Positions 1 to 64,000 of a DNA stretch of 64,000 nucleotides are shown piece after piece (position 1 is the first letter of the stretch; every line of letters begins with the position of its first letter). The notes under the pieces were generated by a model. It had not been told where the DNA came from. It did no database searches and saw nothing but the letters and a program-made list of their open reading frames with translations. The position numbers were made by a program, and so were the translations under genes. The DNA is from Algoriphagus pacificus (GTDB lineage Bacteria > Bacteroidota > Bacteroidia > Cytophagales > Cyclobacteriaceae): contig NZ_JAFKCU010000004.1 of the NCBI RefSeq assembly GCF_017254845.1, positions 244,124 to 308,123 of the forward strand, in the 5' to 3' direction.

Positions 1-447
1 TTTTGTAAAAAATGTCAAGAGGTAGGAGTGGATGGATTGATACTTCCGGATTTACCAATGCAGCAATACATTGATGACTACAAGGAATTGTTTGAGAAAT
101 ATGGTTTGGTCAATACATTTCTTATTTCACCTCAGACTTCCGAAAAGAGAATCCGTGAAATCGATGAGAATACCTCAGGCTTCATTTACATGGTTTCATC
201 CCATAGCATCACCGGTGCAAAAGCAGGGATTTCTGAAGAGCAGATTTCTTATTTCGATCGGGTGAAAGCACTCAACTTAAAAAATCCAAAGCTGATAGGT
301 TTTGGGATTTCAGACTCAGAAACATTTACCACTGCATCTAATTATAGTAATGGTGCCATCATTGGATCGGCATTTATCAAAGTTGTGAAGGATTCAAAAA
401 ACCTAAGTGAGGATATCCAGCGATACATTCAATCAGTGGTGAATTGA
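1..447 (+). CDS. trpA: Tryptophan synthase alpha subunit, 3' part only
   Basis: TrpA cleaves indole-3-glycerol phosphate to indole and glyceraldehyde 3-phosphate, the last stage of tryptophan synthesis, in complex with TrpB. The reading frame is open from the first base, so the N-terminal ~115 residues, including the first catalytic Glu, lie outside the window. Visible family landmarks are GVDGLILPDLP, the loop ending in SITGAK, the GFGIS phosphate-binding segment and the C-terminal GAIIGSAFIKV strand, all in the order seen in the Escherichia coli enzyme. It stops at TGA and is followed 89 bp later by aroF on the same strand, so an aromatic-amino-acid gene cluster probably continues upstream. 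The family assignment is firm; only the truncation by the window edge limits it. Confidence 0.95.
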   Translation, partial: FCKKCQEVGVDGLILPDLPMQQYIDDYKELFEKYGLVNTFLISPQTSEKRIREIDENTSGFIYMVSSHSITGAKAGISEEQISYFDRVKALNLKNPKLIGFGISDSETFTTASNYSNGAIIGSAFIKVVKDSKNLSEDIQRYIQSVVN

Positions 448-505
448 AAAAAATCACAATCAAACCTTTGATTCACTAAAACGCTTAACGTTTAGTTTAT
501 CTTCC

Positions 506-533
506 TAATTCGTACTTCATAAATCGTACTTAA
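506..533 (-). repeat. TACGANN heptad tandem repeat, copy 1
   Basis: Read on the minus strand this 28-nt stretch is built from seven-base units of the form TACGANN (TACGATT, TATGAAG, TACGAAT, then TAGGAAG just beyond it). It ends 3 nt before the aroF start codon. It matches copy 3 at 4153-4180 at 25 of 28 positions in opposite orientation. Function is unknown. Confidence 0.7.
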
Positions 534-536
534 ATA

Positions 537-1556
537 ATGATTATTCAACTTCAGCCAGATATTTCCTCTAAGCAAAAGGAAAACCTGATCGATAAAATCA
601 ACGGTATCGGCTACAAAACTACCGAAGTAAAAACCCAATTAGGGGATTACCTGATTGGTATCGGCAAAAAGGAATTTGACATCCGTAAAATCGGTCAGAT
701 GGATGGAATCATTGATATCCATATCGTTTCTGACGAATACAAATTGGTTTCTAAAAAGTGGAAAGCAAAACCAACTTCCATTGATTTGGGTGATAATGTA
801 TTTATCAAAGATGGAGAAATGGCGATCATCACCGGACCTTGTTCGATTGAGTCCGAGGAACAAATCCGTGCTGTGGTAGCTCATTGTGTTGAAAATAATG
901 TAAAGATGATGCGAGGTGGGGTTTTCAAACCTCGAAGTAGCCCTTATGCATTTAGAGGTTTGGGATTGGAAGGACTAAAGTTATGGTACAATATCGCCCA
1001 TGAAGCAGGTATTAAAATCGTGACTGAAGTGATGCAGACTTCTCAGATCGAAGAAATGTATCCTTATGTGGATGTGTACCAAGTAGGGGCGAGAAACTCT
1101 CAAAACTTCAACTTGCTAGACGAACTTGGCAAAGTAGATAAAGCAGTAATGATCAAACGCGGGATCTCTGGAACAATTGAAGAGCTTTTGCAATCTGCTG
1201 AATATGTGTTTTCCGGAGGAAATGAAAAGTTGATTCTCTGTGAAAGAGGAATCAGAACTTATGAAAGAGCTTCCAGAAACACTTTGGATTTGAATGCGAT
1301 TCCAATCTTAAAAGCAAAATCACATTTGCCTGTGATCGTCGATCCATCTCATGGTATCGGTATCCGTGCTTATGTGCCACAAATGGCTTTGGCAGGAGTG
1401 ATGTCGGGTGCCGATGGAATCATCTATGAATCCCACGAAATTCCTGAGAAAGCTTATTCCGATGGCCAACAAACTTTAGATTTTGTCCAAAGCGCAAGAT
1501 TGATCTCTTGGATCAGAGAGAGTTTCGCGATGCGAAAAGGATTTGATTTGTTGTAA
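537..1556 (+). CDS. aroF: 3-deoxy-7-phosphoheptulonate synthase with N-terminal regulatory domain
   Basis: This enzyme condenses phosphoenolpyruvate and erythrose 4-phosphate to DAHP, the first step of the shikimate pathway. At 339 residues it has the Thermotoga-type layout: an N-terminal ferredoxin-like domain (about residues 1-70) that binds an aromatic feedback inhibitor in characterised relatives, then a TIM barrel. Barrel landmarks are GPCSIES with the metal-binding Cys at 102, KPRSSP at 131-136, QVGARNSQNF, ILCERGIRT and VDPSHGIG. It lies between trpA and the leader of phhA on the same strand. Fusion of the regulatory domain predicts allosteric control by an aromatic amino acid, which is inference from relatives. 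The start gives the full domain with no upstream alternative. Confidence 0.96.
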   Translation: MIIQLQPDISSKQKENLIDKINGIGYKTTEVKTQLGDYLIGIGKKEFDIRKIGQMDGIIDIHIVSDEYKLVSKKWKAKPTSIDLGDNVFIKDGEMAIITGPCSIESEEQIRAVVAHCVENNVKMMRGGVFKPRSSPYAFRGLGLEGLKLWYNIAHEAGIKIVTEVMQTSQIEEMYPYVDVYQVGARNSQNFNLLDELGKVDKAVMIKRGISGTIEELLQSAEYVFSGGNEKLILCERGIRTYERASRNTLDLNAIPILKAKSHLPVIVDPSHGIGIRAYVPQMALAGVMSGADGIIYESHEIPEKAYSDGQQTLDFVQSARLISWIRESFAMRKGFDLL

Positions 1557-1594
1557 AAAATTGATTTCTAGATTAACCTGCTTAAATTAGTTGC

Positions 1595-1648
1595 ATGAAT
1601 CCGACACCAAGAACCTTTGTACATCATTCTTACCACCATTCTCAATGA
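1595..1648 (+). CDS. His/Phe/Tyr-rich leader peptide (17 aa) of the phhA-his attenuator
   Basis: An ATG-started 17-codon frame encodes MNPTPRTFVHHSYHHSQ and ends in TGA at 1646-1648. It holds one Phe, one Tyr and four His codons packed into nine residues, a composition typical of regulatory leader peptides upstream of the genes that make or use those amino acids. The genes that follow are phenylalanine hydroxylase and five his functions. The reading frame overlaps strand 1 of the attenuator described next. No Shine-Dalgarno is seen, as is usual in Bacteroidota. A possible promoter (TTG at 1561-1563, 19 nt, TAAATTAG at 1583-1590) would put the transcript start almost at this ATG, but that promoter match is weak. 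Confidence 0.75.
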   Translation: MNPTPRTFVHHSYHHSQ

Positions 1649-1718
1649 AGGGGTAGGATTGCTATGGTTTTTTGGTAAAAATATAGAGGCCTATTCCTTA
1701 CTGGAGTAGGCCTTTTTT
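1628..1718 (+). promoter_or_regulatory. Transcription attenuator controlling phhA-hisHAF-hisIE
   Basis: Three mutually exclusive RNA helices can be drawn. Strand 1 (1628-1634, inside the leader codons for Ser-Tyr-His) pairs with strand 2 (1652-1658) over 7 bp with one G-U. Strand 2, extended to 1648-1657, pairs with strand 3 (1690-1699) over 10 bp with two G-U pairs, which is the antiterminator. Strand 3 (1687-1697) pairs with strand 4 (1703-1713) over 11 bp followed by a run of T, which is the terminator. A ribosome stalled on the His codons would cover strand 1 and free strand 2, giving read-through. This is the classical trp/his leader logic. The structures are seen directly; regulation is inferred. 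Confidence 0.75.
1687..1718 (+). terminator. Attenuator terminator hairpin before phhA
   Basis: An 11-bp stem (arms 1687-1697 and 1703-1713, one G-U pair) with a 5-nt loop is followed directly by TTTTTT. It lies 77 bp before the phhA start and therefore can act as a regulated stop for the downstream genes as well as an end for aroF. Confidence 0.85.
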
Positions 1719-1794
1719 GTTTTGCCAGATTTGAAATTGACGAACTTAAGACAGAGAGAATAGTTATAAATACTCAAGAATATACCCAAATACC

Positions 1795-2580
1795 ATGAAC
1801 ATGAATTCAAAACCAAAAGACTGGGTTTTTACTGACCCGAGATTACAGAAGCTCAAGCAGGAGTACGATGCTTACACTGCTGAGGATTTTAAAGTCTGGA
1901 AGATATTGTTTGAAAGGCAGATGCCAAACCTACCGAAGGCTGCCTCAAAAGCCTATTTAGAGGGAGTTGAAATTGTGAATTTCTCTGCGGATAAGATTGC
2001 AAATTTTGATGAGCTCAATCAGATTTTATCCAAAACTACAGGGTGGGAAGTTCAGGTGGTTCCAGGATTGATTGATGATGATTTGTTCTTTGGACTATTG
2101 AATAATCGAAGATTTCCTTCGTCCACTTGGTTGAGGAAAATGGAGCAATTGGATTATTTGGAAGAGCCTGATATGTTTCACGATGCCTTTGCCCACATGC
2201 CGATGTTGACCAATCAGCCTTATGTCGATTTTCTGGAAAAGCTTTCTGGGATCGCTTTGAAACACATCGATAATCCATGGGCAATTCAGTTGTTGAGCAG
2301 GATTTATTGGTTTACAATTGAATTTGGACTGATAAAAGAGGATGGAGAGTTAAAAATTTACGGGGCTGGTATCTTAAGTTCGGCCGGAGAGACTAAATTC
2401 AGCCTTTCAAATGAGCCAAAGCATTACGATTACGATGTGCGGAGGATTTTGAATCAAGAATACTGGAAAGATCACTTTCAGGATAAATATTTTGTGATAG
2501 AGAATTACGAGCAACTTTATGAATCACTTCCGGAAATAGAAGCGGTTCTTGAAGAGATGTTGCTGGAGAAAGAAAAGTAG
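1795..2580 (+). CDS. phhA: Phenylalanine 4-hydroxylase (pterin-dependent, bacterial form)
   Basis: PhhA converts phenylalanine to tyrosine using O2, non-haem iron and a tetrahydropterin. The 261-residue protein is the single catalytic domain typical of bacteria, without the ACT regulatory domain of the animal enzyme. The iron ligands are visible as His129 and His134 in FHDAFAHMP and Glu176 in WFTIEFG. Two in-frame ATGs (1795, 1801) are possible starts. Its placement behind a leader rich in His, Phe and Tyr and directly before hisH suggests co-regulation with histidine synthesis. A pterin cofactor could be supplied by the PTPS-II-like enzyme at 48914-49333. It could serve tyrosine synthesis or phenylalanine breakdown; sitting among biosynthetic genes favours the former. 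Confidence 0.95.
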   Translation: MNMNSKPKDWVFTDPRLQKLKQEYDAYTAEDFKVWKILFERQMPNLPKAASKAYLEGVEIVNFSADKIANFDELNQILSKTTGWEVQVVPGLIDDDLFFGLLNNRRFPSSTWLRKMEQLDYLEEPDMFHDAFAHMPMLTNQPYVDFLEKLSGIALKHIDNPWAIQLLSRIYWFTIEFGLIKEDGELKIYGAGILSSAGETKFSLSNEPKHYDYDVRRILNQEYWKDHFQDKYFVIENYEQLYESLPEIEAVLEEMLLEKEK

Positions 2581-2605
2581 AATTTGTAAGAATTGAAATG
2601 TAAAA

Positions 2606-2662
2606 GTCGGGTGCCCGATGTTCGGTGTAAATTCATCGAATATCGGACATCGGACATCAGAC
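2606..2662 (+). repeat. Heptad-based inverted repeat directly before hisH
   Basis: Two 23-nt arms (2606-2628 and 2640-2662) flank an 11-nt loop; 21 of 23 positions can pair in RNA, four of them as G-U. The second arm is itself a 7-base tandem repeat, TCGGACA, TCGGACA, TCAGACA. The structure ends 5 nt before the hisH ATG, close enough to affect ribosome access. Confidence 0.75.
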
Positions 2663-2667
2663 AATAC

Positions 2668-3264
2668 ATGAAAATAGCAGTCATAAAATACAATTCCGGC
2701 AATGTCCAGTCGGTTCTTTATGCATTGGAACGTCTAGGCGTGCAAGCTGAATTGACAGACGATGCTGAAAAAATCAGGTCAGCAGATAAAGTTGTTTTTC
2801 CTGGTCAAGGTGAAGCCAGCACAGCAATGAAATACCTCAAGAAAAGGAACCTTGACACTTTGATTGGAGATTTGAAACAGCCATTTCTGGGAGTCTGCTT
2901 AGGACTTCAACTTTTGTGTGAGCACTCTGAAGAAAATGACACGAAGTGTTTGGGGATTTTTCCGGTGAAAGTGAAGAAGTTTGTGCCTGAAAATTCCCAG
3001 GAATTCAAAGTGCCTCATGTAGGTTGGAATGAATTGGAGGATTTAAAAAACAATCCATTGCTAGCCGATCTTCCAGCAAACCCATTTGTATATTATGTGC
3101 ATAGCTATTATGCGGAACTAAGCAATTTGACTCTGGCAAGTACGCATTATATCCATGATTTTTCCGGAATTCTTCATCGGGATAATTACTATGCCATTCA
3201 GGCTCACCCTGAGAAAAGTGGCTTAGTGGGAGAGAAGCTGTTAAGCAATTTCTTAAGGATTTAA
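2668..3264 (+). CDS. hisH: Imidazole glycerol phosphate synthase, glutaminase subunit
   Basis: HisH hydrolyses glutamine and channels ammonia to HisF to form imidazole glycerol phosphate and AICAR in histidine synthesis. The 198-residue protein shows the class I glutaminase triad: Cys77 in GVCLGLQ, His180 and Glu182 in AHPEKSG, with the oxyanion segment PGQGEA near residue 45. The frame is open upstream to 2593, but those extra residues are the translation of the hairpin repeat; the ATG at 2668 gives the family N terminus MKIAVIKYNSGN, so it is chosen. It is the first his gene after phhA and its partner hisF is two genes downstream. Confidence 0.96.
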   Translation: MKIAVIKYNSGNVQSVLYALERLGVQAELTDDAEKIRSADKVVFPGQGEASTAMKYLKKRNLDTLIGDLKQPFLGVCLGLQLLCEHSEENDTKCLGIFPVKVKKFVPENSQEFKVPHVGWNELEDLKNNPLLADLPANPFVYYVHSYYAELSNLTLASTHYIHDFSGILHRDNYYAIQAHPEKSGLVGEKLLSNFLRI

Positions 3265-3274
3265 AATCATAAAT

Positions 3275-3300
3275 AACGATTTACGAAATACGAGTTACGA
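3275..3300 (+). repeat. TACGANN heptad tandem repeat, copy 2
   Basis: Units TACGAAA, TACGAGT and TACGAGG follow a degenerate AACGATT. It matches copy 3 (4158-4183) at 23 of 26 positions in the same orientation and begins 10 nt after the hisH stop codon. A small GGTG/CACC hairpin follows at 3301-3314. Confidence 0.7.
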
Positions 3301-3397
3301 GGTGTTTCTGCACCTTCACAACAAGAATAAAACTCAAATCCCCATGTTTCCTTTGAAATATGCTGACAGCCCTTCAATAATTAATGTTAAATCATAA

Positions 3398-3432
3398 TTT
3401 TCCAATCTTTCAATCTTTCAATTTTCCAATTC
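3398..3432 (+). repeat. Short tandem repeat of an eight-base CAAT-containing unit
   Basis: The 35 nt ending 7 nt before hisA consist of near-identical units (TTTCCAATC, TTTCAATC, TTTCAATT, TTCCAATT) on the plus strand. It is a different unit from the TACGANN heptads. No function can be assigned. Confidence 0.6.
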
Positions 3433-3439
3433 AAAAAAA

Positions 3440-4156
3440 ATGCAAATAATCCCAGCAATCGACCTTATCGGAGGTAAATGTGTCCGACTAAGCCAAGGCG
3501 ATTACAGCAGCAAAAAAGAATACCATGACGATCCTTTGGAAATGGCCAAGCGTTTTGAAGGAGCTGGAATCCAAAGACTTCATTTGGTAGATCTTGATGG
3601 TGCCAAAGCCAAAAAGATTGTAAATGGAGATGTACTGGAAAGAATAACAAGCGGGACTAGTTTACAACTTGATTTTGGGGGAGGAATTCAGTCAGATGAG
3701 GAAATTGAGAAGGCTTTTGAATTCGGAGCAAAGCAGGTAACTGGTGGAAGTATTGCAGTGAAAAACCCAGAACTATTTGGTGGTTGGATCACCAGATTTG
3801 GCGCTGATAAAATCATTCTTGGTGCTGATGCCAAAAACAGAAAGATCGCAGTCGGAGGTTGGGAAGAAACTACCTCCGTGGATTTGATTCCATTTATCAA
3901 AGACTATGTCGAGAAAGGAATCAGCTATGTGATCTGTACGGATGTAGCAAAAGACGGATTGCTTCAAGGTCCATCTACGGATTTATACAAAGAGATTTTA
4001 GAAGAAATTCCTGGCGTAAAATTGATCGCAAGTGGAGGAGTATCCTCTGTGAAAGATTTGGAAGAACTGGAGAAAATAGGTGTTTACGGGACAATCGTTG
4101 GGAAGGCCTATTATGAAGGAAGAGTAACGTTGGAGGAATTGGCAGCTTTCGTTTAA
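3440..4156 (+). CDS. hisA: ProFAR isomerase (1-(5-phosphoribosyl)-5-[(5-phosphoribosylamino)methylideneamino]imidazole-4-carboxamide isomerase)
   Basis: HisA performs the Amadori rearrangement of ProFAR to PRFAR, the substrate of HisFH. The 238-residue TIM barrel begins MQIIPAIDLIGG with catalytic Asp8; the second catalytic acid is Asp130 in LGADAKN, and CTDVAKDG (from 166) carries the substrate-binding Thr. Two phosphate-binding motifs, FGGGIQ and SGGVSS, appear at equivalent positions of the two half-barrels. It is preceded by a 175-bp repeat-bearing spacer after hisH and followed by 201 bp before hisF; its TAA stop lies inside repeat copy 3. hisA is homologous to hisF, and the shorter length and catalytic loops separate them here. 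Confidence 0.96.
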   Translation: MQIIPAIDLIGGKCVRLSQGDYSSKKEYHDDPLEMAKRFEGAGIQRLHLVDLDGAKAKKIVNGDVLERITSGTSLQLDFGGGIQSDEEIEKAFEFGAKQVTGGSIAVKNPELFGGWITRFGADKIILGADAKNRKIAVGGWEETTSVDLIPFIKDYVEKGISYVICTDVAKDGLLQGPSTDLYKEILEEIPGVKLIASGGVSSVKDLEELEKIGVYGTIVGKAYYEGRVTLEELAAFV

Positions 4157-4183
4157 GTACGATTTACGAAATAAGAATTACGA
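4153..4183 (+). repeat. TACGANN heptad tandem repeat, copy 3 (overlaps hisA stop)
   Basis: Four successive units, TACGATT, TACGAAA, TAAGAAT and TACGAGA, start inside the last codon region of hisA; the TAA stop at 4154-4156 is part of the repeat. It is the best preserved copy in the window. Confidence 0.7.
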
Positions 4184-4292
4184 GATTGAACTGAACCTCA
4201 ATTATCAATATCAATTCTCACCATCAAAAAAGGCTAAATATGGGGAGGATGGTAAACACAAAAATAGACCTCGAACCCCGATAACTATAGGG

Positions 4293-4310
4293 GCGTATTT
4301 CGTACTTCAG
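4293..4310 (-). repeat. TACGANN heptad repeat, partial copy 4
   Basis: On the minus strand it reads GAAGTACGAAATACG, two heptad units. It faces copy 3 across the hisA-hisF spacer, so the spacer is bracketed by an inverted pair of repeats. Confidence 0.5.
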
Positions 4311-4357
4311 AAAATTAGAATAATGAATATTGAAGAAATGTTAATAGAATTCAAATA

Positions 4358-5113
4358 ATGCTTACTAAACGAATAATCCCCTGCCTAGATATCAAAGAAG
4401 GCCGAACAGTCAAAGGAGTGAACTTTGTTGAGCTGCGTGATGCAGGTGATCCGGTGGAGTTGGCAAAAATTTACTCGGATGAAGGGGCTGACGAATTGGT
4501 GTTTTTGGATATCACTGCAACCGTAGATAAGCGTAAAACTTTAGCGGAATTAGTTACAAAAGTGGCCAAAGCCATCAATATTCCATTTACAGTGGGAGGC
4601 GGGATTTCTACTGTAGAGGATGTGAAAGTATTGCTTAATGCCGGAGCCGATAAGATTTCCATCAATTCTTCAGCGGTGAAAAATCCTCAAATTATCAATG
4701 AAATGGCTGCCGAGTTTGGTTCTCAATGCATTGTTGTAGCGATAGATACCCGAAATGTAGACGGAATTGACTTTGTCCATACTCATGGAGGCAGGCGGGC
4801 AACGCTTCTAAAAACACAAGAATGGGCTCAGGAAGTCTGCGAACGTGGTGCTGGAGAAATTCTTCTGACTTCCATGGATCATGATGGGACTAAAGCTGGA
4901 TTTTCCAATGAATTATTAGCTGAGATTTCTTCAGCACTTTCCATTCCAGTTATTGCTTCTGGGGGAGCTGGGACCATGGCACATTTCAAAGATGTGTTTA
5001 CCTTTGGAAAAGCAGATGCAGCTTTGGCAGCAAGTATTTTCCACTTTAAAGAGATTGGAATTCCTGAATTGAAGCGATACCTCGCCGATTCAGAAATCAG
5101 CATAAGAAACTAG
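4358..5113 (+). CDS. hisF: Imidazole glycerol phosphate synthase, cyclase subunit
   Basis: HisF uses ammonia from HisH to cyclise PRFAR into imidazole glycerol phosphate and AICAR. The 251-residue barrel has catalytic Asp11 in [10 protein letters not shown] and Asp130 in VVAIDTR, exactly the canonical positions, plus TVGGGIS and ASGGAGT phosphate-binding loops and the HDGT segment near 175. It is followed after only 2 nt by hisIE, so the two are translationally coupled. All three subunits or enzymes around the HisFH step are in this cluster. Confidence 0.97.
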
Positions 5114-5115
5114 TA

Positions 5116-5724
5116 ATGAGCGAAAGAATAATTGATTTCAAAAAAATGGACGGTTTAGTGCCTGCAATAGTACAAGATGCTTTGAGCGGGAAAGTACTGA
5201 TGCAAGGCTATATGAATGAGGAGGCTTTGGTAAAAACCAAGGAAACTAAACAAGTGACTTTTTTTAGCCGTAGCAAAAACCGGCTTTGGACAAAAGGAGA
5301 AACCTCTGGAAATTTCATGGAGCTAGTTTCAATTTCTGTTGACTGTGACGGAGATTCTATTTTGGTGAAAGCTAATCCAAAAGGTCCGGTTTGTCACACA
5401 GGTGCAGATACTTGTTTTGCTGAGGTGAATTCTTCTAAAATTGGTTTTATTGACCAGCTGAGAGCCATTATCAAGGATAGAAAAAACAATCCAACGGACA
5501 AATCCTATACAGCCTCACTTTTTGCCAAAGGCATCAATAAAGTTGCCCAGAAAGTTGGAGAAGAAGCGGTAGAGATCGTGATCGAGGCTAAAGACGACAA
5601 CAAAGAATTATTTATGGGGGAAGCGGCGGATTTACTTTACCACTATTTGGTTTTGTTGGAGGCCAAAGGATATGAACTAGATGAAGTAATGGATGTGCTG
5701 ATAGAAAGACATCAGAAAAAATAA
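5116..5724 (+). CDS. hisIE: Bifunctional phosphoribosyl-AMP cyclohydrolase / phosphoribosyl-ATP pyrophosphatase
   Basis: This fusion catalyses steps 2 and 3 of histidine synthesis. In its 202 residues the N-terminal cyclohydrolase part carries the metal-binding SVDCDGDS segment and the cysteines of GPVCHTG and DTCF; after a short linker near residue 110 comes the all-helical pyrophosphatase part with EVVEE-like GEEAVEIVIEAK and AADLLYHYLVLL. It is the last gene of the run and is closed by a strong terminator that starts in its stop codon. hisG, hisD, hisC and hisB are not in the window, so the pathway is split between loci or lies beyond the left edge. Confidence 0.96.
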   Translation: MSERIIDFKKMDGLVPAIVQDALSGKVLMQGYMNEEALVKTKETKQVTFFSRSKNRLWTKGETSGNFMELVSISVDCDGDSILVKANPKGPVCHTGADTCFAEVNSSKIGFIDQLRAIIKDRKNNPTDKSYTASLFAKGINKVAQKVGEEAVEIVIEAKDDNKELFMGEAADLLYHYLVLLEAKGYELDEVMDVLIERHQKK

Positions 5725-5753
5725 ATAAAGCCCGATTCAATCGGGCTTTATTT
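5723..5753. terminator. Bidirectional terminator between hisIE and the S41 peptidase gene
   Basis: A perfect 13-bp inverted repeat containing AAAGCCCGA/TCGGGCTTT has a 5-nt loop and A/T runs on both sides, so it can end transcription from both converging genes. It fills the whole gap between the two stop codons. Confidence 0.9.
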
Positions 5754-7073
5754 TTAGTAAGCTGGGAATTCTTGTTGAAGCCCTTTGAATTGATCTATCA
5801 TCTCCCATTTAGGTCGATAGAATGTGTTGACGAGCCTGCTGTTCACATTTCCATTTTCCAAGACCTGGATTGCAGCGGCCAATCTTAAATCATTTTCTGA
5901 TCCCCAGTTAAATTGAGGAGTGTCTCCCACTAGAAAATCTGCAGGAAATCCATCAAAATAATCAGCTTTGCCATTTGCATTGGAAAGAGAAAATGTAATT
6001 GGAACAAGCTCCACATTGTTTTCCTTCAATACCGGTTCGTAAGAGGATAATGGAAAAGAGCCAACAGGCTTTCCATAAGTATTGTCACCTACCAAGGTAA
6101 TATCAAAATATGGATCCAAACAGTTGATGACCAATTCTGAAGCAGAAGCAGAACCTCTTGAGGTGATAAACACAAGTTTATTTAGGTTCAAATTTCCTTT
6201 TTTTACAAAGTTCTCAGTTTTATTGAAATCGCTTTTAAGGGAGTTCAACTTGTTGGTATACATTACCTTGTAATCATTGCTAAGTTGAATCAGAGAGTTT
6301 AAAATTTGCTCTGCTACATCTACAGATCCCCCACCATTATACCTCAAATCAATAATTAAATCCGTAATATTTTCTGATTCAAAATAGGCCATAGAATTTT
6401 CTACTTCCTTACTCTGAGTGGGACTTAATCCTTGGGTAGCTTTAAAGCTGTTGTAAACCCAATAGCCAACTTTTTTTCCTGAAAGATCTATGACGGATTG
6501 ATACAAAACAGAATTGGATTGATATTCCGCCTTTGTATTTGATCGTGTCGTTTCGGTTCCGTCAGGAAGTTTGAATTTAAAGGAGTTTGTAATTCCGGGA
6601 TCAGGACCACCTAATTTGAAATCATATCCCCCCGTAGAGGTCTTATATTCAGAAATGGGTTTACCGTTCACTTCTAGAATCTCCCAGCCTCTCTGCCAAC
6701 CATCTTTTCCTGCAGGTGATTCATCAAATACGAATGTGAGGAATAGCCTTTCATTCGCATCAAAGGCAAAACCGAATCCATGTCCGGCATTTCTACCCAC
6801 AAAGGCGTTATTAAAGTCTTCTTGAGTTGTCAGGTATGAAAATCTGTCTAGGGGCTTAAACTTTATTGCCTCTAAAAACTCTTCATTCGATGCAAAGTCA
6901 GAGGTATTGGGCTTTGCAGGAAGTTCTTTATTCCAATAATACCATTCCTCCATGCCAGAATAGATCGCATCCCTAACAGCATTGGATTGCGGATTGGGAG
7001 TGGGATCGTCTTTTTTGTTACAAGACCAGATTCCGACTAGCAACAAACTCAGGTACAGATAGTGTTTTTTCAT
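5754..7073 (-). CDS. S41-family (C-terminal-processing-like) peptidase, predicted lipoprotein
   Basis: A secreted serine peptidase of 439 residues. The N terminus MKKHYLYLSLLLVGIWSC is a lipoprotein signal with Cys18 as the lipidated residue, followed by an Asp/Pro linker. A PDZ-like stretch lies at about 95-170 and the protease core at about 195-400. The nucleophile is Ser310 in GSASASE and the general base Lys335 in TYGKPVG; the 25-residue spacing equals that of E. coli Tsp. The RYNGGGS loop at 244-250 is typical of the family. It probably sits on the outer membrane facing the periplasm or outside. It has no obvious operon partner; the exported Dabb protein lies 52 bp upstream. The substrate is unknown. 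Confidence 0.9.
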   Translation of the reverse strand: MKKHYLYLSLLLVGIWSCNKKDDPTPNPQSNAVRDAIYSGMEEWYYWNKELPAKPNTSDFASNEEFLEAIKFKPLDRFSYLTTQEDFNNAFVGRNAGHGFGFAFDANERLFLTFVFDESPAGKDGWQRGWEILEVNGKPISEYKTSTGGYDFKLGGPDPGITNSFKFKLPDGTETTRSNTKAEYQSNSVLYQSVIDLSGKKVGYWVYNSFKATQGLSPTQSKEVENSMAYFESENITDLIIDLRYNGGGSVDVAEQILNSLIQLSNDYKVMYTNKLNSLKSDFNKTENFVKKGNLNLNKLVFITSRGSASASELVINCLDPYFDITLVGDNTYGKPVGSFPLSSYEPVLKENNVELVPITFSLSNANGKADYFDGFPADFLVGDTPQFNWGSENDLRLAAAIQVLENGNVNSRLVNTFYRPKWEMIDQFKGLQQEFPAY

Positions 7074-7125
7074 GATAAGTTCAAGATTGCTATTTAGATA
7101 CGGATATTATTGGAATCAAGGTTTA

Positions 7126-7518
7126 CTAGATGGCGATATCGTAAACTTTTACTGTTTTCCACATATGGGAATATTTCTCTATAAATTCTAGATGCAGAGG
7201 GTCAGATTGGTAAACATCTTGGTCTTCTAAGCTATCAAAGAAAAGTGTACAGGAAACCTGAAAAGAATGATCTACTACATCTCTTTTAGCAGTAGCTGCG
7301 GGTGTGCCTGCGATAAATTTCCCTACTGTTTTACATCTTCCCAACATAGGCACAGCCTCGGTTAAAAACTCTTCTGTGTTTGCTACATCATGCAGGTAAA
7401 AATATACCTGATGAATCATTTTTTGTTTTGCCATTTCTTTAGCGATTGAATTAATAGGTAATACTGCTGCAGCACTTGCTACACCAACGGTTTTTAAGAA
7501 ATTTCTTCTTGAATTCAT
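7126..7518 (-). CDS. Exported Dabb (stress-responsive alpha/beta-barrel) domain protein with Tat-type signal
   Basis: This is a 130-residue protein. The first ~27 residues form a twin-arginine signal (SRRNFLK followed by a small-residue hydrophobic stretch). The remainder matches the Dabb fold: a starting strand IHQVYFYL, GRCKTVGKF, a VVDHSF strand and the ending SDPLHLEFIEKY. Dabb domains are small dimeric ferredoxin-like barrels; a few are enzymes such as olivetolic acid cyclase, and most are uncharacterised. A Tat signal implies folding in the cytoplasm before export, possibly with a bound ligand. It precedes the S41 peptidase on the same strand. Its biochemical role is not known. Confidence 0.8.
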   Translation of the reverse strand: MNSRRNFLKTVGVASAAAVLPINSIAKEMAKQKMIHQVYFYLHDVANTEEFLTEAVPMLGRCKTVGKFIAGTPAATAKRDVVDHSFQVSCTLFFDSLEDQDVYQSDPLHLEFIEKYSHMWKTVKVYDIAI

Positions 7519-7674
7519 GGTTTGATTAGGATTGGAGGGAAATTGATCTTAAAAATACAAGATAGATTTACCTCAAAGATTCTAAAGATAAAAATTTATA
7601 TTGCTTTTCGATAGTCGTTTTGAAAGCCCGATGCCTTAATTGAATTTCTGGCAATTGTTTAATTAAAAATATTC

Positions 7675-8661
7675 ATGAATTATCGCAAACTAGGAAAAAC
7701 AGGATTCGAGATCTCCGAAGTTGGACTAGGAACCTGGCAAGTAGGTGGAGGCTGGGGAAAACCATTTGACCCAAAAATAGCTGAGGAACTTTTACATAGT
7801 GCATTTGATCAGGGTATCAATTTTATAGATACCGCAGATGTTTACGATGGAGGATTAAGTGAAGCAGCAGTAGGAAAAGCTGTAAGAGAACGGTCTGAAA
7901 AAATCTATGTTGCCACAAAATGCGGTAGGAGAATCCAGCCGCATTTGAATGAAGGCTACACAACTGATAAGTTGAGAAGATACGTGGAGGATAGCTTAAG
8001 GAATACAGGATTGGATCAATTAGACTTAATTCAGCTTCACTGTCCGCCAGATGAGGTATATAAAAGAGATGAGATATTTGAGCTTTTTGAAGACCTGAAA
8101 AAAGAAGGAAAGATAGCTGCCATGGGAGTCAGTGTTGAAAAGGTGACTGAGGGTTTGAGTGCTATGAAGTATGACATTGTTTCATCGATTCAAGTAATTT
8201 TTAATGTCTTTCGCCAAAAACCAGCAGAAATTCTTTTTAGAAATACAGCTAAAAATGATATCGGAATTATTGTGAGAGTTCCATTGGCGAGTGGGCTATT
8301 AAGTGGTAAATTTTCGCCTCTAACGACTTTTGACAAGGATGATCACAGGAATTTTAATCGCGAAGGAAAAGCATTTGATAAAGGAGAAACCTTTTCAGGT
8401 GTTCCTCTCGATATAGCCTTTGAAGCAATTGAGGAATTGAAAAAGGAATTGGGAAGCGGGCAATCACTAGCAGCATTTGCCTTGAAATGGGTCTTAATGT
8501 TTCCTGAGGTGAGCACGGTTATTCCTGGAGCATCCAAGCTGAGCCAATTAGAATCAAATTCGAAAGTTTCAAGCTTACCTCCTTTGTCACCTGAGCAGAT
8601 GGAAATGGCCACCACAGTCTATGAAAAATATATCAAATCAGAAGTTCATCATTTGTGGTAA
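7675..8661 (+). CDS. Aldo/keto reductase
   Basis: A cytoplasmic NADPH-dependent oxidoreductase of 328 residues, the usual monomer length. The catalytic tetrad is visible: Asp52 and Tyr57 in DTADVY, Lys82 in VATKCG and His122 in QLHCPP. The C-terminal part has the cofactor-binding VPLASGLLSGKF and VIPGASK segments. The sequence is closest in style to the YajO/Tas-like bacterial group that reduces or isomerises sugars and small aldehydes, but substrate cannot be read from sequence. It is a single-gene unit, starting from its own upstream region and ending in a strong bidirectional terminator. Confidence 0.93.
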   Translation: MNYRKLGKTGFEISEVGLGTWQVGGGWGKPFDPKIAEELLHSAFDQGINFIDTADVYDGGLSEAAVGKAVRERSEKIYVATKCGRRIQPHLNEGYTTDKLRRYVEDSLRNTGLDQLDLIQLHCPPDEVYKRDEIFELFEDLKKEGKIAAMGVSVEKVTEGLSAMKYDIVSSIQVIFNVFRQKPAEILFRNTAKNDIGIIVRVPLASGLLSGKFSPLTTFDKDDHRNFNREGKAFDKGETFSGVPLDIAFEAIEELKKELGSGQSLAAFALKWVLMFPEVSTVIPGASKLSQLESNSKVSSLPPLSPEQMEMATTVYEKYIKSEVHHLW

Positions 8662-8662
8662 T

Positions 8663-8697
8663 AAAAAAGCCTTGGTTTCTGAAACCAAGGCTTTTTT
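8663..8697. terminator. Bidirectional terminator after the aldo/keto reductase
   Basis: A perfect 15-bp stem with GCCTTGG/CCAAGGC core flanked by A6 and T6 has a 5-nt loop. It fits exactly between the two converging stop codons. Confidence 0.92.
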
Positions 8698-8698
8698 A

Positions 8699-9616
8699 TT
8701 ATTGACCATTTTCTTTCTCTTTCCGAAGCTGAGCCATTTTCATTTGGTTCTGAACACGTTTGTGTTGATCCAATAAGAAATCGTAATTAATTATCTTTTT
8801 ATCTGTTCGCTCCATCAAAGAAATGAAGTCCTCGCCCACTCTGACAACCTGTAATTTTTTGCCACCCAACTTGCTATCACTCATTTTGATAAATAATTCA
8901 CCTTCTTTTTCTGTTACTTGACCTAGTTCCATTAAAATCGGGAAATAGTCTTTATCCACGGATTCCTGTATAGTAAGATTTGGGCTCCAGGCATTTCTCC
9001 CAAGTTCTAATTTTTGGTAATAATAGAATTTATGATTGGCAATCATTTCTTTAGCTGCAGCGATATCTAACTTTTCGGAAGTATATGCTTTCGCGGAATA
9101 AGTGGTCATTGTGCTGTTCCCAGGAGTATATTCATTACCATATTGATTTCCTCTCTGAAACTGGTTACCAATAAATAGGGCATTGGCTCCCATCATGAAA
9201 GCTTCTGTTTTAAGTTTTGTCAAGGCTCTGTTATTCACATTGTTGACGCTCGATAAAGTAGTTACACCTACAGCCTTTGAAAACAGATCACCTTTTATTT
9301 CCAAACCTTCCACTTCTACAGGATTGAAAGTGACAAACACTTTCTTGATATCTAATAGGGTATTTACTTCTTGAAAAGGAGTCTTGAACTCTTCAGTTCT
9401 TCCACTGGAAAATTCAATCTTGTCCACTAGGTTTTTATTAACCGTATAGAGGACTTCTTCACCCGGGAAAGTGTATTTTATGTGATTGTTTCCTACTTCC
9501 TTTACAGTCACCTCTTTGATTTCATCTTGCATATAGATTTTGTCATTCTTGGTTTGGGAGAATGATTTGCCAGAGAGGATGAGGCAAAGAAGCATGGGGA
9601 AAATGAGTTTTTTCAT
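8699..9616 (-). CDS. Uncharacterised exported protein
   Basis: The 305-residue product begins with a Sec signal peptide (MKKLIFPMLLCLILSGKSFSQ, cleavage likely after Phe-Ser). The mature protein starts with a small beta-rich segment (about 22-75) of the kind seen in Bacteroidota exported proteins that respond to a key such as EVTVKEVGNNHIKY. A middle segment around residues 110-165 (ALTKLKTEAFMMGANALF) resembles the metal-binding-like repeat of UPF0145-type domains, a weak resemblance only. The C terminus is Lys/Gln rich and helical. I do not recognise the family. It is a monocistronic gene between terminators. Confidence 0.75.
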   Translation of the reverse strand: MKKLIFPMLLCLILSGKSFSQTKNDKIYMQDEIKEVTVKEVGNNHIKYTFPGEEVLYTVNKNLVDKIEFSSGRTEEFKTPFQEVNTLLDIKKVFVTFNPVEVEGLEIKGDLFSKAVGVTTLSSVNNVNNRALTKLKTEAFMMGANALFIGNQFQRGNQYGNEYTPGNSTMTTYSAKAYTSEKLDIAAAKEMIANHKFYYYQKLELGRNAWSPNLTIQESVDKDYFPILMELGQVTEKEGELFIKMSDSKLGGKKLQVVRVGEDFISLMERTDKKIINYDFLLDQHKRVQNQMKMAQLRKEKENGQ

Positions 9617-9711
9617 ATCGGGTTTAGGGCTTAGTTTTCAAAAAAATATTAGCATTTTAATTTACGTATTAGTTTGAACTAAGTTTGTTTTAAATCTCCT
9701 TTTAACAAAAA

Positions 9712-9741
9712 AAATCCCTCAAATTTTCACTTGAGGGATTT
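9712..9741 (-). terminator. Terminator of typA
   Basis: An 11-bp stem AAATCCCTCAA/TTGAGGGATTT with an 8-nt loop is followed on the minus strand by a run of nine T. It begins 21 nt past the typA stop codon. Confidence 0.9.
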
Positions 9742-9761
9742 CTTAAAATATATAGAATTTT

Positions 9762-11567
9762 TTAAGCGTCTTTTTTCGCCATTCTTGCTCTTTCGTTTTC
9801 ATCCAAATAGATTTTTCTCATTCGGATGGTTTTTGGAGTGATTTCTAAGTATTCATCTTTTTGGATGTATTCCATGGATTCTTCCAAAGAGAATTTCACA
9901 GCAGGAGCGATCTTGGTATTGTCATCAGAACCAGAAGCACGCATGTTGGTCAATTTCTTACCTTTCTGCACGTTTACTACGATATCGTTGTCTCTGTTGT
10001 GAGCACCGATTACCTGACCTCCATAAAGTTCCTCTCCTGGATCAACGAAGAAAGTTCCTCTGTCCTGCAATTTGTCAATTGCGTAAGCAGTACACTGACC
10101 ACCTTCCATTGAGATGATAGATCCATTGTTTCTTTCAGGAATATTTCCTTTGAATGGCTCGTATGCAGTAAATCTATGGTTCATGATCGCTTCACCTTGA
10201 GTAGCGGTCAACACGTTGTTTCTTAAGCCAATCAAACCTCTTGAAGGAATTTTGAACTCTAAGTGTTGAAGATCACCTTTTGGCTCCATGATTAGCAATT
10301 CACCTTTACGCTGAGTTGCCAATTCGATTACTTTACCAGCAGATTCAGCAGGTACGTCTACTACCAATGTTTCAATTGGTTCGTTCTTTACTCCGTCGAT
10401 TTCTCTGTAAATAACCTGAGGTTGACCTACTTGAAGTTCGTAACCTTCTCTTCTCATTGTTTCGATCAAAACTGACAAGTGAAGAATACCACGACCATAT
10501 ACCAAGAATTTATCTTCAGAATCAGTAGACTCAACTCTCAAAGCCAAGTTTTTCTCTGTTTCTTTCATCAAACGATCTCTCAAGTGACGGGAAGTAACAA
10601 ATTTTCCTTCTTTACCGAAGAATGGAGAGTTGTTGATTGTGAAAAGCATATTCATGGTTGGCTCATCAATAGCAATTCTCTTAAGCGGCTCAGGATTTTC
10701 AGCTGCCGCAATGGTGTCACCGATTTCGAAATCTTCGATTCCAGTTACTGCGCAAATATCACCAGCTACAACTTCAGTAACTTTGGCTTTACCCAAACCC
10801 TCGAAAGTATGAAGTTCTTTTACTTTTACTTTTTTGAAGACATTGTCAACTTTGCAGAGGGTTACTTGCTGACCTTCTTTAATTGAACCTCTTTTTACTC
10901 TTCCGATGGCGATACGGCCAACGAAGTTGGAGTAATCCAAAGAAGTGATTTGCATTTGAAGAGATCCTTCTTCGATTTTCGGAGCAGGAATATGGTCTAC
11001 AATCGCATCAAGCAAAGGAATGATAGAATCGGTTGGGTTTTTCCAATCTGGGCCCATCCAATTTTGTTTAGCAGAACCGTAAAGCGTTTGGAAATCCAAC
11101 TGCTCTTCTGTTGCGTCTAGGTTGAACATTAAGTCAAAAACAGCTTCGTGAACTTCGTCAGGACGACAGTTTTCTTTGTCAACTTTGTTTACAACTACGA
11201 TAGGAGTCAATCCAAGGTCTAGTGCTTTGCCAAGAACGAATCTTGTCTGAGGCATAGGACCTTCGAAAGCATCCACCAAAAGGATTACGCCATCCGCCAT
11301 CTTCAAAACACGTTCTACTTCACCACCGAAATCGGCGTGACCAGGAGTGTCAATGATGTTGATTTTGGTGTCCCTGTATCGAACTGAAACGTTTTTAGAT
11401 AGAATGGTAATTCCTCTTTCACGTTCCAAGTCGTTGTTGTCCAAGATCAGGTCATCAAACTGTTGGTTCTCTCTGAAAATTTTAGAAGCATGAATGATTT
11501 TATCAACCAAGGTAGTTTTGCCGTGGTCAACGTGTGCGATGATCGCGATATTCCGAATATTCTGCAT
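9762..11567 (-). CDS. typA: Translational GTPase TypA/BipA
   Basis: TypA is a ribosome-associated GTPase of the EF-G superfamily that helps 50S assembly and stress or cold adaptation. The 601-residue length is normal. The GTPase motifs are all present: AHVDHGKTT (G1), RERGITI (G2), DTPGHADF (G3) and NKVDKENCRP (G4). Domains II, III and V follow, and the C-terminal TypA-specific domain contains GIHLSVLIETMRREG-like and LMKETEKNLAL segments. The minus-strand upstream DNA has a consensus -7 element at 11587-11594. It is monocistronic, with its own promoter and terminator. Confidence 0.97.
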   Translation of the reverse strand: MQNIRNIAIIAHVDHGKTTLVDKIIHASKIFRENQQFDDLILDNNDLERERGITILSKNVSVRYRDTKINIIDTPGHADFGGEVERVLKMADGVILLVDAFEGPMPQTRFVLGKALDLGLTPIVVVNKVDKENCRPDEVHEAVFDLMFNLDATEEQLDFQTLYGSAKQNWMGPDWKNPTDSIIPLLDAIVDHIPAPKIEEGSLQMQITSLDYSNFVGRIAIGRVKRGSIKEGQQVTLCKVDNVFKKVKVKELHTFEGLGKAKVTEVVAGDICAVTGIEDFEIGDTIAAAENPEPLKRIAIDEPTMNMLFTINNSPFFGKEGKFVTSRHLRDRLMKETEKNLALRVESTDSEDKFLVYGRGILHLSVLIETMRREGYELQVGQPQVIYREIDGVKNEPIETLVVDVPAESAGKVIELATQRKGELLIMEPKGDLQHLEFKIPSRGLIGLRNNVLTATQGEAIMNHRFTAYEPFKGNIPERNNGSIISMEGGQCTAYAIDKLQDRGTFFVDPGEELYGGQVIGAHNRDNDIVVNVQKGKKLTNMRASGSDDNTKIAPAVKFSLEESMEYIQKDEYLEITPKTIRMRKIYLDENERARMAKKDA

Positions 11568-11586
11568 GGTTTGCCTAATTGAGCCG

Positions 11587-11594
11587 CAAAAGTA
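11587..11594 (-). promoter_or_regulatory. Bacteroidota -7 promoter element of typA
   Basis: On the minus strand the bases read TACTTTTG, a full match to TAnnTTTG, 20 nt before the typA ATG. No well-spaced TTTG -33 element was found. Confidence 0.5.
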
Positions 11595-11831
11595 CGAATA
11601 ATATTTGGGAATCAGGTTATCAAATCGTGAAGTATAAACTTAAAAGTCTGAAAAGGCGAAATTCCCAATTTTCTAATTCCTCATAAAATAATTCTCTCAC
11701 AAAGTACGGGGAAGCCAATGTCTAAAAATTTATTACATACATGCCACATGGATTAGGAGTTCTGTCGATCTCAGGGTAAGCCTTTAGAGGAAATCAGTTT
11801 TTTGAGACTACTGATTGGTTTTTGTATAACT

Positions 11832-12458
11832 TCATGCCAAGTGAGCCCGCTTGACGGTGCTTGAAAGCACTCTAAATCCTGCTACTAATAAAAGACAAAA
11901 CCAAAATGCAAAACCATATAATATGGTTTGGTTGCTTAGCCCAGTCCATCCCAACCATTCTATTTTTAATACAAACTGACTTAGCATCGCAATTATAAAC
12001 AATGTGTTACCTGCTGCCACGATTTGGGAGTTTTTAAGCAATCTAGTTCTGATCAATCCAATCAATGCAATTACCAGAAATGTGAGAATAAAGCTTGTTT
12101 TCAAAACTTGATCTGCGAATTCAGGAGTATATGTTGAAAAAGGGACAATTATAAAACCAATCACATACGTCATTATTGCAACTTTAACCAGCGTCCAAAA
12201 AGAAAACATTTTTTTGAAAATAGCTTTCAGAATTCCTAAATGACTTTGAAGTAGGAGGGTTCGTTGGAATTTCTTCTGATCAAATTTATTCAGTTTTTCC
12301 AGTAGCAGTATATCGAAGGATTTGTTCCCATCCATTTTTTCTTCAATCTCAGTTGCAAAGTGGTCCACTAACTCTGCTCTAATGTCATCATAGAAGATAT
12401 TGCCACTAGTAAGGGAAGATTGAATTTGGGCGATTTGATTTTCTGAAAGCTTTCTCAT
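11832..12458 (-). CDS. Membrane protein of a PadR-linked pair, second member
   Basis: This 208-residue protein starts MRKLSENQIAQIQ and has a soluble N-terminal part of about 85 residues (with LVDHFATEIEEKM) followed by four predicted membrane segments. The N-terminal motif, a short acidic helical region ending in D-H, is shared with the gene just upstream, so the two are paralogues. Their frames overlap by 4 nt (ATGA), which implies translational coupling. The layout resembles membrane proteins that commonly accompany PadR regulators in Bacteroidota, some carrying DUF1700-like N termini. Function is unknown; membrane stress or lipid-related roles are only guesses from the regulator type. Confidence 0.8.
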   Translation of the reverse strand: MRKLSENQIAQIQSSLTSGNIFYDDIRAELVDHFATEIEEKMDGNKSFDILLLEKLNKFDQKKFQRTLLLQSHLGILKAIFKKMFSFWTLVKVAIMTYVIGFIIVPFSTYTPEFADQVLKTSFILTFLVIALIGLIRTRLLKNSQIVAAGNTLFIIAMLSQFVLKIEWLGWTGLSNQTILYGFAFWFCLLLVAGFRVLSSTVKRAHLA

Positions 12459-13135
12459 ATCAAGGAGGATTTAGTTTTTAGCTTCCAAGCTTCAAAAAGC
12501 GTCAGGGAATAGCTTACATAAATAAAGAATAATAACAATGTCCCCGCTATGAAGTAAGAACTCTCCATGTAATTAGGCACATCAAAAACCTTTGGAAGCA
12601 AAATCATCAAATTAAATGATGAAGTAATCAGAGAGAGCTGCATCATGATAGAAGCTAAAAGTGAAGATTGAATCCCTTTTGGACTAGCAATCATTTGTTT
12701 GATTTTCGATACTTTTTTAAAAGACTGATAGTAAATCCAAGCTGATAGAATCACAATTGCCACAATTGGAATGATCAATAGTTGCACTTTGGTTTTGTTG
12801 GAAACATCCATCCAAAAAAGGAAATAAAAGACTAGAATTAGTGCGGTAGCCAGAAATCGTGGCCAAGTGAAGTAAGTTTTAAAAATTGACCATTGTAGGT
12901 TGAATATCTCTTTTTTGGAGGCTTTTATAAATTTGGATTGAAGCGCATGGCAATATCTAAAGCTGAATTTTTGCTCCAACTCAAACAGTTCCTCTTCAAA
13001 TTTTGAACTTTCAAATCCCTCCAAATGACTTACATAGTGATCATAGATCTCCAGAAGAATTTCCGCTGAGGTCAATTCCTTCGCCGAGATAGCTTTTTTA
13101 ATCTGATCAAGTTCTTGTTCTGAAAGTTTTCTCAT
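12455..13135 (-). CDS. Membrane protein of a PadR-linked pair, first member
   Basis: A membrane protein of about 226 residues with the same plan as its downstream neighbour: MRKLSEQELDQIKKAI at the N terminus, then LEIYDHYVSHLEGF, a soluble region to about residue 85, and four hydrophobic segments. The start was set at the ATG giving MRKLSE because the paralogue begins with the same residues; an ATG at 13141 and a TTG at 13150 are in-frame alternatives. It lies 19 nt downstream of the PadR gene and is almost certainly co-transcribed with it. The duplicated arrangement suggests a hetero-oligomeric membrane complex, an inference. Confidence 0.8.
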   Translation of the reverse strand: MRKLSEQELDQIKKAISAKELTSAEILLEIYDHYVSHLEGFESSKFEEELFELEQKFSFRYCHALQSKFIKASKKEIFNLQWSIFKTYFTWPRFLATALILVFYFLFWMDVSNKTKVQLLIIPIVAIVILSAWIYYQSFKKVSKIKQMIASPKGIQSSLLASIMMQLSLITSSFNLMILLPKVFDVPNYMESSYFIAGTLLLFFIYVSYSLTLFEAWKLKTKSSLI

Positions 13136-13154
13136 TACCATTTTATTCAATAAA

Positions 13155-13502
13155 TCAGATATTAAAACCTGGTTTGATTTCTGGATTTAAAATCCTTTGA
13201 AGGTTTTCCACAAATCCTTGAAGTTCGGATAGCTTACTTGTCACTTCCTTTTGCCCGTCTTTGGTTAGGCTATAATATTTCCGAACGCGGTTATCCACTT
13301 GCTGAATCTCTGTTGTGAGTAATCCCTCAGCCTCCAATTTGTGAAGTGCAGGATAAAGCGCTCCCTCGGTGATTTTGATTTCCCCGGAAGTCAGTTCCTT
13401 GACACGCTGGGTGATTTCGTAGCCATACATCTTCTCATTTTCCTCAAGTAGTTTGAGGATTATAGTTTGAAGACTGCCTTTAATCAGATTGTTATTGGAC
13501 AT
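13155..13502 (-). CDS. PadR-family transcriptional regulator
   Basis: A 115-residue winged-helix regulator. The N-terminal segment from about residue 7 (KGSLQTIILKLLEE), MYGYEITQRV and the recognition region TEGALYPALHKLEAEGLL match the PadR fold, and RKYYSLTKDG forms the wing. A short C-terminal helix for dimerisation follows, as in subfamily 2 (LmrR-like). PadR proteins usually repress their own operon and release on binding small hydrophobic molecules. Here the operon contains the two membrane proteins, and three inverted repeats lie immediately upstream of the gene (13511-13577). The effector cannot be predicted. Confidence 0.92.
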   Translation of the reverse strand: MSNNNLIKGSLQTIILKLLEENEKMYGYEITQRVKELTSGEIKITEGALYPALHKLEAEGLLTTEIQQVDNRVRKYYSLTKDGQKEVTSKLSELQGFVENLQRILNPEIKPGFNI

Positions 13503-13510
13503 GTTTTTTT

Positions 13511-13577
13511 AGGTTTTAACCTATATGATGCTTAAATATATCATTTTCTTATATACCTAAAAAACTTATGTATATAA
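13511..13577. promoter_or_regulatory. Cluster of palindromes upstream of the PadR gene, likely operator
   Basis: Three inverted repeats occur within 67 bp: AGGTT-TT-AACCT (13511-13522), ATGAT-N10-ATCAT (13525-13544) and TTATATAC-N13-GTATATAA (13549-13577, 8-bp perfect arms). They lie 8-75 bp upstream of the PadR start, in the gap shared with the divergent beta-barrel gene. PadR proteins bind such AT-rich dyads; assignment of the exact site is inference. Confidence 0.5.
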
Positions 13578-13640
13578 TTTTCTCCTAAAAGTTCTTTTGG
13601 TTCCTTTTTTGATACCTGTATTTAAAAATTCCCGCTTTCC

Positions 13641-14231
13641 ATGAAAAAGATCTATCAATTCATTCAAATCGCTGTATTTTTTCTGATGGTGGTTCCTGCT
13701 TTTGGTCAAAATAAAGGGCCAGGTTTTGGAGTAAAAGGTGGATTGAATTACTCCACTTCTGGAAAATACTTTAAAGATGCCGAATCCATCTGGAAAAATC
13801 CCGGAGGTTCTTCCGGGTATCATTTTGGTGCTTTCTATAAAATCGGCAATTATGATTTGTTTCTGAGACCTGAATTAATGTATTCCAATACAAAATTTGA
13901 TGCAGGAATTGGCACTGTGAAATTGCAGCGTTTGGATGCTCCTGTGCTTGTGGGGATGAATTTTTTTAAATTTATCAGCTTAGTAGGAGGGCCCTCGTTT
14001 CACTATAGTTTAAAGGATAATTATTCTGATTTTTTTGAAAATTCACCTGATAAGAATTTGTTTTTCGGTTACCAATTTGGACTTGGTTTCAATGTAGGAC
14101 CAGTAGGTTTAGACTTAAGATATGAGCGTGTTTTTAATGATCAGAAGTTGACTTTAGATCAATTTTTAAAACGAAAAGACAACTTTAGAACCGAGCAAAT
14201 CATCCTTGGACTTTCTTTCCAGATTAAATAA
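13641..14231 (+). CDS. Small outer-membrane beta-barrel protein (PorT-like family)
   Basis: A 196-residue protein with a Sec signal peptide (MKKIYQFIQIAVFFLMVVPAFGQ) and a mature part made of alternating hydrophobic and polar beta strands rich in Gly and aromatic residues, beginning GFGVKGGLNYS and ending with the membrane-type strand QIILGLSFQIK. This is the profile of the eight-stranded outer membrane protein beta-barrel family common in Bacteroidota. It is divergent from the PadR operon and shares its upstream region. It is convergent with the SGNH hydrolase gene, with 3 nt between the stops. Its role is unknown; PorT of the T9SS is only a distant structural relative. Confidence 0.8.
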   Translation: MKKIYQFIQIAVFFLMVVPAFGQNKGPGFGVKGGLNYSTSGKYFKDAESIWKNPGGSSGYHFGAFYKIGNYDLFLRPELMYSNTKFDAGIGTVKLQRLDAPVLVGMNFFKFISLVGGPSFHYSLKDNYSDFFENSPDKNLFFGYQFGLGFNVGPVGLDLRYERVFNDQKLTLDQFLKRKDNFRTEQIILGLSFQIK

Positions 14232-14234
14232 AGC

Positions 14235-14900
14235 TCAATCTTCTATAAGAAAAGGAGTGAAGATTTCTTTCCAAAGCGCATACCCTTTTTCATTCATGTG
14301 CAGATTGTCGCCGATAAAAATATCTGCCCTAGGAACCCCTGTTTTATCTAACATGATGTCCCAAACATTAACAAAATTCACGTTTTCGTGAGCTGTGCAA
14401 TATTGGCGCATCAAATCATTTAAAACCAAATAGGAAGTTTTCAACTCCCATCTTGAAGGGCTAGGTTTAGCTGCTATCAGATTTACAGTGGTATTGGGTA
14501 ATTGCTTTTGGATACGAGTGACAATTTTATCCAAAGTTGCCATGATTTCAGCAGCAGTTTTACCGCCGTTGATATCATTATCTCCTTCGTAAATAAATAC
14601 TTTTGAGGGCTCTAGCCTCAAAACTAAAGGAAAAAGCTGTGCATCAAGATCCTCTGCAGTTGATCCACCAAAGCCCGTATTGATAATCGGTACCTCTGGA
14701 AATTGATCTTGCAAGCTTTTCCACATTCTCACACTGGAGCTACCAGTGAATAATACACTACCTTTTGCCCAGCCGATACTATCTAGATGATGGCTCATTT
14801 GAGCTACTTCCTTATCAAATCTATTTTCTTGGGCTTGCAGGTTTAAGCATCCAAAAGTTAATATTACTACTAGGAGTGAGAAGAGGTGTTTTGCTTTCAT
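14235..14900 (-). CDS. Secreted SGNH/GDSL-family hydrolase
   Basis: A 221-residue esterase-like enzyme with an N-terminal signal (cleavage probably near LQAQ, residues 21-24). Block I is FTGSSSVRMW with the nucleophile at about Ser55, block II is NTGFGGST with the oxyanion Gly, block III is YEGDNDI with the oxyanion Asn, and block V is DNLHMNEKG with the catalytic Asp and His. This block pattern is typical of the platelet-activating-factor acetylhydrolase-like SGNH group, often acetylesterases acting on acylated sugars or lipids. A Cys at residue 18 follows a poor lipobox, so lipidation is uncertain. No linked metabolic genes are present, so the substrate is not predictable. Confidence 0.9.
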   Translation of the reverse strand: MKAKHLFSLLVVILTFGCLNLQAQENRFDKEVAQMSHHLDSIGWAKGSVLFTGSSSVRMWKSLQDQFPEVPIINTGFGGSTAEDLDAQLFPLVLRLEPSKVFIYEGDNDINGGKTAAEIMATLDKIVTRIQKQLPNTTVNLIAAKPSPSRWELKTSYLVLNDLMRQYCTAHENVNFVNVWDIMLDKTGVPRADIFIGDNLHMNEKGYALWKEIFTPFLIED

Positions 14901-15141
14901 AAACTAAATATATTCTGTTTTTTCCAATGGCCAAAACCGTCCATAACATGCTCATTATCGCACACTTCGAACATTCTTTATTTTTGTCCAGTCTGATTTT
15001 CGTCACAAATTTTTTGTCAAAATCCCTTTTAAATGGCTGTTTTTAGTGATTTCGTCACTTTTTAAAGATAGGGTTCTGAATCCCTGCTTTTTTGGAGAAG
15101 TTTTAGCGTTATAGAATCAGTTCAATCCAAATAACTCTTCC

Positions 15142-16263
15142 ATGGAGCAACTCACCCGTTTTTTCTGGTTTTGCAGCGGAGCAAATTTTTCCCTGTTAAA
15201 ACGATCTCCCACAGAATCAAATAAATACATCGGAATAGGAGCAACAGTTTTCTTTACTGGTGTTTTGGCAGCTATCGCAGCAGGCTATGCCTTATTTACT
15301 GTATTTCAATCCATTTGGCCGGCGATTTTCTTTGGCCTTCTTTGGGGATTTATGATTTTCAATCTGGATCGATTTATTGTTTCCAGCATGCGGAAACGTG
15401 AAAATGCTTGGGCTGAATGGAAGCTTGCCATACCTAGGTTGGTTCTCGCAGTCTTACTTGCATTGGTGATTTCAAAACCACTCGAATTGAAAATGTTTGA
15501 AAGGGAAATCAATCGAAAAATTGACGAAAAACGAACCGAATTCATCACCCAATCAAAGGCAAATTTGGCCAAAGGTTTTCCGGAAATTCAAGAGCTTGAA
15601 GCAAAAATAGATACACTCAAAGCTGAAGTTAAGACTGCTGAGGATTTCAGAAATCAGCTTCAAAAAGAATATGATGCGGAGCGATTTGGTGAAAAAACTG
15701 CCGGCACTAGTGGGATTGTTGGTTTGGGAACCAATGCAAAGAAAAAGGAACAGCAATTGGATGCTTCTCAAATAGGTTTGGATGAGTTGAGAAGTCGAAA
15801 TCAAGTCAGAATAGATACTTTGGAAGCTCAGATTCGGGAATTCATGGCATTGCGCCAAGCTGAATTTGAAAAGCAACAACCCGGGATTGAAGGGTTTGAC
15901 GGTCTGGCTGCGAGAATGGATGCGCTTGCTACGTTGACAGATGAAAGCTCAGCCATGGCTTTGGCCAATGTCTTCATCATGCTTTTGTTTATCGCGATAG
16001 AAACTGCACCGATTTTTGTCAAATTGATTTCTCCACGGGGGCCTTATGATGAATATCTGGAGTTGCATGAGGATCGCGTCCGCTTATTTAAAAGTGAGAA
16101 ATGGACCAAAGCAAAGGGTGAATCCAAAGCCCGTGTTGACTATTTTCAAGAGACACATTTCTATGCGACTGACCTTAATAAGGAAAAGACCAATAGAAAA
16201 AATAAAGTACAGACTGAAGCAGAGATTGAGGAAATTGAATCCAGGTGGAGGAAGAAAGTTTAA
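15142..16263 (+). CDS. DUF4407 membrane protein
   Basis: This 373-residue integral membrane protein matches the DUF4407 family: the starting motif FFWFCSGANFSLLKR, two transmembrane helices at about 30-70, the conserved WGFMIFNLDRFIVSSMR, a third helix near 95-115, a long charged coiled coil (about 125-255) rich in Lys/Glu, a fourth helix at about 270-295 and a charged C-terminal tail. The family is widespread in Bacteroidota and its function is not established. The gene stands alone, with 241 bp of featureless DNA upstream and a strong terminator downstream. Confidence 0.9.
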   Translation: MEQLTRFFWFCSGANFSLLKRSPTESNKYIGIGATVFFTGVLAAIAAGYALFTVFQSIWPAIFFGLLWGFMIFNLDRFIVSSMRKRENAWAEWKLAIPRLVLAVLLALVISKPLELKMFEREINRKIDEKRTEFITQSKANLAKGFPEIQELEAKIDTLKAEVKTAEDFRNQLQKEYDAERFGEKTAGTSGIVGLGTNAKKKEQQLDASQIGLDELRSRNQVRIDTLEAQIREFMALRQAEFEKQQPGIEGFDGLAARMDALATLTDESSAMALANVFIMLLFIAIETAPIFVKLISPRGPYDEYLELHEDRVRLFKSEKWTKAKGESKARVDYFQETHFYATDLNKEKTNRKNKVQTEAEIEEIESRWRKKV

Positions 16264-16272
16264 TTCTAAAAA

Positions 16273-16306
16273 ACAAAAACAGGGATGGTTCAATCCCTGT
16301 TTTTGT
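16273..16306. terminator. Bidirectional terminator after the DUF4407 gene
   Basis: A perfect 14-bp stem ACAAAAACAGGGAT/ATCCCTGTTTTTGT with a 6-nt loop. It ends in the first base of the stop codon of the opposing gene. Confidence 0.9.
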
Positions 16307-17061
16307 TAGATCACTTTTTTAGCGACTACATCCAATTGATCCATTGTTTTAGCAACAGATTTCCACTCGGCAAACCCAACGATTTTGACCAGAAAGGATA
16401 AGAATTTTCCTGGATTAATAAGCTTCTTGGCGAGCTTGGAAATATTCTGATCTCGGTCGGCTAGAATAAGCGGTTTGTCACTTGCAGCATAGTATTCACC
16501 TGCATATTTCCAGGCTCCGTCTCTTGCCAATTGAATACTGAAATTCAACAACATTTCATCTCTTCCTTTGGCCAGTGGAATAAGTAAACCAAAAACTGGA
16601 GACACTGTACTGATATTGGATTTTACTCCATCCACCAATTCGGCTAAGACCGCATTGATTTTATTGAAGTCATTTTGAATTCCTTTGATAGGTTCTCCTT
16701 CCATTGTTTCAGCCGCAGAGATTCCTAAGTCCAAATTGATATGAGCATTTATACCTAGAAATAAATGCTGCAAGACCAAGTGCTTAATGGATTTACTTGC
16801 CTCAAAGGCATCCAGCCAGCTTTGGGTTGGTTTACTTCCAGTCTTCCAAGTTTCGTACGCCTCAATGAACCTACCAGCAAACAATACATCTAACCTCTCC
16901 ATCCTTGGATTATCCTCAAATTCCAATGCCAAAATCCCTTGTTTGATTCTCCTGGTTACTTGCCTGTAGAGAATAGCAAAATATCCAATTCTTGAATTGG
17001 TTGCTTTGCATTCAGTAACAATCTCATCCATCCTGATCAGGACTTCATCAATGGTTTTCAT
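16306..17061 (-). CDS. DUF5995 family protein
   Basis: The 251-residue soluble protein carries the features of the DUF5995 family: YRQVTRRI near residue 32, LFAGRFIEAYETW near 55, and the diagnostic QHLFLGINAHINLDLG segment around residues 93-108, whose His residues suggest a metal- or haem-type helical bundle. The family has no assigned function. The gene is the last of a run of closely spaced minus-strand genes (M19 dipeptidase, VIT1-type transporter, this gene; spacings 0 and 2 nt), so it is probably part of that operon. No signal peptide is seen. Confidence 0.8.
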   Translation of the reverse strand: MKTIDEVLIRMDEIVTECKATNSRIGYFAILYRQVTRRIKQGILALEFEDNPRMERLDVLFAGRFIEAYETWKTGSKPTQSWLDAFEASKSIKHLVLQHLFLGINAHINLDLGISAAETMEGEPIKGIQNDFNKINAVLAELVDGVKSNISTVSPVFGLLIPLAKGRDEMLLNFSIQLARDGAWKYAGEYYAASDKPLILADRDQNISKLAKKLINPGKFLSFLVKIVGFAEWKSVAKTMDQLDVVAKKVI

Positions 17062-17063
17062 AA

Positions 17064-17789
17064 TTATTTAATAAAAAATTTCTCTAAAATATCACCTACA
17101 TAAAAAGCAACTACAGCGGCCAACAGCCCTAAAGCAACTGTTTCTCCAATACTTCTTAAAGCAGAGGTTTGGTTAACGATTGACTTGAGCCATCCGACTA
17201 TTACAAAGGCAAAGCCTGTCAAAATACTGGTCCACACGAAAATATTGATGGAAGTGGGATAAAAGAAGTCCCAGAGATAAACCAGCAATGGAATAAATCC
17301 AACCAATAGAAAGGAGATGAAAGTGGCAAGTCCAATTTTAAAAGGGCTTTTGGCCTCTTCCATCATATTTAATTCATCTTTCATCATTTCCGCTACCCAT
17401 AAATCTTTATCAGAAGTGATTTGATCCACTACTTTTTCTAATAATTCACCTTTAAATCCTTTGGCTTTGTAGATGTCTGAGATTTCCTCTCGTTCCACTT
17501 CAGGTAGATTTTCTATTTCCCAATACTCAATGGCTTCATGTTTTTTATAGTTTTCTTTTTCACTCTTGGAGGATAAATAAGCTCCCACTGACATAGAAAA
17601 ACCGTCTGCTAGTAAATTTGCAAAGCCAAGGATTATGATTATTCCGGCGTCTAGATCAGCTCCAAAACCACCTGCCACCACTGCAAAAGTGGTTACTGCA
17701 CCATCGATCCCTCCATAGACAAATTCACGTAAGTAATCCTGTAGCTTTTTAAAATGAGTGCTTTCCTGATGGATTTTTGCTTCGTTCAT
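17064..17789 (-). CDS. VIT1/CCC1-family iron/manganese transporter
   Basis: A 241-residue membrane protein with five predicted transmembrane helices. It has the family signature in the first helix, FVYGGIDGAVTTFAVVAGG, a second helix with ANLLADGFSMSVGAYLSSKSE, a cytoplasmic acidic domain (about 85-150) rich in Glu and Met that binds metal in plant VIT1, and three further helices. Relatives export Fe2+ or Mn2+ from the cytosol. It follows the dipeptidase gene with no gap. A role in metal detoxification is inferred from the family; no Fur box could be identified upstream. Confidence 0.9.
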   Translation of the reverse strand: MNEAKIHQESTHFKKLQDYLREFVYGGIDGAVTTFAVVAGGFGADLDAGIIIILGFANLLADGFSMSVGAYLSSKSEKENYKKHEAIEYWEIENLPEVEREEISDIYKAKGFKGELLEKVVDQITSDKDLWVAEMMKDELNMMEEAKSPFKIGLATFISFLLVGFIPLLVYLWDFFYPTSINIFVWTSILTGFAFVIVGWLKSIVNQTSALRSIGETVALGLLAAVVAFYVGDILEKFFIK

Positions 17790-18953
17790 TTAGTTTAGAT
17801 TTTCGAGGAAAAAGCGTTTGACATTTTCACCCATGATTGCTTTGATTTCAGTTTCAGTAAAGCCCTCTTTTAATAAGCCTTCGACTATGATAGGTAGACC
17901 TGTGATGTCAAAAGGAACGGCAACAGCACCATCGTAATCCGAGCCAAGTGCTATATACTCCACTCCAACCAAGTCTCGGATATGTTTCATTGTAGCAATG
18001 ATCCCATCGATTTCGGGATCTCCTACTGCCATATCAAAAAATGCTACTCCAATGATCCCTCCATTTGCAGCAATGCGCTGGATTTGTTCGTCTGTCAAAT
18101 TTCTTTGGGAATCCAAAACAGCCCTAACACCAATATGAGAAACCATCACTGGTTTGGTAGTCATCGTAAGTACATCATCTACAATCGCAGGGGAGCAGTG
18201 AGCCAAATCGATAAAAATATTCAGTTCATTCATTCTTCGGATGACTGATTTTCCAAAATCTGTTAATCCAGCACCATTTTCACCATGGGCCGATCCTCCC
18301 AATTCATTATCAAAAAAATGGGTTGGTCCGATCATTCTGATTCCTGCCTCATAAACTTTTTCAAGGTTTTCCAGGGAGCCTTCTAAAGCATGTGCTCCTT
18401 CGATTCCCAACATGGCTCCAGTTACTGTTTTGTCGGCTTTTCTTGCTTCAAGCAATTCTTTGAAACTGGCTAGGTCATCAACGAAAATTACCTTGCCATC
18501 TTCTTCCTCGATGAAATCATGTAGGTTTTCTGCTTGGCCTAGGGTACGATTAATTAAACTGAACCACTGATTTGGAGTTTCTCCCTTAGCAATCGTCAAG
18601 GGGGTGATATTGTCAAATGCATCTTCAGAATTGCTTTGCATATTCTGGCCAGCTGGAGATTTGGAGACGATCGTAAACATTTCTAAGGCGATATTTGCCT
18701 CCCTCATCCTTGGGAAATCCACACTTCCTACGGTGGATCTTTCCGTCAAATCCCTTCCCCAAAGCAAGGCATCGCAATGTAAATCAGAGATAAAGTCCAA
18801 CCGATCGTAAATCTCTTGCGCTTCTGGCGAGACTTCATACGGTGGGAGTGATTTTACCGGATTACGTTTTTCTTCTATATAAGTGGGGACTAAAAGTGTT
18901 GCAACAAAATAGATGGCTGTAATAACACCTAAGGCAAATAATAATTTCTTCAT
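17790..18953 (-). CDS. Membrane dipeptidase, peptidase family M19
   Basis: A zinc dipeptidase of the renal dipeptidase family (387 residues) hydrolysing dipeptides, often with broad stereochemistry. An N-terminal hydrophobic helix (about 4-22) without a clear cleavage site suggests an inner-membrane anchor facing the periplasm. Metal ligands are seen in order: His59 and Asp61 in DLHCD, the bridging Glu in GIEGAHALEG, the two His of IDLAHCSP and VSHIGVRA, and the Asp of LGSDYDG. It heads a three-gene run with the VIT1-type transporter and DUF5995 gene. A role in recycling peptides is plausible; the metal link with the next gene is suggestive only. Confidence 0.93.
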   Translation of the reverse strand: MKKLLFALGVITAIYFVATLLVPTYIEEKRNPVKSLPPYEVSPEAQEIYDRLDFISDLHCDALLWGRDLTERSTVGSVDFPRMREANIALEMFTIVSKSPAGQNMQSNSEDAFDNITPLTIAKGETPNQWFSLINRTLGQAENLHDFIEEEDGKVIFVDDLASFKELLEARKADKTVTGAMLGIEGAHALEGSLENLEKVYEAGIRMIGPTHFFDNELGGSAHGENGAGLTDFGKSVIRRMNELNIFIDLAHCSPAIVDDVLTMTTKPVMVSHIGVRAVLDSQRNLTDEQIQRIAANGGIIGVAFFDMAVGDPEIDGIIATMKHIRDLVGVEYIALGSDYDGAVAVPFDITGLPIIVEGLLKEGFTETEIKAIMGENVKRFFLENLN

Positions 18954-19014
18954 AGCTAGTGGTTGTGCTTCTGAAGATAATGAAAAATGGCTTCAAAGAT
19001 GAAATAGTAAAGGC

Positions 19015-19413
19015 TTAGCTTTCATCTAAAACCTCTTCGCCGGTTTTGATAGGGCTTAGGTTTTCCAGTTCTTCCATTGTAAAGAGTTTTGAACGGATGA
19101 TAAATCGGATTCCCATGGGTATTTCAATAGAAAAACTACTGCCTCGTCCTGGAGTGATATCTAAAGTTAATTGGGTGTGTTTCCAATATTCAAATTGATC
19201 TGCGCTCATAAAAAAATCACAGCCATAAACCTCGCCCAGCCAAATATCCTGACTTCCAACTTTAAAATCCCCTTTTTCGAAGCACATGGGAGAGGAACCG
19301 TCACAGCAGCCTCCACTTTGATGAAACATAAGTTCGGAGCTGAACCGATTTTTTAGGGTGTCTATCACTTCTTTTGCTTTCTCAGTTATTAATACTCTTG
19401 GGATCTTATCCAT
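19015..19413 (-). CDS. DUF779 family protein linked to aldehyde dehydrogenase
   Basis: A 132-residue cytoplasmic protein matching DUF779. Its hallmark is the Cys-rich SGGCCDGSSPMCF segment at about residues 34-46, followed by DIWLGEVYGCDFFMS. The DUF779 gene occurs next to acetaldehyde dehydrogenase genes in many bacteria, as here, 77 bp after the dehydrogenase. The cysteines could bind metal or protect the dehydrogenase thiol, but no function has been shown. A hairpin lies between the two genes, so it may be expressed at a lower level than the enzyme. Confidence 0.88.
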   Translation of the reverse strand: MDKIPRVLITEKAKEVIDTLKNRFSSELMFHQSGGCCDGSSPMCFEKGDFKVGSQDIWLGEVYGCDFFMSADQFEYWKHTQLTLDITPGRGSSFSIEIPMGIRFIIRSKLFTMEELENLSPIKTGEEVLDES

Positions 19414-19440
19414 GATTTTGGGTTTATAGGTAAAGAAAAG

Positions 19441-19468
19441 AAAGGCAGAAATGAATACTTCTGCCTTT
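19441..19468 (-). terminator. Hairpin between aldehyde dehydrogenase and DUF779 genes
   Basis: A perfect 10-bp stem AAAGGCAGAA/TTCTGCCTTT with an 8-nt loop is followed on the minus strand by TCTTTTCTTT. It may act as a partial terminator within the transcript, since the downstream gene has only about 27 nt of its own upstream DNA. Confidence 0.7.
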
Positions 19469-19489
19469 GCTGGTTTTAGATATTGACAA

Positions 19490-21016
19490 TTAAAAGAAGC
19501 CTAATTTCTCTTTACTATAAGAAATCAACATGTTTTTGGTTTGTCTGTAATGATTCAACATCATAAGATGGTTTTCCCGACCAAAACCGGATTTTTTATA
19601 ACCACCAAATGGCGCATGAGCCGGATAGGCATGATAGCAATTGACCCAAACTCTACCGGCTTGGATCGCTCTTGGAACCTGATACAACTCATGAGCATCT
19701 CTTGACCAAAGTCCTGCGCCTAGTCCATACATTGTATCGTTTGCAATAGCAATTGCTTCTTCTGTTGTTTTGAAAGTAGTTACACAAGTCACTGGACCGA
19801 AAATTTCCTCCTGGAATACGCGCATCTTGTTATTTCCCTTGAAAATTGTAGGCTTGATATAATATCCGGTTTCCAATCCTGAATTTAATCCTGCACTTTC
19901 GCCTCCGCACAAGGCAACTGCCCCTTCTTGTTTTCCGATATCTAGGTAAGAAAGGATTTTTTCGTACTGATCATTGGACGCCTGAGCTCCCATCATGGTG
20001 TCTTCCGCCAAGGGATGCCCCATTTTGATGGCTTTGGTACGTTCGATAACGCGTTCCATGAATTTGTCATAGATATCTTCATGGACTAAAATCCTTGATG
20101 GACAAGTACAAACCTCACCTTGGTTCAAAGCAAACATCACGGCTCCTTCAACTGCTTTGTCAAAGAAAGCATCATCTGCGTCTGCAACAGATTTCATAAA
20201 AATATTTGGTGATTTTCCACCGAGTTCCATGGTCACAGGAATCAAATTTTCAGATGCATATTGCATAATTAATCTACCTGTGGTGGTCTCTCCGGTGAAA
20301 GCAACTTTCGCAACTTTTTTCGAGGTAGCTAGAGGTTTTCCTGCTTCTGCTCCAAATCCTGTGACTACATTAATAACTCCAGGCGGCACTACATCTGCGA
20401 TCAATTCCATCAAAACCATGATGGAAGTTGGAGTTTGCTCTGCTGGTTTTACTACTGTACAGCAACCGGCGGCTAGAGCAGGAGCTATTTTCCAAGTTGC
20501 CATTAGCAATGGGAAGTTCCAAGGAATGATTTGGGCCACTACTCCGAGAGGTTCGTGCAATGCAATACTTACAGTGTGCTCATCATGCTCTGAAATTGAG
20601 CTTTCGTCAGCACGGATAACTCCGGCAAAATACCTGAAGTGATCTACACAAAGTGGTAAATCTGCCGCTCGAGTTTCTCTCAATGCCTTTCCATTGTCTA
20701 CTGTTTCCAGTCTTGCCAGCATTTCAAGATTTTCCTCAATTATATCGGCGATTTTATTCAAAACTCTGCTTCGCTCAGCAGGAGAAGTTTTTGACCAAGT
20801 TTTGAACGCTTCATGAGCTGCATCAATTGCCTTGTCCACATCTTCCTTATTTCCTCTTGCTGCTTTGGTAAAGGGCTTTCCATCTATGGGGGAGATGTTG
20901 TCAAAGTATTCCCCTGAACTTGGAGCTACCCATTTTCCACCTATAAAATGATCGTATTTAGCCTTCACGGACGGTCGGTCTACAGGCTTTGATTTTGATA
21001 ATGTTAGAGTTGTCAT
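19490..21016 (-). CDS. NAD-dependent aldehyde dehydrogenase, AldB/ExaC type
   Basis: Oxidises short-chain aldehydes, most likely acetaldehyde, to the acid. The 508-residue length is typical. Motifs: IIPWNFPL near 164, FTGETTTG for NAD near 240, Glu264 in MELGGKSPN and the catalytic Cys303 in [11 protein letters not shown]; the C-terminal [18 protein letters not shown] is characteristic of the AldB/ExaC subgroup. The second Cys, two residues after the nucleophile, is also a subgroup mark. It is divergent from an AraC-type regulator and followed by DUF779, a conserved neighbourhood for ethanol or acetoin catabolism. Control by the adjacent regulator is likely. Confidence 0.95.
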
Positions 21017-21091
21017 ATGAGACGGTTATTTTGGTTATGTCCAAATCTCATTAAAACCTCTCCTGAAAAATTACACTGAAACATCATCTCA

Positions 21092-21105
21092 TCAACTTGA
21101 GTTGA
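21092..21105. promoter_or_regulatory. Palindrome in the aldehyde dehydrogenase/AraC divergent promoter region
   Basis: TCAACT-TG-AGTTGA is a perfect 6-bp dyad placed 75 bp from the dehydrogenase start and 90 bp from the regulator start. It is the only strong dyad in the 179-bp gap. AraC proteins usually bind direct repeats, so the link to the neighbouring regulator is tentative. Confidence 0.35.
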
Positions 21106-21195
21106 CATAATGTAGCTTTTACAACGTTACTCTTTTGAAAGGCTGGAAAATCCTTGATTTTTCTTTTAGCTTGTAATTCTTAGTAAATTGAAGCA

Positions 21196-22119
21196 ATGAC
21201 CCAAAGTAATTTTATAGCAGGAGTGCCTTGGCGGAATGAGAGAGATCTTAAGACGCTGGTAGAAAACAGGACAACCTATACGCTGGAAAATTGTGAGTTG
21301 AACATCTTTGAGACTCACCAGCAGGCAGCAGATGTCAATTTGGTTTTTGATGACTTGGTTTTGACTACCATGCTCAAAGGCAAAAAAGTCATGCACCTTT
21401 TTGATAAACCAGGATTTGACTATGTGCCAGGTGAATCGGTAATAGTGCCTCCCCATGAAGTGATGAAAATTGATTTTCCGGAGGCTCAATGGGATAATCC
21501 CACTCAATGCATCGCTCTTTCCATCTCCAAAGAAATGATAGAGGCAACCTTCAATCTTTTGAATGAAAGGTTTCCGGACAAAATTATTTCCAAAGATTGG
21601 GGTTTGGATTTAAGCTATTTCCATTTGATCAACACCCAGGATCTTTCAGAAATCATTAATCGATTTATTCGAATTGGGGTAAAAGATGGGTCCAAAGAAA
21701 AAGATGTCATTGCTTCTTTGGCCTTGAAAGAATTATTGATCCGCCTAAGCCAGACGCAGGCTAGGGAAATGATGGAACAAACCTATAAAGAGTTAGCTTC
21801 TGGTAACCGAATGGCCCATGTGGTCGAATACATCAAAAAAAATATCAGGGAAATAATCTCGCTGGATGATTTAGCTAGTGAAGCTTGTATGAGCAAAGCA
21901 CATTTTTTAAGATCATTCAAACAAGAACTTGGCTTAACTCCAATGGAGTTTGTGCTGCACGAAAGGCTAAAACTGGCCAAGCAATACCTACAGATCGGGC
22001 AATTTCAGATACAGGAAGTTTGCTACATGGCAGGATTTAGGAATATCACCTATTTCATTCGAGCATTCAAGCAGGAGTATGGATTGACTCCAAAAGTTTT
22101 TCAAAACCAATCAAATTGA
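21196..22119 (+). CDS. AraC-family transcriptional regulator
   Basis: A 307-residue regulator. The C-terminal ~100 residues hold the two helix-turn-helix units: first ISLDDLASEACMSKAHFLRS, then IQEVCYMAGFRNITYFIRAF, ending with GLTPKVFQ. The N-terminal ~190 residues are a sensor domain of the AraC_N type, with FDDLVLTTMLKGKKVMHL and YVPGESVIVPPHEVMKIDFP. It is transcribed away from the aldehyde dehydrogenase gene, the usual position for the activator of such genes. The inducer is unknown; an aldehyde or alcohol is inferred from the context. Confidence 0.93.
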   Translation: MTQSNFIAGVPWRNERDLKTLVENRTTYTLENCELNIFETHQQAADVNLVFDDLVLTTMLKGKKVMHLFDKPGFDYVPGESVIVPPHEVMKIDFPEAQWDNPTQCIALSISKEMIEATFNLLNERFPDKIISKDWGLDLSYFHLINTQDLSEIINRFIRIGVKDGSKEKDVIASLALKELLIRLSQTQAREMMEQTYKELASGNRMAHVVEYIKKNIREIISLDDLASEACMSKAHFLRSFKQELGLTPMEFVLHERLKLAKQYLQIGQFQIQEVCYMAGFRNITYFIRAFKQEYGLTPKVFQNQSN

Positions 22120-22277
22120 AAATAGATCGAAAAAATTGTAAAAAATTTTCGATTGTATTTGTGTGATTAAATTCATTTTTATTAAGTTTAGGAGATAATA
22201 AAAGTCATAAAAACAGATCAATAGGCGTTAATGCCAAACATTATTTGGTTTTAGACGATTGACAATAGACCCACTTC

Positions 22278-22308
22278 GGGAGCTTTTTTTAAAAAGCTCC
22301 CTTTTTTT
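22278..22308 (+). terminator. Strong terminator downstream of the AraC gene
   Basis: The stem GGGAGCTTTTT/AAAAAGCTCCC (11 bp, minimal loop) is followed by seven T. Confidence 0.88.
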
Positions 22309-22327
22309 ATACCTTTTCCGGAATAGG

Positions 22328-22407
22328 AAAATGTTGAAATTGAAAAAACCGGTTTAAAAATCTCATGATTTTGATAAAAAAAATGTTGAAATCGAAAAAA
22401 CAGGTTT
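22328..22407 (+). repeat. Direct repeat pair, 28 nt, 26 of 28 identical
   Basis: Copies at 22328-22355 and 22380-22407 share AAAATGTTGAAAT and GAAAAAAC-GGTTT cores and start 52 bp apart, close to five helical turns. They are not found elsewhere in the window. Either a local duplication or a pair of protein-binding sites is possible. Confidence 0.65.
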
Positions 22408-22608
22408 CTTTTTACAATCGATTGCGAAAATTCACTAAAACTCGATAAAAGTGGTATTTGTTTAAAATTCTTCTGTTTAATTCTGGATTTTAAAAATTGG
22501 ATTACTTTTCTCTGGGAGGGGAAATTTTAGGATTCCTTTCATTTATTCGGTTTATGAATAGAGTTTTAATTTTAAAGGATTGTTTCAAGTGAAAAAATGA
22601 AATAAAAA

Positions 22609-22637
22609 AAGCTGGAACCTTATGTTCTCGAAAGCTT
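22609..22637 (-). terminator. Weak terminator of the glycosyltransferase gene
   Basis: On the minus strand, paired arms AAGCT/AGCTT enclose an inner GAAC/GTTC stem and are followed by seven T. The stem has internal unpaired bases and overlaps the stop codon. Confidence 0.45.
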
Positions 22638-23658
22638 ATTTTTTCAATACTTCGAGTAAGGCATTTTTTCTCTTTTGGTAAGAAAATTTTTCTGAAATTC
22701 TTTTTTCAGGAGATTCTTCTAATTCTTCTTTCTTCGTATTCCAGTTTGCTAAAAGGTTTTCCAACTCAGAATAGTCCTTGCTTCGCAAAATCATGCCTGT
22801 GTCTCCTATGATTTCTTCAATAGCCCCAACGGCTGAACCGATAGGAATGCATCCACAAGCCATGGCTTCTCCCAGAGAGTTTGGAAAGCCTTCTGAAGTA
22901 GAAAGCTGCAGATAGAATTGGTGGGTGTTGTAAAGATGTAAAAGTTGTTCTTGACTTTGCTTCCCTAAGATTTTGACATTGCCATTTGGCGAGGTGTAAT
23001 CAGAGTCTCCAACTAGGGTAATTTCATATTCAGGATGATTTTTTGCCAGCAACTCAATTAGATCATATCCTTTAACCCTTGCCCTTGCTGGATTTGAGGT
23101 TCCTGTGGCCACAGAAAGAAATGAAAATTTGGGTCTTGCTAAGTTTAGGTTTTTCCAAAACCCAGTATCAAATCCATTCGGTATTACATGAATTTGTGTT
23201 TTGAGATCTGGAATGAGGTTTAACAAGCCCTGTTTAGTATTGATGTTTTTATCAAATTGATAATCTTGATTGACCAATGCTTCAGCGACAGGGATGATTA
23301 AAGAGCAATTTTTGAAACTATAAACTGTAGCCAATCTCAACCATTTCTTTCGGAAGTTTCCATAGCCAATTTCAGGCATATTGATGCAGTCTGTTCCTCC
23401 TGCTTGAATAATGCATTTTTTGTTAAAGGTTTTACCAAACCAAACCGGTAAAACCGTATGGTAACCCCCAAAGAAAGCGAGGTATTGGGTTGTTCTTGGC
23501 AAGTACCAAAGCAATTGAAAGAATTGAAGTAAAAAATAGAAGGGGAGTTGGATTGGGCTTTGTGTAAATTCTAAAGCCTTTATTCTCATTTCTGGGCTGA
23601 TCATTTCCAGATCTCGATCGGTAAAGGCGGTTCGAACAGGATAGGTGTATATGATCAT
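22636..23658 (-). CDS. Glycosyltransferase, GT4-type fold
   Basis: A 340-residue GT-B glycosyltransferase. The C-terminal half has the GT4 pattern: VKGYDLIELLAKNHPEYEI near 215, GKQSQEQLLHLYNTHQFYLQL near 250, then STSEGFPNSLGEAMACGCIP with the acidic EGFPNSLGE nucleotide-sugar motif. The N-terminal half is more divergent and contains two hydrophobic helices near 40-60 that could give membrane association. There are no neighbouring polysaccharide genes, so the acceptor and product cannot be proposed. It is transcribed in the same direction as leuS, 101 bp downstream of it, with a hairpin between. Confidence 0.85.
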   Translation of the reverse strand: MIIYTYPVRTAFTDRDLEMISPEMRIKALEFTQSPIQLPFYFLLQFFQLLWYLPRTTQYLAFFGGYHTVLPVWFGKTFNKKCIIQAGGTDCINMPEIGYGNFRKKWLRLATVYSFKNCSLIIPVAEALVNQDYQFDKNINTKQGLLNLIPDLKTQIHVIPNGFDTGFWKNLNLARPKFSFLSVATGTSNPARARVKGYDLIELLAKNHPEYEITLVGDSDYTSPNGNVKILGKQSQEQLLHLYNTHQFYLQLSTSEGFPNSLGEAMACGCIPIGSAVGAIEEIIGDTGMILRSKDYSELENLLANWNTKKEELEESPEKRISEKFSYQKRKNALLEVLKK

Positions 23659-23700
23659 TCAGCTTGGAATTAGTCAATTAAAATAGGCCCGAAAACAGCA

Positions 23701-23740
23701 AAGGAGCAAAGAAATCAAGTATTTTAATTCTTTGCTCCTT
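23701..23740 (-). terminator. Hairpin between leuS and the glycosyltransferase gene
   Basis: A perfect 13-bp stem AAGGAGCAAAGAA/TTCTTTGCTCCTT with a 14-nt loop. The following minus-strand DNA is only moderately T-rich, so termination may be partial. Confidence 0.6.
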
Positions 23741-23759
23741 CCTTTAGCTGCTGGTAAAC

Positions 23760-26534
23760 TTAAATTACCACATTGATAATCTTACCAGGTACCACAATCA
23801 TTTTCTTTGGTGCTTTACCTTCCAACCATTTTTGGACGATTTCATCTGCCAAAGCAGCTTTTTCGATATCCTCTTTTGAAAGTGATAAGTCCAAATTGAG
23901 TTTAGCTCTCATTTTTCCATTGATCATTACTGGGTATTCAAATGCGCTTTCTACAAGATAGCTTTCTTCAAACTTAGGGAAAGTCGTTTCTGTAATCGAG
24001 CCAGTATGTCCCAACAAGCTCCAAAGTTCTTCCGAAATATGTGGGGCATAAGGAGAAACCAAAACAGCCAATGGTTCCAGGATTGCTCGCTTGTTGCATT
24101 TCAAAGCAGTCAGTTCATTCACGCAGATCATAAAGCTTGAAACTGAAGTATTAAAGGAGAAGTTTGCCATATCCTCTTCCATCTTCTTGATAGCTTTGTG
24201 AAGGGCTTTGTATTCTTCTTTGCTTGGTTCTGCATCAGAAACCTGAAACTCCCCAGAAGCTGCATGATATAGATTCCAAAGCTTTCTCAAGAATTTGAAA
24301 ACTCCGTCAATTCCGTTAGTATTCCAAGGTTTGAATTGCTCCAAAGGACCCAAGAACATCTCGTATAATCTTAAAGTATCTGCACCATATTTTTCAATGA
24401 TGTCATCTGGGTTGACCACATTGTATTTTGATTTGGACATCTTCTCCACCTCAGAACCGCAGATATATTTCCCGTCTTCCAAGATGAATTCAGCATCTGC
24501 CAAATCAGGTCTCCATGCTTTGAATTTCTCCAAATTCAGCTGGTCATTGTAAACGATATTCACGTCTACATGCATCGCAAACGTGTCGTATTGATCTTTT
24601 AATCCATAGCTCACGAATTGGTTGCTGCCTTTCACTCGGTAAACAAAGTTCGATCTTCCTTGGATCATTCCCTGATTGATCATCTTTTGGAATGGCTCGT
24701 CAATGCTGACTGCTCCTATATCATACAAGAACTTGGTCCAGAATCTTGAGTATAATAAGTGTCCAGTTGCATGTTCGGATCCACCGATGTACAAGTCTAC
24801 AGCACCCCAATAATCTGTTTTCGCTTTGTCGGCAAATTCAGTCTCATTTTTTGGATCGGTGTATCGGAAGAAATACCAGCTTGATCCTGCCCAGCCCGGC
24901 ATGGTACTTCTTTCCAAAGGAAATTCACCTTCAGCAGTTTTGTAGTTCCAGTCACTAGCGCGAGCCAGTGGAGGTTCACCGTCTTCAGTAGGCAAATATT
25001 TATCCACCTCAGGCAAAACCAATGGCAAATCTTTTTCTTCTATTAAATAAGGCAAGCCATCTTTGAAATAAACTGGAAGTGGCTCTCCCCAATAGCGCTG
25101 ACGAGTGAAAATCGCATCGCGCATTCTATACTGGATCTTACCTTTTCCGATGCCTTTTTCTTCCAAAAACTCGATGGCTTTGGTCATGGCATCTTTCATG
25201 TACAGATTGGAAATGAAGCCAGAATTGATGATCAAACCACCTTTTCCTGGGAATGATCCTTCTTCCATGGATCCTTCGATCACTTGTCGGATTTCCAATC
25301 CAAAATGCTTTGCAAAGTTGTAGTCACGCTCATCATGCGCTGGTACTGCCATTACTGCTCCAGTGCCGTATCCTGCCAAAACATAATCTGCCACCCAAAT
25401 CTGGATTTCTTCTCCATTGAATGGGTTGATCGCATAAGATCCTGTGAAAGCTCCGGAAATGGTTTTAACATCACTCATTCGCTCTCTTTCGGAGCGGTTT
25501 TTGGCAACTTCGATATATGCCTCGGCAGTTTCTCTTTGATCCTCGGTAATTAGCGATGCCGCCAAATCTGATTCTGGTGCCAAAGCCAAATAGGTTACTC
25601 CATATATAGTATCTACTCGGGTTGTGAATACTTTGATCGTTTCATTAGAATCTTTTACCTGAAAAATCACTTCGGCTCCAATGGATTTTCCGATCCAGTT
25701 TCGCTGCATTTCTTTGATCGGTTCTGACCAATCAATTTTTTCTAAACCTTGTAATAATCTATCGGCATAAGCAGTGATTCTCATGGACCACTGCATCATT
25801 TTTTTACGCTCTACGGGATGTCCTCCTCTTTCAGAAAATCCATCTTTTACCTCATCATTGGAAAGTACCGTTCCCAAGGCAGCGCACCAGTTTACAGTAG
25901 TTTCTGCCAAGAATGTCAAGCGATATTTGAGCAACATTTCCTGCTTTTCCCGATCAGAAAAAGCATTCCATTCAGACGCTGAAAAAATAGGAGTTTCATC
26001 ATCGCAAGCTGCATTGACTTTGGCGTTTCCTTCTTTTTCGAAGCGGGAAATCAAAGAATCTATGGACAAAGCTTTATCTGCATCATTGTCAAAGTAGCTG
26101 TTGAAAAGCTGCATGAAAATCCACTGAGTCCATTTGTAATAATCTGGATTGGAAGTTCGTACCTCTTTGCTCCAGTCAAATGCAAATCCAATATTTTTTA
26201 ATTGCTCTGTATAGCGGGCGATGTTTTGTTCGGTAGTAATAGCTGGATGTTGTCCAGTTTGAATAGCGTATTGCTCAGCTGGTAATCCAAAGCTGTCGTA
26301 ACCCATCGGGTGAAGGACGTTGAAACCTTTTAAAGCTTTGAACCTGCTGACAATATCTGAGGCGATATAACCTAGTGGATGGCCCACATGCAGTCCGGCA
26401 CCAGAAGGGTAGGGAAACATGTCCAGAGAATAGAATTTTGGTTTATCTGGATTTACCTTGGCCTCAAAAGTTGAGTTTTCCTGCCAATAGGCTTGCCATT
26501 TTTTCTCGATTTCTCTGAAGGTGTACTCCGCCAT
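23760..26534 (-). CDS. leuS: Leucyl-tRNA synthetase
   Basis: Charges tRNA-Leu with leucine in the cytoplasm. The 924-residue class I synthetase shows HVGHPLG (the HIGH motif) at 49-55, an editing CP1 domain with [15 protein letters not shown] and [15 protein letters not shown] in the middle, the tRNA-approach motif YWGEPLP, and MSKSKYNVV (KMSKS) near residue 710. The C-terminal anticodon-binding and zinc-free domains follow. It is monocistronic, with a -7 promoter element 37 nt upstream. A tRNA-Leu gene with anticodon UAG is present elsewhere in the window (55496-55577). Confidence 0.97.
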
Positions 26535-26570
26535 GATTAAAGTTTTTGTGATTTTTTAGCTAAACGCCTG

Positions 26571-26578
26571 CAAAAATA
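26571..26578 (-). promoter_or_regulatory. Bacteroidota -7 promoter element of leuS
   Basis: On the minus strand the bases read TATTTTTG, matching TAnnTTTG, 37 nt before the leuS start. No -33 element at proper distance was found. Confidence 0.45.
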
Positions 26579-26707
26579 GAAAATTTGACGGGGTTTGGAA
26601 TGAAAATCCGCAAATCCTCCTGTGTAATAATTTTTAGAATTGATCAAGTTTTAGATTTAGACTCAGGACTTTTTAGTATTTTCAGACTCAACCTAACCAC
26701 CAATTAA

Positions 26708-28309
26708 ATGAAAAAATCTACCCTTTGGCGACAGGCAATTTTTGCTTGTGGCGCTATTCTGATTTCAAACTTTGCCTTAGCCCAAAAGAAATATTCTGCC
26801 AAACAAAAAGAAGCACTCAAAGCGGAAGTATCTCAATTGGTGCAGGAAGATGCCAAAATGAGCCAAGTGATGGTTGATAAGATTTTCAGTTTTGCTGAGC
26901 TAGGCTTTCAGGAAATCGAGTCGTCTAAATATCTTACTGGGATCCTTGAGGAAAATGGATTTACGATCGAAATGGGAGCTTCAGGAATTCCAACTGCTTG
27001 GTTTGCGAAATGGAGCAACGGGGAAGGTCCTGTCATAGCATTAGGTTCGGATGTAGATGATATTCCAAAAGCTTCTCAATATCCAGGAGTTGCTTACCAT
27101 AAACCAATTATAGAAGGAGCCCCTGGTCATGGGGAAGGTCACAATGCCGGAATTCCATTGAATATCACGGCAGCTTTGGCAGTGAAGAAAATTATGGAGC
27201 GCGAAAATATTGGCGGAACTCTCATTTTATGGCCAGGAATTGCTGAAGAATTAGTGGCTTCCAAAGCTTGGTTTGTTAGAGATGGGCTTTTTGATGATAT
27301 CGATATCTGTATTTTCACCCACGTAGGAAATAATCTAGGTGTGAGTTATGGTGCTTCTTCAGGAACAGGTTTGATTTCTGTTGAATATACTTTCTCAGGA
27401 GAAGCAGCGCATGCCGCAGGAGCACCCTGGAGAGGAAAAAGTGCCTTGGATGCAGCTGAGTTGATGAATGTTGGTTGGAATTATAGAAGAGAGCATTTAG
27501 ATCCTTTGAAAAGATCGCATTCCATCTTTACAGATGGTGGAGATCAGCCAAATGTTGTGCCTTCTAAAGCATCTATCTGGTATTACTTTAGAGATGTTTC
27601 TTATGAAGGAATCATGGATATGTATGATGCAGCCAACAAAATGGCTGCTGGAGCAGCCATGATGACTGATACGGAAATGACTTCAAAAATTTTGGGAACG
27701 GCTTGGCCTCGTCATTTCAATAAGGTGATTGCTGAAAAGATGTATGCAAATATTTTGCAGGTTGGGCTACCGGAGTGGTCTGAAGAAGATCAAATGCTGG
27801 CAAAGGCGGTCCAAGAAGAAGTGGGTGCAACAAGAGCGGAGGGGCTTCCAACCAAATTAGATACACTGGGCCTCCCTGTGACTCGACCAGTTTCTGGAGG
27901 TTCTGATGATATTGGAGATGTTTCTTGGGTATTGCCTACTGTTACTTTAAGATTTCCTTCAAATATTCCAGGATTGCCAGGACACCATTGGGCAAATGCG
28001 ATTGCGATGGCAACTCCTATTGCACATAAAGGAGTAACTGCTGGTGCAAAAGCAGAGGCAATGACAATTTTGGATTTCCTTTTGAATCCTGAATTAGTGG
28101 GTGAGGCTTGGGATTATTTTAAGAATGTACAGACAAAGGAGACGGAGTATAAACCAATGATTTCAGCCGAGGATGAAGCACCGATTTATCTTAATAAAAG
28201 TATTATGGACCAGTTCCGTCCTGCAATGGAGAAGTTTTATTATGACGAAACGAAATTTGATACCTATTTAGAGCAGTTGGGAGTAACTTATCCTACGCTT
28301 AAAAAATAA
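26708..28309 (+). CDS. Exported M20-family amidohydrolase/peptidase (AbgB-like)
   Basis: A 533-residue zinc-dependent amidohydrolase with a Sec signal peptide ending near ALAQ (residue 25). Metal-binding and catalytic landmarks of the M20D group are visible: ALGSDVDDIP near 115, GEGHNAG near 143, the acidic GIAEELVASK near 182, FTHVG near 203, and the HHWAN segment near 440 carrying a further His. The dimerisation domain spans about residues 220-340 with SGEAAHAAGAPWRGKSALDA. Relatives cleave amide-linked compounds such as p-aminobenzoyl-glutamate or acylated amino acids. Its periplasmic location points to nutrient processing; the substrate is unknown. Confidence 0.92.
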   Translation: MKKSTLWRQAIFACGAILISNFALAQKKYSAKQKEALKAEVSQLVQEDAKMSQVMVDKIFSFAELGFQEIESSKYLTGILEENGFTIEMGASGIPTAWFAKWSNGEGPVIALGSDVDDIPKASQYPGVAYHKPIIEGAPGHGEGHNAGIPLNITAALAVKKIMERENIGGTLILWPGIAEELVASKAWFVRDGLFDDIDICIFTHVGNNLGVSYGASSGTGLISVEYTFSGEAAHAAGAPWRGKSALDAAELMNVGWNYRREHLDPLKRSHSIFTDGGDQPNVVPSKASIWYYFRDVSYEGIMDMYDAANKMAAGAAMMTDTEMTSKILGTAWPRHFNKVIAEKMYANILQVGLPEWSEEDQMLAKAVQEEVGATRAEGLPTKLDTLGLPVTRPVSGGSDDIGDVSWVLPTVTLRFPSNIPGLPGHHWANAIAMATPIAHKGVTAGAKAEAMTILDFLLNPELVGEAWDYFKNVQTKETEYKPMISAEDEAPIYLNKSIMDQFRPAMEKFYYDETKFDTYLEQLGVTYPTLKK

Positions 28310-28315
28310 ATTGAT

Positions 28316-28359
28316 GGGTTGCAAGGATTGATCATAGATTTTCATTGCAACCCTTTTTT
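28316..28359 (+). terminator. Terminator of the M20 amidohydrolase gene
   Basis: The stem GGGTTGCAA/TTGCAACCC (9 bp) encloses a 20-nt loop and is followed by six T, 13 nt before the next start codon. Confidence 0.85.
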
Positions 28360-28371
28360 CAAATAAATGTG

Positions 28372-28809
28372 ATGATTACAGTTCGAACTGCCTCTTTTTC
28401 TGAGCTTGATGAGGTTCATCGAATGATCCCTGAGTTCCCAGATCGTGTAGCTCATGGGTTTTATGAGCAGAATTTGAAGCATAGACTTTTTTTAGCTTTA
28501 GTGGCAGAGGTAAATCATGAGGTGGCTGGTTTTAAAGTGGCGTACCAAAGTGAATCGCCAGAAGTTTTGTATTCCTGGATGGGAGGAGTACTTCCAGAAT
28601 TCAGGAAAACCGGAGTTGCCAATGCCTTGGCGGAATACCAAGAAAATTGGGCAAAGGAAAATGGATTTAAGCGGGTGTTTTTCAAAACAAGAAACCGCTT
28701 TCCCGCAATGATCAAGTTCGGACTTTCAAGAAATTTTAAAATTATCGAAGTACTTCAAAAAGGAGGGGTTCAAGATTATAGAATTGTGATGATGAAAGAC
28801 CTTATGTAG
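28372..28809 (+). CDS. GNAT-family N-acetyltransferase
   Basis: A 145-residue acetyl-CoA-dependent acetyltransferase. It starts with the GNAT strand-helix MITVRTASFSELDEVHRM; the acetyl-CoA-binding region is GVLPEFRKTGVANALAEYQENWA (motif A, R/Q-x-x-G-x-A form) near residues 70-92, followed by FKRVFFKTRNRFPAMIKFGLSRNF, in which the N-R-F-P and the A-M-I-K helix suit the RimI-like group. The frame is open upstream with a TTG at 28345, but that lies inside the terminator stem, so the ATG at 28372 is preferred. The acceptor is unknown; some relatives acetylate small molecules or proteins. Confidence 0.85.
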   Translation: MITVRTASFSELDEVHRMIPEFPDRVAHGFYEQNLKHRLFLALVAEVNHEVAGFKVAYQSESPEVLYSWMGGVLPEFRKTGVANALAEYQENWAKENGFKRVFFKTRNRFPAMIKFGLSRNFKIIEVLQKGGVQDYRIVMMKDLM

Positions 28810-28846
28810 TCTTTCCCTTTTACTTCAAAATAGCAACTTCCGATGC

Positions 28847-28881
28847 TTTGATTTTTTCCAAGGGAAAAACCCTTACCTTTG
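28847..28881 (+). promoter_or_regulatory. Bacteroidota promoter of queE
   Basis: TTTG at 28847-28850 and TACCTTTG at 28874-28881 are separated by 23 nt, at the upper end of the accepted spacing. The transcript would start at about 28887, some 10 nt before the candidate riboswitch. Confidence 0.65.
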
Positions 28882-28896
28882 CAGCTGATTTTCACC

Positions 28897-28927
28897 AGCG
28901 GTTCAATTGCCCGCTTTAACAAAAATT
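28897..28927 (+). promoter_or_regulatory. Candidate preQ1-I riboswitch in the queE leader
   Basis: A compact H-type pseudoknot fits the preQ1-I fold: P1 AGCGG/CCGCT (28897-28901 and 28911-28915), loop TTC, P2 AATT (28905-28908) with AATT (28924-28927), an unpaired C at 28910 just before the 3' strand of P1 where the ligand-pairing C lies, and an A-rich tail TTAACAAAA resembling that of the Thermoanaerobacter tengcongensis aptamer. P2 closes one nt before the ATG, so binding would hide the start region. The gene controlled, queE, makes a preQ1 precursor. The family assignment is by eye and needs a covariance-model search. Confidence 0.7.
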
Positions 28928-28928
28928 C

Positions 28929-29555
28929 ATGAAGACAGCAGAACTGATTGCAAAAGGCGAATCGCTTCCTATCATGGAGGCATTTTATACGATCCAGGGA
29001 GAAGGTAGATTCACAGGCTATCCCGCATATTTTATCCGGCTTGGAGGCTGTGATGTGGGATGTGTTTGGTGTGATGTCAAAGAATCCTGGGAAGCTGGAA
29101 AATGGCCAGTTCAATCCATTGAGAAAATCGTTTCTGAAGCAGAGAAATTCCCAGGTCGTTTGGCTGTGATCACTGGTGGCGAACCGTTGATGTATGATTT
29201 AGGTCCGTTGACTTCACTTTTGAAAGAAAAAGGATTTACTATTAATATTGAAACTTCTGGTGCCCATCCATTTTCTGGAGATTTTGATTGGGTATGTTTT
29301 TCTCCAAAAAAATTCAAAAAGCCACATTCTTCTATCTATTCAAAAGCCAACGAATTAAAAGTTGTTGTCTTTCATTCAAGTGATTTTGCGTTTGCGGAAG
29401 AGCATGCTAAGCTAGTGAAAAAAGACTGTGAATTACGAATACAACCGGAATGGAGTAAATCAGAAAAATTCACTCCTGAAATCATAAACTACACGAAAAG
29501 TCATCCAAATTGGAAAATTTCGCTGCAAACTCATAAATTTATGGACATACCCTAA
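28929..29555 (+). CDS. queE: 7-carboxy-7-deazaguanine synthase (radical SAM)
   Basis: QueE converts 6-carboxy-tetrahydropterin to 7-carboxy-7-deazaguanine in queuosine synthesis. The 208-residue enzyme is shorter than some relatives but complete. It has the radical SAM cluster as Cys41, Cys45 and Cys48 in GCDVGCVWC, the C-x3-C-x2-C spacing, and the SAM-binding ITGGEPLMY near residue 80. It follows a promoter and candidate preQ1 riboswitch and is separated by 4 nt from the OmpA-family gene, so they may share a transcript although their functions are unrelated. The pterin synthase at 48914 has the wrong motif spacing for QueD, so a QueD is probably encoded elsewhere. Confidence 0.95.
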   Translation: MKTAELIAKGESLPIMEAFYTIQGEGRFTGYPAYFIRLGGCDVGCVWCDVKESWEAGKWPVQSIEKIVSEAEKFPGRLAVITGGEPLMYDLGPLTSLLKEKGFTINIETSGAHPFSGDFDWVCFSPKKFKKPHSSIYSKANELKVVVFHSSDFAFAEEHAKLVKKDCELRIQPEWSKSEKFTPEIINYTKSHPNWKISLQTHKFMDIP

Positions 29556-29559
29556 GTCC

Positions 29560-31482
29560 ATGAGGCGAATTTTCCTTGGAATTCTATTTTTATTCACATT
29601 TAGTCTGAGTTATGCTCAGACCTATTCTATCATTGATGGAAGGGCTATTAGATTTTTTAAGGAAGCAGAAGAGCTTACGCTTTCAAGGCAATACGATCAG
29701 GCAATAAAGAAATATCAAGATGCTATCGATAGGGAAGCGTCCTTTTTAGAAGCCTACGTCAAAATGTCACAGCTACTGATCACTCAAGGCAAGCTTGAAG
29801 AAGCAAAGTCAGTGGCGGAAGCAGGTAAAAAAAGATTGGCGGGCAAAAACGCTACCATCAAAAACGTAGCTGATTTTGGATGGCTATTTTCAAATCTTTA
29901 TTTGAAAACTGGAGAATTTCAAAAAGCTTATGATGAGTTTAAAGCGGTAGACTCCTTATTTGAAGAGGATTTCAGGAATACAATCTATTACGTGGATATG
30001 AAATCTAAAATTGACTTTCTGGAATCACAATTAGGTAGATCAATGTCTATCGAAAAGGAAAAACTTGAAGATCCATTAAATGAGTTTCAACTCCAATATT
30101 TTCCTGTTTTAACCGCCGATGGGGAACAAATTCTATTTACCAAACGAGATGGAACAGGGAATTTTGACAAAGAAGATATTTTCACAGCCTTTGCAGAGCC
30201 AGATGGATCTTGGAACAAACCTGTCAGCATAGCCCAGACCATCAATTCCCAATACAATGAAGGCACCTGTTCTGTGACTGCGGATGGGAATATTCTGATT
30301 TACACTTCCTGTGATGCTCCGGACTCCGAAGGTAGCTGTGATTTATACATTGCCTATAAGGTAAATGGGAATTGGCAGCGACCAACGAACATGGGTAAAA
30401 AGGTCAATTCAAGGTCATGGGATTCGCAACCTTCATTATCAGCAGACGGTAGGATTCTGTTCTTCTCTTCCAATAGAAGAGGAGGGTATGGGGGAAATGA
30501 TATTTGGTACAGTGTGCGCCAAAACGATGGGTCTTGGTCAGATGCAAAAAATCTTGGAAACGCAGTAAACACGGCCAAAGATGAAATTTCGCCTTTCATG
30601 TTTTTTAATAATGAAATCTTATTCTTTGCCTCAGATGGCCATCAAGGGTTTGGTGGGATGGATATTTTTCTTTCTCGGGTAAAAGGAGGCGAATTTTCCT
30701 CACCGGAAAATCTAGGCCTACCAATAAATGATCACCTAGATCAGGTCGCATTGTTTATTACAGCACAAAAGGATTATGCATATTTTACCGAATTAACATC
30801 TGGAGAAAATGGAAACGACCGCTCTCTCTTGTATAGATTTAAGTTTCCTGAATCCATCTATTTAGGAGAAAATCTCACAGTTACAGGAGGTAAGGTTTTC
30901 AATTCGAAAACTGGGGAACCAATCGATGCCACACTTTCCTTGGTGTCCTTGACAAACGATAGTACCCTTTATCAATTTAAAGCAGATGGGAAAACAGGGG
31001 ATTTCATGATGTTGTATCCTGAAAAATCAATTTCTGGCCTATATGTCGAGAAGAAAGGTTTTTTACCCAAGATCTATAATGTGGAAAGAGATAAGCTTAA
31101 AAACGTGAAGGATTTGAATGTCGAGCTCGTGCCTGTAGCATCAGGTGAAGAATTTGTCTTTGAAAACATCTTCTTTGACTTTGATAAATATGCTTTGAAA
31201 GCTGAATCAATGTCCTCTTTAAAAAGATTAGTAAAGTTCCTCCAGGAGAACCCAAATGTCAATATTCTGATCACTGGTCATACTGATAATGTGGGATCAC
31301 CTAGCTACAACCAGCAATTAAGTCTCCAGCGGGCAAAAAGCGTTCAGGAATACCTGGTAAAAGAAGGAATGCATCCAGCGCGAGTGCTTGTGGAAGGTAA
31401 GGGAGACAAAGAACCGGTTGTGCCAAACAACACTGCAGAAAATCAAGCTCTCAATAGAAGAATAACAGTCAAAGTCCTGTAA
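29560..31482 (+). CDS. OmpA-family protein with TPR, PD40 propeller and CRD domains (PorE-like layout)
   Basis: A 640-residue exported protein with signal peptide MRRIFLGILFLFTFSLSYAQ. Domains in order: TPR-like helices at about 25-150 (REASFLEAYVKMSQLLITQGK), PD40/WD40-like beta-propeller repeats at about 175-425 (repeated LSADGRILFFSSNR and GGNDIWYS patterns), a carboxypeptidase-regulatory-like domain at about 440-520 and a C-terminal OmpA peptidoglycan-binding domain at about 530-640 with ILITGHTDNVGS and LSLQRAKSVQEYL. This layout equals PorE of Porphyromonas gingivalis, a T9SS component, but Bacteroidota carry several paralogues with the same layout, so PorE identity is only a possibility. 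It starts 4 nt after queE. Confidence 0.88.
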   Translation: MRRIFLGILFLFTFSLSYAQTYSIIDGRAIRFFKEAEELTLSRQYDQAIKKYQDAIDREASFLEAYVKMSQLLITQGKLEEAKSVAEAGKKRLAGKNATIKNVADFGWLFSNLYLKTGEFQKAYDEFKAVDSLFEEDFRNTIYYVDMKSKIDFLESQLGRSMSIEKEKLEDPLNEFQLQYFPVLTADGEQILFTKRDGTGNFDKEDIFTAFAEPDGSWNKPVSIAQTINSQYNEGTCSVTADGNILIYTSCDAPDSEGSCDLYIAYKVNGNWQRPTNMGKKVNSRSWDSQPSLSADGRILFFSSNRRGGYGGNDIWYSVRQNDGSWSDAKNLGNAVNTAKDEISPFMFFNNEILFFASDGHQGFGGMDIFLSRVKGGEFSSPENLGLPINDHLDQVALFITAQKDYAYFTELTSGENGNDRSLLYRFKFPESIYLGENLTVTGGKVFNSKTGEPIDATLSLVSLTNDSTLYQFKADGKTGDFMMLYPEKSISGLYVEKKGFLPKIYNVERDKLKNVKDLNVELVPVASGEEFVFENIFFDFDKYALKAESMSSLKRLVKFLQENPNVNILITGHTDNVGSPSYNQQLSLQRAKSVQEYLVKEGMHPARVLVEGKGDKEPVVPNNTAENQALNRRITVKVL

Positions 31483-32426
31483 TACCAGTGTTGAATTTAT
31501 TGTTCTGAGGGCTTAATAATTCCTAGCTTTTTCTATAAGTTCATTTAAAGAATAAAACAATTCTTGATTTTTCTATACTTTATAAGTTACTGTTCTTTTT
31601 CTAATAAGTTATTCAAGAAGACTTCGGACTTCTTATATAAAATGCTTTAACTAATTTAGCTAAAACAATGTTTTATTCGGGTTATAATAGTTAAAATTCA
31701 AATTTTACCGATTGACTATATTTTTTTACCGCTCATTTAAGCCGTAAGGTTTTTTGAATTAATTTATATTGATCAAATTTCTACCCAGTTCCCGTAAAAA
31801 ATGAATAGAAAGATTTTAAGTTTTTGGGCTTTTTCCAGAATAATGAAGTTCGAAAAAGAGTTCACGATAGGATCGATTCAATCTATGTTTTTCCTAAATG
31901 ATTAAAAATCAATGATTTTTGTATTTTCAGTCACTCTTTTTTTTAAAATGAACCAAGAATGAGAATTGATGGGCTGAATATCATTTTTCTCGATGAATTA
32001 TTAAATAAAGTGATAATTATGTAACTATTTTAATAATTAAATCTCTATTATATAGAATAATATATTGAAATAACTGATAATTAACATAATTTATATGTTT
32101 ATTTCTAATAAACACATTATAAAAAGTAGTTACTATATATTAATAAAGACATAAAATTTTTTTTATTAGAAAAAGAAAAATTTTAAAAAAAAATCTAAGT
32201 CGCTAATATGAAATTAACTTTTGTTAACAATTAATTAACAGAACAAAAAGTGTTTAAAAATCATAAATATTGGGTTTTATTTTGACTTAAATAAATAGTC
32301 GAAATAAACATTGCCTTTTTCCACTTTTTGCAGGTTGCAATTAATTAAAAACTATTCCCTACTTTTTGTGTTTCATCCTTTATAGGTCTTTATTTAGTCC
32401 TATTTAACCAAAAAAATAAACCAAAT
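31483..32426 (+). other. 944-bp AT-rich leader region upstream of susC (first set)
   Basis: No supportable coding frame is present on either strand. The region is extremely AT-rich towards its centre (about 31980-32220). It contains a weak AAGAAG/CTTCTT hairpin at 31615-31634, a short AAAAATC/GATTTTT dyad at 31914-31930 and the shared element at 32212-32240. I see no tRNA-like or obvious structured RNA. Confidence 0.6.
32212..32240 (+). promoter_or_regulatory. 29-bp element shared by both susC leaders, copy 1
   Basis: The bases are AATTAACTTTTGTTAACA, a 4-nt spacer and ATTAACA. Copy 2 at 42907-42935 is identical outside the spacer (25 of 29). TTAAC recurs three times in the same orientation at 10- and 11-bp steps, so all copies face one side of the helix. 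It ends 186 nt before the susC ATG; copy 2 ends 188 nt before its susC. It is a likely activator site; the binding protein is unknown. Confidence 0.6.
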
Positions 32427-35405
32427 ATGAGGAAAGTTTTACTTCTTGGACTCATGCTGTTTTTGGGAAGCGCTATAGCGTTTGCTCAAAGTCGCGTGAT
32501 TACGGGTACGGTTACTTCTACGGAAGACAACCTTGGAGTGCCTGGTGCAACTGTTCTGGTAAAAGGAACCACTATTGGTACTGCCACAGATCTTGATGGT
32601 AAGTATTCTATAAGTGTTCCTGCCGGCAACAATGTTTTGGTATTTACTTTTGTGGGTTTAAGTCCACAAGAAGTAACCATTGGCAATCGAACTACTATCG
32701 ATGTTGCAATGGAGCCAGACATTCAATCTCTTTCAGAATTTGTAATTACTTCTTATGGTGATCAATCAAAAAGAGAAATTACTGGTGCAATTGCTTCAGT
32801 AAAAGGTGAAGTTTTTGAAAACCTACCAGTTCAATCTTTTGACCGTGCAATGCAAGGTCGAATTTCTGGTGTTCAGGTTACTTCAACTTCTGGACAGCCT
32901 GGTGGTACTTTGAACGTACGTATTAGAGGTGTTGGCTCAATCAACGCTGGTAATGATCCGCTTTACATCGTGGATGGTGTTCAAGTAAATAATGGAGGTC
33001 TATCTGGTCAGGGTTCTCAAAACGCTCTTGCTTCAATCAACCCAAATGATATCGAATCTATCGAAGTATTGAAGGATGCTGCTGCTGCTGCTATTTATGG
33101 AGCTCAGGCTGCAAACGGTGTTGTATTGATCAATACAAAAAAAGGTAAAAAAGGAAAGTCACAAGTTAAGGTGTCTGTTCAGGAAGGTATCGTTCAGCCT
33201 TTGAACCTTTATGATGTAATGGATGCTTCGCAGCTTGCTGGAATTAAAAGAGTAGCTTACCAAAATCGTGGTTTAGCAACTTCAGGTTCTGACGCAACTT
33301 ATGGCAATCCTGAAGATCCAAATCTTCAATCCTATGATTGGTTAGACGCACTTTACAGAGAAGGTAGATTGAGTGTATATGATATCTCAGTTTCTGGTGG
33401 TGATGAAAAGACAACGTTCTTCCTTTCTGGATCTTACACGAAACAAGAAGGTCAGATTGAAATGTCTGATTACAATAGAGCAACTGGTCGTTTGAATGTA
33501 ACACACAGACCAAACAAAAATTTAACAGTAGCTGCTAATCTTTCTTTGTCTTTCCAGAATACTAATGGATCGATTGATAGAGGTAATTTCGTGAATGGTC
33601 CATTCGTGGCAGGCTTCTCAGCTCGTCCAAATGTTCCAATCTACAATGAAGATGGTTCTTTCGCTCCATATCCTTCTAATCACTTATTTGGTTACAACAT
33701 TGTACAAGGTGTATTCGAAGAATTGAGAAGTGGTAAGACTGTTCAAACAGTTTCAAATCTTCAGTTGAATTATCAGTTTGCTCCTTGGTTGAGCTTCACA
33801 TCTTATTTTGGTCTTGATTTCTCTGATAACGCTGATATCAACAATAGACCATCTACAATCCCAGTTTTCTCTTCCTATGGTGGAGCTTCTGTATTTACAG
33901 CTAGAAGAAATACAAACTTCAATACCAACCACAACTTTAATTTCAATAAGAAATTTAATGATGTGCATACAGTATCAGGTATTTTAGGTTTTGAATACAA
34001 AGGGTCTCAGTCTGATACACAATCTGCAACTGGTAGAGGGTTCCCTAATCCAACTTTGATTTATTTGAATAACGCAGCTACACCTTTTGCAGTAGGAAGT
34101 TCTTACACTGAATACAAAAGAGCTGGTTTCTTTGGTCAGGCAAAGTATGATTACGATGATCGTTATACTGCTGACATAACTGTAAGGAGAGATGGTCACT
34201 CTAGATTTGGATCCCAAAACAGATGGGGTACTTTCTATGCAGCTTCTGCTGGTTGGAGATTGTCTTCAGAAGCATTCCTTGAGAATGTTACTTGGTTAGA
34301 TAACTTAAGAGTAAGAGCTTCTTACGGTATCACAGGTAACTCTGATATCGCTAACTTTGCTTCAAGAACTCTTGTTGGTTCTTCAGGACAGTATTTGGGC
34401 CAAGGTGGATTAGACTTGAGCCAATTGGGTAACGACTTATTGACTTGGGAAGAATCAGAAACCATCAACCTTGGTTTTGATGCAACCATATTCAATGGTA
34501 GAATTATTACAACAGTAGATTTCTGGAGAAAAAATTCTAACAACCTATTGTTCGATACTCCTCTTCCAACAGATTCAGGTTTTGGTTCAATCACTAGAAA
34601 CACTGGAGAAGTAAGAAATCAAGGTATTGATATTGATGTACAAACTGTAAACGTTGTAGCTGGAAAATTCCAGTGGAGTACAGGTTTCAATATCACATTC
34701 CTAGAGAATGAATTGATTGAATTATATGATGGATTAGATAGAATTGGTAATAATTTGATCGTTGGAAAACCAATTTCATTCTTCTACACTAACAAATATC
34801 TTGGTGTTAACCCTGCTAATGGTCGTGCAATGTATGATGATGGAACTGGAACAGGTAACTTTACTTATGTAACAGGACAAAATACACTTGATTACAGAGG
34901 TAGCACTTTACCTTCTAGCTACGGTGGTCTTTCTAATACTTTCTCATATGGTCCATTGACTCTTGAGGTATTCTTCCAATATCAGTTCGGTAACCTTGCT
35001 ACTAATTCAGATCTATACAACTTGGCAAACTGGGGTTCCGGAACTGGAAACTTACTTGTAAGCCAATTAGATTATTGGAAGCAGCCAGGTGATGTTACAA
35101 CTGTTGGTAGACCTTACGAAGGTGGTCAAGAGCCAGGAACTTCAAACGTAAACACTTTCTCTACTCGATTGATCAGTGATGGTGGATATGTTCGATTGAA
35201 GCAAGTGACTTTGAATTACACTTTAGGTTCAGCTGCAGCTAGCAAAATTGGTATGGCAAGTGCATCCTTATTTGTTCAAGGCTTGAACTTGGCAACATTT
35301 ACCAAGTATAATGGAATTGATCCTGAGGCAAACTCAATTGGTAACACTTATGGTGCTTATCCAAATGCTCGTCAGATTTCTGCTGGTATCAACCTTAACT
35401 TCTAA
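32427..35405 (+). CDS. SusC/RagA-family TonB-linked outer membrane transporter (set 1)
   Basis: A 992-residue TonB-dependent importer that works with its SusD partner as a lid-and-barrel pair for glycans or peptides. The signal peptide is MRKVLLLGLMLFLGSAIAFAQ. A carboxypeptidase-regulatory-like domain follows at about 24-98 (TGTVTSTEDNLGVPGATVLV), then a TonB-box-like FVITSYGDQSKREITG, a plug at about 115-230 (VRIRGVGSINAGNDPLYIVD) and a 22-strand barrel ending in NLNF with the usual C-terminal aromatic residue. Codons for abundant tRNAs suggest high expression. It is the first gene of a susC-susD-lipoprotein operon and follows a 944-bp AT-rich leader. Confidence 0.96.
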   Translation: MRKVLLLGLMLFLGSAIAFAQSRVITGTVTSTEDNLGVPGATVLVKGTTIGTATDLDGKYSISVPAGNNVLVFTFVGLSPQEVTIGNRTTIDVAMEPDIQSLSEFVITSYGDQSKREITGAIASVKGEVFENLPVQSFDRAMQGRISGVQVTSTSGQPGGTLNVRIRGVGSINAGNDPLYIVDGVQVNNGGLSGQGSQNALASINPNDIESIEVLKDAAAAAIYGAQAANGVVLINTKKGKKGKSQVKVSVQEGIVQPLNLYDVMDASQLAGIKRVAYQNRGLATSGSDATYGNPEDPNLQSYDWLDALYREGRLSVYDISVSGGDEKTTFFLSGSYTKQEGQIEMSDYNRATGRLNVTHRPNKNLTVAANLSLSFQNTNGSIDRGNFVNGPFVAGFSARPNVPIYNEDGSFAPYPSNHLFGYNIVQGVFEELRSGKTVQTVSNLQLNYQFAPWLSFTSYFGLDFSDNADINNRPSTIPVFSSYGGASVFTARRNTNFNTNHNFNFNKKFNDVHTVSGILGFEYKGSQSDTQSATGRGFPNPTLIYLNNAATPFAVGSSYTEYKRAGFFGQAKYDYDDRYTADITVRRDGHSRFGSQNRWGTFYAASAGWRLSSEAFLENVTWLDNLRVRASYGITGNSDIANFASRTLVGSSGQYLGQGGLDLSQLGNDLLTWEESETINLGFDATIFNGRIITTVDFWRKNSNNLLFDTPLPTDSGFGSITRNTGEVRNQGIDIDVQTVNVVAGKFQWSTGFNITFLENELIELYDGLDRIGNNLIVGKPISFFYTNKYLGVNPANGRAMYDDGTGTGNFTYVTGQNTLDYRGSTLPSSYGGLSNTFSYGPLTLEVFFQYQFGNLATNSDLYNLANWGSGTGNLLVSQLDYWKQPGDVTTVGRPYEGGQEPGTSNVNTFSTRLISDGGYVRLKQVTLNYTLGSAAASKIGMASASLFVQGLNLATFTKYNGIDPEANSIGNTYGAYPNARQISAGINLNF

Positions 35406-35417
35406 TTAGTAATAGGA

Positions 35418-36848
35418 ATGAAAAATTATATAAAAATTATAGCGCTTGGTTCCGTTTTATCTCTGGCTTCATGCTCAGATTTATTGGAAACCGAGCCAAG
35501 ACAAAGCTTAACCCCTGAGTCAGCATTAGCTGATGTTGATGGGTATGAGTCTGTATTAGCAGCTGCGTATGGCGGTGTAAGAGGTTTCGGTAATTATGGA
35601 CAAACTTTGATGATTGCTCCTGAAATCATGGCTGATAACCTACGAATCATTGCAAACACTGGCCGATATATTGGTCAGGAAGTGAATGCTGATCGTGCGC
35701 ACATGGGACTTTGGGGAAATTATGGATCCATCAACCAAACCAATATCGTAATCGCCGGTATCGATGAAATCGAAGGTGATGCTACTAGAAAAAATAGAAT
35801 TAAAGGGGAAGCATTGTTCCTGAGATCTATTTACTATTTCGATATGGCAAAAGTTTATGGTTACGAGCCAGGTAAAGAAGTAAATGGATGGGACAAATCT
35901 GTTATTCTTCGCACAACTCCAACATTAGGTTTTTCTGATGCGGATTTCCGCGAAAGAGTAACTAATAGAGCGTTATATGATCAAATTGAGTCTGATCTTA
36001 CCACTGCAATTGGCTTATTGCCGACAGCAGGTTTAGGGTCTGCAGGTGTTTACCGAGTGACAAAAGGCGCTGCTGAAGCGTTATTGGCAAGAGTTTATTT
36101 ATATGACTCTAAATTCACTGAGGCTGCAGCTATGGCTTCTCAGGCTATGGCCACTTTTGGTCTTACTAACGATGGAACTGGTCTTGCAACTCCAGCTAAT
36201 TATGTGGATGCTTTCTCAACTTATCCTAACCCAGAATCTCTTTTTGAGGTAGAGATTAGATCAGTTGATTGGTCCACTGTAGATGGTGTAAATAACTCTA
36301 TGTGTACATTGACTGCTAACGTTTTCAATTCTGCACAATTTATCGTAACAGCTTCTGATGAATTACTTGCTACTTATGAAGATGGTGATGTTAGAAGAGA
36401 TACTTGGGTTGAAACTACTAGATCAGGAGCAGCAGGAACTGTTTACAGATCTGCAAAATGGCTTGGGACGAAAGGTGATTTCTTAGAAAATCTTCCAATC
36501 ATCCGTGCTGCAGAACTTTATTTAATCAGAGCTGAAGCTAGATATAGAACAAATGACGCTGCTGGTGCAAGATCCGATTTGAATGCTTTAAGAGGCAAAA
36601 GAGGACTAGCTGCAGTGGATGCTGGATTGTCTGGGGAAGCTTTATTCAATCAAATTTTGACTGAAAGAAGATTAGAATTTGCTTTAGAAGGTCATAGATG
36701 GTTCGATTTGAAGAGAAATGGTTTGACTATTACCAAGCATGGTGATAACGAACCTGTACCTTATTCTGATTACAGAATATTGGCTCCTCTTCCTCAAGGT
36801 GAGATTCAATTAAATGAGCTGTTGGTGGACAACCCAGGTTATAACTAA
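35418..36848 (+). CDS. SusD/RagB-family nutrient-binding lipoprotein (set 1)
   Basis: A 476-residue surface lipoprotein partner of the SusC barrel just upstream (12 nt gap). The signal ends in LASC with lipid-modified Cys19, followed by the typical SDLLETEPRQSLTPESAL. Family landmarks are the TPR-like helices with RIKGEALFLRSIYYFDMAKVYG near 125, EALLARVYLYD near 200, and the C-terminal LPIIRAAELYLIRAEARY and ILTERRLEFALEGHRWFDLKR segments. It captures the substrate at the cell surface and closes over the SusC pore. The substrate cannot be read from sequence. Confidence 0.96.
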   Translation: MKNYIKIIALGSVLSLASCSDLLETEPRQSLTPESALADVDGYESVLAAAYGGVRGFGNYGQTLMIAPEIMADNLRIIANTGRYIGQEVNADRAHMGLWGNYGSINQTNIVIAGIDEIEGDATRKNRIKGEALFLRSIYYFDMAKVYGYEPGKEVNGWDKSVILRTTPTLGFSDADFRERVTNRALYDQIESDLTTAIGLLPTAGLGSAGVYRVTKGAAEALLARVYLYDSKFTEAAAMASQAMATFGLTNDGTGLATPANYVDAFSTYPNPESLFEVEIRSVDWSTVDGVNNSMCTLTANVFNSAQFIVTASDELLATYEDGDVRRDTWVETTRSGAAGTVYRSAKWLGTKGDFLENLPIIRAAELYLIRAEARYRTNDAAGARSDLNALRGKRGLAAVDAGLSGEALFNQILTERRLEFALEGHRWFDLKRNGLTITKHGDNEPVPYSDYRILAPLPQGEIQLNELLVDNPGYN

Positions 36849-36862
36849 AACCGGAACAAAAA

Positions 36863-37654
36863 ATGAAAAGTAATAAATTATATATTTTCCTTGCAATGAT
36901 TGTCGCTACGTTGACAACCACTGCTTGTTTTGACGATCAAGGTTATGACACCTTGTATGATGGAAATCAAGTTGAGTTTAATGCAGCAAATCTTCCAAAC
37001 GGTTTGACTCAGTCTTATGTAAGACAAAATCCAACACAAACTGATGTGTTGAATGTTCAAATCAACAGGGTTTCTGCATCAGGAGCAACAGCTATTACAG
37101 TTAATGTAGAAGCTGATCCTACCTCAACTGCAGTTGAAGGGGTTCATTATAGATTGGATTCTAAAACAGTTACTATTGGTGCAGGTGAATTCATTGCTAA
37201 TTTACCAGTTACAGTTTTGACTGGAAATATTGATCCTTCTGAAACTCCAGATCTTGTACTTAATATCACTAGTGCAACAGGTGCTGAGGTATCTTCAAAT
37301 TATGGATCAATTACAATTGGAATTCGAGTAATTTGTCCATCTGATCTAGCTGGTACTTGGAAGTTTGCCAATGGAAATGAAACAACTATTGTGAAAGTTG
37401 GTACTGGTTCCTACAGAATTGCCAATCTTAATGCTATGGGAGGTTACTATGGACAGCAATTTACGCTGGCTGGTAACTTTACTGACAACTGTAACAAGAT
37501 TGAGCTTTTCGGAGATGAACCAACAAATGGAGTTGCATGGAGAGGATCAGGAGTTTATGATCCGGCTACAGAAACTATCACTTTTGAGTCTGTTACTGAT
37601 GTGACCTATAATCCGGAATATTCCGTGACGAATGTGGTTATGACCAGACAATAA
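36863..37654 (+). CDS. Surface lipoprotein of a SusCD locus (Calx-beta/DUF4843-like)
   Basis: A 263-residue predicted lipoprotein (signal ending TTTAC, Cys22). The N-terminal ~110 residues after the signal look like a Calx-beta-type immunoglobulin domain with TVNVEADPTSTAVEGVHYRLD and an EFIANLPVTVL strand, as in DUF4843/DUF1735-type proteins that follow susD genes. The C-terminal part starts at ICPSDLAGTWKFANGNETTIVKVG and resembles the beta-rich DUF of similar lipoproteins. It lies 14 nt after susD in the same operon and is closed by a terminator. Its job is probably substrate binding at the surface, an inference from position. Confidence 0.8.
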   Translation: MKSNKLYIFLAMIVATLTTTACFDDQGYDTLYDGNQVEFNAANLPNGLTQSYVRQNPTQTDVLNVQINRVSASGATAITVNVEADPTSTAVEGVHYRLDSKTVTIGAGEFIANLPVTVLTGNIDPSETPDLVLNITSATGAEVSSNYGSITIGIRVICPSDLAGTWKFANGNETTIVKVGTGSYRIANLNAMGGYYGQQFTLAGNFTDNCNKIELFGDEPTNGVAWRGSGVYDPATETITFESVTDVTYNPEYSVTNVVMTRQ

Positions 37655-37678
37655 GAAAAAGATTTACTTTATAAAAAG

Positions 37679-37703
37679 GGGAGGGTTTACCTCCCTTTTT
37701 TTT
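37679..37703 (+). terminator. Terminator of the first susCD operon
   Basis: The stem GGGAGG/CCTCCC, extended by A-U pairs, has a 5-nt loop and is followed by eight T, 24 nt past the stop codon. Confidence 0.85.
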
Positions 37704-37838
37704 GTTAAGTTATTTCCGAAAAAAAATGAGATGCTCTGTTTTCAAATCAATTTTAAATAGGGAAAGCTTTAACTAATTTATGTCACATTGAAACATCCTT
37801 TTCCAAAAGGCAGTTTGAATGAATAACCAAGATAATTT

Positions 37839-40800
37839 ATGAGAACACTGCTATTGCTAATTTTACTATTTACCTCTCATTTTTTACTTGCACAGTCAAC
37901 CATCAACTCCTCTGAAAAATTGCAAAAAGCAAGAGAGCAAGTTGAGAATAGCTTAAGAAACCATTTGAGCCAGTTTTATTTTACACAGGGTTCATTAGGT
38001 CAGAATTTTAATTTTTTAAATGATAAAAATGAGCTTCAACTAGAAGATGGCTCATTTTCCAAAATCCAATACTTAGATGAATCTGGGTTTCCAACTTTTT
38101 ACACTACAAATAATAAAAATGCAGCAATCACCACCGGAGCTGCACAATTGCAACCCGGCGGAAGATTAGGATTAAATCTTACGGGAAAAGGGTTTACTGT
38201 CGGCATTATAGATCAAACTAGACCAAAAGCTAACCATATTGAATTTGGAGATCGCTTGACTCAAAAGGATGGGTCTACTGAAAATATCAGCACCCACTCT
38301 ACTCACGTAACCGGGACTATTTTGGCAGCTGGGGTTAATGCCCAGGCTAAAGGGATGGCTTACGAAGCGACTGGCTGGGCGTTTAACTGGGAAAGTGATG
38401 TTTCCAAAATGTTGGGAAATTCTTACGACCCGATATCTAAACCCGATGGAATGTTGGTTTCAAATCATTCGTATTCCATTGTGTTAGGCTGGACCCAAAA
38501 TTCAACGGGTTGGGTTTGGGCCGGAAATCCAAGTGTAGACGAAAATGAGGATTATCGTTTTGGGTTTTATTCTTCGAAAAGCCAGTCTATTGACGAATTA
38601 TTATATTCCAGACCTTATTATACCGTAGTATGGTCTGCGGGAAATGATCGAAGTGATAAAGGTGATGGAACGAGAGATCCTGATGGACCTGAAGATACAA
38701 TTGGTCCAGATGGTGTGTCAAAGAATAATTTGACGATTGGAGCTGTTGAAAGTGTCCTCGATTACTCTTCCACTGCGGATGTGAAAATGAGTTCTTTTTC
38801 ATCTTGGGGTCCTACCGATGATGGTAGAATCAAGCCGGATTTAGTAGCGATGGGTGTGGGGGTGTTTAGTTCTTCTGTAAATAATGGTACAGATTCTTAT
38901 GCCTCATTGAATGGAACCTCGATGTCTGCTCCAAATGTCACGGGTTCATTGCTTTTGTTACAACAGCTTTATTCTCAAAGAAATGCAGGAAGATTTATGC
39001 TTTCTTCTGCGCTGAAAGCTTTGTCAATTCAGACTAGTAGAGAAGCGGGTACTTCACCAGGACCTGATTATATCTATGGTTGGGGACTTTTGAATGTAGA
39101 GGATGCTGCTAAAATCATTTTGGAGGAAGATGGTTCCTCTAAATTTATTCAGGAGGAGATTTTAGAAGCAGGTCAGACCAATGAATTTTCATTCATCTCT
39201 GATGGGGTTACCCCAATAAAAGCAACCCTTGTATGGACTGATCCTGCGGGAACTCCGGCAGGAGTAAGCTTAGATCCAGATAAACTGATGCTTGTCAATG
39301 ATCTTGATTTGAGAATTTTTGATGAAGATGGAACAGAGTATTTTCCATGGACTTTAGATCCAAGTAAGGGAGTCTCGGCAAAAGCTGAGCGTAATAAAGA
39401 TAATTTCAGGGATAACGTAGAACAGATTGTAATTGACAGTCCTTCTCCAAAGAAATACAGAGTTGTCGTTTCACATAAAGGGGATTTGGAGTTTGATATT
39501 CAACAATATGCTTTGGTATTTACTGCAGGGACTTCAAACGGCTCTGATGAAACGCTTTATTGGATAGGTTCTAATTCCGGAAATTGGAATGATGGGGCAA
39601 ATTGGAGTACAACTGCTACAGGACCTGCGGCAAATAAAATTCCAGGAGAAGGAACAAGAGTAGTATTTGAGGGTTCGGCTGGAGGAAATGTCACTGTTAA
39701 TTTCCCGGCAAATGCCAGCGCTTTCAGCCTTAATTTGTTTGGAAATCAAGTTGTTAATTTTGATCTGAAAGGAAATCAATTGCAGCTTTCCAATGGGCTT
39801 CGGGTAAGCAATCAAGTTTCTACTTTTAGTAATGGCGCAATTAATTTTATTAACGCTGGAGACAACCCGCAAATAATCGAAGTAGGACAAGCTGCATTCA
39901 GTCAGACGAATCTTAATTTTTCAAGTGGTTTCTGGCAAATTATAGATGCGGATCAATTGGATGTTTTGACAATAGGGGGCGCCTCGGTTTCTTTTGCCAT
40001 TAACGAAGTTGGACTGAATTCCTTGGTAATAAATGGTGCTGGAAAAATTGAAGGGGCTGTTGACGTAATTAATTTTCAAAACAACATCACGATTTCTACA
40101 GCAGCTACAATCCCTGAAAACCTGAACTTGGTTTTTGAAGGAAACGCTGGAACCTTACAAAACTCTGCTCCCATAAAAATTGGAAGTGTCTTTGCCAAAT
40201 CAGGAAAATTGGAATTGGCAAGTGGTGGATTAGACGAACTTATGATTTCAACTTCAGAAGTTCTATTTGGAATTGATAAAATAGAAATCAATTCACTGGA
40301 CTTGGGACCTTCTTCTATATTAAACTTAGGTGCTAGTGGTGAACTTGTAGTTTTAGAATCTATTTCTTCATCGGCGACCTCTGGAGCAAAAGCTTTGATT
40401 AATGCTGGTTCAAAAGGGAAAATCACCTATGACATTTATCAGAAATATTGTTTTGAAAATGTGAATGTTTCCAATGTTGATTTAGAAGGAGATGCCATTG
40501 TTAATTTGGGAACAGGAAGCATAGTTTCAAATGCAAGTGGATGGCTTCAGCAAAATTGTGACGAGGTGCTATTTGCAAACTTCGAAACCAGCTTCAATTG
40601 TGCTGGAGCAGCAGTTTCTTTTGAAAATTTAAGTGAAGGCTCGATCGATACTTATACTTGGCAATTTGGCTCATTGGGAACTTCCAATCTAGAAAATCCA
40701 ATTTTTGTTTTCCCTGTTGCCGGAACTTATCAAGTTACTTTGAGAGTTGCAAATGCAGCAGGATTCACTGAATTTGAGAAAGAGGTGGTAATTGGAGATA

Positions 40801-41282
40801 ATACTCTGCAACAACCAATTATTGTTGTGAATGGAAGCACTTTGACATCCCAGCAGCCTGGAAGTTCGTACCAATGGTATCAGAACGGAGTTATTATCGA
40901 AGGAGCTACAAATAGGAGTTACGAAGTCTCCAATGATGGGATTTATCAAGTCGCAATCTTTAATGAGGATTGTAATCGAATCTCAGAACCAGTTGTGATT
41001 TCGGCAATTCCTGATCAAGAGGTTGAATTAAGCCGTTTTGGCATCTTTATAGGTCCCAACCCTTTCGAAAATAACTTCCGGGTTATGATCAACAATGAAT
41101 ACCGTGGACAAGTCAATCTTCGAGTTTATGACATGACAGGTCATGAATTAGTGATGGAGGAAATCAACAAAAGTTATGATGATTTGGAGGTAGAATTAGG
41201 ACTGAATGGATCGAAAGGTATTTACATCCTCCAAATTGAAACCAACAATTTAACATTACACAAAAAGCTAATTAAGAATTAA
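37839..41282 (+). CDS. Large secreted subtilisin-like (S8) protease with T9SS type A sorting domain
   Basis: A 1147-residue secreted multidomain protease. Signal peptide to about residue 19; S8 catalytic domain about 95-430 with Asp125 in VGIIDQT, His153 in STHSTHVTG, the oxyanion Asn269 in WSAGND and Ser361 in LNGTSMSAP. A P-proprotein-like beta domain follows at about 440-540, then a beta-helix-like region with GNWNDGANWS (550-870), a PKD domain at about 880-965, an Ig-like segment with YQWYQNGVIIEGAT, and a C-terminal ~80-residue T9SS sorting domain (IGPNPFENNF...IYILQIETNN). It lies between two SusCD sets. The Asp motif differs from the common D-[ST]-G form. It should be secreted through the T9SS and anchored on or released from the surface. 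Confidence 0.92.
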   Translation: MRTLLLLILLFTSHFLLAQSTINSSEKLQKAREQVENSLRNHLSQFYFTQGSLGQNFNFLNDKNELQLEDGSFSKIQYLDESGFPTFYTTNNKNAAITTGAAQLQPGGRLGLNLTGKGFTVGIIDQTRPKANHIEFGDRLTQKDGSTENISTHSTHVTGTILAAGVNAQAKGMAYEATGWAFNWESDVSKMLGNSYDPISKPDGMLVSNHSYSIVLGWTQNSTGWVWAGNPSVDENEDYRFGFYSSKSQSIDELLYSRPYYTVVWSAGNDRSDKGDGTRDPDGPEDTIGPDGVSKNNLTIGAVESVLDYSSTADVKMSSFSSWGPTDDGRIKPDLVAMGVGVFSSSVNNGTDSYASLNGTSMSAPNVTGSLLLLQQLYSQRNAGRFMLSSALKALSIQTSREAGTSPGPDYIYGWGLLNVEDAAKIILEEDGSSKFIQEEILEAGQTNEFSFISDGVTPIKATLVWTDPAGTPAGVSLDPDKLMLVNDLDLRIFDEDGTEYFPWTLDPSKGVSAKAERNKDNFRDNVEQIVIDSPSPKKYRVVVSHKGDLEFDIQQYALVFTAGTSNGSDETLYWIGSNSGNWNDGANWSTTATGPAANKIPGEGTRVVFEGSAGGNVTVNFPANASAFSLNLFGNQVVNFDLKGNQLQLSNGLRVSNQVSTFSNGAINFINAGDNPQIIEVGQAAFSQTNLNFSSGFWQIIDADQLDVLTIGGASVSFAINEVGLNSLVINGAGKIEGAVDVINFQNNITISTAATIPENLNLVFEGNAGTLQNSAPIKIGSVFAKSGKLELASGGLDELMISTSEVLFGIDKIEINSLDLGPSSILNLGASGELVVLESISSSATSGAKALINAGSKGKITYDIYQKYCFENVNVSNVDLEGDAIVNLGTGSIVSNASGWLQQNCDEVLFANFETSFNCAGAAVSFENLSEGSIDTYTWQFGSLGTSNLENPIFVFPVAGTYQVTLRVANAAGFTEFEKEVVIGDNTLQQPIIVVNGSTLTSQQPGSSYQWYQNGVIIEGATNRSYEVSNDGIYQVAIFNEDCNRISEPVVISAIPDQEVELSRFGIFIGPNPFENNFRVMINNEYRGQVNLRVYDMTGHELVMEEINKSYDDLEVELGLNGSKGIYILQIETNNLTLHKKLIKN

Positions 41283-41980
41283 TGAAAAGATTATTTATCC
41301 TTTGTGCCATGCTGGTTTCACAGCTTTCTATGGCGCAAATATCAAATGTAAACTTAAATGGAGCACCGGCTAGGCTCAATAGTTATTCGAGTGTTGATGG
41401 CTCTCCTTATTTATTTGAGGATTGGTCGAAAGCCTCCATTGGTACAAGTAATGCAGGATTGAAAGAAGATGTTGCCTTTAGGTTCAATGTGCATGACAAT
41501 GAGTTGGAAGTCATCAATGAAGCTGGAAATGCGATTTACTTAGATAAAGACTTTGTTGAGTATGCCGTGTTAAACCGTCCAGCGGTTATGCTAGCGACCG
41601 GATCAGAAGGGATGCTGCCTAGCTTATTATTCAAGAAGGGTTTTGACTTTGTAAAGGCAATCAATCCAAAAGATCTTGTGAATGTGCTAGCAGAAGGCAA
41701 AAAATACACCCTTATTAGAAGGTTTTATAGTGATTTGGTAACTCCTCCGAAAAACAGCTATTCACCAACTCCTGGTCAGATGTTTGTCTTTGAAGAAAGC
41801 TTTTACCTGATCGATTCAGATGAAAACGTAGAATCAGTACGAAATAAGACCAACAATATCATCAAGGCATTGCATGATGATGATCAAGCTATGGCGAAGG
41901 ATATCGTGAAGCAGTTCAAGTTGGATTTAAGCAGAGAGGATCATTTGGTCGTATTCTTTCAAAAGCTCAATGAGGCCTAA
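41282..41980 (+). CDS. Uncharacterised exported protein coupled to the S8 protease
   Basis: A 232-residue protein with signal peptide MKRLFILCAMLVSQLSMAQ. Its ATG overlaps the stop codon of the protease by one base, which implies translational coupling. The mature part has an N-terminal beta region (ISNVNLNGAPARLNSYSSVDG), LYENDKD-like strands and a C-terminal helical stretch with a charged surface (NIIKALHDDDQAMAKDIVKQ). No lipobox, membrane helix or known catalytic motif is visible. It could be a chaperone, inhibitor or adaptor for the protease; nothing in the sequence decides this. Confidence 0.75.
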   Translation: MKRLFILCAMLVSQLSMAQISNVNLNGAPARLNSYSSVDGSPYLFEDWSKASIGTSNAGLKEDVAFRFNVHDNELEVINEAGNAIYLDKDFVEYAVLNRPAVMLATGSEGMLPSLLFKKGFDFVKAINPKDLVNVLAEGKKYTLIRRFYSDLVTPPKNSYSPTPGQMFVFEESFYLIDSDENVESVRNKTNNIIKALHDDDQAMAKDIVKQFKLDLSREDHLVVFFQKLNEA

Positions 41981-42004
41981 TTAGAAGCTCCTCAGATGAA
42001 TTTG

Positions 42005-42030
42005 AAAAGCCTATCCTTGATAGGCTTTTT
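42005..42030 (+). terminator. Terminator after the S8 protease pair
   Basis: An 11-bp perfect stem AAAAGCCTATC/GATAGGCTTTT with a 3-nt loop followed by T. Confidence 0.9.
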
Positions 42031-42906
42031 TTATTGGAAGGAACTAAAGGTATTGAGTTGTAATTCAGCTGGTTGAATTTGATTTGATTTTATTCGATAT
42101 AAATTTAATACAGAAACTTGTTTAATAGATTTTATTTTTAGCACTAAAAACAAGGTATAATTTTACTCATCTTATTTAAATTCAATATTTATAACTCCTA
42201 AAGAAGGTACTATAAACCAATTATATTTTTCATGAATTGATTTTAATGATTAAAAATTCTTTCCAAATATTGATTGCAGTATAATAATTGGTAAAAACAC
42301 TAAAAAATTAATTTTTTATATTATTCTTATTAGTATTGGATTATTTTTAATTCTATATTAATATATCTTGTCAGTTATTATCTTTTAAAAAAATAATATT
42401 TATTTATTAATAAAGAATCTACCACAGATAATCATTTATAACCATCTGATAAAATATAGCTATGCTTTGATCTACATCAAAAGGTTTGGTTTTGTATTAT
42501 TTTTATAATTGAAAAATTATATACTACAATAAATTAAATTATATGTGACAATGTTTATTTTTCTAAAATTGATAAAAACCGAACTTTACAAAGAGTACCT
42601 GGCTTTTGTGCCCATTTTACTAAAAAAATGCAACTATGTTGAAAATAGGCTGAATGAGGCCGTTTTGCGCTGATTTTTTTATGAGACTTACAACTCAAAA
42701 TTGAACTTGAATGAATTGCAATTATTCTTTAATCTTAAATTTAAAAAATTAGTATAAAATTCCTAAAATATTAATTTATGGCACATTAAATTCTTTATAT
42801 CTTCTTTATGGTGGTTTTTTATTGTGAAAAAAAAGATTTTATATGATATTAATTCTGATTTCTTTGTTTTTTCCTAAAAATATAGGTATATGAATATATT
42901 TAAAAA

Positions 42907-42935
42907 AATTAACTTTTGTTAACACAGGATTAACA
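42907..42935 (+). promoter_or_regulatory. 29-bp element shared by both susC leaders, copy 2
   Basis: Same three TTAAC half-sites at 10- and 11-bp steps as copy 1 (32212-32240), with a different 4-nt spacer (CAGG). It ends 188 nt before the second susC ATG. A following AAATATTG occurs at 42950 here and at 32265 after copy 1, a difference of 10 bp in spacing. Confidence 0.6.
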
Positions 42936-43123
42936 ACTTTTTTTATTTCAAATATTGCTTTTAAAGAAAGTATTGAAAAATATAATATGGTTTTAGTTTT
43001 AAATGTTTATAGAATATTCTTTTTTCATTTAGAAACCTTTCATCAATTTTCTTTTTCGTCTTATTGATTTCTCATAAAGAAAAAATACTATTGCTACTTA
43101 ATTAAAATATCAACCTAACCATT

Positions 43124-46100
43124 ATGAAGAAAATTTTACTTCTAGGATTGACATTTTGTTTAGCAACTGCCATTGCATTTGCCCAAAATCGTCAAGTGTC
43201 AGGTGTGGTGACATCCGGTGAGGATGGATCTCCGATCCCTGGCGCAACCGTGCTTGTAAAAGGCACGACTACTGGGACAGCAACGGATTTGGATGGTAAG
43301 TTCACACTTACTGTTCCATCTCAAGGTACTGTTCTGGTATTTAGTTTTATTGGTACCACTACTAAAGAAATTGCTATTGGACAGCAATCTGTAGTCAATG
43401 TGGTTTTAAATCCAGATGTACAAAGTCTGGAGGAAGTTGTAATTACTGGTGCAGCGGGTGTTGCTACTAAGAGAGTCGAAATGGGTTACAATGCTACAAG
43501 TATTGAAACTCGTGACATATCTCAAGGTAAAGCTATCAACGTGGCACAAGGTCTTGTGGGTAAGGTTGCTGGTCTTCAGATCAACACTACTGGATCAGGC
43601 GTTAACCCTAATGTACGAGTTGTATTGAGAGGTAGCAGATCTTTGACTGGTAATAACGAAGCTTTGATCGTAGTTGATAACGTTATCGTTCCAAACACCA
43701 TTCTTGGTAACCTTAATCCAGAAGATATTCAGGAAATTACTGTATTGAATGGTTCTAACGCAGCCGCACTTTATGGTTCTGCTGCATCAAATGGTGCCTT
43801 GATCATCGTTACTAAGAGAGGTAAAGCAGGTCAGACAAGTGTAACTTTAGGACATACCGTGAATTTGGAAAAAGTAAGTTTCTATCCTGAGCTTCAGACT
43901 TCTTTCGGTTCCGGTTATGCGGGTGGGTATCCTCATCAGTATGTTCCTTACGAAAACCAGCAATATGGTCCTCGTTTTGACGGGTCTATGGTTGAAATCG
44001 GTAAGCCTCTAGAAGACGGATCAATCCAAACAGTTCCTTACTCAAATACTGGGGATAAAAACAATTTCTGGGAAAATGGTATCACTAACCAAACTGACTT
44101 GTCTATTACTGGTGGTGATGAAAACTCTACAAACTTCTTCTCAGCTCAATTCTTGAACAATAATGGTACAACTCCAGGTGATAATTACCAAAGAGCTTCC
44201 ATCCGTTTCAACGGCACAAGAGATTTCAATAGTAAACTGGCAATGACTTTCTCTTCTAACTATGTTCAGAATAGATATGACATTACCACTGTGACTGGAT
44301 CAATGTATGATCAAATCCTACAGACTCCGGCTCATATTCCTTTGACTAGATACAAAGACTGGAGAAATGATCCATTTTCCAATCCAAACGGATATTACAA
44401 TGAGTATTATGACAACCCGTATTTCTCAGTTGACAACAACAGAAATAATGCAGGTAATGACTACTTGGTAGGAAATATTGAATTGAAATACAAGCCAGCT
44501 CAATGGGTTGATTTCGTTTACCGAGTAGGTATTTCTAACAGAACGTATTACAATAAGTCTACTACCGGTCAGTTCACTTTCACCGATTATACGAAAGAAA
44601 TTTCTGCAGCTAAAACTGATATTGCTGGTGGTGTATCTGATGGATCTGGATATCAAAACCAAATCAATACTGATTTCTTGGTTGATTTCAAGAAAGCAGT
44701 TGGTCAAGACTTGTTCTTTGATTTGTTATTAGGCCAAAGTTTAAGAAGAAATAAAGGAAAAGGTGTGAACGTTTCTGCAAACGGAATCGTAATCCCAGGA
44801 CTTTACAACATCAGTAACAGAGTAGGCGAGCCTGGAGCAAGCGAAAGCAACTCCGAGACAAATCAAATTGGTGTTTATGGCCGTTTGAAAACCGCTTATA
44901 AAGACATGTTAATTGTTGAATTGACTGGTAGAAATGACTGGGTTTCTGTTTTGGCTAAAGAAAATAGATCTTTCTTCTATCCTTCTGCATCTGTCGCTTT
45001 CATTGCTTCAGAGGCTTTCACTTCAGTTAAAGAGTCTTCAAAAATAGCATTATTGAAGTTCAGAGGTAGTATCTCTCAAGTTGGTCAAGTAAACTTCGGT
45101 GCTTATGCATTGGATCCGACTTTCAGTCCTTCTGCAGGTTTCCCTTATGGGGCACTTTCAGGCTTTACTTTGGATAACAGATTGGTCGCTAAAGGCTTGA
45201 AGCCAGAAATCACTACTGCTTTTGAAGCAGGTATTGACTTCGATATTTTTGACCGATTAAACGGTTCATTCACGTTCTATGATACTAGAACTGTGGATCA
45301 GACTATTGGAACAGGTGTATCAAGAGCAACTGGTTTTTCTTCCTTCTTGCAAAACACAGGTGAAGTTGCAAACAGAGGGGTTGAGACTAACTTAAATTTG
45401 ATTCTTTTCCAAAGAAACAATACTCAAATCAATGTGGGTGCAAACTATACTTTCAATGATAACTGGGTAGTTTCAATCTCTGATGACCTTCCTAGCTTGC
45501 AATTATCAACAGGTGGACAAGCCCAAGTTTATGCGGTTGAAGGACAGCCTTTCCCATTACTTCAAGGAACTACCTATAAGAAAGATGATCAAGGAAGAAT
45601 CATTGTAGATGCTAACACTGGTTATCCAAGTGCTGCTGAAGGACAGGTTATTTTAGGTAATACCGTACCAAAGCATAGATTGGGTATCACTGGAGAATTG
45701 ATCTACAAAGGATTCAGATTATATGCACTTGCTGAATATAGAGGTGATTATAAAATCCTTTATAACGGTGGTGGATCTTTTGATTTCTCAGGATCCGGTA
45801 TCACAACTACTTATTTCAACAGAGAGCGTTTCGTGATTCCTAACTCTTCTTACGAAGATCCTGAGAATCCTGGATCATATATCCCTAATACAAACATCAC
45901 AGTAACCGATGGTGGTGCTGGTTTCTGGACAGACGGATCTTATAGAAGAAATATTGCTGACAACTACTTGGTATCCGGTGATTACTGGAAATTGAGAGAA
46001 GTAGCTATTTCATATGTAATTCCTACTAGCATCATGAGCAAAGTTGGTTTCATCAAAGGTGCAACTGTCACTGCTCAAGGTAGAAACCTAATCATCCTTA

Positions 46101-46228
46101 CTACGAAATCTAACATCTATACAGATCCTGATTTCAACTTCTCAGATGGTAATGCAATTGGTATCGTTACACTTGGTGCAACGCCTCCAACCAGATTCTT
46201 TGGTGCATCACTTTCATTAACATTTTAA
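43124..46228 (+). CDS. SusC/RagA-family TonB-linked outer membrane transporter (set 2)
   Basis: A 1034-residue paralogue of the 32427 gene and the first gene of its own susC-susD-lipoprotein operon. Signal peptide MKKILLLGLTFCLATAIAFAQ; carboxypeptidase-regulatory-like domain at about 24-98 (VSGVVTSGEDGSPIPGATVLV); TonB-box-like VVITGAAGVATKR; plug with VVLRGSRSLTGNNEALIVVD; barrel to the end in SLTF. The N-terminal 100 residues are very similar to those of the first SusC, the barrel is not, so substrates probably differ. The unusual Gly-rich plug edge (NGSNAAALYGSAASNGALII) is normal for the family. Confidence 0.96.
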   Translation: MKKILLLGLTFCLATAIAFAQNRQVSGVVTSGEDGSPIPGATVLVKGTTTGTATDLDGKFTLTVPSQGTVLVFSFIGTTTKEIAIGQQSVVNVVLNPDVQSLEEVVITGAAGVATKRVEMGYNATSIETRDISQGKAINVAQGLVGKVAGLQINTTGSGVNPNVRVVLRGSRSLTGNNEALIVVDNVIVPNTILGNLNPEDIQEITVLNGSNAAALYGSAASNGALIIVTKRGKAGQTSVTLGHTVNLEKVSFYPELQTSFGSGYAGGYPHQYVPYENQQYGPRFDGSMVEIGKPLEDGSIQTVPYSNTGDKNNFWENGITNQTDLSITGGDENSTNFFSAQFLNNNGTTPGDNYQRASIRFNGTRDFNSKLAMTFSSNYVQNRYDITTVTGSMYDQILQTPAHIPLTRYKDWRNDPFSNPNGYYNEYYDNPYFSVDNNRNNAGNDYLVGNIELKYKPAQWVDFVYRVGISNRTYYNKSTTGQFTFTDYTKEISAAKTDIAGGVSDGSGYQNQINTDFLVDFKKAVGQDLFFDLLLGQSLRRNKGKGVNVSANGIVIPGLYNISNRVGEPGASESNSETNQIGVYGRLKTAYKDMLIVELTGRNDWVSVLAKENRSFFYPSASVAFIASEAFTSVKESSKIALLKFRGSISQVGQVNFGAYALDPTFSPSAGFPYGALSGFTLDNRLVAKGLKPEITTAFEAGIDFDIFDRLNGSFTFYDTRTVDQTIGTGVSRATGFSSFLQNTGEVANRGVETNLNLILFQRNNTQINVGANYTFNDNWVVSISDDLPSLQLSTGGQAQVYAVEGQPFPLLQGTTYKKDDQGRIIVDANTGYPSAAEGQVILGNTVPKHRLGITGELIYKGFRLYALAEYRGDYKILYNGGGSFDFSGSGITTTYFNRERFVIPNSSYEDPENPGSYIPNTNITVTDGGAGFWTDGSYRRNIADNYLVSGDYWKLREVAISYVIPTSIMSKVGFIKGATVTAQGRNLIILTTKSNIYTDPDFNFSDGNAIGIVTLGATPPTRFFGASLSLTF

Positions 46229-46238
46229 TTAGTTTAGA

Positions 46239-47822
46239 ATGAAAAATATATTAAGAATCGCTTTGTTGTTCACAGTACTTTCCTTCAGCGCCTGCGAGAC
46301 GTTTTTAGGAGATAATGTGAACCCAAATAACGCGACATCGGCAACACCTCAATTGGTAATGCCTAATGCGCTTGTTAGAACTGCTTCTCTTTTGAGAAGT
46401 TACAACTCCAATGCTGGATGGATTATTGGCTATACAGTTAATGCAGGTGGTTATGGTGGATGGGGATCTATTGTAACTTATAATTACACAACAGGTTCGT
46501 ATGCTACCACTTGGGAATCTACTTATGACGATTTGATCAACTACCAATACATTGAAGATCAAACTGCTGAAGATCCTTCTTTAGCTTATTTCAATGGTGT
46601 TGCGAAAGTGATGAAAGCATATGATTTCCATATGTTAGTTGACGTTTTCGGCAACGTTCCTTACACTGAAGGATTGAAAGGTTCTGATAATGTAACTCCC
46701 GCTTATGATTCTCAGGAAGCTATTTACCAAGATTTGGTAGAACAACTTGACCTTGCTATTGCTTCATTCACTACAGCAGATTTGGCTCAGCCACTTGGAA
46801 GTGCTGACGTAATGTTTGGTGGTGATGTCACAAGATGGGCAAAATTTGCAAATACATTGAAGCTAAGATTACTGATGAGAATGTCATCTGGATCTTCTAC
46901 TAGCAGCTATGCGATGACTAAGTTTGGTTCTTTTGATACTTCTGTTGGTTTCTTGACAGAAGACGCAATCGTTAATCCAGGATACTTGGCAACTGCAGGA
47001 AAGCAAAATCCTTATTGGGAGACTTATCATACAAATGCTTCCGGTTCTCTTTCTGGAGGAGGAAGACAAGCTATCCCTTCTGATTTCGTTTATGCTTTCT
47101 ACAACGGTACAAAGATTTCTGACGAAGGAAGAGGTTCTGCAACTTATAGAGCATATCCTACCGGTACTCCAAAAGGTGTATTAGGTAATCTAGTAGATAA
47201 CCCTGCTGCACTTTCTAACCAAACAGCTTGGTATGTGGGTACAGGAACTGGTGCAAATGCATCTACTTCTATCGGTTTGTTGAAAGGAAGAAAAGCTGGC
47301 GTTCCAATGATGCTTGCAGCTGAATCTTATCTACTTCAAGCTGAGGCTTACATGAAAGGTTACCTTTCTGGTGATGATATGGCTGCTTTTGAAAATGGTG
47401 TAATTGCTTCTTTCAAATACTTGTACAAAGGAGAAAACAACCAAGTGGAAGCTGGAATGGATCCTGCAGGTGATTTCGAACTTTATAAGGAAGAAAATGC
47501 TGATAACTATTTGGTAAACTATTCTTTGGCTGATACCGATGCCAAGAAATTGGAAGCTATCATCACTCAGAAATATATCGCGTTGAACTTTATCCATGGT
47601 CAGGAAGCTTGGGCTGAATTTAGAAGAACAGGGTACCCTGCAATTGTGGAAGGTTCAAACGATCCTAATGAGACATTTGCGTCAATTCTTTCAAGCTCTC
47701 CAAGACCTGATGAGTTGCCAGTTAGATTTTTGTATCCAGATACAGAATTCCAGCTTAACCCAGAAAACGTTCCTTCAGGAATTAACCAATTCTCTTCTTT
47801 GATTTTCTGGCAAGCGCAATAA
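46239..47822 (+). CDS. SusD-like outer membrane lipoprotein (set 2, SusD-like_2 type)
   Basis: A 527-residue SusD-type lipoprotein; signal ends SFSAC with Cys20. It belongs to the SusD-like subgroup with NPNNATSATPQLVMPNALVRTA at the start of the mature protein, YFNGVAKVMKAYDFHMLVDVFGNVPYTE near 120 and RWAKFANTLKLRLLMRMS near 195; the C-terminal half contains YLLQAEAYMKG and QKYIALNFIHGQEAWAEFRRTGYP. That subgroup is often paired with SusC proteins for oligopeptides or less-studied glycans. It lies 11 nt after susC. Confidence 0.93.
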   Translation: MKNILRIALLFTVLSFSACETFLGDNVNPNNATSATPQLVMPNALVRTASLLRSYNSNAGWIIGYTVNAGGYGGWGSIVTYNYTTGSYATTWESTYDDLINYQYIEDQTAEDPSLAYFNGVAKVMKAYDFHMLVDVFGNVPYTEGLKGSDNVTPAYDSQEAIYQDLVEQLDLAIASFTTADLAQPLGSADVMFGGDVTRWAKFANTLKLRLLMRMSSGSSTSSYAMTKFGSFDTSVGFLTEDAIVNPGYLATAGKQNPYWETYHTNASGSLSGGGRQAIPSDFVYAFYNGTKISDEGRGSATYRAYPTGTPKGVLGNLVDNPAALSNQTAWYVGTGTGANASTSIGLLKGRKAGVPMMLAAESYLLQAEAYMKGYLSGDDMAAFENGVIASFKYLYKGENNQVEAGMDPAGDFELYKEENADNYLVNYSLADTDAKKLEAIITQKYIALNFIHGQEAWAEFRRTGYPAIVEGSNDPNETFASILSSSPRPDELPVRFLYPDTEFQLNPENVPSGINQFSSLIFWQAQ

Positions 47823-47845
47823 TCAACCAATAAAAGAAAATAAAA

Positions 47846-48790
47846 ATGAAAAGATATATTAATAAACTGGTCCTTCTTGTGGTAGCGACATTTTCGCTTA
47901 CATCATGTTTGGATGAGGATCCTCTGTTTGATCCGGATCAGGTAGAAAACGTTGTCGAGTTTTTCGACATTGGATTGATTGCTGCACCTGGTAGCGTTTA
48001 TCCTCTTTATGTTACTTCTTTTACTGCTGCTGATGAAGTTGAATTGAAAATAATCTTGAGCTACTCAGGTGCTCATGACAACAATCAAGACATCAACGTA
48101 AAATTCAGAGTAAACGAAAGTGCTTTGGAAGAGTACAATGAGTCAGAAGGAACCGAATACGAAGTACTTCCTTCAGATTTATATTCTATTGATGGAATGG
48201 AAGTGACTATTCCTAAAGGTCAAAGACAGGTAGAGAAAACGATTAAGTTATTTACTAACAACTTTGATTTCTCTAAAAACTATGCGATTCCTTTGACAAT
48301 CACTGAATCTTCTTTCGGTATTATTTCTGGTAACTTCAATACTGCTATCTATGCAGTTGGAGCAAAGAACAAATACGATGGATTGTATGAAGTGACAGGT
48401 GAATTTGTCGATAGAAATAATGCAGCATTCTTTGGTTATTATCCATACGAAGTTGAATTGCGAACTATCACAGCAAACTCTGTAGGTAGATGGGATCTAG
48501 CTCTTGGTGGATTTGGTTATGTTTTCAACACAGGAGGAGGTCTTTCTTACTATGGCTCTTATTCTGCAAACTTCAATATGGATGATTCTGGTAAAGTGAT
48601 TTCAGTTACTAATTACTATGGTCAGCCAGCAGGAAATACGAGATATGCTGAGATCGATCCATCCGGGGTTAACATGTTTACTGTTACTTCCGGAGATGAG
48701 AAGAAGCTAGAAGTTAGCTACTTCATGTATCAAAACGGTGAAATCAGATGTACATTCAAAGAGACATTTACTTACATTGGTGAGAGATAA
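47846..48790 (+). CDS. DUF1735-type surface lipoprotein (set 2)
   Basis: A 314-residue lipoprotein (signal ends LTSC, Cys21). The DUF1735 domain occupies about residues 40-160: a first strand VEFFDIGL, IILSYSGAH, VKFRVNESALEEYNESEGTEYEVLPSDLYSI and the closing KNYAIPLTITES. The C-terminal ~150 residues (KYDGLYEVTGEFVDRNN onward) form a beta-rich domain with FGGG and aromatic patches typical of surface carbohydrate- or protein-binding proteins. It is the third gene of the second SusCD operon, 24 nt after susD, and is closed by a strong terminator. Confidence 0.88.
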   Translation: MKRYINKLVLLVVATFSLTSCLDEDPLFDPDQVENVVEFFDIGLIAAPGSVYPLYVTSFTAADEVELKIILSYSGAHDNNQDINVKFRVNESALEEYNESEGTEYEVLPSDLYSIDGMEVTIPKGQRQVEKTIKLFTNNFDFSKNYAIPLTITESSFGIISGNFNTAIYAVGAKNKYDGLYEVTGEFVDRNNAAFFGYYPYEVELRTITANSVGRWDLALGGFGYVFNTGGGLSYYGSYSANFNMDDSGKVISVTNYYGQPAGNTRYAEIDPSGVNMFTVTSGDEKKLEVSYFMYQNGEIRCTFKETFTYIGER

Positions 48791-48809
48791 TAAATAGCTC
48801 TTTAAATTT

Positions 48810-48845
48810 GAAAGCCTTGGCAATGTGTCAAGGCTTTCTTTTTTT
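48810..48845 (+). terminator. Terminator of the second susCD operon
   Basis: The 10-bp stem GAAAGCCTTG/CAAGGCTTTC with a 9-nt loop is followed by TTTTTTT. Confidence 0.9.
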
Positions 48846-48887
48846 AGGCTAATTGGGAACCATTCGGCTAAATTCTTTCTTTTTAGC

Positions 48888-48895
48888 TAACTTTG
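48888..48895 (+). promoter_or_regulatory. Bacteroidota -7 promoter element of the pterin synthase gene
   Basis: TAACTTTG matches TAnnTTTG fully and lies 18 nt before the ATG. No TTTG at 17-23 nt upstream was found. Confidence 0.5.
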
Positions 48896-48913
48896 CGACC
48901 TATTAAAAAAGCT

Positions 48914-49333
48914 ATGATTTACGTTTGCCGGAAAGAACACTTCAATGCAGCACACAAGTTGTGGAATCCGAAGTGGTCCGATGAAAAAAATGTGGAAGTA
49001 TTTGGTCCTTGTGCCAACGTCAATTGGCATGGGCATAACTTTGAGTTGATCGTCATGGTCAAAGGAACACCAGATCCTGATACTGGATTTGTGGTTGATT
49101 TAAAGAAATTGAGCACCATCATCCGGACTTTGGTTATTGACAAAGTGGACCATAAAAACCTCAACATTGACGTGGATTTTATGGAAGGCAAATTAGCTAG
49201 TTGCGAAAATTTAGTAATGGAATTCTGGAAGATCCTTGAGCCTGCGGTGAAAGAAATTACTTCCAATGGTGGATTGCACAAATTGACGCTTTATGAAACT
49301 CCAAGAAATTTCGTCGAGTATCTTGGAGAGTGA
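48914..49333 (+). CDS. 6-pyruvoyl-tetrahydropterin synthase family protein, PTPS-II motif
   Basis: A 139-residue T-fold enzyme acting on dihydroneopterin triphosphate. Zinc ligands are His14, His39 and His41; the catalytic Cys33 is separated from the HGH by five residues (PCANVNWHGHNF). That C-x5-HGH spacing is the mark of PTPS-II enzymes of biopterin synthesis, while queuosine-type QueD has C-x3-HGH. Catalytic partners VDHKNLN and LYETPRNFVEY are present. The ATG at 48914 is chosen over a TTG at 48893 because it gives MIYVCRKEHFNAAH, the family N terminus. It may provide the pterin for PhhA. It is annotated by many pipelines as 6-carboxytetrahydropterin synthase, so the alternative cannot be excluded. 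Confidence 0.88.
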   Translation: MIYVCRKEHFNAAHKLWNPKWSDEKNVEVFGPCANVNWHGHNFELIVMVKGTPDPDTGFVVDLKKLSTIIRTLVIDKVDHKNLNIDVDFMEGKLASCENLVMEFWKILEPAVKEITSNGGLHKLTLYETPRNFVEYLGE

Positions 49334-49362
49334 TTTTTTATTTGAACCCTCAACCCTAAAAT

Positions 49363-50475
49363 TTGAAATCCCAAAAAATTTACATCATTTCAGGCGAGCG
49401 ATCGGGAGATCTTCATGCAAGCAATCTTGTGTTAGCTATGAACCAACTCAATCCAGATATTGCTTGGAGAGGAATGGGAGGCAAGTATTCCCAAGAAGCA
49501 GGTGTAGATATTTTTGTTGATTACTCAGAAGTTGCCTTGATGGGTTTTTTGGAAGTTGTATTAGGCTTCCGAAAAGTTTTAAAATACCTGAATCTTGTCA
49601 AATCAGACATTCTAAATTCAAAGCCGGATGCCATAGTCTTGATAGATTATGGTGGCTTTAATATGAAGATTGCTGCCTTTGCCAAGGAGCATTCGATTCC
49701 TGTCCATTATTACATCCCACCGAAAGTTTGGGCTTGGAATCAAAAAAGAGCCTACAAGCTCAAAGAGTTTACTGATCATATTTATTCAATTCTCCCATTT
49801 GAACCGGAGTTTTTTGAGAAATTTGGGATGAACGTAAACTATGTTGGAAATCCTCTTCTAGACGAGATCAAGAAGTTTCAAGCTCATGATTTCTTCTACC
49901 AGAAAAATGAATTGAGTTTCCAGCCAATCATTGCCTTATTACCAGGAAGTAGGAAACAGGAAGTAGTTTCAATGTTGGAAAAAATGGTACAGCTGACCAA
50001 AGAATTTCCAGGTGCTCGGTTTGTAATAGCCGGAGTTGATAGCTTGGACGATTCTATCTATTCTCCAGCCAAAAATGCTGGATTGAAAGTGGTCTATAAC
50101 CAAACTTACGATTTGCTTTCTCATGCCGTAGCAGCAGTGGTTACTTCTGGGACTGCAACATTGGAAACGGCCCTATTCAGAGTTCCACAAATCGTTGTTT
50201 ACGAAACTAGTCCAGTCACTTATTTTTTTGCAAAGAGACTGGTCAAAATTGATTTTATCTCTTTGGTAAATCTTATTGCTGGAAAAGAAGTGGTGAAAGA
50301 ATTGATCCAGGATGAATTTTCTGTCGATAATTTAAAATCTGAACTTCATCAAATCTTGACCAACCCAGTCTACAAAGGGCAAATGCTCCAAGGCTATGAT
50401 TTGATTCAAGAAAGACTTGGGGAGGAAAGTGCATCCGAAAATACAGCCAAGTTAATTCTGGCATCTTTTGATTAG
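49363..50475 (+). CDS. lpxB: Lipid-A-disaccharide synthase
   Basis: LpxB joins UDP-2,3-diacylglucosamine and lipid X to form the lipid A disaccharide at the inner membrane. The 370-residue GT19 enzyme has the N-terminal IYIISGERSGDLHASNL, WRGMGGKYSQEAG, VLIDYGGFNMKIA and YIPPKVWAWNQKRA, and the C-terminal LLPGSRKQEV and TSGTATLETAL. The start is a TTG at 49363; an in-frame TAA six bases upstream excludes an earlier start and no ATG exists before the conserved N-terminal strand. It lies 29 nt after the pterin synthase gene. Confidence 0.95.
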   Translation: MKSQKIYIISGERSGDLHASNLVLAMNQLNPDIAWRGMGGKYSQEAGVDIFVDYSEVALMGFLEVVLGFRKVLKYLNLVKSDILNSKPDAIVLIDYGGFNMKIAAFAKEHSIPVHYYIPPKVWAWNQKRAYKLKEFTDHIYSILPFEPEFFEKFGMNVNYVGNPLLDEIKKFQAHDFFYQKNELSFQPIIALLPGSRKQEVVSMLEKMVQLTKEFPGARFVIAGVDSLDDSIYSPAKNAGLKVVYNQTYDLLSHAVAAVVTSGTATLETALFRVPQIVVYETSPVTYFFAKRLVKIDFISLVNLIAGKEVVKELIQDEFSVDNLKSELHQILTNPVYKGQMLQGYDLIQERLGEESASENTAKLILASFD

Positions 50476-50533
50476 CGGAATTCTTGAAAGCTGAGAATTG
50501 CTAAATTCAGCCAAGATTTCAATTTAAAGTTTA

Positions 50534-52066
50534 ATGAAACAGCTGATTCTATTTTTATGGTTTTTAATAGGAGTAATAAGTTTAGGCTTTGCCCAACAAG
50601 TAGATAGTTTATTATTAAAAATCAATCCCGAAAACAAGTATCAAACTATTGATCATTTCGGAGCATCTGATGCCTGGTCCATTCAGTTTGTGGGTAATTG
50701 GCCAGAAGTAAAAAGAAATGCTATTGCCGACTTGTTATTCAGTATTGATTCAGAAAATGGTCAACCAAAAGGCATAGGATTATCTATGTGGAGATTTAAT
50801 CTCGGGGCAGGTAGTGCCGAGCAAGGGGATTCCAGTGGAATCAAAGATGAATGGAGGAGAGCACCTTCTTTCTTAAAAGAAGAAGGAAAAGTTGAATTGT
50901 CTAATTCTTCCGGCCAATTGTGGTTTGCTAACGCTGCTAAGGAAAGAGGAGTAGAAAAGCTTCTGTTGTTTTCAAACAGTCCTCCAGTGAATTTCACTAA
51001 AAATGGAAAGGCCTTTTCCAGTGATGGAAAGTCAAATTTAGCACTTGAAAAGGAAGCCGACTTTGCTGAGTATGTTAGTCAGGTGATTTTGAAAATGGAG
51101 GAGAAGGGATTGAATCCCGGTTATTTCAGTCCCCTAAACGAACCCCAGTGGGATTGGAAAGATGGAGGACAGGAAGGAAATCCTTATACAAATGAGGAAA
51201 TAGCATCCTTGATACGGACCATCAATCGATCTTTTGTAGAGAATCATGTTTCTGCAAAAATTGATGTTGCAGAGGCTGGGAAAATCAATTACTTGTACGA
51301 AAAGGCAGATAAACCTTTCAGGGGAAATCAGATAGATGAATTTTTTAATTCAGAATCGCCAAATTATTTGGGGGATTTGTCCCATGTATCTAAAGTGATA
51401 TCAGCACATAGTTACTTTACCACGAGTCCTTTCCAGGCATCTGAGGAAATGAGAGAGAAGCTTGCCTCCAAAATCAACCAATATGAAGGGCTTTCATATT
51501 GGATGTCGGAATATTGCATTCTTGGAGGAAATGACGGTGAAATCAATGGGGGAGGAAAAGATTTAGGAATGGAGTCTGCCTTATACATAGCCCGTGTGAT
51601 CCATCAGGATCTAACAGTTTCAAATGCTTCAGCTTGGAATTGGTGGTTAGCGGTATCACCTTATAACTACAAGGACGGCTTGATTTACATCGATAAAAAC
51701 AAAGAAGACGGCCAGTTTTATACCAGTAAGATGCTCTGGACCTTGGGAAACTTCAGCAGGTTTATTCGTCCTGGATTTCAAAGAATAGAAGTGGAATCAT
51801 CTCTTCAAGAAAAAAATGAGGTATTTGCTTCTGCATACCAAAATCCTCAAGACGAAACAATTACAATTGTTTTGGTAAATACCTCAGAGAATGATGTGAT
51901 TGTATCTTTAGACGAAAAGAATCTTTACCATTTCGATTCACTTGGATTTCTCACGAATGAAGGCTCTGATTTAGCTCCAAATGCGATAAGAGAAGCATCT
52001 TTTCATCTCCCCAAAAAATCTGTCTTCACAGTAAGTCTAAAAATTAAAACAGCCCATCAAAATTAA
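50534..52066 (+). CDS. Secreted GH30-family glycoside hydrolase
   Basis: A 510-residue glycosidase with signal peptide to about residue 20. A (beta/alpha)8 domain starts with the typical TIDHFGASDAWSIQ at about 38-51. Glu203 in FSPLNEPQW is the acid/base and Glu326 in YWMSEYCIL the nucleophile, the GH30 arrangement. A C-terminal beta-sandwich occupies about 420-510 (SRFIRPGFQRIEV onward). GH30 includes glucuronoxylanases, beta-1,6-galactanases and beta-1,6-glucanases; the group cannot be chosen by eye. The WNWWLAVSPYNYKDGLIYID segment near 370 suits the galactanase-like group, a weak indication. It is convergent with clpX. Confidence 0.9.
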   Translation: MKQLILFLWFLIGVISLGFAQQVDSLLLKINPENKYQTIDHFGASDAWSIQFVGNWPEVKRNAIADLLFSIDSENGQPKGIGLSMWRFNLGAGSAEQGDSSGIKDEWRRAPSFLKEEGKVELSNSSGQLWFANAAKERGVEKLLLFSNSPPVNFTKNGKAFSSDGKSNLALEKEADFAEYVSQVILKMEEKGLNPGYFSPLNEPQWDWKDGGQEGNPYTNEEIASLIRTINRSFVENHVSAKIDVAEAGKINYLYEKADKPFRGNQIDEFFNSESPNYLGDLSHVSKVISAHSYFTTSPFQASEEMREKLASKINQYEGLSYWMSEYCILGGNDGEINGGGKDLGMESALYIARVIHQDLTVSNASAWNWWLAVSPYNYKDGLIYIDKNKEDGQFYTSKMLWTLGNFSRFIRPGFQRIEVESSLQEKNEVFASAYQNPQDETITIVLVNTSENDVIVSLDEKNLYHFDSLGFLTNEGSDLAPNAIREASFHLPKKSVFTVSLKIKTAHQN

Positions 52067-52080
52067 TCTGATGGGCTGTT
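52048..52080. terminator. Bidirectional terminator between the GH30 gene and clpX
   Basis: A 12-bp stem AACAGCCCATCA/TGATGGGCTGTT with a 9-nt loop. T-rich DNA follows more clearly on the minus strand. Confidence 0.85.
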
Positions 52081-52098
52081 TCAGTTATTAACCTGTTA

Positions 52099-53325
52099 TC
52101 AGGCTACTTGAAGTCTTTTGAACTTCGATTTATCAAACTTGTTTTGTGCATATTTTGCATCAATAATCAATTCTTTGATAGTATCATCAGATGGGATGTC
52201 ATACATCGCATCTGTAATGATTGCCTCGCAGATTGATCTTAAACCTCTTGCTCCTAAATTGTATTCCACTGCCTTTTCCACGATGAAGTCGATGGCACTT
52301 TCTTCAAACACCACGTTGACATCTTCCATGGCCAATAATTTGGAATATTGTTTAACCAAAGCATTTTTCGGCTCAGTCAAAATTCTCTTCAAAGAATCTT
52401 TATGAAGTGGATCCAAATGAGTCAAAACTGGTAGACGTCCGATTAATTCCGGGATCAATCCAAAGGCTTTTAAGTCTTGAGCCGTCACATATTGTAAAAG
52501 GTTTTCGCGATCAGCAACAGCACTTGCACTGGATTTTCCAAAACCCATCGGTTGGGTATTTAACCTTTTACCGATATGTCTGGCAATTCCATCAAAAGCT
52601 CCTCCGCAGATAAAGAGAATGTTCTCTGTATTTACAGCAATCATTTTCTGGTCAGGATGCTTTCTTCCTCCTTGAGGTGGTACGTTTACAACCGTTCCTT
52701 CCAATAATTTAAGCATTGCTTGCTGCACGCCTTCTCCACTTACATCTCTGGTAATGGATGGATTGTCAGATTTTCTGGCAATTTTATCCAATTCATCGAT
52801 GTAAACAATGCCTCGCTCAGCAGCTTCTACATTATAATCTGCAGCCTGAAGAAGTCTGGTAAGAATGCTTTCGACGTCTTCCCCTACATATCCTGCTTCG
52901 GTTAAAACCGTAGCATCTGCAATACAGAATGGAACTTCTAGGATTTTAGCTAGAGTTTTTGCCAAGTAGGTTTTACCGGTACCTGTGTCTCCGACCATGA
53001 TGATATTTGATTTTTCAATCTTCACATCATCATTTTCTATTTTTTGCGAAAGCCTCTTATAGTGATTGTAAACAGCCACTGTCAGGACTTTTTTAGCCTC
53101 ATTTTGACCAATGACAAATTCATCCAAGAAGCTGGTCAATTCCTTCGGCTTTTTAAGCTTGAATTTAGGTTTTGAGGCTTCTGTCTTTTTTGTTTTTTCT
53201 TCTTCGCCAAGAATCAAATGAGCTTGATCAATGCAGAAATTACAAATGTGGGCAGAAATGCCCGACACCATTAGATCTACATCTTTCTTATTTCTACCGC
53301 AAAACGAGCAGGTAACTTGAGCCAT
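52099..53325 (-). CDS. clpX: ATP-dependent Clp protease ATP-binding subunit ClpX
   Basis: ClpX unfolds tagged proteins and feeds them to ClpP in the cytoplasm. The 408-residue protein has the N-terminal zinc-binding domain with [10 protein letters not shown] and CNFC, the Walker A motif [15 protein letters not shown] at about 112-126, Walker [12 protein letters not shown], and sensor regions with [11 protein letters not shown] and [11 protein letters not shown]. The peptide-guiding loops ([15 protein letters not shown]) are also visible. It starts 3 nt downstream of clpP on the same strand and forms its operon. Confidence 0.97.
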
Positions 53326-53328
53326 TAC

Positions 53329-54000
53329 TTAGGGTTTTTTAACTAATACTTCATCAATTAGGCCGTATTCTTTGGCCTCAGGCGCTTTCAACCAATAATC
53401 TCTGTCAGAGTCTCTTTCGATCTCTTCAAAAGTTTTACCAGTGTGATTTGCCAAAATCTGATATAATTCCTGTCTCATCGATAGGATCAATTTCAAGGAA
53501 ATCTCCATGTCTCTGGATTGGCCTTGCATGCCTCCAGAAGGCTGGTGAATCATCACTCTGGAATGTTTCAATGCAGATCTCTTGTCTTTGGCACCACCTG
53601 CTAGTAATACAGCTCCCATAGAAGCAGCAATACCTGTACAGATAGTAGCTACATCCGGACCAATGTACTGCATCGTGTCATAAATACCTAAACCGGCTGT
53701 CACAGAACCGCCTGGGCTATTAACATATAGCAACACATCCTTCTTAGAATCCACTGATTCCAAAAACAAAAGCTGTGCAACTATAATATTTGCAATGTGA
53801 TCATCGATGCCTGTTCCCAAAAAGATGATTCTGTCCATGATTAATCTGGAGAATACATCGATCTCTCTGAAATTTTGAGGACGCTCCTCAATGACTGACC
53901 GAGTCATGTTTTCAATATGCTGCGTATACTGGTCAAAAGCTGTACCGCTCACGCCTTGATTATGGATGGCGTATTTCCTGAATTCTTCTTTATTGATCAT
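53329..54000 (-). CDS. clpP: ATP-dependent Clp protease proteolytic subunit ClpP
   Basis: ClpP forms the tetradecameric chamber of the Clp protease. The 223-residue protein has the triad Ser127 in [12 protein letters not shown], His152 in VMIHQPSGG and Asp201 in RDSDRDYW. The frame is open to a TTG at 54024, but the ATG at 54000 ([16 protein letters not shown]) is preferred because the upstream bases hold the promoter -7 element. It carries an N-terminal extension of about 25 residues relative to E. coli mature ClpP, presumably processed. It is downstream of tig but separated by a terminator. Confidence 0.96.
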
Positions 54001-54021
54001 GTTCGAGTTTGTTGTGGTAAA

Positions 54022-54029
54022 CAAAAATA
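54022..54029 (-). promoter_or_regulatory. -7 promoter element of clpPX, overlapping the tig terminator tail
   Basis: On the minus strand TATTTTTG matches TAnnTTTG, 21 nt before the clpP ATG, and its T run is also the T tract of the terminator at 54031-54057. No -33 element is evident. Confidence 0.4.
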
Positions 54030-54030
54030 A

Positions 54031-54057
54031 AAAAAGCCCTTAAATAAGGACTTTTTT
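54031..54057 (-). terminator. Terminator between tig and clpP
   Basis: On the minus strand AGTCCTTA/TAAGGGCT pairs over 8 bp (one G-U), flanked by A6 and a run of seven T. Confidence 0.75.
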
Positions 54058-54075
54058 ATGATATCAATAATCGAT

Positions 54076-55404
54076 TTACTTTTCTAAAAGTTCCTTGAAC
54101 TGGTCAATCGAGATTTCCTTTTCTTTTAAGTCAATGGTTTCCTGCACATAAGCCAAAACTTTATCATTTTGTACAGATGTCAACATGTTCATGTAATTCT
54201 GACCTTCTTCACCTTTTAGGTAGTTATCTACAAACATATCCATGCTGTCTTCCATCTGAGAACCTAATCCTGAAGAAGCAAATTGCTCACGGATCATTTC
54301 TTTGGTTTTAGCAATAACATCTTCATGCTCGGCTTGGATTTTATTCTCCGTAGCCAAGTGATTTGAAATTAGAGACCAAGTCAATTGCTTCGCATAAATT
54401 GGGAATTCCTTGTCCACATCTTCTTGCGTCACTTTGCCTTCGTTTGCTCTTAGCAACCACTCTTTCAAGAATTCTTCTGGCAATTCTACTTTCGCAGATT
54501 CAGTCAAAGTTTTCTTCAATTCTTCTTCTGTGAAAACTTTTGATTCTCTATCGTAATTACCTTGAAGGGTCTCTTTTACTTTAGCAACAAATTCTTCTTC
54601 AGTTTTAACCACGTCCGGGCCAAAGATTTTATCGAAGAACTCCTGGTTCATTTCAGCAGCTTCTGTTCTATTGATGTTTTTCACAGTAAACGTGATAGCA
54701 CCTTCAATACCAGCAGCTTCTTCTTCGCTTAAACCAAATGCTTCTTCCCACTGTCCTTTTTTCACATCTTTGGCATCAAATTCAACTATAGCTTCTTTGC
54801 TGATTCCAGTGAATTTGCCAGCAAGCTTTTTAGTGATTTTGCTCAAATCCAAAGACACAGTTTTAGTGAAACCGCTTTCAGTAGCATTTAGATCACCATA
54901 AATATGATCGCCTGCTTCACTTACTTCAGGGTTTGTGCTTTTACCTGATTGAGACTTTAGGTTTTCGATTGTTTCGTTGACAAGCTTGTCATCAACTTTA
55001 ATAGAGTACTTAGTTCCTTTAAATTTCTTATCTAAAGGAATGCTGATATTCTCAACAAATCCGATTTTATATTCAAAATCAAAATCTTTTTGAGTCTTCC
55101 AATCGATGGAATCATTCTCTTTTTCTACAGGAAGTGGCTCACCAAGAATCTTAAAAGTTTGCTCTTTTAGGTAAGAGTTAAGAGAATCTCCTAAAATAGT
55201 ATTGATTTCTTCTACCAAAACAGAAGTTCCGTACATGTTTTTCACCATGGAAACTGGAGCTTTTCCAGGTCTGAAACCTTTGATGTTCGCTTTCTTTGCG
55301 TAGTCCTTCAGTTTCGCATCTACCTTTGGTTGGTAATCTGCTTCGTTTAGTTTAATTTTAATTAAAGCTTGATTTGCTGAATGCTTGTCTAATGAGATTT
55401 CCAA
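54076..55404 (-). CDS. tig: Trigger factor
   Basis: Ribosome-bound chaperone and prolyl isomerase acting on nascent chains. The 442-residue length is normal. The N-terminal ribosome-binding domain has the signature ANIKGFRPGKAPVSMVKNMYG at residues 34-54, which contains the GFRPGK loop. A peptidyl-prolyl isomerase middle domain (about 150-240) is diverged, and the C-terminal helical chaperone domain ends in KEISIDQFKELLEK. It is upstream of clpP and clpX, the usual order, but with a terminator in between. A tRNA-Leu gene lies 92 bp upstream on the same strand. Confidence 0.93.
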   Translation of the reverse strand: MEISLDKHSANQALIKIKLNEADYQPKVDAKLKDYAKKANIKGFRPGKAPVSMVKNMYGTSVLVEEINTILGDSLNSYLKEQTFKILGEPLPVEKENDSIDWKTQKDFDFEYKIGFVENISIPLDKKFKGTKYSIKVDDKLVNETIENLKSQSGKSTNPEVSEAGDHIYGDLNATESGFTKTVSLDLSKITKKLAGKFTGISKEAIVEFDAKDVKKGQWEEAFGLSEEEAAGIEGAITFTVKNINRTEAAEMNQEFFDKIFGPDVVKTEEEFVAKVKETLQGNYDRESKVFTEEELKKTLTESAKVELPEEFLKEWLLRANEGKVTQEDVDKEFPIYAKQLTWSLISNHLATENKIQAEHEDVIAKTKEMIREQFASSGLGSQMEDSMDMFVDNYLKGEEGQNYMNMLTSVQNDKVLAYVQETIDLKEKEISIDQFKELLEK

Positions 55405-55436
55405 GGCGTTTGAATTTATAATGATGATTAACTAAA

Positions 55437-55486
55437 AACCCTCAATCTCCTTCCTGTTGTTAAAGACAGTAGAGTGATTGAGGGTT
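55437..55486 (-). terminator. Large hairpin between tRNA-Leu and tig
   Basis: An 11-bp stem AACCCTCAATC/GATTGAGGGTT encloses 28 nt, within which CTGT/ACAG may pair. On the minus strand it is followed by TTTTTAGTT. It separates the tRNA from tig by acting as terminator, complete or partial. Confidence 0.7.
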
Positions 55487-55495
55487 CGGTATTCG

Positions 55496-55577
55496 TGCGG
55501 ATAGAGGGACTCGAACCCCCATGCCTCGCGGCGCTAGATCCTAAGTCTAGTGCGTCTACCAATTTCGCCACATCCGC
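55496..55577 (-). tRNA. tRNA-Leu (anticodon UAG)
   Basis: On the minus strand the sequence folds as a class II tRNA with a 7-bp acceptor stem (GCGGATG/TATCCGC, last pair G-U), anticodon stem CTAGA/TCTAG around loop CTTAGGA, giving anticodon UAG for the CUN leucine codons, a long variable arm (about 55528-55515), and a T arm with GGTTCGAGTCC. The discriminator is A, as required for Leu. The 3' CCA is not encoded. It has its own consensus promoter upstream. Confidence 0.96.
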
Positions 55578-55637
55578 AAATGGATCAAACAGGAGAGGAA
55601 ATCATTGAATTTTCATTCCGTTTCCTGATTGTGGATG

Positions 55638-55667
55638 CAAAGGTAAATAGTAATTTTCAAAATGCAA
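55638..55667 (-). promoter_or_regulatory. Promoter of tRNA-Leu
   Basis: On the minus strand TTG (55665-55667), 19 nt, TACCTTTG (55638-55645): a full consensus Bacteroidota promoter. The transcript would begin about 55 nt before the tRNA. Confidence 0.7.
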
Positions 55668-55742
55668 CAACTCTTGAAAAAAAATTAAAAGAATTAGGGA
55701 AGTAAAATCACAGATTACATTTTTGAAGTAAAATAGCCCTGT

Positions 55743-57959
55743 ATGATCCAAGTGGACGTAGAAGAAGAAAGAAAAGAAATACTCAAACGCTATCGTAGGC
55801 TTTTGAAACAGGCAAAGCCTGTGCTCAAAGACGGCGATGCAAAATTGATAAAAAAGGCGTTTAACGTCTCACTGGAAGCTCATAAAGAAATGAGGCGAAA
55901 ATCCGGTGAACCCTACATCTATCATCCACTGGAAGTTGCCCTCGTTTGTGTAGAAGAAATTGGTCTTGGTACCACTTCTATCGTTGCTGCATTACTCCAT
56001 GATGTGGTGGAAGATACAGAATGGGAATTAGAGGATATTGAAAGGGAGTTTGGTCATAAAGTAATGACCATCATTGATGGGCTCACAAAGATCTCTGGGG
56101 TATTTGATTACGGAAGTTCCCAGCAAGCTGAAAACTTCCGTAAAATGCTGCTTACCCTTTCTGATGATGTTAGGGTGATTTTGATCAAACTTGCCGATCG
56201 TCTGAATAACATGAGGACGCTAGCAAGTATGCCACGGCATAAGCAATTAAAGATCGCATCAGAAACGATGTATCTCTATGCTCCTCTTGCTCATAGGCTG
56301 GGACTATACACTATTAAGTCAGAGTTAGAGGATCTATATTTAAAGTATACCGACTCTGAGACCTATTTGAAGATTGTCCAGAAGATCAATGAATCTAAAT
56401 CTGCGAGAAATAAGTTTATCAAATCATTTGTCCAGCCGATTGAAGATGAATTGATCAGACAAAAATTTGATTTTGTCATCAAGGGAAGACCTAAATCTGT
56501 TTATTCCATTTATAGTAAAATGAAGAAGCAGGGGATTCCATTTGAGGAAGTCTATGACCTCTTTGCTATACGGATTATTTTAGAAAGTGATCTTGAAAAT
56601 GAAAAGGCAGATTGCTGGCAGGTATATTCTATTGTAACTGATTTTTATCGTCCGAATCCAGACCGATTGAGAGATTGGATCAGTACCTCTCGCTCAAATG
56701 GATACGAATCACTCCATACTACAGTAATGAGTAATACGGGCCAATGGGTAGAAGTACAGATTCGTACAAGTAGAATGGATGAAATAGCCGAGCGTGGTTA
56801 TGCTGCTCATTGGAAGTATAAAGAGAAAGACAGTAGTAAAACTCCAACAGGATTGGATGACTGGATCACACAAGTACGCGGCTTGCTTGAATCAAATGAT
56901 GGTTCTGCAATTGAGTTTATGGATGATTTCCGAGGAAATTTATTCCATGAAGAAGTCTTTGTTTTTACTCCGAAGGGAGATTTGAAGGTGTTGCCTTTTG
57001 GCTCTACTGCTCTTGATTTTGCTTTTGAAATCCATACCGAAATCGGAGCGAAATGTATAGGAGCAAAGGTTAATCAAAAACTGGTTCCAATTTCCCATAA
57101 ATTAAAAAATGGCGATCAAGTTGAAATCTTAACCTCCAACAAGCAAAAACCTACGGAAGACTGGCTTAACAATGTAGTCACTTCCCGGGCCAAGGCTAAA
57201 ATCAAAGATGCACTCCGCGAGGAAAAGAAATCTGCGATCTTGGATGGAAAAGAAATTGTGCAGCGGAAATTGAAGCAGATGAAGATGGACTTTAATTCCG
57301 AAATCGTTGAAAAACTCCGGGCATATTTTGAGCTTAAAACTGCCAATGAATTTTATTATCGAGTTGGAAAGGGAGTTATTGATCCAACTACAATCAAATC
57401 CTTTAAAGAGTTTAGAGCGAATCAAAAATTAAAGAGTAAGGCGATCCAGGAGAAAGTAAAAGATGAAACTACTTTTACTAAAGAAATAAAAAGCCTGAAA
57501 GGCCCCGACCACGATCAGCTTTTGATCGGAGAGGATATGGATGTGGTGGACTACATTCTGGCCAAATGCTGTAATCCAATTCCTGGAGATGATGTTTTTG
57601 GTTTTGTTACGGTAAATGAAGGAATTAAAATCCACCGTACTTCTTGCCCTAACGCTCTGGAACTTTTATCCAATCACGGCAATAGAGTCATCAAGGCTCG
57701 GTGGACTAGTCAAAAAGAAATTGCATTCCTTGCTGGCCTCAGAATCATTGGCACAGATAGAGTTGGATTGATTAATGATGTGACAAAAGTGATTTCGAAT
57801 GAACTGAAAGTAAATATGAGATCCATCACTGTGGATTCTGACGCAGGGATTTTTGAAGGAACGATTAAGTTGTATGTACACAGCACAGAGCATTTGGATC
57901 AATTGATGAAAAATCTATCTCAAGTGGAAGGAATTCATAAGGTTTCAAGGTTTGATTGA
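55743..57959 (+). CDS. Bifunctional (p)ppGpp synthetase/hydrolase, RelA/SpoT family
   Basis: This enzyme makes and degrades the alarmone (p)ppGpp in response to starvation. The 738-residue long-RSH has all domains: HD hydrolase (about 40-190) with His61 in YHPLEVAL and His86-Asp87 in LLHDVVEDTEW, so hydrolase is expected to be active; synthetase (about 245-370) with GRPKSVYSIYSKMKKQG and YDLFAIRIIL; TGS domain (about 400-465) with VFVFTPKGDLKVLPFGSTALDFAFEIH; a helical/zinc-finger region with CCNPIPGDDV near 608; and a C-terminal ACT domain (about 660-738). It is followed 54 nt later by a Fur-family gene. Confidence 0.96.
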   Translation: MIQVDVEEERKEILKRYRRLLKQAKPVLKDGDAKLIKKAFNVSLEAHKEMRRKSGEPYIYHPLEVALVCVEEIGLGTTSIVAALLHDVVEDTEWELEDIEREFGHKVMTIIDGLTKISGVFDYGSSQQAENFRKMLLTLSDDVRVILIKLADRLNNMRTLASMPRHKQLKIASETMYLYAPLAHRLGLYTIKSELEDLYLKYTDSETYLKIVQKINESKSARNKFIKSFVQPIEDELIRQKFDFVIKGRPKSVYSIYSKMKKQGIPFEEVYDLFAIRIILESDLENEKADCWQVYSIVTDFYRPNPDRLRDWISTSRSNGYESLHTTVMSNTGQWVEVQIRTSRMDEIAERGYAAHWKYKEKDSSKTPTGLDDWITQVRGLLESNDGSAIEFMDDFRGNLFHEEVFVFTPKGDLKVLPFGSTALDFAFEIHTEIGAKCIGAKVNQKLVPISHKLKNGDQVEILTSNKQKPTEDWLNNVVTSRAKAKIKDALREEKKSAILDGKEIVQRKLKQMKMDFNSEIVEKLRAYFELKTANEFYYRVGKGVIDPTTIKSFKEFRANQKLKSKAIQEKVKDETTFTKEIKSLKGPDHDQLLIGEDMDVVDYILAKCCNPIPGDDVFGFVTVNEGIKIHRTSCPNALELLSNHGNRVIKARWTSQKEIAFLAGLRIIGTDRVGLINDVTKVISNELKVNMRSITVDSDAGIFEGTIKLYVHSTEHLDQLMKNLSQVEGIHKVSRFD

Positions 57960-57963
57960 TCAA

Positions 57964-57997
57964 TTGAATCTTTTCTGACAGACAAAAGTTATATTTG
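57964..57997 (+). promoter_or_regulatory. Promoter of the Fur-family gene
   Basis: TTG (57964-57966), 23 nt, TATATTTG (57990-57997), matching TTG-N17-23-TAnnTTTG. The transcript would start about 10 nt before the ATG. Confidence 0.55.
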
Positions 57998-58013
57998 AAA
58001 AAAATAGCTCAAA

Positions 58014-58481
58014 ATGCCTTTGAATACCACGCATTTCGAAGAGGTCAAAAAGATATTTACTGCTTATCTGGAAAATCAAAAACTCCGAAAGACACCGGAG
58101 AGATATGCCATCCTCGAAGAAATTTATACCCGAACCGGACATTTTGATGTAGAGTCACTTTACATCAGCATGAAGAATAAAAATTATAGAGTCAGTAGAG
58201 CCACTGTTTATAACACCTTGGATTTGCTTGTCGAATGTGATTTGGTTACCAAACATCAATTTGGGAAGAACCTGGCACAGTTTGAAAAGTCCTATGGATA
58301 CAAGCAGCACGATCACTTGATCTGTGTTGAATGTAATAAGGTGCTTGAATTTTGTGATCCACGTATCCAAAACATCCAAAATACCGTTGGGGATATCTTG
58401 GATTTCAATGTGCTTCATCATTCCTTGATTTTGTACGGAAATTGCAATAAGACCAATTGCGAAAACAAAAAAGCTGACTAA
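58014..58481 (+). CDS. Fur-family metalloregulator
   Basis: A 155-residue winged-helix repressor that uses a metal cofactor to bind DNA. The N-terminal part has RKTPERYAILEEIYTRTGHFDVESLY and the recognition helix region VSRATVYNTLDLLVE. The C-terminal dimer part has two Cys pairs, CVEC (about 104-107) and GNCNKTNC (about 143-150), which form the structural zinc site. Metal-sensing His residues (HQF, QHDH) are present. Whether it senses iron (Fur), peroxide (PerR) or zinc (Zur) cannot be decided; relatives in Bacteroidota are variable. It has its own promoter, and the STAS gene follows with no gap. Confidence 0.93.
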   Translation: MPLNTTHFEEVKKIFTAYLENQKLRKTPERYAILEEIYTRTGHFDVESLYISMKNKNYRVSRATVYNTLDLLVECDLVTKHQFGKNLAQFEKSYGYKQHDHLICVECNKVLEFCDPRIQNIQNTVGDILDFNVLHHSLILYGNCNKTNCENKKAD

Positions 58482-58829
58482 ATGAAACTGACTTATAATA
58501 CCAAAAAAGACGAGCTCGCTCAATATCTATTTATTCAAGGTGATTTAATCGGAGATGAAGTAGGACCAAAACTTGTTGAAGTTGTATCTGATGCTGTATT
58601 GGAAGGAATCAGAACTTTCGTAGTTGACTTGAGCGAGGTGCGCTACATATCTTCGAGCGGGATTGGTTTATTGATTACCATGCTTACCAAAATGAGAAAT
58701 GTAGGAGGCGAGGTTTATCTGACTTCCCCGTCTGAGCATGTCAAAAAGTTATTAATCATCACCAAACTCAATAATATTTTTACGGTTTTTGATTCGATAG
58801 ATGCTTTTAAGGCAGAATTGAGTAAATAA
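58482..58829 (+). CDS. STAS-domain anti-anti-sigma factor-like protein
   Basis: A 115-residue single STAS domain. The conserved phosphorylatable serine lies in VRYISSSGIGLLI (Ser57-59), preceded by FVVDLSEV, as in SpoIIAA/RsbV-type antagonists that bind an anti-sigma kinase. The stop of the Fur gene and this ATG are adjacent, so they are co-transcribed, which is unusual. No partner anti-sigma kinase is in the window. It may take part in partner switching or simply in protein interaction; the sequence does not decide. Confidence 0.87.
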   Translation: MKLTYNTKKDELAQYLFIQGDLIGDEVGPKLVEVVSDAVLEGIRTFVVDLSEVRYISSSGIGLLITMLTKMRNVGGEVYLTSPSEHVKKLLIITKLNNIFTVFDSIDAFKAELSK

Positions 58830-58866
58830 ATAAGTTCAAAACAGGGTTGGTGATACAAGGAGCGAG

Positions 58867-58971
58867 ATGAGTGAAAAAGTCCTCGAGAATAATAAATTGA
58901 GTCTAACTCTTGGTTTTCTTTCGGCTTATCGCAAATTTCACGCCTCAAAAAGTATTAGCATAAACGATTAG
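58867..58971 (+). CDS. Possible 34-aa small protein between STAS and purA genes
   Basis: An ATG-started frame of 34 codons, beginning MSEKVLENNKLSLTLGFLSA and ending 12 nt before the purA ATG. It has some charge and a short hydrophobic segment. A frame of this length is expected fairly often by chance at this base composition and no family is recognised, so this is a weak candidate only. Confidence 0.15.
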   Translation: MSEKVLENNKLSLTLGFLSAYRKFHASKSISIND

Positions 58972-58983
58972 ACCTCTCATCAA

Positions 58984-60255
58984 ATGAAGATGGATGTACT
59001 TCTGGGGCTCCAGTGGGGAGACGAAGGTAAAGGAAAAGTAGTAGACGTTCTCGCGCCTCAATATGAAATAGTAGCTCGATTCCAAGGTGGACCAAATGCT
59101 GGCCATACCTTAGAATTTGATGGAATCAAGCACGTTTTGCATCAAATCCCATCAGGAATTTTCCGCACTCAGATTTTAAATATTATCGGTAACGGTGTTG
59201 TACTTGATCCGATCGTCCTTAAAAAGGAAATCGATGGATTGGGTAAATTCAATATCGATTACAGAAAGAATCTGGTGATCTCTAAAAAAGCCACCATCAT
59301 CATTCCTTCTCATAAATTATTAGATGCAGCTTACGAGCAATCTAAGGGAGACAAGAAGATTGGTTCTACTTTGAAGGGAATTGGGCCAACTTATCAGGAT
59401 AAAATCGGAAGATCAGCCTTGAGAGTTGGAGATATTTTAAGCCCTGATTTTAAAGACAAATACAATACACTCGTAGAGAAACATAAGACGACCCTATCTT
59501 TTTATAATTATCCAATTGATGCTTTGGCAGAAATGGAAGGTCAGTTTTTCGAAGCAATCGAATTTTTCAAAACTTTAAATTTGATTGATAGTGAGTATGT
59601 GGTCAATGATGCTTTTGCTGCAAACAAAAAGATCTTAGCAGAAGGAGCCCAAGGTTCTTTATTAGATGTAGATTTTGGATCATATCCATTTGTGACAAGC
59701 AGCAGTACCATGACAGCTGGAGCTTGTACTGGATTAGGAGTTGCTCCTTCAAGAATTGGAGAAGTCTTCGGTATTTTCAAAGCTTATTGCACCAGAGTGG
59801 GCAGTGGACCATTTCCAACTGAATTATTTGATCAGACAGGTGAAGATATGAGGAAGGAAGGAAATGAATTTGGAAGCACCACAGGAAGACCAAGAAGATG
59901 CGGTTGGTTGGATCTTCCAGCACTTCGATATTCTATCATGATCAATGGAGTGACTCAGTTATTTATGATGAAAGCTGATGTCTTGAATATTTTTGAAAAC
60001 ATTGAGGTTTGTACTCAATACGAACTTCCAAATGGAGAAAAAATAGACCGATTAAGTTTTGAAATATCTGAACTGGATGTGAAACCAGTTTATAAAACAA
60101 TGAAAGGATGGAATTGCTCATTGGCTAATATTGATAGCTATGAGAAGTTTCCTGCTGAATTGAAAGCTTATGTAAGTTATCTCGAAGATGAGTTAAACGT
60201 TCCTATCAAATTAGTATCGGTTGGGCCAGACAGAAATCAAACGATTCTTCGGTAA
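58984..60255 (+). CDS. purA: Adenylosuccinate synthetase
   Basis: PurA catalyses the first committed step from IMP to AMP, using GTP and aspartate. The 423-residue enzyme begins MKMDVLLGLQWGDEGKGK with the GTP-binding P-loop and catalytic Asp, followed by GPNAGHTLEFDG (IMP and catalytic His), GSTLKGIGPTYQDK, the QGSLLDVDFGSYPFVTSS motif near 220 and TTGRPRRCGWLD near 300. An alternative ATG two codons later gives MDVLLGLQ; the annotated ATG is kept. A terminator follows. It is probably transcribed separately from the STAS gene. Confidence 0.97.
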   Translation: MKMDVLLGLQWGDEGKGKVVDVLAPQYEIVARFQGGPNAGHTLEFDGIKHVLHQIPSGIFRTQILNIIGNGVVLDPIVLKKEIDGLGKFNIDYRKNLVISKKATIIIPSHKLLDAAYEQSKGDKKIGSTLKGIGPTYQDKIGRSALRVGDILSPDFKDKYNTLVEKHKTTLSFYNYPIDALAEMEGQFFEAIEFFKTLNLIDSEYVVNDAFAANKKILAEGAQGSLLDVDFGSYPFVTSSSTMTAGACTGLGVAPSRIGEVFGIFKAYCTRVGSGPFPTELFDQTGEDMRKEGNEFGSTTGRPRRCGWLDLPALRYSIMINGVTQLFMMKADVLNIFENIEVCTQYELPNGEKIDRLSFEISELDVKPVYKTMKGWNCSLANIDSYEKFPAELKAYVSYLEDELNVPIKLVSVGPDRNQTILR

Positions 60256-60274
60256 CCGATCAAACCATAAATTT

Positions 60275-60306
60275 AGCCTTCGTACGAAAGTCCGGAGGCT
60301 TTTTTA
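60275..60306 (+). terminator. Terminator of purA
   Basis: The stem AGCCTTCG/CGGAGGCT (8 bp, one G-U) is followed by TTTTTTATTT. Confidence 0.8.
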
Positions 60307-60353
60307 TTTCTATGCTTTTAATCCCTTAATTTAGAAATACTAAAACTCGTATT

Positions 60354-62678
60354 TTGAAGGCCAGAATTACACTTTTATTTTTCTTTTTAATCTTAGTGAA
60401 GGTAGAGCTCTTTGCTCAATCAGGGTTTCCTTATTGTGAAACCTTTGATTCGAACACTACAAAATCAACCACGGTTTTTGGTGCGGATGCCCAGCTCGTA
60501 AACGGAGCACTCCGCTTGACCAATAATTCTGTCAATCAAAGAGGCTATGTTTACATTGATATTCCTTTTTCTTCTGCATACGGAATCAAGACTTCATTTG
60601 AATATTTTAGCTACGGAGGAGATGGAGCAGATGGCTTGGCATTTTTCCTATTTGATGCAAGCGTTCCCAATTTCGCCATAGGTGGATTTGGTGGGTCTTT
60701 GGGGTATTCGAAAAGAGTAAATGAACCTGGTTTGGCAGGGGCATATTTGGGAGTAGGTTTTGATGAGTTTGGGAATTTTGGAAATACAGCCGAAAATAAA
60801 TCAGGAGGGTTTCCTGGTGCAGGTGAAAGTTTAGTGCCTGATGCAATTGTGATCAGAGGCCCGGGAAACGGGTTTCAGGGATATGAATTTATCAAAGGAA
60901 AGAAAACAATGCAGAGTGGACCTGACGGCTTGGCATCTGATCAGTTTTTTCCGATTAGTTCAGGTGGCCTTGGTACACAGCGTGTCACAGATCTCAGCCA
61001 GCCGGGATACAGAAAAGCAAATATTACGTTGGTTCCAAATCCTTCTGGTGTTGGTTATTTGATTACACTTGTCATGGATTACACGGTGGAGCTAAATAAA
61101 CATAGAACGATTACCATTTTTCAGGATGTTCCACTTCCATATCAAGCTCCTCCATTTTTGAAAATCGGATTTTCAGCATCGACAGGTGGATTTACAAATT
61201 TCCATGAAATTAGAAATCTAAAAGTGGAGGTAGCCAATGATGACGATTTGCAAAATCCTATTGGAGAAGATATTTCAGATTGGGAGTCCTGTGCAGGAAA
61301 GGATAATTCATTTTTCATTACTAATGAGGAAGTTCAGCTTTTGAATGAAAATGCTACTATAGGTTGTCTCCAGTTTTACAAAACCCTCGATGAGATCGAA
61401 TCAATTTCCGAAGATGTTTGTGAGCAGGCTGAATGCTCTGATACAAATAAATATTTGGTTCTTCCAGAAGGAATTTTTCAAGTGACAGATGAGCCAGGAG
61501 GCTTTGTTTTTACTCCAAATGAGGAAGCTACTGGTAAAGAAGTGACCATTTATTATACCGTTACCGATAACTATGGGAAAAGATCGCAGGGAAATGCACT
61601 GACTCTAAGAACAGTAGAGGCTCCAGAACCTATGAAAATTGTAAGAATGGATGGTTCGGAGATTTCGGAAATAGATCTTTGTGGAGGTGAATCGATAGAA
61701 CTTAAAGGTGTAAGTGATGCAAGCTATTCGAAAATCGAATGGAGAAAAGATGGAGAAATTATAGAGGGTGCCACTCTGGCAACATATACAGCTAATCAAT
61801 CTGGTATTTATACTCTGGAAGCCTACAATGACAAAGGATGTTCAGCAACCTCGAATGAAGTAGTTGTTAATTTTCCCGAGGCTCCTATGTTTAGCTTAGA
61901 TGAACCGATTGTTGGATGTGAACCAGGTGAAGCTGTCGATGTTACTCTTTATTTAGAAGAATTTGATGTTTCTAGTTTTGATTACTTGTTGACAGGGATG
62001 GGGATAAGTTTTTTGAACGAGGAGTTGACTGATGTTTCAGTTTCCGGATCATATGAATTAAAAGTAAAACCCAAATCTTTAGAATGTTATTCGAATCCTA
62101 TTGAGGTTGAAGTAATAATTCTAGAAGAAGCATTAATAGCGGATTTTCAGTTTGAGGTCCAAGGATTAGGAATCACAGGTGATCAGGACGGAGGTATTTT
62201 CCCAGATGATGTGATTCAGTTTACTAATTTGTCAGATGAGTCTGCTTTTAAGTGGAATTGGGATTTTGGTGACGGAAAGACAAGTGATGAAAAAAATCCT
62301 TCCCATGTTTTTGGTGCAAAAGGAACCTACGAAATCCAATTAAGCATTGCTAATGAATTAGGGTGCATTGCTACAATTACGAAGCAACTTTTAATTACTA
62401 AGTCCTATAGGTTGATGTTCCCTACAGGTTTCACACCATTAGAAGAGGAAAACAAAACTTTCATCCCTAAATACAAGGGGCTTCAGAGTATGGAGCTTTA
62501 TGTATTTAATACCTGGGGAGAACTTATTTTTAAAACCGACGATATCAGCTCTCCGGGTTGGGATGGAACTTTGGATGGGAAATTATTAGATGCTGGCGTT
62601 TATGCATACCGATTTAACGGTATTGCTATAGACGGCGAGAAAGTGGTGGAAGCTGGCAAATTCAGATTGATAAGATGA
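60354..62678 (+). CDS. Secreted lectin-like/PKD protein with T9SS type B (gliding motility) sorting domain
   Basis: A 774-residue surface or secreted protein. Signal peptide MKARITLLFFFLILVKVELFAQ; an L-type-lectin-like beta-sandwich at about 25-285 (GGDGADGLAFFLFDA and FGGSLGYSKR); a beta-rich region with VTIYYTVTDNYG near 400; an Ig-like fold (YSKIEWRKDGEIIEGAT) near 460; a PKD domain at about 600-680 (FKWNWDFGDGKTSDE); and a C-terminal CHU_C-type domain (LMFPTGFTP...VYAYRFNGI) that marks T9SS type B cargo. The start codon is a TTG at 60354: an in-frame TAA lies 27 nt upstream and no ATG precedes the signal peptide. It overlaps the PorP/SprF gene by 4 nt. Confidence 0.9.
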   Translation: MKARITLLFFFLILVKVELFAQSGFPYCETFDSNTTKSTTVFGADAQLVNGALRLTNNSVNQRGYVYIDIPFSSAYGIKTSFEYFSYGGDGADGLAFFLFDASVPNFAIGGFGGSLGYSKRVNEPGLAGAYLGVGFDEFGNFGNTAENKSGGFPGAGESLVPDAIVIRGPGNGFQGYEFIKGKKTMQSGPDGLASDQFFPISSGGLGTQRVTDLSQPGYRKANITLVPNPSGVGYLITLVMDYTVELNKHRTITIFQDVPLPYQAPPFLKIGFSASTGGFTNFHEIRNLKVEVANDDDLQNPIGEDISDWESCAGKDNSFFITNEEVQLLNENATIGCLQFYKTLDEIESISEDVCEQAECSDTNKYLVLPEGIFQVTDEPGGFVFTPNEEATGKEVTIYYTVTDNYGKRSQGNALTLRTVEAPEPMKIVRMDGSEISEIDLCGGESIELKGVSDASYSKIEWRKDGEIIEGATLATYTANQSGIYTLEAYNDKGCSATSNEVVVNFPEAPMFSLDEPIVGCEPGEAVDVTLYLEEFDVSSFDYLLTGMGISFLNEELTDVSVSGSYELKVKPKSLECYSNPIEVEVIILEEALIADFQFEVQGLGITGDQDGGIFPDDVIQFTNLSDESAFKWNWDFGDGKTSDEKNPSHVFGAKGTYEIQLSIANELGCIATITKQLLITKSYRLMFPTGFTPLEEENKTFIPKYKGLQSMELYVFNTWGELIFKTDDISSPGWDGTLDGKLLDAGVYAYRFNGIAIDGEKVVEAGKFRLIR

Positions 62679-63694
62679 GAAAGTTATTTTTTGTGCTTGG
62701 TCTATTTTTTCAAGTTGGGTTATGCCTTTCTCAGGATGTTCAATACAGCCAGTTTTATGCTAATCCACTGTATCTCAACCCCGCTTTTGCTGGTAGTACT
62801 GGATTGACTCGCTTGGGGGCTAATTTCCGAAATCAATGGCCAGCGCTTGACCAGAGTTTTATAGCCTACACGGCATATGCTGATCATTTTTCGGAGAAGT
62901 ATAATTCTGGAATAGGGATTAGTATTTCCGGTGCTAAAGAATCCTTCACCAATAGTCAGGTACATGAAATCGGTTTAGTGTATAGCTATAGATTAAGGTT
63001 AGGTGATCGAAGGTTTTTACATGCTGGTGCTCAAACTTCTTTTGTCTCAAGAGATGCTTTGTTTGATGAGGTGATTTTGGGGACCCAATTGGACATTGAT
63101 CGAGGTACAATTGTAGGTGCTCCAGGAGATGGTTTTGATGGAGACAGTAGGTTGCGTGACATAGATTTGCATGCTGGCCTATTGTATTACGATCAAAAAT
63201 TTTGGTTTGGAGCTTCTGTTTTTCATTTACTGGAGCCTCAGATCAGTTACTTGGAAGCAAATGGAAATACCCTTCCTATGAAATATGCTTTGCAAGGTGG
63301 GGTGAAATTTGATTTGGCTCCGGGGGACATTAATGATTATTTTAATAATACAGATCAGGAGAGGTCTTTGTCTTTTGCTTTTAATTATAAAAAGCAAGGA
63401 CAATTCTCCCAGCTCGATATAGGATCTGAATTTTATTTTGAGCCATTGGTTCTCGGATTTTGGTATCGAGGCTTGCCTACGAAGTATAGTTTGCCAAATA
63501 ATGAATCTATAATTTCTTTGCTAGGGGTGAGATTGGATAGCGGATTGGAGCTAGGTTATAGTTTTGATTTTTCTATTTCAAAATTTGGTCAAAGATATTC
63601 CGGAGGAGCTCATGAAATTTCGGTGCGTTATGTATTTTCTAGTAAAGATCCTTCAAAAAAGTACTATCCAGAGCTCCCAACCTTCAGATACTAG
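62675..63694 (+). CDS. PorP/SprF-family T9SS outer membrane protein
   Basis: A 339-residue outer-membrane beta-barrel of the PorP/SprF family. Signal peptide MRKLFFVLGLFFQVGLCLSQ is followed by the hallmark DVQYSQFYANPLYLNPAFAGS, then strands with aromatic girdles, ending in YVFSSKDPSKKYYPELPTFRY. PorP/SprF proteins are commonly encoded next to a type B sorting-domain protein and are needed to deliver or anchor that partner (as SprF for SprB). The 4-nt overlap (ATGA) with the preceding lectin-like gene makes that pair an operon with likely dedicated function. Confidence 0.93.
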   Translation: MRKLFFVLGLFFQVGLCLSQDVQYSQFYANPLYLNPAFAGSTGLTRLGANFRNQWPALDQSFIAYTAYADHFSEKYNSGIGISISGAKESFTNSQVHEIGLVYSYRLRLGDRRFLHAGAQTSFVSRDALFDEVILGTQLDIDRGTIVGAPGDGFDGDSRLRDIDLHAGLLYYDQKFWFGASVFHLLEPQISYLEANGNTLPMKYALQGGVKFDLAPGDINDYFNNTDQERSLSFAFNYKKQGQFSQLDIGSEFYFEPLVLGFWYRGLPTKYSLPNNESIISLLGVRLDSGLELGYSFDFSISKFGQRYSGGAHEISVRYVFSSKDPSKKYYPELPTFRY

Positions 63695-64000
63695 CAATAT
63701 CAAGGTGTTTTTTGATATAAAATTTCGTAAAAATGATATTTGGTAAAATCCAAAGGATTCAGGAATGATTTTTTAGCAATTTTTAAAATATAATTTTGTT
63801 AAAACTTTTCAGCTTCTATTTCAGCGAATTACAGTGAAAGAGGGAATTTTTTGAAAAATATCATTGCAGAAAGAAATAAAAGGGGGATATTTGCACTCCC
63901 AAACGACGGAAACGGAGAGGGTTTGGGGGATCGGGAGAACGCTTCCGGTGTAGATCTGAGAGATAGGTAAGTGGGTTTAGAGAGGAGATCGGATCAAAAA
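63695..64000 (+). other. Gene-free right edge with a G-rich leader
   Basis: No coding frame is seen. The first 170 nt are AT-rich. From about 63880 composition changes to purine- and G-rich DNA. It includes a small hairpin CGGGAG-AACG-CTTCCG near 63934-63949. This fits the transcribed leader of a stable-RNA operon, but no rRNA or tRNA sequence lies inside the window. Confidence 0.5.
63864..63893 (+). promoter_or_regulatory. Near-consensus promoter at the right edge
   Basis: TTG (63864-63866), 19 nt, GATATTTG (63886-63893), matching TTG-N19-TAnnTTTG except the first base. Transcription would start near 63899 and run into the G-rich leader. Confidence 0.5.

Follow-up and report, generated by a model that had tools for sequence, protein, structure and literature searches.

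Leader-peptide attenuation of his operons is known. In the his attenuator of Salmonella and E. coli the peptide contains seven His, the strand carrying the His codons competes for the antiterminator, the stop codon stands beside strand 2, and a U-run terminator makes termination the default. The thr and ilvGMEDA leaders each read several amino acids, the E. coli pheA leader contains Phe codons, and the leader ORF of Corynebacterium ilvB is leaderless, translated without a ribosome binding site. The thr, ilvGMEDA and E. coli pheA operons are named as attenuated in PMC1183508, and for a 2010 survey the known leader peptides were confined to Proteobacteria, Actinobacteria and the Firmicutes cases of the survey itself (PMC2965389). 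For Flavobacterium psychrophilum, leader-peptide attenuation is described in general terms in PMC9723704, which also states that Shine-Dalgarno sequences are not the basis of translation starts in the phylum; for Bacteroides, PMC7366714 mentions leader-like sORFs. In the open-licence PMC literature (titles and abstract starts) we found no phhA Tyr leader or His/Tyr leader among the matches listed, and no paper with both phhA and a leader peptide.

The Algoriphagus leader analyzed here, from a window of 64,000 nucleotides (the whole stretch of DNA that was analyzed), resembles the Salmonella/E. coli his attenuator in its His-codon placement, its stop codon beside strand 2, its U-run terminator and its predicted default termination; unlike that system it mixes His with Tyr, has phhA as its first gene, has two to four His and would control only part of the his pathway. 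It shares with the thr and ilvGMEDA leaders the use of several kinds of control codon, but their amino acids belong to one biosynthetic network whereas His and Tyr do not, and in phhA leaders the codon mix tracks gene order across species. As with E. coli pheA, an aromatic gene would be controlled by an aromatic amino acid, although the leader here would read mainly Tyr and the gene encodes a Phe hydroxylase. Translation without a ribosome binding site, predicted here, is a likeness to Corynebacterium ilvB, which differs in phylum and amino acids. The F. psychrophilum account concerns the same phylum and amino-acid biosynthesis operons, and its passages on attenuation name no phhA, Tyr or His/Tyr leader (PMC9723704). 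The features of the locus are as follows.

537-1556: aroF, DAHP synthase, upstream of the leader
1561-1590, + strand: predicted sigmaA-type promoter (TTG at 1561-1563, 19 nt, -7 box TAAATTAG at 1583-1590)
1595-1648, + strand: leader peptide ORF, 17 codons plus TGA, MNPTPRTFVHHSYHHSQ (17 codons and TGA in 39/39 leaders)
1606-1615, + strand: strand 0, within codons 4-7, pairing with 1666-1676 of the untranslated leader in the predicted fold
1622-1639, + strand: control codons His10 His11 Ser12 Tyr13 His14 His15 (masking model, three assumed edges)
1628-1634, + strand: strand 1, pairing with 1652-1658
1648-1658, + strand: strand 2, starting at the final base of the stop codon and covered, in the model, by a ribosome at the stop
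1662-1686, + strand: inner part of the antiterminator and U-rich loop, the loop also being the partner of strand 0
1685-1699, + strand: strand 3, common to antiterminator and terminator
1703-1718, + strand: strand 4 (1703-1715) and T run (1713-1718), intrinsic terminator
1795-2580, + strand: phhA, phenylalanine 4-monooxygenase, Phe to Tyr (NF008877, 275.1 bits over cut-off; PF00351)
2668-3264, + strand: hisH (TIGR01855)
3440-4156, + strand: hisA (TIGR00007)
4358-5113, + strand: hisF (TIGR00735)
5116-5724, + strand: hisIE (NF002747)

Another gene upstream of the leader is presumably trpA. The best named match of PhhA is that of A. aestuarii (97%). A prephenate dehydrogenase family gene (PF02153) is also present in the genome, so PhhA would give it a second way of making Tyr, a point against the two-signal reading given below. 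Rfam's His_leader family (which we take to be RF00514) gave no match at the gathering threshold and was not one of the 9 matches that 1540-1780 gave up to E 5, and at the gathering score no family matched the window's leader or the 11 other loci tried. Sub-threshold matches such as Thr_leader (E 0.0041, 26.2 of 55 bits) and the trpB motif (E 0.032) were set aside as shared attenuator architecture.

We read this region as a ribosome-mediated transcription attenuator that responds to a shortage of His or of Tyr, with a probability of about 0.8. That it is an attenuator at all is close to certain, that it senses His is very probable, and that it senses Tyr, for which conservation and the stand-alone Tyr leaders described below are the grounds, is probable. 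From the sequence, its conservation, the predicted folds, the covariation of 3:4 and 2:3 and the association with gene order we infer a transcription start, stalling, read-through and an OR logic, which would operate together as follows. RNA polymerase would start at or beside the A of the leader AUG, and the ribosome would therefore load on leaderless RNA. With charged His-tRNA and Tyr-tRNA plentiful, it would reach the UGA and cover strand 2, whereupon strands 3 and 4 would make the terminator and phhA-hisHAF-hisIE would be off. With either tRNA short, it would wait at codon 10, 11, 13, 14 or 15, covering strand 1 and not strand 2, so that the 2:3 antiterminator would form first and transcription would read through; the logic would thus be an OR of His and Tyr shortage. 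Without translation, the 1:2 helix and the strand-0 helix would occupy strand 2 and the loop, giving termination by default.

PhhA was searched in three overlapping genome sets (58 genomes, 45 matched; 390 of the order, 266 matched; 395 of the class, 109 matched), and the upstream DNA of phhA was examined at 47 same-genus loci. The same leader is present at 39 of the 47; L011, where the contig stops 196 nt before phhA, was excluded from the 39, and no leader motif lies within 700 nt upstream of phhA at seven loci, all from genomes of 2.2-2.8 Mb that retain phhA-hisH. The 17-codon ORF of the first-pass annotation was confirmed, and the consensus of the 39 distinct leaders is [MV][NS]PTPRT[FY][VI]HHS[YHN][HYRC]xxx-TGA. 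His10-His11 and Ser12 never change, and a Tyr stands at codon 13 or 14 in all 39, including leaders in which His and Tyr are swapped (the pair reads YH, YY, HY, NY, YR or YC). His count per peptide is 2-4, 18 leaders have Phe at codon 8 and the other 21 Tyr, and 12 of the 39, the window's own among them, have a single Tyr codon, so the Tyr response may be weak. Because aroF is upstream of phhA at some same-genus loci and absent at others, the leader travels with phhA-his. In A. winogradskyi (L240, outside the 47) the distance from a leader, VNPTPRTYVHHSYYHLQ, to the downstream phhA is about 860 nt, with other DNA intervening. Two small-genome relatives, L026 and L025, have a promoter-like TAACTTAG upstream of phhA, followed by ATG CAT CAT TAG (MHH, then stop) in the former and GCG CAT CAC CAG in the latter; this is possibly a decayed leader.

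The three helices claimed for the leader were recomputed as described, with small differences in length. The 1:2 helix (1628-1634/1652-1658) has 7 bp, one of them G-U, and its segment 1619-1663 folds at -14.1 kcal/mol (z -3.1). The 2:3 helix (1648-1657/1690-1699) has 10 bp, two of them G-U, and an inner helix at 1662-1666/1682-1686 (segment 1647-1699, -17.2 kcal/mol, z -2.7). The 3:4 helix spans 1685-1697/1703-1715 in the whole-leader fold and is partly overlapped by the T run (1713-1718), which continues behind it (segment 1686-1718, -20.5 kcal/mol, z -5.8; whole leader, z -5.4); it is the single terminator-like site within 1500-1900. In the predicted folds the antiterminator and the intrinsic terminator are mutually exclusive, strand 3 being common to both, and both the 2:3 core and the 3:4 terminator fold in the 39 genus leaders when these are cut into pieces.

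Conservation of the peptide frame and of the alternative stems in relatives, proposed as a check by the first-pass annotation, was found across the 39 genus leaders, which lends comparative support to the attenuator, to His sensing and to the idea of two signals; compensatory change in the stems, its second expectation, is borne out for 3:4 and in part for 2:3. In the terminator 95.6% of cells are paired and three pairs are changed on both sides (alignment A1), including G-C to A-U at columns 100 and 101; none of 500 shuffles equals its cells paired, its doubly changed cells or its covariation score, and 13/500 have as many doubly changed pairs and as many pair types, with mispairing at two positions in 8 and 11 of the 39 leaders. 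In the antiterminator 85.6% of cells are paired (core helix 92.0%, inner helix 71.2%), a value reached by 0/500 shuffles; doubly changed cells are reached by 7/500, but doubly changed pairs by 45/500 and pair types by 500/500. One locus, L093, has C for T in strand 3 and G opposite it in both strands 2 and 4. For the 1:2 helix, 83.7% of cells are paired, 98/500 shuffles are as high, and no clear covariation is seen.

To evaluate where a stalled ribosome would release the antiterminator, we assumed that its edge lies 10, 12 or 14 nt from the first base of the A site, hid the leader as far as that edge, folded the remaining leader up to strand 3 and counted the pairs of the 2:3 core (of 8). In the window's sequence, stalls at codons 10-15 give 7-8 of the 8 pairs with all three edges, so in this model the His/Tyr cluster is inside the sensing window regardless of edge. 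Stalls at codons 6-7 give no 2:3 pairs; codon 8 gives none with edges of 10 and 12 and all eight with 14; codon 9 works with 12 and 14, codon 16 fully only with 10; and the stop codon gives none with the 12-nt edge. Over the 39 leaders at the 12-nt edge, 2:3 forms for codons 12-15 in all 39, for codon 10 in 35, for codon 8 in 31 and for codons 17-18 in none. The geometry of an attenuator is thus reproduced in the model, in that a stall at the control codons covers strand 1 only and the stop covers strand 2. With edges of 10, 12 and 14, codon 8 works in 14, 14 and 16 of the 18 Phe8 leaders and in 12, 17 and 17 of the 21 Tyr8 leaders, making Phe8 a borderline case at the edge of the predicted sensing window. 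The earlier proposal of two signals read through His, Phe and Tyr codons therefore stands in its two-signal part, with the second signal best read as Tyr (at codon 13 or 14 in every leader); Phe as the main second signal was set aside as less likely, codon 8 being Tyr in more than half of the leaders and lying at that edge. This comparison suggests that two signals are integrated.

The predicted promoter of the window has its +1 at 1595, the first base of the leader start codon. A TTG and a TAnnTT box ending exactly 4 nt before the start codon are present in 29 of the 39 genus leaders, including the window's (shuffled mean 0.06), and the leader mRNA is predicted to be leaderless in these 29; the remaining ten have boxes elsewhere, mostly 14-51 nt upstream. 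Among 48 other phhA leaders, TAnnTTTG ends 3-7 nt before the start in 21 (shuffled mean 0.22), and at hisG leaders the box stands at 4 nt in 0/22 and at 7-10 nt in 20/22. For comparison, F. psychrophilum has its sigmaA -7 box at -12 to -5, and leaderless transcripts make up 5.5% of its mRNAs examined (PMC9723704); about 3.7% of the 5' UTRs of Bacteroides thetaiotaomicron are under 10 nt (PMC7366714). Between the terminator and phhA, where by the first-pass annotation a start of phhA transcription would speak against attenuation, a strict sigmaA-like promoter occurs at 0 of the 39 leaders; the one sigma70-like match there in the window, at 1737-1764, is at chance rate.

We then compared phhA upstream regions across Bacteroidia with a leader rule that treats Tyr and His alike (four or more of them within 8 residues, and a terminator), since ranking short ORFs on whichever amino acid was enriched gave noisy results with leaders as short as those of the genus. 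Leaders by this rule occur at 85/183 regions on the forward strand and at 0/183 on the reverse strand, 85/183 not being a rate because part of the loci were chosen with the first results known: 120 regions were hand-picked among the matches listed, mostly one or a few per genus code, and L205-L217 were chosen as relatives of leader-bearing loci, some relatives of leader-less loci being skipped. By rule, leaders are present at 37/47 loci in the genus (L027 and L098 have the genus motif but fail the automatic rule, hence 37 in this contrast instead of 39) and, outside it, at 15/28 his-linked and 33/108 solo loci, where solo means no hisH, hisA or hisF match downstream, with at least 1.9 kb of DNA for all 33.

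Where a leader is found, it is mostly Tyr-only if phhA stands without his genes and Tyr/His if his genes follow. Solo phhA genes in other families often have a Tyr-rich leader and then a terminator (MNNYYYYYYYRMMSFGMGVVCS at L113, MNFSAQNYYYYYYYRE... at L119, MINTNIYYYYYPLL... at L223), and his-linked leaders are mixed (AHAHYYAHYHIY at L036, AYYYHYYHA at L105, AHHHYYYYY at L106, THNHYYYYHLF at L130, TYHYAYYHARKH at L137). For the 48 outside-genus loci with a leader (15 linked, 33 solo), to which this contrast is confined, the leader core has at least two His in 13/15 his-linked and 2/33 solo loci (Fisher 5e-8, uncorrected for relatedness); a threshold of at least one His weakens the contrast (13/15 and 10/33). 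Both states occur in genus code g40, in which L125 and L130 are linked (2 and 3 core His) and L120 and L209 solo (1 and 0). Outside the 48, Litoribacter, Rhodonellum and Echinicola are his-linked with leaders of the types YHSYSHYH, SYFHYH and KYYSHYYHFF, and his-linked Anditalea, also outside the 48, has HHHH with its sole Tyr early and outside the cluster.

The two linked exceptions, L133 and L210, have Tyr-only leaders. In a search of the phhA-hisH gap made after these exceptions were known, the strict motif TTG-18..21-TAnnTTTG was found only at L133 and L210 among the 74 loci with hisH downstream, and hisH there may therefore not depend on the leader. The two solo loci with two His, L164 and L211, have no his gene in about 2 kb downstream, the downstream genes being not his by eye. 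A quick PhhA tree, in which long branches leave parts unsure, requires six changes of linkage and six of His content; it gives three independent pairs on well-supported branches (six on all), on average 2.5 in the expected direction and 0.1 in the other, too few for significance, and with only three independent contrasts 13/15 overstates the number of independent events. Outside the genus the rule gave no leader at 13 of the 28 his-linked loci; among named genera, Belliella aquatica and Aquiflexum lacus are examples without one. At one his-linked locus uncounted by the rule, L122, a short leader-like ORF without His, MNTVRRRWY, is followed by a terminator and a matching strand. The ORF MHTYHRWHYRA of Belliella-like loci was dropped, as it lies inside aroF (checked on L102 only).

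The remaining his genes bear on the same question. The hisG gene of the window's own genome has a separate leader, MKNSTPNIAFSTTALHSHVQHHFHHSS, ending HHFHHSS, and a His-rich leader ORF is present at 22 of 30 hisG loci (by a rule that looks for His or Tyr, with the match at L072 dropped as spurious), so that on sequence evidence histidine synthesis in the genus is divided between two or more units whose leaders contain His codons. Between the hisG and phhA units, it is the phhA unit that has Tyr in the cluster, in 39/39. By eye, no U-run terminator is evident behind the leader of the own-genome hisG (L073, G000:C12:1137749-1138294), and its control may differ from that of the phhA unit.

The rival that survives best, though we consider it unlikely, is a plain histidine attenuator in which the Tyr and Phe codons are neutral or are kept as strand 1 bases. 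His is the majority codon, Anditalea has HHHH, the hisG leader just described likewise includes an aromatic residue, and Tyr13 (TAC) lies within strand 1, so its conservation may be partly at the RNA level; yet the Tyr is kept in every genus leader while moving between codons 13 and 14, in HY forms (L009, for example) the outer 1:2 helix is predicted to involve His11-Ser12, with only the last base of the Tyr codon paired, and the stand-alone phhA leaders elsewhere are mostly Tyr-only.

A reading that we consider very improbable has the nascent chain or free peptide act, the invariant PTPRT arresting the ribosome or working in trans, beyond codon-specific tRNA shortage. A trans role has been reported for a Sinorhizobium leader peptide (PMC7298713), and at P3, T4 and T7 the genus leaders vary only synonymously, the amino acid being unchanged across 3-4 codons each. 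Part of this constraint is, however, explained by RNA: strand 0 (codons 4-8) pairs with the U-rich loop between strands 2 and 3 by at least five pairs in 38/39 full folds, and the bare duplex is matched by a median of 2/100 loop shuffles, although it does not stand out from the shuffles in L024 (49/100), L084 (58/100) and L089 (39/100). All 22 leaders with ACC at codon 7 have GG before the T run, against 1 of the 17 with another triplet there, and the wobble base matches in 22/26 leaders with G as the second partner base (shuffle p 0.002, uncorrected for relatedness). In this model the strand-0 helix explains codons 5-7, not codons 2-4, and the N-termini of phhA leaders in other genera are unrelated. 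That the ORF arose by chance before an ordinary aroF terminator, which would be natural behind a gene ending at 1556, we regard as negligible, since frame, length, stop codon and stems are conserved even without an aroF match upstream (L003, L004, L009), the reverse-strand control is empty and the pattern of change in the leader frame is not neutral.

Returning to the two-signal attenuator, the comparison across species suggests that His codons were written into an older Tyr-only switch when his genes joined the operon. We lean toward the broader view that Tyr attenuation of phhA is old in Bacteroidia and that the leader is recast as the gene content of the operon changes. His codons, on the same somewhat favored view, would appear when hisHAF are on the transcript and be missing otherwise or where hisH has its own promoter. 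The result here, held with the same modest confidence, would be an OR gate on a leaderless mRNA that reads two amino acids without a metabolic relation and has a fifth pairing strand in its coding part. If so, PhhA here would be biosynthetic and induced by Tyr shortage, rather than Phe-degrading, and the phhA leaders would offer a natural experiment on how a regulatory codon set evolves after operon fusion. A Tyr-sensing phhA attenuator would join the known list, and the locus would allow leader-peptide attenuation on leaderless RNA to be tested in this phylum.

An N-terminal element common to several leaders of the own genome was considered and rejected, the pattern search giving 11 matches (one exact, this leader, and ten with two mismatches) against 7 for the reversed pattern. 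The sole Rfam match of the window at gathering score is a tRNA gene at 55496-55577 on the minus strand. REP-like short palindromes of the type GCTGCTTCTCCAGAAGCAGC are seen in the spacer between terminator and phhA at L003, L004, L005 and L009, and, by eye, similar-looking intergenic stretches (cgatttacgaaata..., catcggacatcgg...) lie in the window at about 480-536, 2605-2667, 3264-3310 and 4157-4200.
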